From contig JAGHVG010000015.1 of NCBI GenBank assembly GCA_018064405.1, forward strand, positions 1-46,987: DNA of 46,987 bases. The letters run 5' to 3'. This stretch comes from Candidatus Enterousia scatequi. Its GTDB lineage: Bacteria > Pseudomonadota > Alphaproteobacteria > Rs-D84. The position numbers and the translations under genes were made by a program. Under the pieces are notes generated by a model. That model was not told the origin of the DNA. It made no database searches and worked only from the letters and a program-made list of their open reading frames with translations. This document shows positions 1 through 46,987 of the stretch, piece after piece; positions within the stretch are counted from its first letter, which is position 1, and every line of letters starts with the position of its first letter.

Positions 1-98
1 CCCTGTGTCGCGCGCTTCGCTTGCGTATCCTGCGCTATGCTTCGGATTCATTGCGAGCAATGCGAGCGACACAGGTAAAACATACGCATCATAAAAAA

Positions 99-120
99 AC
101 ACCGCCCAATCGGGCGGTGT
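99..120. terminator. Rho-independent-terminator-like hairpin ACACCGCCC-aat-GGGCGGTGT
   Basis: Perfect 9-bp inverted repeat flanked by A/T runs. Confidence 0.6.
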
Positions 121-312
121 TGTTGATTTTTGGTGCGGGTGTGAAGGTTTTTTCTCGGCAGTTTGTGTCTGTGGGGCATTCGTTAGCGTTTAAATTGCGC
201 GTTGCTTGTTTTCACCTACTCATTGTGAACCTACAACAACTTCGTTGTATAGGATTCGAACCGAACGACACGGGATAAAATTAAAACCGACATACAGTCG
301 GTTTGAATTTTA

Positions 313-402
313 TGGCGGAGCGTGTAGGATTTGAACCTACGGACCGCATTACTACGGTCACGGATTAGCAATCCGCTGCATTAACCCCTCTGCCAACGCT
401 CC
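313..402 (-). tRNA. tRNA-Ser(GCU), CCA encoded
   Basis: Reverse complement gives a GGAGCG.../...CGCTCC acceptor, GGTTCAAATCC-type T arm, long variable arm, anticodon GCT and terminal CCA. Confidence 0.93.
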
Positions 403-527
403 AAGTGGTTGGTATTATACAGAAACGCATTTTTAATTGCAAGCAAGAAAAAAATGAATTTGAATTGACCTTTTGGTGTTTTTTTTGCTAGATTTAGATC
501 AAAGATTAATTTGGGAGATTAAGAATT

Positions 528-1895
528 ATGCCAACAGATATAAAAAAGCGTCTATTGTTAATTGCTAGTCAAAACGCTAAGGGTTGCACCGCGGCCAAAA
601 TAAAAAAGTTAAATAAAAAAATATCTGATCTTCAAAAACAGGCCGATAAAATACAATCAGATTTATTCCTTAACCGTTCTGCGCTTGAATTTTGCGAATT
701 GAAAAAACGCGGTTTTTCAGATGCAAAAATCAAATCTTTCGCAACCCAAGATGCAAAATTGTGTTCAGATGCACAAACTTTCATAAAGGATAACGCCAAT
801 TTAGTGAAGCGTTTTTTTGGTTATCACCTGAACCTTATACCAGAATCTGCTGCAGTAAAATATATGCGCTATTTGGAAACGAAAATTCGTTCTGTGGATA
901 ATTGCGGTGACACATATGAAGACGGTTTTTTCCATTTAACGTGCAAACACCAAGAACAAAAGATTCTTGATTTGCTGTATGAACATTTTGGTATTTCACA
1001 TGCTGACGGTGCATGGGGGTATTTGACATCTGGGGGGTCTGAAAGCAATCGGTGGGGTATTGAAAATGGTGTGCAAATGTTAAATGGCGGACGCGTATAT
1101 TTTTCGGCTGGCGCCCATTACAGTGTTCCCAAGGCTGTTCAACTGGGGCCAATGGCCAATGCAAAGCAGGTGGCGGTTATTCCGCACACTGTTATTGAAA
1201 CAGAAAAAGATTCTGAAAAAATAAATGTTGATTCCCTTATCAGTGCAGTAAGTAAAAATTGGCGTGAAAAGCACGAACCAGCGGTTATATTGTTGACTTG
1301 GGGTACGACAAAAACCGGTGCATTGGATGATGTAGAAACGGTTATAAAACGTCTGGATGAATTAAAAATACCACGTTATATACATCTTGATGCTGCTTTA
1401 TACGGTGGTTTGGGAAATGGACAAAAAAATGCCCCAGAAATTCCAACATTTAAAAAATTTGATATTGATTCTATATCGGTCAGTATGCACAAATATTTTG
1501 GCAGTCACGAGATAAAAAGTGCGGTTATCGCACGTAAAAAACCGTTTGCAAATAGTGTAGATTACATCAGTATGACGGATAGTACAACCGCAGGATCGCG
1601 CGGATTGGCACCTTTTTCAACATATCAACGTATTTCTGAAATTTTTAACCGTAAAGATGCAAATGATTACAATCGGAATATTGAATATTTTGAAAAGATG
1701 CTGAAAGCAAACCATATATGGTACAAGCGCCAAGGATTTGCAAACATATTTGTAATAAAGTGTCCATCTGATGCGGTGTGCCATAAATATGAACTTTCTA
1801 CATTTTGTATAAATGGTAAAAGTTTGGCACATATTATGATATTCCCATTTCATAAACGTAAATTTATGCAGGAAATTATATCAGATATTAAATAA
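528..1895 (+). CDS. PLP-dependent histidine decarboxylase-like group II decarboxylase
   Basis: WGYLTSGGSESNRWG, HYSVPKAVQL, HLDAALYGG and SVSMHKYFGS (PLP lysine) motifs; N-terminal basic/coiled-coil extension. Confidence 0.82.
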   Translation: MPTDIKKRLLLIASQNAKGCTAAKIKKLNKKISDLQKQADKIQSDLFLNRSALEFCELKKRGFSDAKIKSFATQDAKLCSDAQTFIKDNANLVKRFFGYHLNLIPESAAVKYMRYLETKIRSVDNCGDTYEDGFFHLTCKHQEQKILDLLYEHFGISHADGAWGYLTSGGSESNRWGIENGVQMLNGGRVYFSAGAHYSVPKAVQLGPMANAKQVAVIPHTVIETEKDSEKINVDSLISAVSKNWREKHEPAVILLTWGTTKTGALDDVETVIKRLDELKIPRYIHLDAALYGGLGNGQKNAPEIPTFKKFDIDSISVSMHKYFGSHEIKSAVIARKKPFANSVDYISMTDSTTAGSRGLAPFSTYQRISEIFNRKDANDYNRNIEYFEKMLKANHIWYKRQGFANIFVIKCPSDAVCHKYELSTFCINGKSLAHIMIFPFHKRKFMQEIISDIK

Positions 1896-1958
1896 TGTTG
1901 AATTTTGATATTTTATAACGCATTATAGACATATTAAGTCAGCCCAAGGATTTATGAT

Positions 1959-3386
1959 ATGCAAATCAGATTATACAATACTATGTCTCGTAAAATTGAA
2001 GATTTCAACCCACTGGTTCCGGGGCAGATCGGATTTTATTCTTGTGGCCCAACGGTGTATCATTATGCACATCTTGGGAATTTGTTGTATATGGTTCAGT
2101 GCGATAATTTGAAGCGCATGTTTATTGAAAATGGCTATGCCGTGCATCATGTTATGAATATTACTGATGTTGGACATCTTACTAATGAAGAAAATGATGG
2201 TGCTGGTGAAGATAAAATGGAAAAAGGCGCAGCGCGTGATAATAAATCTGTATGGGATATTGCAAAATATTACAAAGATGAATTTTTACGTGACTATGAT
2301 TCACTAAATTTAATTCGCCCAACTGATATGCCACACGCTACTGATTATATTCAGGAACAAATAGAATTGGTTCAAAAACTTGAAACCTTGGGATATACAT
2401 ACGAAATTCCTGGGGATGGAATCTATTATGATACATCAAAATTTGCCGATTATGGTGCATTGACGGGTGGTTCGCTGTCGGGTAACAAAGCTGGGGCACG
2501 CGTTGAATTCAATAGTGCAAAACAAAACCTAAGTGACTTTGCGCTATGGAAGTTTTCACCAACCGATGTTAAACGCCAGATGGAATGGAACAGTCCGTGG
2601 GGTGTTGGGTTCCCTGGCTGGCACGCAGAATGCAGTGCGATGAGTATGAAATTATTGGGCAATCATTTTGATATTCATGCGGGTGGTGAAGATTTATCAC
2701 GTGTTCATCATACTAACGAAATCGCACAATCTGAACCTATAGTTGGAAAACCATGGGTGAATTATTGGTTTCATGTCAGTTTTTTGGTGGATAAAAGCGG
2801 TACTAAAATGTCAAAGTCCAACGGTGAATTTTTGGGGATGAACGCTGTTCGTGAACGTGGTATTGATCCAATTGTTTTTCGTTACTGGATTGCCATGGGG
2901 CATTATCAATCACAGATGGCGTTTTCATTTGATGCACTGGATGCGGCAGCGGCAGGGTATAAAAATATTGTTCGCAAGGTTGCAGATTTAATTCAAAACA
3001 AATCTAGCACCATTGATACGGCAGTGTATGATGCGTGGCATGATAGAATATTGACACCAGTATCGGATAATTTGAAAACCGCAGAATCATTGGTTGTTGT
3101 CCAGGAATTGTTAAAAGACACATCTGTTAATTCTGCAACAAAATTGGCATTGTTTGAATTTATAGACCGGTTGCTTGGTCTGCAATTTATTGAACATGCA
3201 GAACGCTTAGTGGCGGTTGAATCTGAATCTGCGCCTGACGAAGTGGTAAAATTGGCAAATGCGCGTGCAGACGCTAAACGGAACCGGGATTTCGCGACGG
3301 CCGATAAATTACGCGGTGAAATAGACGAACTTGGCTGGGCGGTATTGGATACCAAAGATGGTTTCAAGTTATCAAAAAAGTCCTAA
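1959..3386 (+). CDS. cysS: Cysteinyl-tRNA synthetase
   Basis: FYSCGPTVYHYAHLGN, GWHAECSAM and KMSKSNG motifs. Confidence 0.97.
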   Translation: MQIRLYNTMSRKIEDFNPLVPGQIGFYSCGPTVYHYAHLGNLLYMVQCDNLKRMFIENGYAVHHVMNITDVGHLTNEENDGAGEDKMEKGAARDNKSVWDIAKYYKDEFLRDYDSLNLIRPTDMPHATDYIQEQIELVQKLETLGYTYEIPGDGIYYDTSKFADYGALTGGSLSGNKAGARVEFNSAKQNLSDFALWKFSPTDVKRQMEWNSPWGVGFPGWHAECSAMSMKLLGNHFDIHAGGEDLSRVHHTNEIAQSEPIVGKPWVNYWFHVSFLVDKSGTKMSKSNGEFLGMNAVRERGIDPIVFRYWIAMGHYQSQMAFSFDALDAAAAGYKNIVRKVADLIQNKSSTIDTAVYDAWHDRILTPVSDNLKTAESLVVVQELLKDTSVNSATKLALFEFIDRLLGLQFIEHAERLVAVESESAPDEVVKLANARADAKRNRDFATADKLRGEIDELGWAVLDTKDGFKLSKKS

Positions 3387-3476
3387 TATTTAATAAACAA
3401 AAAATAATTTATAAAAAACCGCTTGAATATAGCGCAGTTTGTGCTATATTTTGACCCGTACAAAAAGAGGATCCTT

Positions 3477-4016
3477 ATGAATTACCCATATATGCCAAAA
3501 TCTACTGCGCTGTGGCTGATTGAAAACACAGCATTAACATTTGAACAAATTGCTGATTTTTGTGGTATGCATGAATTGGAAGTAAAAAATATTGCCGATG
3601 CAGAAACACACAAAATTCAGGGGTTAAGCCCGATATTAACGGGTCAATTAACACGTGAAGATATTGCGGCAGCCGAAGCGGATCCAAATGCGCGTTTAAC
3701 ATTATGTGAATCTATTGTTGTTGCACAAAATGCACAGAATAAAAAGGGTGTTGGATATACACCAAAATTGCATCGTCAAAACCGTATGGGCGGAATTTTG
3801 TGGATTATCAAGAATTATCCCGAATTATCGGATGGACAAATTGCACGTTTGATGCGTTCTACGAATCCTACGGTGGCATCTATCAGAAATAAAACGCATA
3901 ATTCTTATGCAGATATTCATGTCAGCAACCCAATTACGCTTGGACTTGTTTCTGAATCTGTGTTGAAAGATGCAGTTGCCAAGGCACAAAAGAAATCTGA
4001 AAACAAAAACAAATAA
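3477..4016 (+). CDS. DUF1013 family protein (TrcR-like cell cycle regulator)
   Basis: MPKSTALWLIENTALTFEQIADFCGMHELEVKNIADAE is typical of the alphaproteobacterial DUF1013/TrcR family; start placed at ATG 3477 after an AGAGGA-like SD. Confidence 0.88.
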   Translation: MNYPYMPKSTALWLIENTALTFEQIADFCGMHELEVKNIADAETHKIQGLSPILTGQLTREDIAAAEADPNARLTLCESIVVAQNAQNKKGVGYTPKLHRQNRMGGILWIIKNYPELSDGQIARLMRSTNPTVASIRNKTHNSYADIHVSNPITLGLVSESVLKDAVAKAQKKSENKNK

Positions 4017-4046
4017 AATAATATCTATATTTCAAAGGGTTTATCC

Positions 4047-6149
4047 ATGGCTAAAAAACTGGATGAAGCAACGAAAATGTTGATAGAATCGTTGCCTGAA
4101 AATTTGCAAAAACTGGCATCTTCTGCGGTTGAAGTTGGTTATTTGTCCCAGATGGATTTTAAAGATGCAACAGAGGCAGACGAAATTCCCGAAGAAGAAC
4201 AAAGCGAAGTTTTGGACTTTTTTCAGCAAGATTTAGGCCTGGAATTTTTAGAAACAGATACTTATTCCCGTGATCCTGAAAAATACTACGAACTAGATGA
4301 TGACGAAGAAGAAAATCGCGATAAAACACGTGATTTGTTGAATGCTGATGCTGAACAGGTTGATGTAAATGATGATGATTACGAACATTTTGCAAAACAA
4401 TTGGAACGTAGCCAAACGGGTAATTTGGTTCTGGGGGTACAGGATTCTGTTCAATCATATTTGAAACAAATTGGAACAGTTCAATTGTTGACGGCGGCTG
4501 GTGAAGTTGCGATTGCCCAACGTATAGAGGCTGCATCACGTTTAATGGTGTATGGACTGTGCGAAAGCCCAATGACAATCAAGGCAATGCTTGATTGGTA
4601 TCAACAGTTATTAAACGAAGAAATTCGCCTGCGTTATATTATTAATTTGGAAGTTATGTATTCCAGTGATGCTGAACAAAAATCGTTGGCATTATTGTCT
4701 GAAACACTTAAATCTAAGGGAGTGGAGCAGGTTGATGATTTGGACGATGATGATTTAGACGATTTGGAAGAGTCAACTGCATCTGATGACGAAGATGATG
4801 AAGAAGATGACGAATTGTCCGAAGAAGATGAAGATGGTGTCAGAAAAGAAGAAACACCACGTGGCGCTTCGGGTGTTCCTATTCCTGTAATGGAAGAATC
4901 GTTGATGCCAATGATTACAGAATTGTTTACCAAGATTAAACGTATATTTAACAGTATGCAGAAACTGCAGAATCAGCGTTTGGAAAATTTGATGGGATCA
5001 TCCAAGCCGGATGAAGCGCTGGAAAAGAAATATACCAAATTACGTATGGAATTGTTTGAACACGTCAGCCAAATTCGCCTTAATGATGATCGTATTGCAG
5101 AGATTATGGAACAACTGACCAAGCATGATCAACTGTTGATGGGGTTAGAGGGCAAATTATTGCGTTTGGCGGTTGCGAACAAGATTAAACGTGAAGATTT
5201 CTTAGCTGCGTACGAAGGTAATGAATTAAATCGCACTTGGGTAAAAAAGTTGGCTAAAAATAAAAGTGCTGTTTGGCAGAATTTTGTTAATAAACACGAG
5301 GCCGATATATTAAAAATTCAACAAGATATTACAAATATTGCCATAGAAACAGGGCAGCCAACATCTGAATATAAAAAAGTTGTTGAATTGGTTCGCAAGG
5401 GTCAATCCGAAGCAGCACGTGCGAAACGCGAAATGATAGAGGCGAATTTACGTTTGGTTATTAAGTTTGCTAAGAAATCTAGCAATCGTGGTTTGGGGTT
5501 GGATTTCTCTGATTTGGTTCAGGATGGTAATATTGGATTGATGAAGGCAGTTGATAAATTTGACTATCGTTTGGGTAACAAATTTTCAACGTATGCAACT
5601 AATTGGATTCAGCAGGGTATTTCGCGCAGTATTGCGGATCAGGCACGCACGATTCGTATTCCTGTGCATATGATTGACAATATTCATAAAATACAGCGTG
5701 CATCGCGTCAATTTATGCATAAATATGGTCGTCAACCAACTGCCGAAGAATTATCCAAAATCATTTATTTGCCTGTTGATAAAATCAATAAGGCTATGAA
5801 GGTTAATCTTAAACCAATTTCCTTAGAGGCCCCGGTTGGATCCGAAGATGATAGCAGCCGTATTGAAATTATTGCTGATGAAACGGCTAAGAATCCGTTT
5901 ACATCTGCGGCACAAAAGAATTTGCGCAAAATTGTGACCCAGATTTTATCCGAATTGGATCCTAAGGAAGAAACGGTTTTGCGTCAACGTTTTGGTATGT
6001 CAACGAACAAAACAAGCACATTGGAAGAGGTTGGTGAATATATCGGTGTAACCCGCGAACGTATTCGTCAGATTGAACAAAAGGCGTTGAATAAACTAAA
6101 ACATCCAACACGTGCACGCAAATTGCGCAGTTTCTTGGAAGAAGAATAG
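4047..6149 (+). CDS. rpoD: RNA polymerase primary sigma factor RpoD
   Basis: Sigma-70 regions 2-4 (NLRLVIKFAKKSSNRGLGLDFSDLVQDGNIGLMKAVDKFDY; TLEEVGEYIGVTRERIRQIEQKAL). Confidence 0.97.
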   Translation: MAKKLDEATKMLIESLPENLQKLASSAVEVGYLSQMDFKDATEADEIPEEEQSEVLDFFQQDLGLEFLETDTYSRDPEKYYELDDDEEENRDKTRDLLNADAEQVDVNDDDYEHFAKQLERSQTGNLVLGVQDSVQSYLKQIGTVQLLTAAGEVAIAQRIEAASRLMVYGLCESPMTIKAMLDWYQQLLNEEIRLRYIINLEVMYSSDAEQKSLALLSETLKSKGVEQVDDLDDDDLDDLEESTASDDEDDEEDDELSEEDEDGVRKEETPRGASGVPIPVMEESLMPMITELFTKIKRIFNSMQKLQNQRLENLMGSSKPDEALEKKYTKLRMELFEHVSQIRLNDDRIAEIMEQLTKHDQLLMGLEGKLLRLAVANKIKREDFLAAYEGNELNRTWVKKLAKNKSAVWQNFVNKHEADILKIQQDITNIAIETGQPTSEYKKVVELVRKGQSEAARAKREMIEANLRLVIKFAKKSSNRGLGLDFSDLVQDGNIGLMKAVDKFDYRLGNKFSTYATNWIQQGISRSIADQARTIRIPVHMIDNIHKIQRASRQFMHKYGRQPTAEELSKIIYLPVDKINKAMKVNLKPISLEAPVGSEDDSSRIEIIADETAKNPFTSAAQKNLRKIVTQILSELDPKEETVLRQRFGMSTNKTSTLEEVGEYIGVTRERIRQIEQKALNKLKHPTRARKLRSFLEEE

Positions 6150-6158
6150 TGTTTATAG

Positions 6159-6176
6159 CCCACCAATTTTGGTGGG
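6159..6176. terminator. Terminator-like hairpin CCCACCAA-tt-TTGGTGGG
   Basis: Perfect 8-bp inverted repeat directly after rpoD. Confidence 0.55.
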
Positions 6177-6198
6177 TATTTATTAAAAGGATAATAAA

Positions 6199-6882
6199 AT
6201 GGAAAAACAAGGTTATATGATTGCTGTTGAAGGTGCGGACAAAGCGGGCAAACATACCCAGGTTATGAATATGGTTAATTATCTACGGTCCCAAGGTATA
6301 TCAACGGAAACACTTGATTTTCCGCAATACAATTCATATTTTGGTGGATTTATAAAGGATTATTTAAACGGTAAATTCGGTCAAACACGTGATTTACCAG
6401 CCGAATATACTATGTTGCCATACGCATTGGATCGCTTACAACATCAGCCCCAAATCAAACAATGGTTACAAGACGGCAAATGGGTCGTCTTAGACCGCTA
6501 CACATACAGTAATGCGTTTTCTATTGCCAAAACTCCGGTTCAACAATGGGCTGATAGGATAAATTTTTTGGAAGATCTAGAATTTAGACAACTAGGAATA
6601 ATTAAACCAGATTGGAATATATATTTGTACCTGGATCCAGAAATGTCATTTAATATGCGCAATCAGGGTTTAAAAGCGTATCAAAACGGCAAGCCAGACA
6701 TCCATGAATCTGACTTAAAATTATTGCAGGATGTATCTGATGTTTATTTAAAGATCGCAACCTCACGTCGTAATTGGGCATTTGTTGATGAAACTAAACC
6801 TGATGGCGCACGTATGACGATAAACGAAGTCTTTGATAAAATAAAACCCATCCTTGATATGTTAATTACAAAAAATAGATAA
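6199..6882 (+). CDS. tmk: dTMP kinase (thymidylate kinase)
   Basis: VEGADKAGKHTQ P-loop, TLDFPQYNSYFGGFIKDYLNG, ALDR and VLDRYTYSNA. Confidence 0.82.
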   Translation: MEKQGYMIAVEGADKAGKHTQVMNMVNYLRSQGISTETLDFPQYNSYFGGFIKDYLNGKFGQTRDLPAEYTMLPYALDRLQHQPQIKQWLQDGKWVVLDRYTYSNAFSIAKTPVQQWADRINFLEDLEFRQLGIIKPDWNIYLYLDPEMSFNMRNQGLKAYQNGKPDIHESDLKLLQDVSDVYLKIATSRRNWAFVDETKPDGARMTINEVFDKIKPILDMLITKNR

Positions 6883-6890
6883 TAGAATTG

Positions 6891-8798
6891 TTATTTGCCT
6901 TTTAAATGCAAATAAATCGTTCCTAAATCAGTTTTTAACAATTTGGCTTCAACTTGTTTTGGGGAGTCTGTTTGCGCACCTGCGGTCAAAATTTTATCAA
7001 ATGCGCGGACAAATTGGGTTGCTTGCGATTTAAACACAGTATCGTTTTTTAACATGTCGCGAATTTGTTTGGATTCGGTTGCCTTTAACATTTTTGCCAG
7101 CCACTTAGCAAATATTGCCATATCGCCATTATGATACTTTTGCCATACAATATCTGGTATCTCTGAACCTAATGCGCGTGTTAAATCCACGGCTTGTTCG
7201 TTCAGTTTATCAATAGAGGTGCGAATACTTTTTATAAAATCAGTTCCGCTCACCGCAGCAATAGGATTTGCAGGTGCATTACTGATGGCGTCCATAGGGG
7301 CGGTTGCGCGTGCAACCACCATTTGCTTGTTTAATGTCTGCATAGTGTTTACGGCTTTGGCATAATCAGACATTAAATCAATCATTTGTTGACGTGATTG
7401 ACCCGCCAAATCATCTAATTTAATTGCGGATTCGTTTATGGTGTTTGTTGATTCTGTGACTGTTGACTTCATATCAGTAATTTTACTGTTAAGATTCGCC
7501 ACAATCTTGGCTAAGTTGTCATTTATTTCTATTGAACTGTTTGCCAAATCGGGCAGGGCTGTATAATATTTGTCTATCAATTCCGACAATGGTTGTAACT
7601 GGGCGGTTGTCTGTGATGACATTTTAATCAGATTTTCAGATTGTGCAGATAACTGTGTGTGCGCAGTATTCATTTCAATAAGTGTTTCACGGACACCTGT
7701 GGCCATGGCTTTAACAGAATCTGAGAATTTAGTTGCAGCACTTTTTGTGTTATCCAATGTAACATTGGCAACCCCAGAAACGGTCTTTAGCTCAGATACA
7801 ACACCCGAAGCAAACTCTTTAATTTCGCCATTAAATCTGTTGGTCAGGTTTGCCAGTTCATTTGATATTGAACGCACAGATGCTTCTGTTGTTGTCGCAG
7901 ATGTTGTCATGTTTTCAATAGCATCTGTCAGTTTGTGTATTTGTTTTTCTATTGATGCTTCGGCAAGACGAACCTGACCCCCAACAATATTTGCTGTGGT
8001 TGTTAACGCGTTCGCTTGACCTGTTAATTGCTTTTTTGATTGTTTGCTATATTCGTCTAGTTTGGTTAAATGAGAAGTTAGCAGAGCATCATGTTTTTCC
8101 ATAATTGTTTGATATTCAGTTGCCCCTGTTTTAACCTTGTCAAAACCATCAACAACCGATACAGACAATTCCGATAGTTTATTTTGAAATGCGGTTGTGT
8201 TGTCGGATAAATCTTTTATTTGGGCTACATTGGATTCAAATCCAGTACTTAATCGTTTGTTAAGTTCATCACTATTTGCAATCCAGCGATCAATCTGGTC
8301 GTTTATTACGGTTATTTTTTCGGTTGTTGTTATGTTCGTTGTATCGATTTTAGATAATAATTCGTTGATAGTATTGGCAAATTTGTCTGTTGCAAATTCA
8401 ACGGTTTGCCATCCGTTTGATTCAATAATGTTTTGCAATTCGCCAACAGTGTTATCCAGGTTTTGTGACATGGTTGCCATTTTTGTTGTGGCATTATTGG
8501 CAATAGCAACCAAATTATCGTTTTGTGTTGTTAGAGATTCGCGCAGTTCTTCTGCAGATTTAATCTGCGCCCGCAAAGTTTCCTGAATATGTTCAAATGC
8601 AGATTGTAATTTATTTATTTCATCGGCTAAAATAATATTTAACACCTCAGTAGCATGCTTTATTTGTGCGCGCTCTGGATCGGTCATTATTGTTAACAGT
8701 GAATCCATTACACGTTGTGATTTACGCGATATAAAAAATAAGGCAATCAACAATCCAAATAACAATAAACTAATTCCGACTAAAATATACAACAGCAT
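6891..8798 (-). CDS. Membrane-anchored long coiled-coil protein of unknown function
   Basis: Single N-terminal TM segment followed by about 450 aa of heptad-like, Ser/Thr/Asn-rich sequence and a distinct C-terminal globular part. Confidence 0.65.
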   Translation of the reverse strand: MLLYILVGISLLLFGLLIALFFISRKSQRVMDSLLTIMTDPERAQIKHATEVLNIILADEINKLQSAFEHIQETLRAQIKSAEELRESLTTQNDNLVAIANNATTKMATMSQNLDNTVGELQNIIESNGWQTVEFATDKFANTINELLSKIDTTNITTTEKITVINDQIDRWIANSDELNKRLSTGFESNVAQIKDLSDNTTAFQNKLSELSVSVVDGFDKVKTGATEYQTIMEKHDALLTSHLTKLDEYSKQSKKQLTGQANALTTTANIVGGQVRLAEASIEKQIHKLTDAIENMTTSATTTEASVRSISNELANLTNRFNGEIKEFASGVVSELKTVSGVANVTLDNTKSAATKFSDSVKAMATGVRETLIEMNTAHTQLSAQSENLIKMSSQTTAQLQPLSELIDKYYTALPDLANSSIEINDNLAKIVANLNSKITDMKSTVTESTNTINESAIKLDDLAGQSRQQMIDLMSDYAKAVNTMQTLNKQMVVARATAPMDAISNAPANPIAAVSGTDFIKSIRTSIDKLNEQAVDLTRALGSEIPDIVWQKYHNGDMAIFAKWLAKMLKATESKQIRDMLKNDTVFKSQATQFVRAFDKILTAGAQTDSPKQVEAKLLKTDLGTIYLHLKGK

Positions 8799-8883
8799 AC
8801 TAATTTCTCCCCGTGATAAATGTTATATCCTTGCAGTTCGTAGAAATTTATACTAAAATATTTCCAACAAAGCAAGGGTATAA

Positions 8884-11475
8884 ATGGGAAAAAAACGTAT
8901 TCTTTCGGTTGACCAGAATAATGCTGCAGATCCATCTAAAAATGTCTGGGTTCAGGCAAATGCAGGCACTGGCAAAACCAGTGTTTTAGTTCAGCGTTTG
9001 TTGCGAATATTATTTCGTTCGCCTGATGCAAAATCAACAGGCATACTGTGTTTAACATATACAAATGCTGCTGCGGGCGAAATGCGTAATCGTATATTGT
9101 CTGAATTGCGCGCGTGGGCGTCGGCCAGTGATGATGATTTAACTGATTTATTATATAGCATCAGTGAACACAAGGTGCCAACCCCAGAAGATATTGCTTA
9201 CGCACGCAAAATGTTTTTCGTGTATATTGATAACCCAGATATGCTCAAAATAAAAACTATACATGGTTTTTGCGAGGAAATATTACGTCGCTTTCCTTTG
9301 GAAACAGGGCTGTCGCCATCGTGGTCATTGGTATCTGATGACGTGCGTAATGTATTATTACAAGATGCATTTTCACATTTGTTAACCAGTACAGATACCG
9401 TTGTTACCGACGCGTTTGCACACATTGTTGGGCGTGTTTCTGAATACAGTATGCCCAAAATATTAAACATTTTAAGTAAACAATATGAACATTTCTTTGG
9501 GGTAAAAGATTTTGTTAAATATCGCAAATACTTTATTGATACGACACAAGATTTTTTAAATTTGAATTCTGTGCCGACCGATAATGTTATCTCCGATTTC
9601 TTGGAAAATATTATAAAACAATGTGAAAATGCCCAAAAATCATTAAAAACACCAGTAAAGTATTTATCAAATATTATTACATTAACCAGACAATATATTG
9701 ATAAGACGATAGATTTTGATAAATATAAATCTGCATATTTAACCCAAGATGGCAAACAATCTAAAAACCTAAAAAAATATGATTTTTTACTAGCAGAACT
9801 GGACAGGGTTTATTTACAAAATCAGTTTAATGCAAACAAAACTATATTTGCTGATACTGTGGCGTTGTTTGATTTATCAGCGGCGTTCGCACAGAGCTAT
9901 ATGCAACAAAAGCAGGCGCATAATTTATTAGATTTTGAAGATTTAATTTTATACACACGGGAATTGTTTTCTGATCCTGCGACTATGGGTTGGATATTAT
10001 CGCAGTTGGACGTCAGTTTGTCGCATATCTTGGTTGATGAAGCCCAGGATACCAGCCCAATACAGTGGGATGTATTGCGCATGTTGACCACCGATTTCTT
10101 TACAGATGGCGATACAAATAAACCACGATCATTGTTTGTTGTGGGTGATACAAAACAATCTATCTATGGATTTATGGGGGCGAATCCTGACGCATTTGTT
10201 GCAACCCAGAAAACAATATCATCGCAAATAACAAATAATTTACGTATGCTGAATAACATACCGCTTGATCAAAGTTTTAGATCTTTATCGTCTATATTAT
10301 ATACGGTTGATGCATTTTTTAATAACGATCAGGTTCGCAGAATTACTGGGTTTGTTAACAATAATCACAAGGTTTTTCGTCATGAAGCAACCGGTTTGGT
10401 TGAGGTCCATAAATTAGTATCAAAAAAAGAATCTGATACAACTGTATATAAATATATTCAAACAATCGCGCAACATATCCAACAGATGATTGAATCTGGT
10501 AAATATACAGCGAACGATTTTATGGTACTGGTTCAAAAACGTGCGCCATTGGCACCATTGTTGGTAAATGAACTAAAACGTTTAGACATTGCTGTTGCGG
10601 GCAGTGACAGGATTATATTACCAGATTTTCCTGCGATTACGGATTTATTAAATTTGGTTCGTTTTTGTATAGATACCACCGATGATTATCGTTTGAGTTG
10701 TGTATTAAAAAGCCCATTATACAGGTTTTCAGAATCTGATTTATATAATTTATGTTCGCAAAAAAATATTAAACAAAATTTAGAAACGTCGGATTCAATA
10801 ACATTATTTGATATACTGCAAGAATACAACCAATCTGTATTTGATGATTTGTCCAATATAGTACAGTTGTCCAAAACATTGGCACCATATTCGTTTTTTA
10901 CACATATCCTGAACCATAACAATACCAGGCAATCCATGATTGCAGCACTGGGTAATCAAATAATTGATCCATTGGAAGAATTTTTAACAATATGTTTGGC
11001 TTATGAAAGAACTCAGCCGGGGACAATGCGTCATTTTATTAAATGGTTCATCACAGGGAACGCAGAAATTAAACGGGATATGGACGCGTCATCAGGGGTT
11101 AGGGTGATGACCGTTCATGGCAGTAAGGGATTGCAATCGCGTGTTGTGTTCCTAATAGATACTGTTCGTGTCCCAGACACAGAACACATATTACCATTAC
11201 CGCAATCAAACACATGGATATGGACCGTATCATCGGATGTTAAATCAGAGCAACGTGATATTGCTGTGCAAGCGTTGACGGACAAACAGACATCGGAATA
11301 TTACAGGTTATTATATGTCGCAATGACGCGTGCCTGTGATGAATTGTATATTTATGGTTTTACCCCGAATAAAACAGCACCAGAAGTTTCCTGGCATAAT
11401 CAGTTGTGGACGGTATTATCTGAGATTACAGGGGCAAATAAAAACGAAACAATAATCAGGATAACTCATGAATAA
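8884..11475 (+). CDS. addA: AddA helicase portion (UvrD/RecB-like, double-strand break repair)
   Basis: VQANAGTGKTSVLVQRLLRIL, LCLTYTNAAAGEMRNRI, LVDEAQDTSPIQWDVLR, VGDTKQSIYGFMGA, VMTVHGSKGLQSRVVFL, YVAMTRACDELYIYG. Confidence 0.9.
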   Translation: MGKKRILSVDQNNAADPSKNVWVQANAGTGKTSVLVQRLLRILFRSPDAKSTGILCLTYTNAAAGEMRNRILSELRAWASASDDDLTDLLYSISEHKVPTPEDIAYARKMFFVYIDNPDMLKIKTIHGFCEEILRRFPLETGLSPSWSLVSDDVRNVLLQDAFSHLLTSTDTVVTDAFAHIVGRVSEYSMPKILNILSKQYEHFFGVKDFVKYRKYFIDTTQDFLNLNSVPTDNVISDFLENIIKQCENAQKSLKTPVKYLSNIITLTRQYIDKTIDFDKYKSAYLTQDGKQSKNLKKYDFLLAELDRVYLQNQFNANKTIFADTVALFDLSAAFAQSYMQQKQAHNLLDFEDLILYTRELFSDPATMGWILSQLDVSLSHILVDEAQDTSPIQWDVLRMLTTDFFTDGDTNKPRSLFVVGDTKQSIYGFMGANPDAFVATQKTISSQITNNLRMLNNIPLDQSFRSLSSILYTVDAFFNNDQVRRITGFVNNNHKVFRHEATGLVEVHKLVSKKESDTTVYKYIQTIAQHIQQMIESGKYTANDFMVLVQKRAPLAPLLVNELKRLDIAVAGSDRIILPDFPAITDLLNLVRFCIDTTDDYRLSCVLKSPLYRFSESDLYNLCSQKNIKQNLETSDSITLFDILQEYNQSVFDDLSNIVQLSKTLAPYSFFTHILNHNNTRQSMIAALGNQIIDPLEEFLTICLAYERTQPGTMRHFIKWFITGNAEIKRDMDASSGVRVMTVHGSKGLQSRVVFLIDTVRVPDTEHILPLPQSNTWIWTVSSDVKSEQRDIAVQALTDKQTSEYYRLLYVAMTRACDELYIYGFTPNKTAPEVSWHNQLWTVLSEITGANKNETIIRITHE

Positions 11476-11890
11476 AACAATATCTGAATTAATATCCGAT
11501 CAGCAATCTAAACAATTCGCAGTAAATGCTGGACGTTTGGTACACAGTCAACTACAATTCGTAAACCGTTATCCGGAACTGATGAACAAAATAAAAACAG
11601 TCCCGGGCCTAGATGCTTTTTTTGCTGATAATTCCCAGACAGAAGTGCCGGTTGCTGCTATATTGAACAATCGTTTTGTCAGTCGCAGAATTGACCGGCT
11701 GGTTATAAACGATACCACCAAGACAATAAAAATCCTTGATTACAAAACAGATATAAATCCAGACGAATTTTACGATAAATACGTTTTGCAACTAACTGAG
11801 TATAAGGAAATTCTATCTAAAATTTATCCAAAATATAAGATTGAAACGTATATTTTATGGCTGCACGATTGGCGTCTGGAACAGATATAA
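11468..11890 (+). CDS. AddA C-terminal PD-(D/E)XK nuclease portion as a separate ORF
   Basis: AGRLVHSQLQF, VSRRIDRLVIND, IKILDYKTD and QLTEYKEIL match the RecB-family nuclease core; own ATG with AGGA 6 nt upstream. Confidence 0.8.
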   Translation: MNKTISELISDQQSKQFAVNAGRLVHSQLQFVNRYPELMNKIKTVPGLDAFFADNSQTEVPVAAILNNRFVSRRIDRLVINDTTKTIKILDYKTDINPDEFYDKYVLQLTEYKEILSKIYPKYKIETYILWLHDWRLEQI

Positions 11891-11931
11891 AATGCTTGAA
11901 ATCCAATGTGTGCCATCGCTATAATATAGGC

Positions 11932-13584
11932 ATGTTAACAAATTTATATATTGCCAATATTGTGTTAATTGAAAAACTAAACCTGGAATTTGGACCGGGG
12001 TTAAATGTGTTGACCGGTGAAACGGGTGCTGGGAAAAGCATTTTGATGGATGCATTGGCGTTGGCACTGGGCGCACGTTCGGATGTTGGACTTGTGCGCA
12101 GTGGTTGTGATTGTGCAACTGTGGTGGCCGAATTTGATTCTTTTTCACCTAATATTGCACGTATATTATCCGACAATGGTATTGATGCTGGTGACACTAT
12201 TACACTTAAACGCACACTGTCCAGTGATGGTAAAAGCAGGGCATGGATAAACGACATGCCTGTATCCATAAAGGTATTAAAAGAGGTTGGTGATAACCTG
12301 GTTGAAATCCATGGACAATTTGCAAACCATGCGTTGCTAGATGCATCTAGTCATATTGACGCGTTGGATGCTTTTGCATCTGGGGTGTCCCCGGAATTTA
12401 AAGATGTTTTATCAGCAACTGGGTTATCCTATCAAAAATTGCATAGTTTAGAAACCAAAGAACGGAATTTGCGGGAATTATTGGAAAAATCAGAAATTGA
12501 ACGGGAATTTTTGGAACATAATGTTACTGAATTACGTGCATTAAATGTGCAGGTTGGCGAAGAAGACGAATTAGCAACCATGCGTGCAGCACTAATGAAC
12601 GCGGAAAAAAACGCGGCAATTATTGCGGATGCATCATCGGCATTAAACCCATCTGGAAATTCATTAGAATCACAAATTTGCAGTGTCGCACATATATTGG
12701 AACGTATAAATTACGATAATAAAAACCCATATTCTGACCAAATTGACAAGTTATATGATTGTGCCCAAACTATTGCAGAAATATCACAGCAGGTAACAAA
12801 CACATCAACCGACGTTGGGTCAATTGATGAAATAGAAGAACGCCTGTTCGCTATACGTGGATTGGCGCGCAAGCATCGGGTAAGCGCGAACGATTTGCCA
12901 AAAAAATTACAAGAAATGGAATCTGAATTAAACGCAATCGATAATTCGGACGCAGAGTTAAACAAAATTGCCAAGGAACTGGCGGTTGCACAATCTGAAT
13001 TTCAGCAAAATGCCCACAAATTGTCACAGTTACGGGCCCGGGCGGCCGACGAATTGCGCATCAAGATTTTGGATGAATTACCTGATTTAAAACTGGGGTC
13101 TGCTGATTTTAGGGCAGATATTTCCCCCACAACCGCATCGAATACCGGTCAGGATTGTGTGCAATTTATGATAAAAACAAATCCAGGCAGTCCATTCGCA
13201 CCATTAAACAAATGTGCGTCTGGGGGTGAATTGTCACGTTTAATGTTGGCAATGCGTGTCGTATTGAACAAATTGGATAATTGTGTTTTTGTATTTGATG
13301 AAATTGATACTGGAATCAGTGGTGCAACCGCGGCGGCGGTCGGGGCACGCCTTAACCGATTGGCGCGAGCACATCAATCATTGGTTATCACGCATTCTGC
13401 CCAGGTTGCAGGCTATGCGGATAAACACTTTAAGATTGCGAAGCATAGCGAAACAAATAAAACAGTAACAACTGTTGATGAAATATCCGGTGATGATTGT
13501 ATCAATGAAATTGCCAGAATAATAAGCGGAAACGAAATTACCCCAGAATCAATTGCCACAGCAAAAACACTGCTTAAAAACTAA
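11932..13584 (+). CDS. recN: DNA repair protein RecN
   Basis: MLTNLYIANIVLIEKLNLEFGPGLNVLTGETGAGKSILMDAL and CASGGELSRLMLAMR...VFDEIDTGISG. Confidence 0.95.
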   Translation: MLTNLYIANIVLIEKLNLEFGPGLNVLTGETGAGKSILMDALALALGARSDVGLVRSGCDCATVVAEFDSFSPNIARILSDNGIDAGDTITLKRTLSSDGKSRAWINDMPVSIKVLKEVGDNLVEIHGQFANHALLDASSHIDALDAFASGVSPEFKDVLSATGLSYQKLHSLETKERNLRELLEKSEIEREFLEHNVTELRALNVQVGEEDELATMRAALMNAEKNAAIIADASSALNPSGNSLESQICSVAHILERINYDNKNPYSDQIDKLYDCAQTIAEISQQVTNTSTDVGSIDEIEERLFAIRGLARKHRVSANDLPKKLQEMESELNAIDNSDAELNKIAKELAVAQSEFQQNAHKLSQLRARAADELRIKILDELPDLKLGSADFRADISPTTASNTGQDCVQFMIKTNPGSPFAPLNKCASGGELSRLMLAMRVVLNKLDNCVFVFDEIDTGISGATAAAVGARLNRLARAHQSLVITHSAQVAGYADKHFKIAKHSETNKTVTTVDEISGDDCINEIARIISGNEITPESIATAKTLLKN

Positions 13585-14819
13585 ATGGTGATTGTTCCAT
13601 CCGCAAATTCAATGGTGGATGGTTGTTCGTCGGAATGTGCGCTTGAAATAATTTGTTGTTTTTTATCACGTATAATCGCATAACCACGCGCTAAAACATT
13701 TTTATAACTAAGCGAAGACAACATTTGCCCAACATGCATCACAGATTGGTTTAATATATTCATACGATTGAATAATATATTTGGAAAGTTGTCCACAATT
13801 GCCAATTTATTGTGTATGGCTGTAATCTTCATTTGTATCATTACCTGCATTGTGTGGGCAATGTCATCCAAACGTTGTGTCCATTCCATAAGCAACTGTT
13901 TTGGACTTTTTATATTTACCAAGGACATTTGTTTTTGATATTTATCTATAACTGATACAAAACCGGTATTCAGCCTATGGGCCAAATTATCCAAATCTTG
14001 AATCAACGATACCTTGGTCGGAACGACCATTTCTGCCGCCCCAGTAGGTGTAGGGGCACGAACGTCTGCAGCAAAATCAATCAGCATCCAATCAGGTTCG
14101 TGTCCAACACCCGATATTAACGGTATATGACTCGCCGCAGCGGCACGCACAACAACTTCTTCGGAAAAAGGCAGCAAATCTTCCAATGCGCCACCACCAC
14201 GTGCAACAATAATAACATCAACATTATTATGTTTATTAAAATATTCGATTCCTGCCGCCACTTCACGTGCAGCGGTCTCTCCCTGGACCGTCGCAGGATA
14301 TAATAACACATGCACCGGAAAACGTTCGCGTAAACGATTTTGAATGTCTTGAAATGCGGCACCAGTTGGGCTGGTTACGACACCAATTGTTTGTGGCAAT
14401 TTAGGTAATGGTTTTTTACGCGCTGCATCAAACAGGCCATCTGCTGCCAATTTTTGTTTGCGTTCTTCCAGCATTTTTAAGATTGCACCAACGCCCGCCA
14501 TTTCAATTTCTGACACAATAATTTGATAGTTACTGCGTGCAGGATAAGTAGTAATTTTACCAGTTACAACAACCTCCATCCCTTCTTCTAATTTAAACGG
14601 TACTGGAGTGCTGCGCCAAACAATAGCATTTATAACTGCATCAGTATCTTTGATTGACATATATATATGTCCAGATGTAGCACGTGTTATTCCGGACAAT
14701 TCACCACGAATTTTTATGTATGCAAAAGCTGTCTCCACAACACCTTTTAATAATGCCGATGCGTCAGAAACACTAAATATCGTATCTGGTTTAACAAAAG
14801 GTTCTGGTTTCGGTAGCAT
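13581..14819 (-). CDS. xseA: Exodeoxyribonuclease VII large subunit
   Basis: SVSDASALLKGVVE...GELSGITRATSGHIYMSIKD; GVVTSPTGAAFQDI; ARGGGALEDLLPFSEEVV; SGVGHEPDW. Confidence 0.96.
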   Translation of the reverse strand: MLPKPEPFVKPDTIFSVSDASALLKGVVETAFAYIKIRGELSGITRATSGHIYMSIKDTDAVINAIVWRSTPVPFKLEEGMEVVVTGKITTYPARSNYQIIVSEIEMAGVGAILKMLEERKQKLAADGLFDAARKKPLPKLPQTIGVVTSPTGAAFQDIQNRLRERFPVHVLLYPATVQGETAAREVAAGIEYFNKHNNVDVIIVARGGGALEDLLPFSEEVVVRAAAASHIPLISGVGHEPDWMLIDFAADVRAPTPTGAAEMVVPTKVSLIQDLDNLAHRLNTGFVSVIDKYQKQMSLVNIKSPKQLLMEWTQRLDDIAHTMQVMIQMKITAIHNKLAIVDNFPNILFNRMNILNQSVMHVGQMLSSLSYKNVLARGYAIIRDKKQQIISSAHSDEQPSTIEFADGTITI

Positions 14820-14821
14820 GG

Positions 14822-15343
14822 TTATTCCAGTCCTGCATACTTTCCTAAAATACTGGCGCGACGGGCTACGTCTTCTGTAAAATCTGTGTCTGTGGGTATC
14901 CGTCTCTCAATCCCCCAGTTAGTATATGGTTCCCAATGTTTAATAAAATAATCATATGTCATGTGTGCACGCTGGTGGGGTTCAACAAATTGTGTAAATG
15001 TAATGTCAAATGGTTCCGACCATCCCTTGAACTGCAACCACCAGTGGTAACCACTTCTTCTGATATCCCACACTTTGTCAGCACCTGTGCGTGCATATAT
15101 ATAATAACTGCTGATTAAACAGAAATCCTGGGCTGGGTCTTGTTTAGACGGGTAATATCTATAAAAATCATCATCGCTGAATACTTTTTTATAGGTTAGT
15201 TTTTGTTTAAACGCCTCACGTAGAGCAGCAACCACGTATGGCAAAGTGTAATTACCCACCATCATGCCGTTATAGTCATTCGCGCGTTCCATTAATTCAC
15301 GCGTAGCTCTGTCATAATAAGATAACTTGTTATTGTCTTTCAT
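14822..15343 (-). CDS. Hypothetical protein (173 aa)
   Basis: ORF directly upstream of xseA on the same strand; no family recognised. Confidence 0.6.
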   Translation of the reverse strand: MKDNNKLSYYDRATRELMERANDYNGMMVGNYTLPYVVAALREAFKQKLTYKKVFSDDDFYRYYPSKQDPAQDFCLISSYYIYARTGADKVWDIRRSGYHWWLQFKGWSEPFDITFTQFVEPHQRAHMTYDYFIKHWEPYTNWGIERRIPTDTDFTEDVARRASILGKYAGLE

Positions 15344-15383
15344 GCTACCACGGATTATAGCATAAATAGAACAAATTTCAAAT

Positions 15384-16505
15384 TTATAATTCGGTTAATG
15401 GCCAACGTGGACGTGGCGCTATGGGTGTCTTAACAATATTTCCAGTGCGATAATTTTCTATTCCTGCCCAGGCAATCATTGCACCATTATCTGTGCACAA
15501 ATTCATTGGGGGTGCCGCAAAAATCATATTGTTTTGTTTTGCCAATGTTTCCATTGCTGCCCGAATAGCGCTATTTTTAGCAACCCCACCGGCAACAACC
15601 AATGTTTTTGGTTTTGCGTTTTTGATACGTTCGTCAGACATTGCATGCGTTAAACGATTTATTATACAATCAACGACAGCATATTGAAATGATGCGCAAA
15701 AATCATTTATGAACACATCATCAATCGGACCAATGTGTTTGTCTAATAATGTTCTAGCGGCCGTTTTTATACCACTAAACGAAAAATCACATCCTGGTTT
15801 GTAGCATAATGGACGCGGCAATGCATAGGCCTTTGGATTACCTAATTGGGCGCGTTTATCAACAATCGGTCCACCAGGATACCCCAATCCGAGCATTTTA
15901 GCAACCTTGTCAAATGCTTCGCCGGCACTATCGTCAATGGTTTGACCAATCATTTCATATTTACCAACACCACGCACCAACAGTATCTGACAATGTCCAC
16001 CTGATGCCAGCATTAATAAATATGGAAATTCAACGGATACTGGTTCTGGGCTTCCGCTGGCACTTGTTGCCGACAGGCGCGGAACCAATGCATGACCTTC
16101 CAAATGGTTAACCGCAACCAACGGTTTGTGTAATGATTGGGCAATACCCGTTGCCGCCATCCATCCAACCAAAACACCACCGATTAACCCAGGACCCGCT
16201 GTTGCGGCAATTACATCAATATCGGTCAATTTTTTACCTGCGGCATACAGGGCTTTTTCAATCACTTCATCAATCGCCAATATATGTGCGCGCGCCGCTA
16301 ATTCTGGCACAACACCACCGAATTTTTCATGTTCTGGGATCTGTGAATAAATAATATGTGCCAATATGTTGCGATTAGAATCAACGATTGCAGCACTTGT
16401 TTCATCGCACGAAGATTCTATGCCTAAACAAACGATGTCACCATCACTATTATTGTGCATAGTGTCCATATTCATACGTATAAGTTTATCATCTGATTCT
16501 ATCAT
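15384..16505 (-). CDS. tsaD: tRNA N6-adenosine threonylcarbamoyltransferase TsaD
   Basis: LGIESSCDETSAAIVD, HLEGHALVPRL, LMLASGGHCQIL, VVAGGVAKNSAIR. Confidence 0.96.
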   Translation of the reverse strand: MIESDDKLIRMNMDTMHNNSDGDIVCLGIESSCDETSAAIVDSNRNILAHIIYSQIPEHEKFGGVVPELAARAHILAIDEVIEKALYAAGKKLTDIDVIAATAGPGLIGGVLVGWMAATGIAQSLHKPLVAVNHLEGHALVPRLSATSASGSPEPVSVEFPYLLMLASGGHCQILLVRGVGKYEMIGQTIDDSAGEAFDKVAKMLGLGYPGGPIVDKRAQLGNPKAYALPRPLCYKPGCDFSFSGIKTAARTLLDKHIGPIDDVFINDFCASFQYAVVDCIINRLTHAMSDERIKNAKPKTLVVAGGVAKNSAIRAAMETLAKQNNMIFAAPPMNLCTDNGAMIAWAGIENYRTGNIVKTPIAPRPRWPLTEL

Positions 16506-17191
16506 TTTATCCCCAATAATACGATTCCAATGTTATTTGCATTTTGCTTACGTTTAGTGATGTATTCAATAAACTCTGTGTCTTGAACAATGCCATTCGC
16601 AGATGATGCATGACGTAATGTTTTACCCCCAACCAGCAAGAACCCCATATGAACCACCGCTAAATCTGTACCAATTGTATCAATTTTTTTCTGTTTGCCA
16701 ACAATAAACAACACAATCAGGTCAGTTTTATTATTTATATTTGTAATATTAGAATAGGGCAAATATTCTAAATCAATCGTTTGTACCGGAAACTTCGCTT
16801 CAATATCATGAACCTTTTTCAGCCAGGACGATTTATCTATATTAACATGTCGAATCTCTGTCTTGCCATACTGTGATGTAACATTTTCCACTAAATCAGA
16901 GTTATTTGGAATCCAATCCGCTTCTATAAAATGATTACGCGATAAAAAGTTCGGCACGCCATCTGAGTACCTAATTTTATTCAATTTATCAATATTTCCA
17001 TCGGCTAACGATGTTTCAACGAATGTTGTGCAATCAAACGCATCATACCGTATCAAAGGATCAGAATCATACCCAAACCCTTCGCCCAGTGGGCTGTTAA
17101 GATATTGTTTTCCAACAAACTGATGCCCGATTGACACATCGTCTGCACAGCCAGACAACACAAACATCAAAGCAACCAATAAATAACGCAT
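16502..17191 (-). CDS. DUF1460 family (N-acetylmuramoyl-L-alanine amidase-like) lipoprotein
   Basis: Lipobox-like LSGC; YDAFDCTTFVE and HFIEADW motifs; ATGA overlap with tsaD. Confidence 0.75.
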   Translation of the reverse strand: MRYLLVALMFVLSGCADDVSIGHQFVGKQYLNSPLGEGFGYDSDPLIRYDAFDCTTFVETSLADGNIDKLNKIRYSDGVPNFLSRNHFIEADWIPNNSDLVENVTSQYGKTEIRHVNIDKSSWLKKVHDIEAKFPVQTIDLEYLPYSNITNINNKTDLIVLFIVGKQKKIDTIGTDLAVVHMGFLLVGGKTLRHASSANGIVQDTEFIEYITKRKQNANNIGIVLLGIK

Positions 17192-17193
17192 AA

Positions 17194-17499
17194 TTAATTA
17201 TTTTCTTTTAATTGAACTGCCAATCCACACAGCCGAACGGCATCACTTACGCTAAATTCAGCAGAATCTGGCAACTGTGCCATTTTTGTTACACAGGCAG
17301 ATATTAAATCAGCATTTTCACTTGATGCGGTTAAAACCTTTACTGCCGCCACACGTGCCGTATCAGACGCTGCCAACCAATTTTTCAGCGTTCCCGATTC
17401 TAACACCGAACCACGTTGAGACAAGAAAAATACAACAATACTGACAATAACAACTGCCACACACACAAATAATTTAAAATACTTTTCTATAAATTTCAT
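17194..17499 (-). CDS. Small single-TM hypothetical protein
   Basis: ORF with N-terminal TM segment between DUF2155 and DUF1460 genes. Confidence 0.5.
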   Translation of the reverse strand: MKFIEKYFKLFVCVAVVIVSIVVFFLSQRGSVLESGTLKNWLAASDTARVAAVKVLTASSENADLISACVTKMAQLPDSAEFSVSDAVRLCGLAVQLKENN

Positions 17500-17523
17500 A
17501 ACAGCCCCCCATATAAATCTGTT

Positions 17524-17880
17524 TTATTTGCATTCAATTACCCATAAATCATAATCAGGGTTTTGTAACGGATGTGCGCCTGGGTTATTACGACTCATCC
17601 AACTACTAAATATCACTTTGTGGTTTTCATTTTGCACACGAATAAAAGCAAAAGAATCTTCGGCTTGGAACGGGTCTGTTTGTTTACACGATTGAACAGT
17701 GATTTTAAGTTTGCCTGCGTCTAGTTCTGTACCAACAGGAATTTCATAATTCTGGGTTTTGCCCGCTGCCTTGTCCATAACAGTTATGAGTGCAACCGTT
17801 TTATCAACATACGCATAGGCAGTTAAGGCAGAAAACAAAAACAAGGGTGCAACGAATAATGATTTAAAAAAATTATTCAT
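17524..17880 (-). CDS. DUF2155 domain exported protein
   Basis: Signal peptide MNNFFKSLFVAPLFLFSALTAYA and VMDKAAGKTQNYEIPVG...SSWMSRNNPGAHPLQNPDYDLWVIEC. Confidence 0.82.
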   Translation of the reverse strand: MNNFFKSLFVAPLFLFSALTAYAYVDKTVALITVMDKAAGKTQNYEIPVGTELDAGKLKITVQSCKQTDPFQAEDSFAFIRVQNENHKVIFSSWMSRNNPGAHPLQNPDYDLWVIECK

Positions 17881-17911
17881 GTTCACACCCCTGTTTGTTG
17901 TTTTATGTTTA

Positions 17912-18286
17912 TTATTTTGCGTTTGCAGACAAATCTTCAACGATACGTGCCTTTTTACCAGACAATTTGCGTAAGAAGAACAGTTTTGCACGACGCACTT
18001 TACCACTGCGAACTTTTTCAATTTTTTCCACTGCAGGGGTATATAATGGGAACTTGCGTTCTACGCCCACACCATATGATTCGCGGCGAACCGTATATGT
18101 TGCATTATTACCATTACCACCATCGCGTGCGATAACAACACCTTCAAAAATCTGGATACGGAATTTATCACCATCTTTGATTTTTACGTGAACTCTTACT
18201 GTATCCCCGGCCTTAAAATCAGGGATTACTTTATCGCCTTTTAATTTTGCGATTTGTGCATCTTCAATTTTTTTAATAACACTCAT
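17912..18286 (-). CDS. rplS: 50S ribosomal protein L19
   Basis: [52 protein letters not shown]; start at ATG 18286 (ATGA overlap with trmD). Confidence 0.96.
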
Positions 18287-18972
18287 TTTTTGTTTTCCTT
18301 TATTAAATCCGGACGACGTTCCTTGGTTATTGCGTCCGATTGTTCTTTCCGCCACCGTTCGATATTGCCGTGGTGACCGGACAGCAGGACTTCTGGGACA
18401 CTATGTCCACGCCATACTGACGGGCGGGTATATAACGGCCATTCCAGCCCCCCGATTTCAAAACTTTCGTTAGCGGTTGCCTCAACTCCACCACCAAGTA
18501 CATTATCAACCAGACGAACCACAGTGTCAACAAAAACTTGCGCGGCAATTTCGCCCCCTGACAAAATATAATCACCAATAGATAATTCGGTTATATTATA
18601 TGCATCTATGATGCGTTGATCTATCCCTTCATACCGACCACAAAGCAGGGTATAAACCGCATTTTGCGGTTTTTCTGCGAATTTACGAACCATTTGCTGA
18701 TTTAACGTTGGTCCGCGTGGTGAAAAATATATAATTTGCCCCGGATTTTCAATAGAATCCAGTGCGGCACCCAAAACATCGGGGCGCATAACCATTCCGA
18801 CCCCGCCACCAAATTGTTCATCATCAACACTGCCATACTTATTTATAGCAAAATCACGAATGTTTATAACTTTATACGACCAAATACCCTTTTCAAGTGC
18901 GCGACCCACAACACCACCCGCCAGGGTTCCTGGGAGCATTTCTGGAAAAATTGTCAGTATATTAAAATGCAT
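18283..18972 (-). CDS. trmD: tRNA (guanine-N1-)-methyltransferase
   Basis: [44 protein letters not shown]. Confidence 0.97.
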
Positions 18973-19439
18973 TATTTGACCGTTACTATTTTATTATCAA
19001 AATCAACACTGGCACCAATAAAGGACACCAAGTCGCCATTATCCAATTCTATTATATCACCTGCACCAAAGTTGTGAAAGCCCACAATATATCCAATGTT
19101 TTTCCCATTATGAACGACAATGAAACCAATCAAATCAGATTGATAGTATTCGTCTTTCTTTAATTGTGGTAGGGTGTCGCGCAAAATAAATAATTCAGTT
19201 CCGCGCAAAGATTCTGCATCATTACGCGTATTAACACCATCAATCCGTGCGATTATCACTGTTGATGTTGGGCTTAATAGGCGACTAAAATGAAAGGCGT
19301 CTGGTTCAAATTTGTCAGATAAAACCCTAAAACCCTTAAAATCGTTTGGCGATTCAGAATATGTTTGCACGCGCATTTCACCACGCACGCCCTGGGGGGC
19401 GACAATCTTTCCAACCAAGATTTTATCGTTTTGATTCAT
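18972..19439 (-). CDS. rimM: 16S rRNA processing protein RimM
   Basis: VGKIVAPQGVRGEMRVQTYSESPNDF; RGTELFILRDTLP; position between trmD and rpsP. Confidence 0.92.
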   Translation of the reverse strand: MNQNDKILVGKIVAPQGVRGEMRVQTYSESPNDFKGFRVLSDKFEPDAFHFSRLLSPTSTVIIARIDGVNTRNDAESLRGTELFILRDTLPQLKKDEYYQSDLIGFIVVHNGKNIGYIVGFHNFGAGDIIELDNGDLVSFIGASVDFDNKIVTVK

Positions 19440-19442
19440 GTT

Positions 19443-19652
19443 TTATCGTGTTTTTTGTTGGTTTTTCCATTCTGAATAAATAGGGCAACTTTTTCGTGGA
19501 CAATAATCTGCATCGGACCCCTGATAAAATATAACACTATTATTCTGAGTTGATAACCGTTTAAGCCATTGGCGATATTCGTTCATTCTTTTATTATATT
19601 CAGAACATTCCAATCCAGGTTTTATCGGACAATCGTATTTTTTCTCGCACAT
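19443..19652 (-). CDS. Small cysteine-rich hypothetical protein (orf in rpsP-rimM interval)
   Basis: ORF with AAAGG-type SD before MCEKKYDCPIKPGLEC...YCPRKSCPIYSEW. Confidence 0.55.
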   Translation of the reverse strand: MCEKKYDCPIKPGLECSEYNKRMNEYRQWLKRLSTQNNSVIFYQGSDADYCPRKSCPIYSEWKNQQKTR

Positions 19653-19799
19653 GCGTTGCCTTTTTATTTTTTTTAGTTGCGATCGCATTAGACACACACA
19701 ACATATAAATATTTATTTTTTAAAATCCAAATCAAATTGGCGACGGATACGTTTGTTATGTGCATCTGTCGCCAATTAACCATTACAACGGTCAAAGAT

Positions 19800-20243
19800 T
19801 TATTCCGCAACAGGTTCTGTCGCTTCGGCAACGGTGTCAGCTGGGGCTTCAACAGTTTGTTCTGCTGGCGCTTCTGCAGCAGCTTTTTCTTCGGCTATTT
19901 TTGCCAACTTATCTGCCTTATCTTTGATTTTCATTTGTGTCTTTTCAGATTGCAAATGTTTCTTGGTTTGAACAGGAATTGGCTTTGCAGCAACTAAACC
20001 CGCCTTGACCAAAAATTTATAAACGCGGTCAGATGGTTTTGCACCCTTTGCCATCCATGCCTTTACTTCATCAATATTCAAAATAACACGTTTTTCATCA
20101 TCGTGTGCCAACATTGGGTTGTATTTACCAACAACCGCCAAAATATTACCAGAATTACGCGCATTACGTGAATCTGTAACAACAACATGATAATATGGAC
20201 GCTTTTTCGCCCCATAACGTGCCAATCTAATAACAGTAGCCAT
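19800..20243 (-). CDS. rpsP: 30S ribosomal protein S16
   Basis: MATVIRLARYGAKKRPYYHVVVTDSRNARNSGNILAVVGKYNPM; start at 20243 after AAGGAG. Confidence 0.96.
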   Translation of the reverse strand: MATVIRLARYGAKKRPYYHVVVTDSRNARNSGNILAVVGKYNPMLAHDDEKRVILNIDEVKAWMAKGAKPSDRVYKFLVKAGLVAAKPIPVQTKKHLQSEKTQMKIKDKADKLAKIAEEKAAAEAPAEQTVEAPADTVAEATEPVAE

Positions 20244-20380
20244 ATTTATATACTCCTTGTTTTTAACTGTTGTGCCACACAAGAAAACCATCATCAAGAG
20301 CGAAACTCGCCGGTTGATGTCCCTTATGCATACCGCATACAGAGTTAACTATGATGGCAATCTTTGGGATTTGCAGGATA

Positions 20381-20409
20381 ATTATGAATCATCTTTTGCG
20401 AAAAGTCAA
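20381..20409 (-). promoter_or_regulatory. Sigma70-like promoter for rpsP operon: TTGACT-17-CATAAT
   Basis: Minus strand -35 at 20409-20404 and -10 at 20386-20381 with 17-nt spacer. Confidence 0.6.
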
Positions 20410-20442
20410 ATATTTTCTGACCCTTACAGCCAGGGTAATTAT

Positions 20443-20856
20443 CTATCTGGACTGTTGGTTTTGTTCGCAATACTTCATGTATAATGCCTTTGACTGTTCG
20501 GTCAATTTTTTAGCAACATATTCCGCATGTTCTTTTGTCAAAGGGGAATACAGCGTTTCTTCTTCGCATTTTATTTGGATTTGTTTATCATTTCCTACGG
20601 CATTACTAACATAATGAGTATATGTAATAAAAATCGTTCCGCCATTTACACCACTATCGTGAATTTGGGTAATAATTCTGGGTTCTATATTATAAACAAC
20701 ATAAGGAATCTTGTTTGTCGGGGGCGTTGGAACCACAGTATATACGACCATACCCGGCATTAAATTTCTGGTATCTACAAACACAGCAAGGTTACTTAAC
20801 GCTTCATTTTCAGGATCTGGTGGCAAGAATTCATCAGTTTTCTTTTTTCGTGGCAT
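20443..20856 (-). CDS. Hypothetical protein (137 aa)
   Basis: ORF preceded by its own promoter-like sequence; no family recognised. Confidence 0.55.
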   Translation of the reverse strand: MPRKKKTDEFLPPDPENEALSNLAVFVDTRNLMPGMVVYTVVPTPPTNKIPYVVYNIEPRIITQIHDSGVNGGTIFITYTHYVSNAVGNDKQIQIKCEEETLYSPLTKEHAEYVAKKLTEQSKALYMKYCEQNQQSR

Positions 20857-20899
20857 TTGTGTTATCCCCTTCTTTTACCCGACGTTTCGTGATAAAGTG

Positions 20900-20928
20900 A
20901 TTATGAATATTTTTATATAGATGTCAAA
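20900..20928 (-). promoter_or_regulatory. Sigma70-like promoter TTGACA-16-CATAAT upstream of the 137-aa ORF
   Basis: Minus strand reads CAGAAAATATTTGACATCTATATAAAAATATTCATAATC. Confidence 0.55.
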
Positions 20929-20975
20929 TATTTTCTGGACTTTATAAATACAAAACAATAGAATAGGGCATATTC

Positions 20976-21049
20976 GCGGGCGTGGTATAATGGCAGCACG
21001 TCAGCTTCCCAAGCTGAAGACGAGGGTTCGATTCCCTTCGCCCGCACCA
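20976..21049 (+). tRNA. tRNA-Gly(CCC), CCA encoded
   Basis: GCGGGCG/CGCCCGC acceptor, anticodon loop TTCCCAA, GGTTCGATTCC T arm, terminal ACCA. Confidence 0.93.
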
Positions 21050-21084
21050 AAAATTCAATCGGCATTTCGCCGATTTAATTTTTG
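21050..21084 (+). terminator. Terminator hairpin after tRNA-Gly (AATCGGC-atttc-GCCGATT with flanking A/T)
   Basis: Inverted repeat plus T-run directly after the tRNA. Confidence 0.65.
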
Positions 21085-21148
21085 CATGTGGCATTGGAAG
21101 AGAACCCGGCCCAGGGGGTTGAAACGGAGCGCAGCGCAGTGAAAGGGG

Positions 21149-21195
21149 CCCAACAAAATCACCAAGAGGAAGTGATTGGTATGATTTTGTATGGG
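21149..21195. repeat. Long imperfect inverted repeat CCCA-ACAAAATCA-CCAA / TTGG-ta-TGATTTTGT-a-TGGG
   Basis: 17 paired positions with small bulges read directly. Confidence 0.75.
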
Positions 21196-21205
21196 AATTT
21201 ACAAG

Positions 21206-21221
21206 CCCTTCGCCCGCACCA
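21206..21221 (+). repeat. 16-bp direct duplication of the tRNA-Gly 3' end (CCCTTCGCCCGCACCA)
   Basis: Identical to 21034-21049. Confidence 0.9.
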
Positions 21222-21234
21222 CAATAAATTAGAT

Positions 21235-21750
21235 TTAACGCTTTTTACCAAGTTTGCAGTGAACTATATTATACCTAAGGTTATCATACTTATCGCATTT
21301 TTTAATTAAATCTGTCGTATCTGCACCCTTTATAACATCGTGCCTATGATGTGCGCGGAACTTTGCACGATCTGATCTGTGATGTTTATGGGGGTGTAAT
21401 TCTATGGGAACACCACATAATGCATCTTCTGTGGGAATTGTGGCGCCTTTGGTTTCGTTACAAATTCTGTGCATTGGTTGCAGATTTGTAATGTCATCAG
21501 ATCCTCCCTTGGATTTAGGATATATATGATCAATCGTTAAATCGTCTGTGGATATTATTGGTTGATGACAACATGGGCATACTGGATCTATTGCATTATC
21601 AATTGCTATGCGATATACGGTTTTGATATCACGTAATGAAAACTTATCTACAAACTGCAATTCATACAGTTTGCTAAACTGCTTAGAACTCAGCCCCGGA
21701 CACGATCGCATTAAATATTTGATAATCGTTTTAAAACCTTTAGTATCCAT
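21235..21750 (-). CDS. HNH endonuclease family protein
   Basis: CPCCHQPI...LTIDHIYPKSKGGSDDITNLQPMHRICNETKG. Confidence 0.82.
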   Translation of the reverse strand: MDTKGFKTIIKYLMRSCPGLSSKQFSKLYELQFVDKFSLRDIKTVYRIAIDNAIDPVCPCCHQPIISTDDLTIDHIYPKSKGGSDDITNLQPMHRICNETKGATIPTEDALCGVPIELHPHKHHRSDRAKFRAHHRHDVIKGADTTDLIKKCDKYDNLRYNIVHCKLGKKR

Positions 21751-21778
21751 GTCCTTGCCTTTTGATTGCTTTCTAATA

Positions 21779-22861
21779 TTACTCTGATTTTACCGGAATT
21801 GAAAGAACTTGTTTTGGAAAAATCAAATCTGGGTTTTCAATATTGTTGCGTTGCGCAATCATACTAAACAATATTCCACGGCGCATAAAATTTCGCGCAA
21901 TTATCCACAAACAATCACCACGACGAACCGTATAAAACGTATCGTCATCACCCGTCATTTCCGGCATATCAAATTTATGCTTAACTGCTGCAATTGTTCG
22001 ACCATCACCGTCATGCAAACGCATTGTCATAACATATTCACGACCTGGCTTTAAATCGCCAACATCTGCACCTAATCCGAAATGTTTATATTCAGACACG
22101 CGTGCAAACCCAACATATTTACCATCCAGATCCAATGATACGCGCAACCGGGGCAGGCCATCACCACTGACGACCAAGCGACCATCAGCCAGATAATCTA
22201 TTTTTGAAATTACCAAATCCCCATCTGCCAATGTTTTTGGTGTCTGCATCAATGTTGATCCATCGCGGGTCATCAACAAAGATATAGAATCTTCCCAACC
22301 CGCAGGTGAAACATATAGAAACACCTTGTTTTCAGATTGCGTTTCTGGTGCTGATCCAACCAGATACAATGTATAATTTCCAGTCGTCAATGGCTTGACC
22401 GGTGCATAAACAAATTCACCATTATTATCTGTTTGTTCGGTGGCCAACAATTTATCGTTAACATACACCGATACAGATGAATCAGGTTTCCATCGTCCAG
22501 CAACTACCAATGATCCGCTTTTTTCTATTCTTACAATATCAAACGTTGGGGTTTTAACATCAACTGGTTGAACAATCGGTTCAGGGACGACCGATATTGT
22601 TCTGGGGCTATGGCATTTATGCAAACGAATTCCCGCAACAACTATCGCCAATATAATAACAATGAATGCACATAGAATAGGGAACCAATACGACCGTAAC
22701 GTATTAGGTTTTTTATTATCAGGATTGGTTTTTGCAAACGTATCTTGTTTTTTCCAAAACTTACGGGTGAAATTTTTCCGTTGTCTGTGCCACGAATTTT
22801 GATTATGAATTGCACTTGAAATCATATCATCAGTTGAGTTTTTAGTTTTGCTTATCGCCAT
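21779..22861 (-). CDS. LysM-domain membrane-anchored protein
   Basis: TM segment near residue 50; C-terminal YTVRRGDCLWIIARNFMRRGILFSMIAQRNNIENPDLIFPKQVLSIP. Confidence 0.82.
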   Translation of the reverse strand: MAISKTKNSTDDMISSAIHNQNSWHRQRKNFTRKFWKKQDTFAKTNPDNKKPNTLRSYWFPILCAFIVIILAIVVAGIRLHKCHSPRTISVVPEPIVQPVDVKTPTFDIVRIEKSGSLVVAGRWKPDSSVSVYVNDKLLATEQTDNNGEFVYAPVKPLTTGNYTLYLVGSAPETQSENKVFLYVSPAGWEDSISLLMTRDGSTLMQTPKTLADGDLVISKIDYLADGRLVVSGDGLPRLRVSLDLDGKYVGFARVSEYKHFGLGADVGDLKPGREYVMTMRLHDGDGRTIAAVKHKFDMPEMTGDDDTFYTVRRGDCLWIIARNFMRRGILFSMIAQRNNIENPDLIFPKQVLSIPVKSE

Positions 22862-22964
22862 ATCTAAGTGTCTCCATATACAAAGTTAATATGTAAAGTA
22901 TTACAAAAATCGTTTCTTTGTCAATCGGTTTGTGGTATAATTATTATCAAACAAAGGAAGCACT

Positions 22965-24044
22965 ATGAAAAAGATTGGAATTATAACAACTGGCGGTGAT
23001 TGCAGTGGCCTGAATGCTGTGATTAACAGTGCTGCCACTGGGGTATGGAAACGCGGTTGGCGCATTTATGGAATATTGGACGGAACAGACGGCCTCGCAG
23101 CAAGCAAACCACATATCGTTGAAATAACCCCTGACACTATGCCACCCGAAACAGCACGTTTGGCGGGCAGTGTCTTACGCAACGGTCGTCCTGATGCTAC
23201 AAATTTTATATCTGCAGAAAAAAACGGACATCTGGCCCAGTTTAATAAAAGTATCAAAAAATCATTACATGAATTAAATTTAGATGCTCTTATCTTGGTT
23301 GGGGGCAACGGCAGTTTATCGTTAGCATGGACAACGCGCGAAATATATTCTGATTTACAATTAATATGCATACCTAAAACAATTGATATGGATATACCAC
23401 TAACCGATAAAACAATCGGTTTTGATACCGCGGTTCAGCAATTAACATCATTTTGTGATCAACTAATGATGACCGCACGCAGCCACCATCGTTGGTTCGT
23501 TGTTCAATCTATGGGACGTGAATGTGGCCAGTTGGCATTACATGCAGGGATTGCATCTGGGGCAACCGCGATATTAATGCCGGAAATAAAATTCAATACA
23601 TCTGATTTGATAAAACACATCCAGAAATCAAAAACAGATTATGGTGTTATTTTAGTATCCGAAGGTATAAAAATGCGTGGTCATTCGGGACGCCCAGCCG
23701 ATATGATTTCCCGGGAACTAGATAAAGCCGGCATATCAAACCGTACGGCATATCCTGAACATACACAGCGAACAGGGGACACAACTGCGTGCGATAGGAT
23801 ATTAGCCGCCCGATTTGCTGACTGTGCACTGCATGCGATTGAAAATAACGAAACCTATGTAATGACGGCGTTGCAAGACAATATTTGTAAAACAATTTCA
23901 TTGGATGATGTTATAAATGCCGGTCATCCAATGCCAGATCCAAACATTCATGGATTGGTGATTTCCAATGCTTGCGTTGAACCCGACAATAAAATGTTGC
24001 ATATTGCCCAAGAAATGGGTATATATATCGGGAAAACAAAATAA
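22965..24044 (+). CDS. 6-phosphofructokinase family protein
   Basis: IGIITTGGDCSGLNAVI, LRNGRPD, LVGGNGS, PKTIDMDIPLTDKTIGFDTA, MGRECGQLAL. Confidence 0.88.
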   Translation: MKKIGIITTGGDCSGLNAVINSAATGVWKRGWRIYGILDGTDGLAASKPHIVEITPDTMPPETARLAGSVLRNGRPDATNFISAEKNGHLAQFNKSIKKSLHELNLDALILVGGNGSLSLAWTTREIYSDLQLICIPKTIDMDIPLTDKTIGFDTAVQQLTSFCDQLMMTARSHHRWFVVQSMGRECGQLALHAGIASGATAILMPEIKFNTSDLIKHIQKSKTDYGVILVSEGIKMRGHSGRPADMISRELDKAGISNRTAYPEHTQRTGDTTACDRILAARFADCALHAIENNETYVMTALQDNICKTISLDDVINAGHPMPDPNIHGLVISNACVEPDNKMLHIAQEMGIYIGKTK

Positions 24045-24046
24045 GA

Positions 24047-25171
24047 GTGAAAAAGCATATGGACAGATTAAAATATTTTTCTGAAAACTGGTACGAAGCC
24101 ACCGATAAATTTATGGACGCTGTAATGAATTATTCCGCAGATGTGTTGTGGTGCAAACATCCAAATACCATTTTTAGTATTCCATATACATCAATCGGCG
24201 GTGGTCCAAACAAAATTGTCATAAATTCCGGGGTTCATGGATTGGAAGGTTATTTTGGATCTGCGGCGCAAACGATGTTTCTTGATAAATTTGCACCAAA
24301 AATATCCAACAAAATATTAGATAAATATACAATAACCCTTATTCACTGTATAAATGGTTGGGGAATGCAAAATCGTATGCGTGAAGTTCGCGACAATGAC
24401 AATGGCGCCCTGGTGGATTTGAACCGTAATTTTGGTATAGATTTTTCAAGATCTGCAGAACTGCCACAAAATGCAAAATATAAATTGACACATAACCTGC
24501 TGGTGAATACACCAGGGGGACGTGATAAATTACAGAAAATTATAACATTTTATCGCATCAACAAGGATAACGGTGTGTGGGATTCTATTAAAAACGGACA
24601 ATATTACGAACCATGTGGACTGTTTTACGGTGGTAACAAAACTACCGATGAAGCCAAAATGACGTTGCACATATATGACAAAATAATCACTGACGATACA
24701 AAATCACTTATATCAATTGGTTTGCACACTGGGTTGGGACATTTTAGTCGTTCAATGGGGCAAACAACATGTGAACTGTTGGTATCACACCCTGCACAAC
24801 ATGCAAAAACCCAGAAGTTTCGCGAAATACTTAACGGCACAATTCCTGTGACATACGATAATCAGGCCGTAAACGGTCCAGTGTTACAGGGCGATTTGGT
24901 TGATTGTCTGGAACAAAGATATAACAACATTCCAACATACACCGCGGATATAGAAATTGGAACTGGCGAATATCCAACATTATCACCGATATTAAAACGT
25001 ATGGATATGGGCGATGCGCGTTATGATTTGATGCACGGCAACAAGATAAGACCAGAAACATTTAAACATCTGACAGAAAGTTGGTATCCATCTGATAACG
25101 GATGGCGAAATGCGGCATTACAACACGCAGAAACACTGTTTAGTGCATTGATAAATTATATGCAACGATAA
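24047..25171 (+). CDS. DUF2817 family (M14-like metallocarboxypeptidase)
   Basis: INSGVHGLEGYFGSAAQ...HCINGWGMQNRMREVRDNDNGALVDLNRNF. Confidence 0.8.
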   Translation: MKKHMDRLKYFSENWYEATDKFMDAVMNYSADVLWCKHPNTIFSIPYTSIGGGPNKIVINSGVHGLEGYFGSAAQTMFLDKFAPKISNKILDKYTITLIHCINGWGMQNRMREVRDNDNGALVDLNRNFGIDFSRSAELPQNAKYKLTHNLLVNTPGGRDKLQKIITFYRINKDNGVWDSIKNGQYYEPCGLFYGGNKTTDEAKMTLHIYDKIITDDTKSLISIGLHTGLGHFSRSMGQTTCELLVSHPAQHAKTQKFREILNGTIPVTYDNQAVNGPVLQGDLVDCLEQRYNNIPTYTADIEIGTGEYPTLSPILKRMDMGDARYDLMHGNKIRPETFKHLTESWYPSDNGWRNAALQHAETLFSALINYMQR

Positions 25172-25193
25172 AACCGCCCATTTGGGCGGTTTT
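25171..25193. terminator. Terminator hairpin AAACCGCCCA-tt-TGGGCGGTTTT
   Basis: Inverted repeat with T-run between convergent genes. Confidence 0.75.
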
Positions 25194-25195
25194 AT

Positions 25196-25519
25196 TTATC
25201 TTTCTAAACCCAAATTATTTAATAACTTTCGTCCCAATTCAACCTTGGCTTTTACAACACTTTTTGAAGCGGTGTATGGGTTAAAACCATCCATTTCAAA
25301 ACCAGAATCAGTGGTTTTGTATGTGGTTTCGTCTAAAATCCTAAATGCTTCTTGTAATTGTGCCTTACGCGCGGTTTTAGTTGGCTCTTTATCAGAAGCA
25401 ACCGCTATTTTATGGGCGATTGCATTATATTCGTCAATCAATTTTTGTTGACCTGTGGCTTTGTTTTTCAAATCACGAATTGCTATTTTAAATTGACGCA
25501 ATTTCAGGTTTTCTACCAT
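25196..25519 (-). CDS. Hypothetical protein (107 aa), helical
   Basis: ORF with AAAAGGAGTG SD-like sequence; no family recognised. Confidence 0.55.
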   Translation of the reverse strand: MVENLKLRQFKIAIRDLKNKATGQQKLIDEYNAIAHKIAVASDKEPTKTARKAQLQEAFRILDETTYKTTDSGFEMDGFNPYTASKSVVKAKVELGRKLLNNLGLER

Positions 25520-25590
25520 TATTCACTCCTTTTGGTGTTCCTATTACATATAATACAAAAAAATAAAACGTCAAGGTATATGGCAAACAA

Positions 25591-25617
25591 AGAACCGCCA
25601 AATTGGCGGTTCTTTTT
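25591..25617. terminator. Terminator hairpin downstream of dnaK
   Basis: AGAACCGCCAA/TTGGCGGTTCT with T-run. Confidence 0.75.
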
Positions 25618-25636
25618 AGTTTATCACAACTTATTT

Positions 25637-27526
25637 TTATTTCTTTTCAGAAAAGTCAGCATCTGTTGTGTTGCTATCGGACGCATTGTTTTCTGGCGCA
25701 TCGCTTTGGGCTGCCTGTTGTGCTTTATACACAGCTTCGCCCAATTTCATTGCTTTTTCCGACAATGCATCTGTCTTTTCTTTCAAAGATTCAGCCGTTG
25801 CATCTGCCTTGGCTAATTCATCAGCCAATGCCTGTTTAGCATCTTCTATGGCTTTCTTTTCATCACCGCTAATTTTATCGCCATGTTCTTTCAGTGATTT
25901 TTCAATACTGAATATAGCAGTTTCAGCGGTGTTTTTCGCTTCAGCTAATTCACGTTTCTTTTTATCAGCATCAGCATTTGCCGCAGCTTCATCAACCATG
26001 CGTTTAATTTCATCTTCGGACAATCCACCATCTGATTTAATAGAAATCGCTTGTTCTTTACCGGTGCCTTTATCTTTGGCCGACACATGAACGATACCAT
26101 TGGCATCAATATCAAACGAAACTTCTATTTGTGGCATACCACGTGGGGCAGGTGCAATACCTTCCAAATTAAATTGACCCAACAATTTGTTATCAGCCGC
26201 CATATCGCGTTCACCCTGGAATACACGAATTGTCACAGCGGATTGATTATCCTCTGCGGTGCTGAACACCTGGGATTTTTTGGTTGGAATTGTTGTGTTA
26301 CGATCAATCAAGCGTGTAAACACACCACCCAATGTTTCAATACCCAATGACAATGGTGTAACATCCAACAACAATACGTCTTTAACATCGCCCTTTAAAA
26401 CACCACCTTGAATTGCGGCACCCATAGCAACGACTTCATCTGGATTAACGCCCTTGTGTGGTTCACGACCAAAGAATTCTTTGACTGTTTCAACAACCTT
26501 TGGCATACGTGTTTGCCCACCGACCAAGATAACTTCATTAATGTGTGATTTATCCAAGCCAGCATCTTTCAATGCTTTTTTGCATGGTTCAATTGTTTTT
26601 TGAATCAAATCTTCAACCAATGATTCCAATTTTGCACGTGATAACGTTGTATTAAAGTGTTTTGGACCAGTTGCATCCGCAGTCAAGAACGGCAAGTTAA
26701 TATCCGCACTTGTTTTAGATGATAATTCAATTTTTGCTTTTTCAGCGGCTTCCTTTAAACGTTGCAACGCCAACTTGTCATTTGATAAATCAATTCCGCT
26801 TTGACCCTTAAACTCATCAATCAAGTATTTCAAAATGCGTGCATCAAAATCCGATCCACCCAATGCAGTATCACCATTGGTTGATTTTACTTCAAATACG
26901 CCGTCAACAATTTCCAATATGGACACATCAAACGTTCCACCCCCTAAGTCGTATACAGCGATAGTTCCATTTTTATTTTTATCCAAACCATATGCCAATG
27001 CAGCAGCCGTTGGTTCGTTCACGATACGCAAAACATTTAATCCTGCGATACGGCCTGCGTCCTTAGTTGCCTGGCGTTGAGAATCATTGAAATATGCCGG
27101 CACAGTAATAACCGCATCTGTAATCGTTTCGCCTAAATAATTTTCGGCATCTTTTTTCAGTTTTGCCAAAATCATTGCAGAAACCTGAGACGGCGCATAT
27201 TTTTTGCCATCAATTTCCACCCATGCATCACCATTATCACCGGCGACAATTTTATATGGAACACGTTTTTCAATTTCTTTGACGGCAGCACTGTCATAGC
27301 GCAATCCCATCAAACGTTTAATTTCATAGATTGTATTTTCAGGGTTTGTAACCGCCTGATTCTTGGCAGTAATGCCGACCAACTGTTCACCGCCAGATGT
27401 CATCGCAACCACAGATGGTGTTGTGCGTTGACCCTCAGCATTTTCAATAATTTTTGGCTCTGTTCCGTCCATAAACGCCATGGCGGAATTTGTAGTTCCT
27501 AAATCAATACCTAATACTTTTGCCAT
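25637..27526 (-). CDS. dnaK: Molecular chaperone DnaK
   Basis: [59 protein letters not shown]. Confidence 0.98.
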
Positions 27527-27621
27527 TTATACAGCTCCTTTTTACGTACAGGGTTGATATAATTAAACAGATTGATGTTTTCAAGGGGTGATTTAATAAT
27601 TTTATTCCTAACGTCATAAAA

Positions 27622-27642
27622 AAACCGCCCAAATGGGCGGTT
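27622..27642. terminator. Terminator hairpin AACCGCCCA-aa-TGGGCGGTT
   Basis: Perfect inverted repeat between L25 and dnaK. Confidence 0.65.
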
Positions 27643-27664
27643 ACAAGATTTGCAGTATAATGCC

Positions 27665-28300
27665 TTATTTTGCTGGCGCTGCTGCGGGTGCCGCCGCAGG
27701 TGCTGCTGTCGCTGCTGCCGCAGGTTTATCGGCTTCTTCTGGCATCTTACCACCAATGATGGCGAACGCCAATTCTGCCTGGTGCAACCCCAGTTCAATA
27801 CCCTTTGGCAAAACCAAATCAGATCCGTGAATGGTATCACCAATATTCAAATCTGCCAAATCAATAACGATTTTTTCAGGGATGTCATCGATTAAGCCAC
27901 GTATTGCAACCTTACGAACCGCAAAGTTCAAAACACCACCCAATTTAATACCTTTGGATGTTTCAACATTGATAACTTCAACAGGAACGGTAATGTTGAC
28001 GGGTTCTTTGACATTAATACGTTTAAAATCCGCATGAATAGGTGCGTCAGACACAGGATGATATTGAACATCCATTAAAACTGCATCTTCGTTACCGCCT
28101 TTCAATGCGATTTGGAATAATTTTGTCCGCAACCCCGGTTGTTTCAACAACATTTCAAAATCGTGACCATTTAATTCAATCGCGACAGGGGATTTCTTTT
28201 CGCCGTAAATCACGGCAGGAATGTTTTTAGCATTGCGAACGGAACGTGCGGCCCCCTTGCCAGCAACATTACGAATTTCTGCATTTAATTTAATTGCCAT
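27665..28300 (-). CDS. rplY: 50S ribosomal protein L25/general stress protein Ctc
   Basis: RNVAGKGAARSVRNAKNIPAVIYG; DVQYHPVSDAPIHADFKRI; Ala-rich C-terminal tail. Confidence 0.94.
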   Translation of the reverse strand: MAIKLNAEIRNVAGKGAARSVRNAKNIPAVIYGEKKSPVAIELNGHDFEMLLKQPGLRTKLFQIALKGGNEDAVLMDVQYHPVSDAPIHADFKRINVKEPVNITVPVEVINVETSKGIKLGGVLNFAVRKVAIRGLIDDIPEKIVIDLADLNIGDTIHGSDLVLPKGIELGLHQAELAFAIIGGKMPEEADKPAAAATAAPAAAPAAAPAK

Positions 28301-28400
28301 TTTATAATCCTTTTATAGCATTTTGTTTAACTTTGCATAACCTCCAAGGGTGTTATGCGGGGCACATTATGACCTAAAAAATACGAAAAATCAAGGAAAT

Positions 28401-29171
28401 TTATTCGTTTAGTTTAACACTATCGTCATAAATATAATATTCGCCAATATGCAGATACCGTTGACTGGAACTATTTATTGTTGTGCGTTGCAAGGTCGCA
28501 TTTCCAAAAAAGTCCGCAATACCGTCATTGTTGATATCAACATTTAATGATGGCGTTGTCTGTTTTGAACCCCGTAAATATAATGTTTCGTCCCCAATAT
28601 GCAGTTTGCGACCACAAGATTCAATTTCAAAAACACCACTTGGTGAAAATAGATTATTCGGACATTCCATTATTCCCTGGGTCACAGTTTCAGAATATTC
28701 ATATTTTCCCCCAGGGCAATAGTTATTATTTGGACAAACCACACATTCCACCCCGTCCGCCGGCAGGTAATAGCCCGCAGAACAATCGTATGAATTGCGT
28801 TCCCATTTTGCGTATGTCTTAACCGGACTTCCAATTAAATAATCATTTACACAACCACCTGCAAAATCTGTGGTTAATATTGAATTAAATATAATCCCTT
28901 GACTTTTATTTTCATTAAATGTATATGTTCCACCGGGGCAAGTATGGTCAGATAAACATTTTACACACTCAATCGCATTTGCCGGCAAATAATACCCTGG
29001 TGCACATGTATATGAATTTATTTGCCAGTGCGCAATCATAAAAGTTTCATTGTCAGCAGGTTTCAAATTATCAACATCACAACCATTGATAATATTTTGC
29101 GTAATAATGCCATCTGCAAACGAATTCACAGATAATAACACACACAACAAAAATAGCTGTATTTTACGCAT
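28401..29171 (-). CDS. Exported cysteine-rich protein with tandem CxxGYYLP repeats and a GRKLHIGD domain
   Basis: Signal peptide MRKIQLFLLCVLLSVNSFA; two repeats CAPGYYLPANAIECVKC.../CSAGYYLPADGVECVVC... Confidence 0.7.
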   Translation of the reverse strand: MRKIQLFLLCVLLSVNSFADGIITQNIINGCDVDNLKPADNETFMIAHWQINSYTCAPGYYLPANAIECVKCLSDHTCPGGTYTFNENKSQGIIFNSILTTDFAGGCVNDYLIGSPVKTYAKWERNSYDCSAGYYLPADGVECVVCPNNNYCPGGKYEYSETVTQGIMECPNNLFSPSGVFEIESCGRKLHIGDETLYLRGSKQTTPSLNVDINNDGIADFFGNATLQRTTINSSSQRYLHIGEYYIYDDSVKLNE

Positions 29172-29183
29172 ATTTACATGCCT

Positions 29184-29978
29184 TTATTCATAAAAATTTT
29201 GATTTTCTGCAACTGGTCCTGCAATAAATTCACCTGTACCTGCATTCTCAAAAAATGTTTGCGTCACTGTATCGAACATACCAATTACATTATCTATGTT
29301 TCTTCTTACAGGAATAAAGTCATGTATTAAAATAGAACCTTCATATAATTTACAATAATATATTTTTCCTTCAAAAGGTCTATTTTGTCCACCATTTTGA
29401 TTAGCACTAAACAACCATATTGGTAATGAGTTGCTTAATTCAGAATATTTAACATTGTTGTAGTTAAAATTCATTAAAATCTGACCTGTTTCCATTTCTA
29501 TTAAAGTAAAGGTTTTATTCTGCATAACTCCACGCTTCAAAGTTGAAAAATCAAACCTTATAGAAGGTAGAGATGTTGCACTTGTCCCAACATTAGCATA
29601 TGCTGTTTTATTACCCCCTAAGAAAAAGAGATATTGATTACTATTTGCTGCTACTCTACTACCTATAGGACATTCATCAATTGCTGTATTATTTTGTATA
29701 AATTTTATATCAAACCCAGTATTTATAGTTGGATTCATTCTTGTATTAATCCATTGTGTACCTGTACTTTCAATATATTCCGATCGTGTGTATGATATCC
29801 ATCCCTTAAATGTATACCCACGTTTGGTTGGGGGGGATGGTAAAATTAAATCACCACCGATTTCACATGTTGTTTGGGCGTATGTTTCGCCATCATTTAT
29901 CCAATTTATGTTTATTGTTTCTGCGACCGATGTGGTTACAAACAACAATGCACAGAATATATATCTTAAAAATCTCAA
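29184..29978 (-). CDS. Exported protein with InlB B-repeat-like segment and LamG-like domain
   Basis: GDLILPSPPTKRGYTFKGWISY, then EYIESTGTQWINT...FEGKIYYCKLYEGSILIHDFIPVRRN; TTG start at 29978 preceded by AGGGGG gives a signal peptide MRFLRYIFCALLFVTTSVA. Confidence 0.68.
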   Translation of the reverse strand: MRFLRYIFCALLFVTTSVAETININWINDGETYAQTTCEIGGDLILPSPPTKRGYTFKGWISYTRSEYIESTGTQWINTRMNPTINTGFDIKFIQNNTAIDECPIGSRVAANSNQYLFFLGGNKTAYANVGTSATSLPSIRFDFSTLKRGVMQNKTFTLIEMETGQILMNFNYNNVKYSELSNSLPIWLFSANQNGGQNRPFEGKIYYCKLYEGSILIHDFIPVRRNIDNVIGMFDTVTQTFFENAGTGEFIAGPVAENQNFYE

Positions 29979-30007
29979 CCTTTGCCCCCTTTTGTTTGTT
30001 ATTCGAA

Positions 30008-30040
30008 TGGTGGTGTATAAATGCGCGAAATACACCACCA
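30008..30040. repeat. Inverted repeat TGGTGGTGTA-N13-TACACCACCA
   Basis: Perfect 10-bp arms at 30008-30017 and 30031-30040. Confidence 0.85.
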
Positions 30041-30069
30041 AAAAAACCACTGATTTTATTCGAGTGGTT
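30041..30069 (-). terminator. Minus-strand terminator-like hairpin AACCACT-N11-AGTGGTT followed by T-run
   Basis: Arms at 30045-30051 and 30063-30069; minus-strand transcript continues into TTTTTTT. Confidence 0.65.
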
Positions 30070-30267
30070 GGAGGTTCGAAACTATAAATTAAGAAATAGC
30101 GGGCTTATTCATTATATTCGCCGCCCTCCAACCAAGGTTGGAGTTCTTTTACGCCCGACAAAATTTTCAGGCAACTTAATTTTACGGGTTTCGACGCCCC
30201 ATGCCGATAACATCTATCGACACGCGATAACTATACCAAAAAACACTGATTTATTTCAAGATAATTT

Positions 30268-30822
30268 TTATTTTTTCTGCAAAATCAGAAAACGTGCACG
30301 ACCATATTTTTTATCGCGCAAAATATCAACATCGGGCAGGGTGGGTGTCACACTGATTGCATTGTCCTGTTCCCAAACTAAAATTGCGCCACATTTGGCG
30401 AATTTCGCCCAGCGTTTTACAAACGATGCACCCAATTCAGCATCCGCATACGGTGGATCCAGAAATACTAAACCCACATCCGCCGCATATTTTTTTATTG
30501 TCGCAATCGCATCTGCATGCACGACCCGACCGCGCGCGCCAACATTAAGCGCCGCCAAATTATCATGCAGAACGCGCAGTGATTCATCGGCAACGTCTGT
30601 AAATATAACTGTTGCGCCCGCATACCGCGACAGGCATTCCAATCCAAATGCGCCCGAACCGGCAAACGCATCCCAAACTACTAAATTATCAGTTTTTAAT
30701 ATGTCGTTCAGCATATTAAATACTGCAATCCGTGCACGGTTTTGCGTTGGGCGCGCGGTTGCGGGAACTTTTAGTTTCCGTCCACGAAATGCACCCGAAA
30801 TAATTTGCAATTTTGAATCCAT
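30268..30822 (-). CDS. rsmD: 16S rRNA (guanine966-N2)-methyltransferase RsmD
   Basis: LQIISGAFRGRKLKVP, VWDAFAGSGAFGLECLSR, LVFLDPPYAD. Confidence 0.92.
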   Translation of the reverse strand: MDSKLQIISGAFRGRKLKVPATARPTQNRARIAVFNMLNDILKTDNLVVWDAFAGSGAFGLECLSRYAGATVIFTDVADESLRVLHDNLAALNVGARGRVVHADAIATIKKYAADVGLVFLDPPYADAELGASFVKRWAKFAKCGAILVWEQDNAISVTPTLPDVDILRDKKYGRARFLILQKK

Positions 30823-30839
30823 ACTGTAAAGTATATCAC

Positions 30840-31292
30840 ATGGATTTGATGAAACAAACTTTAATTTTAGCCCGGCGCGCATTTAATCATGACGATGTCC
30901 CAATCGGTGCAATTATTGTTCGCGATGGCAAAGTTATTGCACGTGGGGAAAATATGGTTCAAAAAAAGCACAACCCGACACTGCATGCTGAAATTGTGGC
31001 AATAAACCGTGCATGTAAAAAACTGGGGCAAAAATTCTTGGACGATTGTGATATTTATGTATCACTTGAACCATGCGCCATGTGTGCAACCGCCATTTCT
31101 TTTGCACGCATTAAAAATATCTATTTTGCTGCACGCGACGTAAAGGGTGGGGGCATAACAGCAAACGCGAAAATTTACGACAGTGATAAACACCTGTGGA
31201 AACCAAATGTTCACGAAATATCGAAATATGCAGACGCATCTGCACAAATGTTGCGTGATTTTTTTGCACTACGTCGTGCAAATAAAAATTAA
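30840..31292 (+). CDS. tadA: tRNA-specific adenosine deaminase TadA
   Basis: VPIGAIIVRDGKVIARG, NPTLHAEIVAI, VSLEPCAMCATAI. Confidence 0.92.
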   Translation: MDLMKQTLILARRAFNHDDVPIGAIIVRDGKVIARGENMVQKKHNPTLHAEIVAINRACKKLGQKFLDDCDIYVSLEPCAMCATAISFARIKNIYFAARDVKGGGITANAKIYDSDKHLWKPNVHEISKYADASAQMLRDFFALRRANKN

Positions 31293-32776
31293 TCAATCAA
31301 ACTTTGCCCTGTCATCTCAGTCGGTTTATCAATATTCAATAGATCCAGGATTGTTGGTGCAACATCTGCAAGTCCACCATTGTGAACACTATAACGTTTA
31401 TTAGACGCCAAAATAAACCGAACAGGGTTTGTTGTGTGTGCTGTTAACGGGGCATTTTCCTTATAATTCCACATTTCTTCGGCATTACCATGATCTGCAA
31501 CGATTAAAACGGCACCACCAATATTCACAACTGTCGGAACCAATTCCGCCAATTGTTTGTCCAATGTTTGCATCGCCTGAATAGTTGCGAATTCGTTTCC
31601 AGTATGTCCGACCATATCCCCATTTGCATAATTCAAAATAACAACATCAAACCCATAGAATCTGTGCAATAATTCACGTGTTATCTTGCGCGCCGCCATC
31701 TCTGGTCGCATATCGAATGTCGCAACCGCAGGCGATGGTATCAGCACCTTATCTTCGCCATCAAAATCAATATTACGTTCCGCATCAAAAAAATAAGTAA
31801 CGTGATTATACTTTTCAGTTTCGGCAATACGTAACTGTGTTTTGCCGTTTTTCGCCAGCACATCACCTAATGTGTTTATCACAGGAACATCCGGCAACAG
31901 TGCAGGGCAAAATTCATCCAAACCTTCACCATATTGCGAAAAGCACAATATATGTGCGTGTGTTGTTAATATCATACGCATAATCTGACGGGCACGATCA
32001 CTGCGATAATTGCCGAACATAAAACCATCCTTGGATGTTATTCGCGTGGGGGTAATTACGGTCGGTTTTATAAATTCATCGGTTTCGCCACGATTATATG
32101 CCGCGCGCAACGCATCATCAATATTTTTTGCTGTGTATGGTGCAACACCATGCGCAATCGCATCAAATGCCAATTTTGTTCTGTCCAAATTTTGGTTTCT
32201 ATCCATTGTGTAATAACGCCCCGATAAAGTTCCAAAAAACACACGACCATCATTCAAGAAATCGCCTAGTTCATTTTTTATTTTTTCAATATATTTTCCT
32301 GCGCTTTTCTGGGGGGTATCACGTCCGTCGGCAATAAAATGAATACAAACACGCGCGCCAAAACCAATAATTCGGCGAATAATTTTCAAAACCCCATCTA
32401 TATCCGAATGAACCCGTCCATCAGACATCAATGCCGCAACATGAATAATTCCACCTTCATCACGAACCGTCTGTGCAAAATACCGCAAAGTCAGATTGTT
32501 ATCAAAATCTGCCATTTCAAATCGGCGTAAAAATTGATTAACTATTCGTCCAGCCCCCAGCGTGATGTGTCCCACCTCTGAATTACCCATAACCCCATCG
32601 GGCAGGCCGACCGCAACACCACTGGCATCTAACTTTGAATTTGGGTAATTACGAACCAAATTATCCAGAAATGGTGTATGCGCCATCGCGACCGCATTAT
32701 GATCGTGCGAATCATTAATACCAACCCCATCCAATATACATAAAACAATCGGCTTAAACACTTGTGGCACCCTCAA
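31289..32776 (-). CDS. gpmI: 2,3-bisphosphoglycerate-independent phosphoglycerate mutase
   Basis: VLCILDGVGIN, MGNSEVGHITLGAGRIVNQ, HFIADGRDTPQKSA, NYANGDMVGHTG, VADHGNAEEM. Confidence 0.97.
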   Translation of the reverse strand: MRVPQVFKPIVLCILDGVGINDSHDHNAVAMAHTPFLDNLVRNYPNSKLDASGVAVGLPDGVMGNSEVGHITLGAGRIVNQFLRRFEMADFDNNLTLRYFAQTVRDEGGIIHVAALMSDGRVHSDIDGVLKIIRRIIGFGARVCIHFIADGRDTPQKSAGKYIEKIKNELGDFLNDGRVFFGTLSGRYYTMDRNQNLDRTKLAFDAIAHGVAPYTAKNIDDALRAAYNRGETDEFIKPTVITPTRITSKDGFMFGNYRSDRARQIMRMILTTHAHILCFSQYGEGLDEFCPALLPDVPVINTLGDVLAKNGKTQLRIAETEKYNHVTYFFDAERNIDFDGEDKVLIPSPAVATFDMRPEMAARKITRELLHRFYGFDVVILNYANGDMVGHTGNEFATIQAMQTLDKQLAELVPTVVNIGGAVLIVADHGNAEEMWNYKENAPLTAHTTNPVRFILASNKRYSVHNGGLADVAPTILDLLNIDKPTEMTGQSLID

Positions 32777-32879
32777 CAGTATATTATAGCATAAAAATAC
32801 AAATCTGTTGCAAAAAAAGATAAAAACAACTATAAATTAAACATAGGAACTAATTCTTGTAATAAAGGATGGCAAACCA

Positions 32880-33299
32880 ATGGCAAATACCAATGTTACC
32901 CCCGCCGAAGTAGACCAATATGTTGGACGACGTATTCAATTACGCAGGACGATGTTGGGCATGTCCCAGAAAGATTTGGCAACACAGTGCGGGGTCACGT
33001 TTCAGCAAATTCAAAAATACGAAGCTGCCGACAATCGCATTTCTGCATCACGTTTGTTTTTTATCGGATTAGCAATGGATACATCCGTTGGCTTTTTCTT
33101 TAAGGGATTGCCGGGAAATTTACCTGAAGAAACCAAGGCAAACATGTCCCTGCGTGTTTCAGAACCAAAAATAGATGATGACCCATTTGCAAAAAATGAT
33201 TCGTTGGAATTGTTAAAGTTGTATTGGCGACTGCCATCTGATGAACAACGTAAAATTATAATGGATTTGTTAACATCAATGTCTGCGAATCAATCATAA
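32880..33299 (+). CDS. XRE-family helix-turn-helix transcriptional regulator
   Basis: VGRRIQLRRTMLGMSQKDLATQCGVTFQQIQKYEAADNRISASRL. Confidence 0.88.
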   Translation: MANTNVTPAEVDQYVGRRIQLRRTMLGMSQKDLATQCGVTFQQIQKYEAADNRISASRLFFIGLAMDTSVGFFFKGLPGNLPEETKANMSLRVSEPKIDDDPFAKNDSLELLKLYWRLPSDEQRKIIMDLLTSMSANQS

Positions 33300-33306
33300 T
33301 AAAAAA

Positions 33307-33332
33307 AAAAACGCCACTTTTGGCGTTTTTTG
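33307..33332. terminator. Terminator hairpin AAAACGCCA-ctt-TGGCGTTTT
   Basis: Inverted repeat with A- and T-runs. Confidence 0.8.
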
Positions 33333-33344
33333 TCTTGTTGTTTA

Positions 33345-34151
33345 TTATTTTATTTTGCATGCGTCCTTTATATCCGGTGTTGTGATAATATTATCTTTCG
33401 TATATTCCAATAAACATTTTTTTAGGTTATTTGGGTTATCGCATTTCCAACACACCGTAAAGGCCGCTGTTGATATCGCAGTTTTATCTTTTTGATCAAC
33501 ACACGTCAGGATTGCTGCATCCCAAAATTGATTTGGGTTACATTGAATAACATATCCCTCTTTGCTTCCTTGTTGTGGGTCACTTTTATCTATTTTAACA
33601 CAATTATCATCGTATTCACCCGCAAAAGCATAACCAGTGGCACACGCCTTTACACATCTTTTATTATGCGATACATAACCCTGGCGACATTCTTCTGTTG
33701 CCTCGGTACATTTATCATTAGGGTTGTCAACTTCGCCACAAATATTTATTTGACGATTCCAAGAACATTTACCGATGGGATTACCATTTACATCATACAC
33801 CGTTTCAGCCACAGTTTCTGTTTTTATAAGCCATTTATTTCCTTTAACAAAACGACCTGCTTTTTCCTGCGTTCCACCACAACAAAAATGCTTGCCATCA
33901 GAGTATTCATCTGTAAATTGATCACCATGATATAACCAATGTCTTTTATTGCCACCGGTAGGCGGATTTTCTTTACAAGTTTCTGCCTGACTTCCACAAA
34001 ACCAATACTCATCAGAACCATGAGTGTTTACATAACACATATTATTGGTCCCAAAACCCGTCCCACTTGGACCATACGCCATACATGACGATGCGTTCAA
34101 CAAAACACAAATAAATGAAAGAAATGATATAAATAAAACATTTGTTTTCAT
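33345..34151 (-). CDS. Exported cysteine-rich hypothetical protein
   Basis: AAAGGG SD then signal peptide MKTNVLFISFLSFICVLLNASSCMA; many cysteines. Confidence 0.65.
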   Translation of the reverse strand: MKTNVLFISFLSFICVLLNASSCMAYGPSGTGFGTNNMCYVNTHGSDEYWFCGSQAETCKENPPTGGNKRHWLYHGDQFTDEYSDGKHFCCGGTQEKAGRFVKGNKWLIKTETVAETVYDVNGNPIGKCSWNRQINICGEVDNPNDKCTEATEECRQGYVSHNKRCVKACATGYAFAGEYDDNCVKIDKSDPQQGSKEGYVIQCNPNQFWDAAILTCVDQKDKTAISTAAFTVCWKCDNPNNLKKCLLEYTKDNIITTPDIKDACKIK

Positions 34152-34164
34152 TATAAACCCTTTA

Positions 34165-36450
34165 TTATTCATCAATATAGCATATGTTGTTTGACCATAT
34201 TGCGCCCAATATGTCTTTACACCTTAATTCATAATATTCTGGTGCAAAACTGCACGTTCCCATCCTTTCGTTATACGTCACATACCCCTTGGAACCGGTT
34301 CTTTCATTTTCCATATTGCAATCAACCTTTACAGAACTTTCAACACAACGCCCCCAAGAATCTATTTTAGAATCAATACCACCCGATACGCGTGAATAAA
34401 ACGCGGTTAGTGGCTGATAAGTACTATCATATGATTTATTACCCACAAACCATGTTCCGTCCAGTGACTCACATATGCCGGCTAAAACGGTATTCATTTC
34501 TACTTCAAACTCGTCCATCAAATTGGAAATAATAACCTCCGCTTTGTCCGCACTATACTCGCCACCGTCTATAGTCGTGCAAGCGAGTTTAGTATGATCC
34601 ATCAACGATTGGCGTATTGCGTCTGTATTTGTTAATCTACATTTGTACGGATATGCTTGTTCACCGCTATCTGGGGTGCACAATTCATGTAACTTATTCG
34701 CCAATGCGGTATCACATGCCTCGTTAACACGAACAGTATCAACCGTATTAACAAATTTTATCAAAGTCGTCAAACCACACTTGCCCGGATTATTCAATTT
34801 TCCATTATTATCAAACTCACATGACACATCGCCTTCACCACTATACAATGCCGCACAGGCACTGACTTTCTCTGCGCACATTGACCTTGCGGCAGCAATA
34901 CTTAAGCCCGTTGCAACCCCAGCTGTCGCAGTATCAAAACTTTTTAACGCTTCGGTCTGGGTGTCATAGCATTCTGTCATTGTATTAACACACGACATTT
35001 TAACTTCTTCAATTTTCTCATCCTGGGCCTGGGCAATTTCAATTAATGCAGTGCGTTTAAATTCCCGCCAAACCTGTTCTGCGATATCACGACATGAATC
35101 CAATGCACCGGCCGCGAACTGACGTTTCGCATCCAAAAACTTAGAAAACGTTGGATTGTCCCCAAGAACATCCACATCTGTTCCATCAAACTTCAAATTT
35201 ATACGTTCAGTCAATTGAAATAAACGCGGTGAATAAATTGGATCACCCGTAGAATTGTTTATAAACGCCCCTGTATCATCCAAACAGTGCTTATAATCAG
35301 TTCCACACGCAGAATCCGCCAACACAGCCGACTTAACCGCAGTGATACAAGCATTCATATCACTACTGTTATGCGAACGATATTCTTCCAATCTCGCTTC
35401 GCGTAAATATTTTTCAGCAGTCCGCACAGTTTGCTTAACTTGTTCTGTTTTAGAATCAACTTTTTTCGCATACGCATTACAATCCTGGCTAATTAAAATG
35501 CTATACGAACTTTTGGCCATATTGGTCACCGCGCTATTTTCGCATGAATCAGCCACCAATTGCAAACACTGATTGTTTACAGAATTATATAAGCTAGACC
35601 CCTCTAAAGTTGATAAATCAGTACCACCACCAAAACCAAATACTGACGCCCCCGTAGTACCAGACCAAATATCACCCAAATTGGCAGAAAAATTAACATC
35701 TATTAGTCCAACGCTTTTATATGACGCACTACTATTCGTGGAAGATGCCTTGCCAGACAATAAATTTTCAATCTCGCTTAACATTTTAGACGCAGCAGTT
35801 GTGTCTTTCTTTATTGCACGTTCGCCTTCACTCGCAGAATACATGGCCTTTACCTCTGCGGCGGTTTTATCAACAGCGTTCAAACTGTTATCTTCAAATT
35901 CTGCCAGCAACGTTATTGCCTTGTCTAATTTATCTTCGGTGTTACGAAATTCTGTAAACTTATCACTGCAAAAACAACGACGATATGTATCATTAGCATT
36001 CGCACAAAACTGATCCATACAGGATGCATATGCATCACGACATGCCGCATACCCAGATCCAATCTTACTGACGTCAGAAAACACCGCAGTTGCACGCGCA
36101 ACCGTTGCCGCACGTGACATATCACGACCAACATATTCGGACGACCCACCACGCGCCCCCCTTACAATCGGGGTCACAACATTGGAATTCAAACTATTAT
36201 TTATATTACGTACCGCAGACCGCGCAACACGACCAACAAAATTGGAATCACCGCTATCATTTAAACGTGTTACACCACTAGTACGAACATTTGGCGCAGA
36301 ACGAGAATATGAAGACGTACCACCAGTTGTACGCGCAGTATTATTATTTCCAATTGTTCGTGGGGTTGGTGCCTGTTCCGCCAAAACGTCCGCAGGGACA
36401 CCCACAACCAAGAAAACAACCGTCAAAAGTATAAGTTTTAATGATTTCAT
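34165..36450 (-). CDS. Large exported cysteine-rich protein (about 760 aa) of unknown function
   Basis: Signal peptide MKSLKLILLTVVFLVVGVPADVLA; repeated C-x5/6-C pairs such as CRDAYASCMDQFC and CVNTMTEC. Confidence 0.68.
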   Translation of the reverse strand: MKSLKLILLTVVFLVVGVPADVLAEQAPTPRTIGNNNTARTTGGTSSYSRSAPNVRTSGVTRLNDSGDSNFVGRVARSAVRNINNSLNSNVVTPIVRGARGGSSEYVGRDMSRAATVARATAVFSDVSKIGSGYAACRDAYASCMDQFCANANDTYRRCFCSDKFTEFRNTEDKLDKAITLLAEFEDNSLNAVDKTAAEVKAMYSASEGERAIKKDTTAASKMLSEIENLLSGKASSTNSSASYKSVGLIDVNFSANLGDIWSGTTGASVFGFGGGTDLSTLEGSSLYNSVNNQCLQLVADSCENSAVTNMAKSSYSILISQDCNAYAKKVDSKTEQVKQTVRTAEKYLREARLEEYRSHNSSDMNACITAVKSAVLADSACGTDYKHCLDDTGAFINNSTGDPIYSPRLFQLTERINLKFDGTDVDVLGDNPTFSKFLDAKRQFAAGALDSCRDIAEQVWREFKRTALIEIAQAQDEKIEEVKMSCVNTMTECYDTQTEALKSFDTATAGVATGLSIAAARSMCAEKVSACAALYSGEGDVSCEFDNNGKLNNPGKCGLTTLIKFVNTVDTVRVNEACDTALANKLHELCTPDSGEQAYPYKCRLTNTDAIRQSLMDHTKLACTTIDGGEYSADKAEVIISNLMDEFEVEMNTVLAGICESLDGTWFVGNKSYDSTYQPLTAFYSRVSGGIDSKIDSWGRCVESSVKVDCNMENERTGSKGYVTYNERMGTCSFAPEYYELRCKDILGAIWSNNICYIDE

Positions 36451-36504
36451 TTTTTCTCTCTGCTTAAAGTATATCATTTTCACACAGGTCAAATCAACAC
36501 TATT

Positions 36505-37095
36505 TTATTCAATGCAACAATTTACTGCATTTTTTACCCATTGTCCTAGGCGTTTAACCGTTGACATCTCTGTATTCTTGCTTGTTTTTTTGCTTTTTGT
36601 GTCATTGATTTTGCATTGTTTCATTGCGCCATCATAAAATTCAGGAACATTTTCACGAACACCCGACAAATCAATCAAATGCATATTTAATCCCCAGAAT
36701 AATGAATATAAATCATACGCCTTGTCAAACATAGCATAGGCATCTGTTTTGTTGCCCGCACTCAATGCTTTGGTTCCAACCTCCATTAAACGCATGGATG
36801 CCGCCAATAAATGTTTGGATATGCACCAAACTTCGCCACCTTCGGCAGTTGATTTATCAACAATACGCGTCATCAGTTCCTTACGCATATCACGAATCGT
36901 ATTAATCATATCATAAAAACCGTGTTTCTGGGTTTTTGCCCCGCTAAAAAAGAAATGTTCTTCCAAAGAAATAAGATTCATCAACGCAATAGACAAATCC
37001 TGATCAGACGACAAATCCAACGGATTGGCCTTTTTCGCCGCATCCAATTTGTTTATCATTTCGTCCAACGACAGTTTTTTAGCAGTTTTTTTCAT
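36505..37095 (-). CDS. Soluble helical protein of unknown function, C-terminal NCC motif
   Basis: LEEHFFFSGAKTQKHGFYDMINTIRDMRKELMTRIV...GEVWCISKHLLAASMRLMEVGTKAL...NAVNCCIE. Confidence 0.7.
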   Translation of the reverse strand: MKKTAKKLSLDEMINKLDAAKKANPLDLSSDQDLSIALMNLISLEEHFFFSGAKTQKHGFYDMINTIRDMRKELMTRIVDKSTAEGGEVWCISKHLLAASMRLMEVGTKALSAGNKTDAYAMFDKAYDLYSLFWGLNMHLIDLSGVRENVPEFYDGAMKQCKINDTKSKKTSKNTEMSTVKRLGQWVKNAVNCCIE

Positions 37096-37124
37096 CTTTT
37101 ACATCCTTTTATCTTTACCCATTT

Positions 37125-37673
37125 TTAACACAACGTAACACCAATCTGGGGCAACCATTTTATTATCGCCCAAAAAATCAAAGTGACCACCAACAATCCA
37201 CCAAAAGGCATTACCACCTTTTGAAAAGGAAACTTTGCATGTCCGCCATTATTCTTTTTTATGTTAGCATACCATACTTCCATAACAAAAAACACAACAG
37301 ATCCAACAATTATACCCAATAAAAATTGATCTATACCCCACATACATTTATCACCAAATAATACTATCGGTCTACCAGATGGGATAAAATACACCATTAA
37401 TAATAACGCATAATATAAAACAAAATCCAACACATACCAAAATGCCCCCTTAACCCCACGGGAACGCATATAGTTGGCCGTCCACCCAGCCATAGACAAT
37501 GTTAATCCACCCGCCCAAATACCGGTTATAACATCTTCAACACCCAACAAGCGCGCACCTTCCAATCCAGCACCAACGGCAACCGTACACACCGGACACA
37601 CAGCGTACGCAGCCGGCAACACAAACACCATCGCCAATAATGCAAATAAAATGGGTGATAATAATTTCTTCAT
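37125..37673 (-). CDS. Multi-pass membrane protein with CPVC motif
   Basis: N-terminal hydrophobic segment, AVCPVCTVAVGAGLEG, several TM helices, FPFQKVVMPFGG. Confidence 0.7.
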   Translation of the reverse strand: MKKLLSPILFALLAMVFVLPAAYAVCPVCTVAVGAGLEGARLLGVEDVITGIWAGGLTLSMAGWTANYMRSRGVKGAFWYVLDFVLYYALLLMVYFIPSGRPIVLFGDKCMWGIDQFLLGIIVGSVVFFVMEVWYANIKKNNGGHAKFPFQKVVMPFGGLLVVTLIFWAIIKWLPQIGVTLC

Positions 37674-37728
37674 TTACTTCTTTCCTTTAACTTAACTGGT
37701 TCATTTTACCGCAAATCACCGATATAGG

Positions 37729-38574
37729 TCAATATGATTTTTCCACCGCACGCATATGTGCCGAACGTGCACGCGAATTGTTTGATATTTCCACATCTGA
37801 TGGCAGGGCAGTTTTCAACATTTTAAACCGTGGTTCATTGGCAATCGGCAAATATGGACTGCCAGATGCCTGGGTCCAATCACGAAAAATGTTTTTCACA
37901 ATTCTGTCCTCTAATGAATGAAATGTCACACAAACACATTTTCCACCAACGTTCAGCAAATCGGGAACCACATGTAAAGCACGCTCTATTTCCCCGAATT
38001 CGTCGTTCACCGCGATACGCAATGCCTGAAACACCGGTGCAACATCATGTGGATTATAAATCAAATCACGCAACTCAAATGTTGTTTTGGGTTTTGCGTC
38101 ACATATGGCGCGCGCCAAAATATTTGCCTTTTTCACATCACCATAGTCGCGCAAAATCTGGGCTATTCTATCAGGCGAACTGGTTGCGATTAAATCCGCC
38201 GCACTAATTCCATCACCCGACATGCGCATATCCAATGGACCATCATTGCGAAATGAAAATCCGCGCTGGGCAATATCAATCTGCATAGACGAAATCCCTA
38301 AATCAAAAACAATCGCATCAAAACCGGGTTCTAAATCAGATATATGTGAAAATGTATTTGAAATAAATGTAAAACGGTCACCATATTCTTGTTTTATTTT
38401 CTGGGCATCAGGAATAACTGTAAAATCCCTATCAAATGCCGTCACATCGGCACCCGCCGTCAAAAATGCACGTGTATAACCACCGGCACCAAACGTTGCA
38501 TCTATGATACGTTTGCCGGAAACATCCCCTAGCGTTGACAATACAGAACCAAGTAATACCGGTATATGTTTCAT
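37729..38574 (-). CDS. rsmH: 16S rRNA (cytosine1402-N4)-methyltransferase RsmH
   Basis: HIPVLLGSVLS, IDATFGAGGYTRAFL, DLGISSMQID, RGFSFRNDGPLDMRM, VTFHSLEDRIVKN. Confidence 0.96.
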   Translation of the reverse strand: MKHIPVLLGSVLSTLGDVSGKRIIDATFGAGGYTRAFLTAGADVTAFDRDFTVIPDAQKIKQEYGDRFTFISNTFSHISDLEPGFDAIVFDLGISSMQIDIAQRGFSFRNDGPLDMRMSGDGISAADLIATSSPDRIAQILRDYGDVKKANILARAICDAKPKTTFELRDLIYNPHDVAPVFQALRIAVNDEFGEIERALHVVPDLLNVGGKCVCVTFHSLEDRIVKNIFRDWTQASGSPYLPIANEPRFKMLKTALPSDVEISNNSRARSAHMRAVEKSY

Positions 38575-41500
38575 TATTCCACCGTCACCTTTATTCCCAA
38601 TCCACGAAAATCATTAATAGTTGTTGGCAACAAAGTCACCCCCGTCGGTAACACCATAGATGCGGTTTTATCCGCACCATGCAGTGTCAACGCGACACGT
38701 GTTACCCCCCCAGATAACGTCGCCAAAGATTTTTTTATCGCCGCCAACGAATCCTTGTCCCACACATCCAGGGTAATTTTCCTGGCCACACTGGCAACCC
38801 ATTGATTTAATGGAATAATAGAATCTACAAATATAGAAACCCTGTCATCACGATTTGATGTTTTCCCAGATATAACAACCAAATTTTCATTGGCTAATAT
38901 TCCTGCAAACGTTGTTGCAGAATCCCCGAACGCCACCGCATCAATATTTCCATAACTATCAGATGCAGAAATCGTAATCATATCCTTGCCAGTTTTGGTT
39001 CTGCGACGGGAAAAAGATGTTACAGTCGCGGCAATCTGTACTGGTTTTCTATCACCCATATCTATCAAAGATGTACTAACCGGTAATTTAGCCCGTGATA
39101 TCAGATTTTTATACTGATCCAATGGATGTGCCGATATGTAAAATCCAAGTGCCGACAGTTCGTTTTCCATACGCACCCCAAAAGACCACGGTTCAACATG
39201 TGGCAAATCATCCTTTAATCTATCTTCGGCAACATCATCTTCGGTTGTATTCGCAAATAAAGACAGCATATTTGCCGCAGCTTTACCCTTTGATGAATAT
39301 GCCAAGATTATATCCGCATTCATAAATATAGATGCACGATTTGGCTCTAAACTATCCAAAACACCAACCTTAGCAAATGCTTCCAGAATTCTTTTGTTTA
39401 TTATTGCACCACAACGCTTGGCAAAATCAGTCAAATTTTTAAACTTGCCATGCGCATTACGTTCGGCCACGATTGCATCGGTTGCAACCAAACCAACACC
39501 CTTAATTGCTGCCAAACCATAAATTATTTTACCATCACGCACAGTAAATAATGATTCACTTTCGTTAATATCAGGGGGAACAATTTGAATATCAAAGTTT
39601 GTTTTGGCATCATCCACAAATATTGCCAACTGATCTGTATCATTTAAATTACTGGACATAGATGCCGCCAAAAATTCGGCGGGATAGTGTGCCTTTAAAT
39701 ACGCACATTGGTTTGCAACAATGGAATATGCAATTGCGTGTGACTTATTAAAGGCGTATTTTGCAAATTCCTTGAACTTTTCCCACAAATCTTTTGCGGT
39801 TTGCTTGTCCAACGTCTGTTCTTTTTCACATCCTTCCAAAAACTCAACTTCCAACTGATTCAGCAATTCTATTTTCTTTTTACCCATTGCCTTACGCACA
39901 GTATCTGATTTTCCACGTGAAAATCCCGCCAATGCACGCGTCAGCATCATAACCTGTTCCTGATAAACAATAATGCCGTATGATTCTTTTAAAATAGGCT
40001 CTGCCTTAGGGTGAACATATTCTATTTTTTCTTCGCCATGCATACGTGCAATAAATTGTGGAATAAACGCGATTGGGCCCGGTCTGTTCAGCGCATTTAA
40101 CGCCGATATTTCCAAGAAACTTGTTGGGTGCATTTTACGCAATGTTTGTTGTACAAAATCCGCATCAAATTGGAATATACCTTCTGTCAATCCCTGTTGC
40201 CACAGTTTCATTGTTTTTGGATCATCTGTGGGGATTGCATCCAAATCAATATTTATTCCGTGCGTCTGTTGAATCAGTTTTACCGCATATTTCAGCACGA
40301 CCAACGTTTCCAAACCCAAAAAGTCAAATTTAATCAGACCAGTTGCTTCCAAATAATGCCCATCATACTGGCATGACGGCAGCGGGTTGGCAGGATCACG
40401 ATAAACCGGGGCGATTTGGGTTGTTGGTCGATCACCAATAACCACACCACAGGCATGCTGACCCAAATTACGCAAAGCCCCCTCTAATTCCTCTGCAACA
40501 CATACAACCTTGTTGATATCTGCATCCGTATTTAAAACATCCTGAATTTCGGACGATGAATCAACCGCATCTTTTAATGTTTTTGCATCTTGGGGTATCA
40601 TTTTTGATAATCTGTCTGATTTGGAATAGGGGATTCCATAAACACGTCCAATATCACGAATTGCGCCACGCGCCTGCAAACTGCCGAATGTTATAATACG
40701 ACATACAGAATCATGCCCGTATTTATCACAAATATATGCCAAAACACGTTCAATACCATTTGGTTCAAAATCAACGTCAAAATCAGGCATAGAAATACGA
40801 TCAGGATTCAAGAAACGTTCAAACAGCAACCCATACTTCAGCGGATCAACATGTGTAATCCCCAATGCCCACGCAACAATAGATCCCGCCCCAGAACCAC
40901 GCCCAGGCCCCGTCAAAACCCCATTATTACGGCACCATTGAATATAGTCGGCAACAATTAGGAAATACCCCGGAAATCCCATTCCGATAATGACGTCCAA
41001 TTCAAATTCTGCCTGATCAAAATATGGCTTGGTATCTGTAATATTATTTTCACGCATACGTGCCTGCAGTCCTGACATTGTATTATCGCGCAGCATCTGA
41101 CATTCGGTATCAAAATTATCACCGAAACGCGGCAACAACGGTTTTTCATGCACATTTACCAAGAATCCACAACGTTGTGCAATTATCACAGTATTTTCAA
41201 TTGCCTCTGGTAAATCTGAAAACAAATCCGCCATTTCTTCAAACGACTTAAAATATTGTTCTGACGATTTGCGCGCGCGGGTAGGGTCAATAACTTTGGT
41301 TTGTCCCAGGACACAACTAAGCGCATCCGCAGATTCATAATTCGTATTTGCCGCAAAACACACATCATTTGTCGCAACAATCGGGATATTCAAATCGCGG
41401 GCAATATTTAAGAATTCAGGTTCGGTTTTTATTTCTGCATCCAGACCATGTCGTTGAATTTCCATATAAAACCGATTGCCGAAAATTTGTTGCAGTTGTT

Positions 41501-41981
41501 TTGCATAATCAGTGGCCTGTTGCACACGGTTTTCCAAAATTGCCATTCCGACTGGACCTGTATGCGCCCCAGACAAACATATTATACCATTGGCGCGCGG
41601 CGCCAGTTCATCAAATGTGACATACGGCCCCAGGTGATGATTTTCACCGCGCATATACATTATCCGGTTTAATTCGCACAGATTTAAATATCCATCATGA
41701 TTTTGCGCCAGCAAAACAATCTTGGACAATGATTCTGTGCGTAATATTTTCGGATCAGCATTATGGTGATTAAAGGAAATTTCCACACCAATAATTGGTT
41801 GCAGTTTCTTTTTAGGCATCAAATCAGATAATTCCGCACACCCAGACATCAAATTTGTATCCGTCAGCGCACACGCAGACATACCTGTTGCCAAACACAA
41901 TTCGGGTATATCTTTTATTTGTATCGTGCTGGCACCAACAGAAAACTTAGAATGTGTCCTAAGATGAACAAAATTTCCCAT
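38574..41981 (-). CDS. dnaE: DNA polymerase III subunit alpha
   Basis: FVHLRTHSKFSVGAS; GRGSGAGSIVAWALGITHVDPLKYGLLFERFLNPDR; PDFDVDFE. Confidence 0.97.
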   Translation of the reverse strand: MGNFVHLRTHSKFSVGASTIQIKDIPELCLATGMSACALTDTNLMSGCAELSDLMPKKKLQPIIGVEISFNHHNADPKILRTESLSKIVLLAQNHDGYLNLCELNRIMYMRGENHHLGPYVTFDELAPRANGIICLSGAHTGPVGMAILENRVQQATDYAKQLQQIFGNRFYMEIQRHGLDAEIKTEPEFLNIARDLNIPIVATNDVCFAANTNYESADALSCVLGQTKVIDPTRARKSSEQYFKSFEEMADLFSDLPEAIENTVIIAQRCGFLVNVHEKPLLPRFGDNFDTECQMLRDNTMSGLQARMRENNITDTKPYFDQAEFELDVIIGMGFPGYFLIVADYIQWCRNNGVLTGPGRGSGAGSIVAWALGITHVDPLKYGLLFERFLNPDRISMPDFDVDFEPNGIERVLAYICDKYGHDSVCRIITFGSLQARGAIRDIGRVYGIPYSKSDRLSKMIPQDAKTLKDAVDSSSEIQDVLNTDADINKVVCVAEELEGALRNLGQHACGVVIGDRPTTQIAPVYRDPANPLPSCQYDGHYLEATGLIKFDFLGLETLVVLKYAVKLIQQTHGINIDLDAIPTDDPKTMKLWQQGLTEGIFQFDADFVQQTLRKMHPTSFLEISALNALNRPGPIAFIPQFIARMHGEEKIEYVHPKAEPILKESYGIIVYQEQVMMLTRALAGFSRGKSDTVRKAMGKKKIELLNQLEVEFLEGCEKEQTLDKQTAKDLWEKFKEFAKYAFNKSHAIAYSIVANQCAYLKAHYPAEFLAASMSSNLNDTDQLAIFVDDAKTNFDIQIVPPDINESESLFTVRDGKIIYGLAAIKGVGLVATDAIVAERNAHGKFKNLTDFAKRCGAIINKRILEAFAKVGVLDSLEPNRASIFMNADIILAYSSKGKAAANMLSLFANTTEDDVAEDRLKDDLPHVEPWSFGVRMENELSALGFYISAHPLDQYKNLISRAKLPVSTSLIDMGDRKPVQIAATVTSFSRRRTKTGKDMITISASDSYGNIDAVAFGDSATTFAGILANENLVVISGKTSNRDDRVSIFVDSIIPLNQWVASVARKITLDVWDKDSLAAIKKSLATLSGGVTRVALTLHGADKTASMVLPTGVTLLPTTINDFRGLGIKVTVE

Positions 41982-42002
41982 TTCCTTCCTTTGACCATCC
42001 GT

Positions 42003-44615
42003 TTAATGCAGTTTACCACAACAATGTTTGTATTTTAATCCAGATCCACACGGGCAGGGTGCATTACGACGCGCATCCATTCCGGCGGCCTGATTCAACG
42101 CTTCATCATGTTGGGCGCGCTGACGTTCTGTTTTGTGAACATCTTCACGGGTCAGTTCCATACGACTGATATATGCCACAGACATCAATTTAAAATTATT
42201 AATGGTGTTTTTGAATATATCCAATGCTTCACGTTTATATTCATACAGTGGATTTTTCTGGGCATACCCGCGCAATCCAATCGCAGTTTGCAAATAATCC
42301 ATCTGCTGCAGGTGACGTTTCCAAACCGAATCCAATGCCCCCAGCATCATTTGGCGTGACGCCATTTGCATTAATTCCGGGCCGTACTTTTCCGCCTGTT
42401 GATTATAACGGCGCATTGCCAAATTCAGCAACGTTTCATACGCCTTGCGTTCTGTAATTTCTTCGTCTGTTTTCCATTTAGTAATATCGGTAATATCCAA
42501 CGCGAATTCGCGCATCATTGCATCATGTATGCCATCCAGATTCCAATCTGACGGGCGTGTTTTTTCAGGAATATTATTTTCGCAAATCAATTCCACCACA
42601 TCGCCAATCATTTCGTGCGCCAATGGTTTTAAGTCTGTTGATGTCATCAAATCATCACGCTGCTTATATACAACAACACGCTGATCGTTCATAACGTCAT
42701 CGTATTTCAGCAATTCTTTACGTGCCTCAAAATATCTGGCTTCGACACGTTTTTGTGCTTTTTCCAACGCCTTGGTTATCCATGGATGCGTTATTGCTTC
42801 ACCTTCTTTCAGACCCAAAGTTTTGAGCATACTATCCAATCTTTCCGCACCGAATATACGCATCAAATCATCGTCCAATGCCAAGAAAAACTTAGAATCC
42901 CCTGGATCGCCTTGCCGCCCTGAACGACCACGCAACTGGTTATCAATACGACGGGATTCGTGACGTTCTGTCCCAATTACATACAGGCCACCAGCATTCA
43001 AAACAATTTTCTTGTTTTTTTCAATACGGTCATATATTTCCTGTTTTTGTTTTTCAAAATCAGGACGGTTTTCATCCAAGTTTGCGATTAATTCTTCGGC
43101 ATTACCACCTAATTTAATATCGGTTCCACGCCCCGCCATATTTGTTGCGATTGTAACGGCGGCTGGCGAACCTGCCTGGGCGACAATTTTTGCCTCTGAT
43201 TCGTGCTGTTTTGCATTCAGAACTGCGGGTTTTATACCCAGTTTTTTCTGAACAATTTCAGCCAATTCTTCGGATTTTTCAATAGATACTGTTCCAACCA
43301 ATACCGGTTGTTTTCTGTCCACACAATCCTTAATCTGTTTAACAATCGCATCATATTTTTCAGATTTATTGCGATAAATTTCGTCATGATGGTCAATGCG
43401 GGCAACTGGGCGATTTGTTGGAATTGACACAACGCGCAATTTGTAAATTTCTTCAAATTCAGCGGCTTCGGTCATTGCGGTTCCCGTCATACCGGACAGG
43501 GTGGGGTACAAACGGAACAAGTTTTGATATGATATGGATGACACCGTCTGATTTTCAGGTTGAACTGTCACATGTTCCTTGGCCTCAATCGCCTGGTGCA
43601 GACCACGCCCAAAACGACGTCCCGTCATAACACGCCCAGTAAATTCATCAACGATTAAGATTTCACCATTACGCACAACATAGTTCACATCTTTTTGATA
43701 CAAATGGTGCGCCAACAACGATTGTTGAACATGCATAACCACCGCCGCATTTTCAGATGCGTATAAATTATCACCAACCAAAACCCCGGCACTTTTTAAT
43801 AAATACGTCGCATTATCAACACCCGATTCGGTCAACGTGACATGGCGGTCTTTTTCATCAACCTTAAAGTCATCTGATTTCAACTGGGCAACAACAGCAT
43901 CCACCTTGTTGTACAAATCACTAATATCTTCTGATGGACCAGAAATAATCAACGGGGTTCGCGCTTCATCAATCAAAATAGAATCAACTTCGTCAACAAT
44001 CGCGTAAAAGAACGGTCGCAAAACCTGTTGTTCCTTGGAAAACTTCATATTATCGCGCAGGTAATCAAACCCCAATTCAGAATTTGTAACATACGTAATA
44101 TCACAGTTATAGGCGACGCGACGTTCTTCATCGGTCATATCGTGCTGAATAATACCAACCGACAGCCCCAAGAACCGATAAATTTGTCCCATCCAATTTG
44201 CGTCACGATTCGCCAAGTAATCATTAACAGTAATCAGGTGTGCGCCTTTGCCATGCAAAGATTTCAAGAACATTGCCAGCGTTGCAACCAATGTTTTACC
44301 TTCACCGGTTTTCATTTCTGCGATTTGACCATTATTCAAAACCATACCACCAATCATCTGAACATCAAAGTGACGCAACCCCAGCGAACGAATTGATGCT
44401 TCGCGTACCAACGCGAACGCATCCGGCAAAATATCCTTTTCTTTTTCACCATCTGCCAGACGTTTTTTCAGCACACCCGTTTGTTCACGCAACTGATCGT
44501 CAGTCATATCGTGATATTTAGGTTCTAAATCGTTAATCAGGGATACCGTTTTATTGTATGTTTTTACAATTCTATCATTGGCCGAGCCAAACACTTTACT
44601 AATAATATTTACCAT
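42003..44615 (-). CDS. secA: Preprotein translocase subunit SecA
   Basis: EMKTGEGKTLVATLA, VDEVDSILIDEARTPLIISG, RGRSGRQGDPG, C-terminal NAPCPCGSGLKYKHCCG. Confidence 0.98.
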   Translation of the reverse strand: MVNIISKVFGSANDRIVKTYNKTVSLINDLEPKYHDMTDDQLREQTGVLKKRLADGEKEKDILPDAFALVREASIRSLGLRHFDVQMIGGMVLNNGQIAEMKTGEGKTLVATLAMFLKSLHGKGAHLITVNDYLANRDANWMGQIYRFLGLSVGIIQHDMTDEERRVAYNCDITYVTNSELGFDYLRDNMKFSKEQQVLRPFFYAIVDEVDSILIDEARTPLIISGPSEDISDLYNKVDAVVAQLKSDDFKVDEKDRHVTLTESGVDNATYLLKSAGVLVGDNLYASENAAVVMHVQQSLLAHHLYQKDVNYVVRNGEILIVDEFTGRVMTGRRFGRGLHQAIEAKEHVTVQPENQTVSSISYQNLFRLYPTLSGMTGTAMTEAAEFEEIYKLRVVSIPTNRPVARIDHHDEIYRNKSEKYDAIVKQIKDCVDRKQPVLVGTVSIEKSEELAEIVQKKLGIKPAVLNAKQHESEAKIVAQAGSPAAVTIATNMAGRGTDIKLGGNAEELIANLDENRPDFEKQKQEIYDRIEKNKKIVLNAGGLYVIGTERHESRRIDNQLRGRSGRQGDPGDSKFFLALDDDLMRIFGAERLDSMLKTLGLKEGEAITHPWITKALEKAQKRVEARYFEARKELLKYDDVMNDQRVVVYKQRDDLMTSTDLKPLAHEMIGDVVELICENNIPEKTRPSDWNLDGIHDAMMREFALDITDITKWKTDEEITERKAYETLLNLAMRRYNQQAEKYGPELMQMASRQMMLGALDSVWKRHLQQMDYLQTAIGLRGYAQKNPLYEYKREALDIFKNTINNFKLMSVAYISRMELTREDVHKTERQRAQHDEALNQAAGMDARRNAPCPCGSGLKYKHCCGKLH

Positions 44616-44675
44616 TGTCTTTCCTTAAATCTAATACAGAACTTATAGCAATTTTACATTTTGCGGTCAAGTCAC

Positions 44676-44735
44676 TTTATGATATAATCCCATTGGAAAA
44701 ATAAACAAGTGCAAACGCAATTTTTTTTGATATAA
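44676..44735 (+). promoter_or_regulatory. Two tandem extended -10-like TGATATAAT boxes upstream of small ORF
   Basis: TATGATATAATCC and TTTTGATATAATTGG. Confidence 0.4.
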
Positions 44736-44766
44736 TTGGCTACAAAAATAGAATAGGGGGGCAAAA

Positions 44767-44985
44767 ATGCAAAATCAAAAAGTTCAAGATTTATCCGTTT
44801 CAGATATTACGAGTGATGTTTACACCATCGCCCCGACGCAAATTGAATATATTGCGCGCACGTTTGGTAATGCGGTTGCAGACACAATGAACATGCGTGC
44901 ATTTGCATCCAAAATACGTGCGATTGCTACGGATGCACTACGCAGCGCACTAAACAATGCAAAGCACATGGGCGAAACAAAGTAA
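44767..44985 (+). CDS. Small hypothetical protein (72 aa)
   Basis: ORF preceded by GGGGGG SD-like run and promoter-like boxes. Confidence 0.5.
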   Translation: MQNQKVQDLSVSDITSDVYTIAPTQIEYIARTFGNAVADTMNMRAFASKIRAIATDALRSALNNAKHMGETK

Positions 44986-45038
44986 ATTTCATAATTAAAT
45001 TTGCATTTATAAAAAAAGTTGATATAATTGTATCCATT

Positions 45039-45115
45039 CGGGGTGTAGCTCAGCCTGGTAGAGTACTTGGTTTGGGACCAAGGTGTCGGAGGTTCGAACC
45101 CTCTCACCCCGACCA
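45039..45115 (+). tRNA. tRNA-Pro(UGG), CCA encoded
   Basis: CGGGGTG/CACCCCG acceptor, anticodon loop TTTGGGA, GGTTCGAACC T arm. Confidence 0.95.
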
Positions 45116-45117
45116 TG

Positions 45118-45153
45118 AAAATTCAAGCCGCCATTTTGGCGGTTTTAATTTTT
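45118..45153 (+). terminator. Terminator hairpin after tRNA-Pro
   Basis: GCCGCCA-tt-TGGCGGT with flanking A/T runs. Confidence 0.75.
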
Positions 45154-45204
45154 ATCGTTGGTGTATCAGGTTCGGCGTTGCGACGAAGTTGCCCAGGTTC
45201 GACA

Positions 45205-45245
45205 ATGAGTAGGATTGCTTCGCTGCGCTCGCAATGACAAAGAGG
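45205..45245. repeat. Copy of the widespread ATTGCTTCGCTGCGCTCGCAATGAC palindromic repeat (translates as VIASAAKQS)
   Basis: AGGATTGCTTCGCTGCGCTCGCAATGAC read directly; minus-frame ORF contains FVIASAAKQSYS. Confidence 0.7.
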
Positions 45246-45305
45246 AAACACTGAATGACATCCAGGGGACAAGAGTAAAAGCAATATATGATTTTTATAA
45301 AAACA

Positions 45306-46987
45306 TCATAGTCCCACCGAACCGAACAAGCCCTCTCGGAGCGAGGAATAGGTCTGGCCATAGTGAGCACACCCCCATGCACAAACGTAATCACAAGGAT
45401 ATCCTTGTGCGACGGCATCAGTAAAGAACACCCATTTAGAGCCAACCGGTTCCGTCATTTTGCACCAACAATATCGACCAGTACTAGTTTGACTAAAGTT
45501 TTCATTTGTGGGCGTCGCCCCTGTACCAGGTGTGCTATTACATGATGCTATGCCCTTGATTTTTCCATACCTAAATGTTACACCCCATGTTCCCGGTTCG
45601 GCTAAACTATAGGCACCTATGTTTTCTGTATCCCCAGTAAAATCCCAAGAACCATTGTCGGTCCCGTTTGTTGACGGATCTATGCACTGACTAAATCCGA
45701 TGTCATATTGACCAGCTGGACACGATAAGCGTGCACTATCATCATAGATATAATAGGTTGATCCATTATATGTAGATTTGTATGATTTTGTTACGCCATC
45801 CGACATCTTATGTGACGTTGTTGACATATTACCAAACAAATTCGGGGTTCCATCGTTATCTGTATCAACCTTCAACGATGGGGTTGTTTTCTGGGTAGTG
45901 CGCAAATACAGCACATTATCACCCAAATGCAATTTACGTCCACAATCGCCAGCTTCATCCGCACCCGTACCATAACCAATCGTGGTCAGACCCGCAGGAC
46001 ACTGATTACGTTCAGATACTGAACCATAATTCACACTATGTGCATCCTTGTAATACCCTATACCAACATTTGTGCATGCTGCATTTGCTGTTGATACATA
46101 TGTCCCTGCGCCACAATTCGTATAACATGCCGCTGCACCACCACTATTGCCATCGCTACTATTCGGATAGTCGGTTGGACACACAGGACAGGTTGCACCA
46201 TCAACATAATACCCAGAGCCTGCAGTCACTGTCTTTACCGTCTTGGTACAACTCTCACTCGTTGTGCCACTTGTCGAACCATCGCCATTTCCACTGGTGT
46301 TCGAATACTGTATATATGTGCTGCCATCGCAAGAACAATCATTATATGCTGTTACTGATGCACATCCTGATGGTGTTGTTGCATTGTTTTTGGTACAACT
46401 TGCTGTTCTGGTCGTATAACATGATGTTATTGCCTGCGAACCCGCACTGCTGTTCGGATATGCAGTTGGACATGCAGAACATGTTAAATAATTCGAAGAA
46501 ACCGGGCCCGCAACAAAACTGCCACTGCCTGAATTGCCATAGAACTTATCAGTCACTGTATCATACATTCCAATCGCACCATCACTGTTACGTTTCGCTG
46601 GGATAAGATTCTGCTTCAAAGTCAAACCATCTTGCCATATTTTACTGTTAAATACCTGCATGCGTACATTTCTATTATCAATACTATCAACAGTATTCAT
46701 AGCGAATATTAGCGCAGATTTGGTGTTTTCAAAAACAGTTGTATTCCCATTAGCTCTCAATAATGTATCGTTATAAAAAAAACCATCTCTTGATAAAGTT
46801 ATTTTTGATTTGTCTGTAGCAATAGCACTTGGGAAAACATAGCTTGTATCTACTGAACCAAAATTAAAAGCATACGTTTTAGTTGAATCAACCCACACAG
46901 CATATTTATTTACAGAACCATAATCCGCTCTATAACCAAACAAACACTCGGGGCCACTAAAAGGTGATATATATTTAAGTGTAATAT
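45306..46987 (-). CDS. Large exported-type cysteine-rich modular protein (LamG-like, Cys-rich repeats, GRKLHLGD domain), 5' end beyond window
   Basis: ORF stays open to the window edge (…ITLKYISPFSGPECLFGYRADYG…), so the listed start at 46943 is probably internal; LIPAKRNSDGAIGMYDTVTDKFYGNSGSGSFVAGPV; CGRKLHLGDNVLYLR. Confidence 0.7.
   Translation of the reverse strand, partial: ITLKYISPFSGPECLFGYRADYGSVNKYAVWVDSTKTYAFNFGSVDTSYVFPSAIATDKSKITLSRDGFFYNDTLLRANGNTTVFENTKSALIFAMNTVDSIDNRNVRMQVFNSKIWQDGLTLKQNLIPAKRNSDGAIGMYDTVTDKFYGNSGSGSFVAGPVSSNYLTCSACPTAYPNSSAGSQAITSCYTTRTASCTKNNATTPSGCASVTAYNDCSCDGSTYIQYSNTSGNGDGSTSGTTSESCTKTVKTVTAGSGYYVDGATCPVCPTDYPNSSDGNSGGAAACYTNCGAGTYVSTANAACTNVGIGYYKDAHSVNYGSVSERNQCPAGLTTIGYGTGADEAGDCGRKLHLGDNVLYLRTTQKTTPSLKVDTDNDGTPNLFGNMSTTSHKMSDGVTKSYKSTYNGSTYYIYDDSARLSCPAGQYDIGFSQCIDPSTNGTDNGSWDFTGDTENIGAYSLAEPGTWGVTFRYGKIKGIASCNSTPGTGATPTNENFSQTSTGRYCWCKMTEPVGSKWVFFTDAVAQGYPCDYVCAWGCAHYGQTYSSLREGLFGSVGL

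Follow-up and report, generated by a model that had tools for sequence, protein, structure and literature searches.

A conserved gene pair encoding a CxxC membrane protein and a CC-tailed cytosolic protein suggests a possible thiol-disulfide relay in genome-reduced bacteria

What might two adjacent genes do together when one encodes a membrane protein with a CPVC motif and the other a soluble helical protein with a double cysteine near its C-terminus? The question is raised by the window, that is, the whole stretch of 46,987 nucleotides of Candidatus Enterousia scatequi that was analyzed here. A reading of this DNA made without database searches (the sequence-only reading) had described the pair as an undescribed redox or metal-handling system. 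The listing of open reading frames (ORFs) contained both minus-strand genes at the positions given in that reading, and they are called A and B here. The features of the locus are as follows.

37125..37673, minus strand: gene A, ORF of 182 aa, exported membrane protein without known family
37587..37598, minus strand: CPVC motif of A (residues 26-29), both cysteines invariant in the A alignment
36505..37095, minus strand: gene B, ORF of 196 aa, soluble cytosolic helical-bundle protein without known family
36955..36963, minus strand: Glu-Glu-His of B (residues 45-47), invariant in 69 homologues
36811..36828, minus strand: WCISKH motif of B (residues 90-95), WCxxKH in all 69 homologues
36508..36561, minus strand: tail helix and NCC-IE of B (residues 179-196), separable module
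34165..36492, minus strand: large exported protein of 775 aa with 29 Cys, 12 nt 3' of B
33345..34175, minus strand: exported protein of 276 aa with 20 Cys, overlapping the preceding gene

A and B are co-directional, lie 29 nt apart, and are flanked by rsmH and the two genes for very Cys-rich exported proteins, all in the same direction. Within the genus, loci of the window type have a homologue of the 775-aa protein directly 3' of B (where the sequence is long enough), and it keeps this position even in those loci that have lost A; conservation of the 276-aa protein is lower than that of this neighbor. Other Cys-rich ORFs were observed elsewhere in the window, at 28401-29171 (13 Cys in 256 aa, beginning with a signal-like segment) and at 45306-46943 (23 Cys in 545 aa). 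The pairing of A with B is far above chance, as homologous pairs are present in dozens of genomes, drawn from two phyla. Neither protein matched a Pfam or NCBIfam family, no convincing match was obtained for the 62 A and 69 B homologues, and profile searches against the PDB with either protein were empty or at chance level, in agreement with the earlier view that both families are undescribed. No toxin, virus, or resistance reading arose.

The AlphaFold2 model of A (pLDDT 78, pTM 0.70) featured a signal-like helix, a helix beginning at the CPVC motif, and four membrane helices (residues 47-71, 77-95, 116-141, and 151-177). A fold search of PDB structures with this model gave no match (best E 2.1). 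In the alignment of 62 A proteins, C26, C29, G55, and G124 were invariant. The CPVC motif does follow the first hydrophobic segment directly, as the sequence-only reading had described, and it is near-invariant: the CxxC is kept in 61/62 proteins, mostly as CPVC, with CAVC in its place in nine A proteins of a second alphaproteobacterial type. Two more cysteines had been pointed out in A, one in a GDKCMWG stretch and one at the C-terminus; both are present but lineage-specific, and as 33 of 61 A proteins contain no cysteine beyond the CxxC, the additional ones are not conserved. The first segment had been counted as part of a multi-pass membrane protein. It is indeed hydrophobic, but an AxA-like signal-peptidase site just before the CxxC in 57/61 A proteins, together with the absence of the segment from three, makes a cleaved signal more likely than a membrane span, and CPVC is probably located at or near the mature N-terminus. 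Basic residues are concentrated in loops 1 and 3, a charge distribution that predicts the CxxC to face outside.

Protein B was modeled with low confidence (AlphaFold2, pLDDT 65), with five helices and a further helix in the tail, and it carries no signal segment. Residues invariant among the 69 B proteins include D27, D33, E45, E46, H47, K54, R68, and R71 and, further along the chain, E88, W90, C91, K94, H95, R102, E105, and K109. Conservation of the WCISKH motif, which the sequence-only reading had proposed as a check, is complete at the level of WCxxKH (69/69); in the window the surrounding stretch reads GEVWCISKHLLAASMRLMEVGTKAL.

The same check had been proposed for the C-terminal NCC, which occupies residues 192-194. 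It is present and conserved but, being followed by Ile-Glu, is not strictly terminal, contrary to what had been stated. A CC pair lies within the last 8 residues of 66/69 B proteins, and the remaining three have it in trans. In two loci (L069 and L073), the tail is encoded by an ORF of its own (32-33 residues) immediately 3' of B, that of L073 being MKKEMKKKKAKKNDFWSKIGDVVKNAVDCCIE (32 residues), and in a third (L067) it forms part of another protein, of 133 aa. Free tails of 25-35 residues also occur in L147, L148, and L149. Only tails inside contigs and with their own start codons were counted as free; two other candidates, in L084 and L085, sit at contig ends and were set aside as truncated genes. 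As loci with a CC-less B carry the tail as a free ORF or fused to another protein, it is separable, and on these sequence comparisons the CC tail is a module that need not be joined covalently to B. The 133-aa protein (L067:3448-3849) has no assigned family, ends in an NCC-like C-terminal tail, and adjoins the tail-less B.

B was found in 17/289 Alphaproteobacteria sampled across the class, in 33/40 close relatives of the window genome (23/24 within the genus, the exception being G636), and in 48/333 Patescibacteria. The occurrence in Patescibacteria, which the sequence-only reading had put forward, is real. That reading had also regarded a copy in an alphaproteobacterium as remarkable; the pair is present there, but it is no isolated oddity, being nearly genus-wide and found in several other alphaproteobacterial families. 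Close homologues come from gut alphaproteobacterial metagenome-assembled genomes (horse, roe deer, rumen, and rabbit), from others labelled Rickettsiales, and from Patescibacteria, among them Woesebacteria and Berkelbacteria. The window genome comprises 756 kb at 79% completeness, and its order, Rs-D84, has been described as comprising genome-reduced gut bacteria that lack respiratory chains (PMC12306168). No relatives were found in plasmids or viral contigs, and PHROGs yielded nothing usable. In the tree of B, the window type formed one clade (support 100/100) and the second alphaproteobacterial type was separate from it, both types lying among Patescibacteria rows with weak deep forks. Such a shape would fit either transfer between phyla or an ancient duplication. 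In some members of the window's order, small basic membrane proteins were also observed between A and B (L100:3254-4009 and L099:3674-4042).

Five genomes of the genus carry, at the rsmH locus, a degenerate B without Glu-Glu-His, WCxxKH, and CC:

L090:2625-3035, degenerate B copy
L091:2663-3034, degenerate B copy
L092:2693-3100, degenerate B copy
L093:2437-2853, degenerate B copy
L094:2571-2951, degenerate B copy

A is gone from four of these five loci and kept in L093, and the same genomes have a second, full B elsewhere. The joint loss of the three motifs and of A supports a function that they share.

A third protein recurs at these loci. C is an exported CPHC protein, with a signal or membrane anchor, that has a glutaredoxin fold by profile (PDB matches to 3e-9) and invariant C43 and C46. 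With a thioredoxin-type profile match and a CxxC, C is by its sequence a member of the glutaredoxin superfamily. It adjoins A in 20/41 Patescibacteria loci, frequently with a 4-nt overlap, and is fused to A as one protein in five loci (L069, L073, L147, L148, and L149). In Alphaproteobacteria, C lies 3' of B in several loci, and one locus of the window's order (L089) holds A, B, C, and an ArsR-type tandem-HTH regulator in a single array. C does not adjoin A or B in window-type loci; the window genome encodes an unlinked exported C-like protein (G000:C3, E 1.7e-15) that exceeds the Pfam cut-off for Glutaredoxin, and a C-like match was obtained in 36/40 of its relatives.

Proteins of the DsbD/CcdA type take the place of A near B in three Patescibacteria loci. 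In L144 and L146, which have no A at the locus, B is immediately preceded by a DsbD_TM-type gene and immediately followed by a thioredoxin gene, and in L082 a DsbD_TM-type gene is followed by a cupredoxin and then B, again with no A found in the locus; of the three DsbD_TM-type matches, that of L144 exceeds the Pfam cut-off and those of L146 and L082 fall below it. It is chiefly because of these DsbD-type proteins in the place of A that we read A as a thiol carrier. The array of L146 was also seen to run into NiFe hydrogenase-like genes (L146:3605-5385; the small subunit matches PF01058). Among Patescibacteria, VKOR was detected in 6/48 genomes with B and 130/285 without (Fisher p 6e-6, kinship ignored), and DsbD_TM in 16/48 and 140/285, respectively, a weak tendency (p 0.06, kinship likewise ignored). 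The 40 relatives of the window genome contained no DsbB and no VKOR, and the single DsbD_TM among them belongs to a genome that lacks B (G649). Within the window's genus, no DsbB, VKOR, DsbD, or HMA domain was detected. VKOR has been described in Patescibacteria beside an MdbA-like oxidoreductase, in an account whose accessible part mentions neither A nor B (PMC6744442). In three Patescibacteria genomes where both occur (L152, L153, and L154), a distance of only about 8-10 kb separates VKOR from B.

We lean, by a modest preference, toward the reading that A, B, and C would constitute a transmembrane thiol-disulfide relay built of unrelated parts and operating reductively, with B as the cytosolic donor, A as the membrane carrier, and C as the outer component. 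A cytosolic reductant would first reduce B, at Cys91 and at its mobile CC tail. This tail, which is amphipathic, would then dock at the membrane and pass electrons to the CxxC of A, which would in turn reduce the CPHC of C, and C would maintain exported proteins with their cysteines reduced or in the correct pairs. In the window's genus, possible clients are the very Cys-rich proteins of 775 and 276 aa encoded 3' of B. The direction of the electrons, the contact between B and A, the access of the tail to an outer-face CxxC, and the clients are steps that we infer. The redox-type residues are the conserved core of the system (CxxC in 61/62 A, WCxxKH in 69/69 B, and the CC tail), and the genome context, comprising partner C, the DsbD/CcdA-type proteins in the place of A, and the rarity of VKOR, favors a redox role, with a metal context in a minority of loci. 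The conserved cysteines and this context bear out the initial description of an undescribed redox or metal-handling pair, with the function itself being what we infer from them. Against the relay stand the prediction of the only conserved Cys pair of A on the outer face while the CC tail of B is cytosolic, the invariant E45, E46, H47, E88, H95, and E105 of B, which would be superfluous in a plain thiol carrier, and the locus L093, where A remains intact next to a B that has degenerated, though a second B is present elsewhere in that genome. Several B loci also hold copper, zinc, or arsenic genes.

These genes underlie the main rival explanation, trafficking of a soft metal such as Cu(I), Zn, or arsenite, in which C and the CPVC of A would hand the metal across the membrane to the CC tail of B inside the cell; we regard it as unlikely, though worth serious attention. 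Copper, zinc, or arsenic genes occurred in 9/41 Patescibacteria B loci and in 2/40 control loci from the same genomes, a comparison that leans toward metal since its queries were drawn from the B loci, and in which one control locus contained a full copper operon. The two control loci show that such genes turn up by chance as well. CsoR and a DsbD-cupredoxin protein were found near B in L013 and L070, CopA overlaps B in L074, an HMA protein and CopA are present in L080, and a cupredoxin in L082; an ABC-3 metal permease lies near B in L048 and L066, and ArsP_1 in L049 and L052. The ArsR-type tandem-HTH regulator that adjoins many alphaproteobacterial copies points the same way. Most B loci, however, have no metal gene, and the partner that recurs, C, is glutaredoxin-like and carries CPHC. 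The genus of the window, covered by 24 genomes in all of which but G636 B was detected, contains no HMA-domain protein, and a purely copper-based role of the window pair was downgraded for this reason. Copper handling often requires thiol reductants outside the cell, so that the metal and redox readings can coexist.

An oxidative relay, in which A, B, and C would form disulfides in exported proteins in place of VKOR or DsbB and B would pass the electrons to a cytosolic acceptor, appears to us improbable. It would account for the anti-correlation of VKOR with B, for the CPHC of C, which is the active-site motif of DsbA, and for the Cys-rich exported proteins 3' of B in the window. DsbB and VKOR use quinone. 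With respiratory chains reported absent in Rs-D84, such quinone-using enzymes would lack an acceptor there (PMC12306168), which also speaks for this alternative. On the other side, A has no second Cys pair, and C resembles glutaredoxins rather than DsbA. The DsbD/CcdA-type proteins that occur near B where A is absent are reductive in known systems.

Least probable, at a rather low level, is that B is a metal-center enzyme or sensor acting through its tail on varied membrane partners, with A as an anchor or transporter: the invariant E45, E46, H47, E88, C91, H95, and E105, a weak rubrerythrin-like resemblance of the helical bundle (E 0.17, TM 0.32), and the different partners found with B argue for it, but the resemblance concerns a low-confidence model, the ExxH pairs typical of di-iron bundles are absent from the conserved set, and the CxxC of A and the partner C would be left unaccounted for. 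The Glu and His invariants, which lie outside the reach of the relay model, may still mark a metal center or catalytic site in B.

If the relay exists, Patescibacteria and gut Alphaproteobacteria, both genome-reduced, would have in it a dedicated pathway for managing the cysteines of exported proteins in bacteria without DsbB, VKOR, or DsbD. It would give a function to two unannotated protein families and account for some of the patchiness with which VKOR is distributed among Patescibacteria, and its small detachable CC peptide would make the chemistry directly testable. A bolder proposal, which we advance tentatively and hold to be somewhat doubtful, is that DsbB/VKOR and DsbD/CcdA have a third counterpart here, a class of transmembrane dithiol conduit that evolved independently and whose dedicated cytosolic protein contacts the membrane carrier by means of a detachable, amphipathic CC tail. 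Such a class would be common to Patescibacteria and to genome-reduced Alphaproteobacteria with no detected Dsb membrane protein, and some lineages would encode its CC tail separately, as a peptide of roughly 30 residues.

Comparison with known systems gives partial likenesses. DsbD/CcdA proteins (PF02683) are, as is proposed for A, membrane thiol carriers, and they are likewise encoded with an exported thioredoxin-fold protein. However, comparison of A with DsbD_TM detected no similarity (hhalign probability 0.1%, and no Pfam match in 62 A proteins), and the two cysteines of DsbD/CcdA reside in separate membrane helices, whereas A has a single conserved, adjacent CxxC. We know of no counterpart in DsbD/CcdA systems to a dedicated cytosolic CC-tailed partner such as B. 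VKOR or DsbB acting with DsbA or MdbA likewise combines a short CxxC membrane protein with an outer thioredoxin-fold partner, and the distribution of VKOR is partly complementary to that of B. VKOR (PF07884) and DsbB (PF02600) have a loop Cys pair in addition to the CxxC, whereas A has no second conserved Cys pair, and none of the 62 A proteins matched the VKOR or DsbB family models. VKOR also contains CPVC; a homology of A to VKOR through this shared motif was rejected, as profile comparison aligned 11 residues only.

The arrangement of C, A, and B also recalls MerP, MerT, and MerA, a periplasmic Cys protein, a small membrane protein with a Cys pair, and a cytosolic protein with a mobile C-terminal CC, which in mercuric reductase takes Hg(II) from MerT. 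The Mer parallel ends at the sequences, as neither A nor B matched any Mer family in Pfam or NCBIfam; moreover, C is a glutaredoxin and not an HMA protein, and B is not a flavoprotein. DUF4266, a small Cys-ended protein that occurs in DsbD/thioredoxin clusters and is proposed to redox-cycle with DsbD and a thioredoxin, resembles the tail of B, but it is secreted, linked to flavinylation, and ends in CxC (PMC8238504), whereas the tail of B is cytosolic and ends in CC. The sequence-only reading had found the topology of A unlike DsbB, DsbD/CcdA, or VKOR, and both the family models and the arrangement of the Cys pairs agree. To judge from its sequence and gene neighbors, A may nevertheless work like one of these carriers while standing outside their families.
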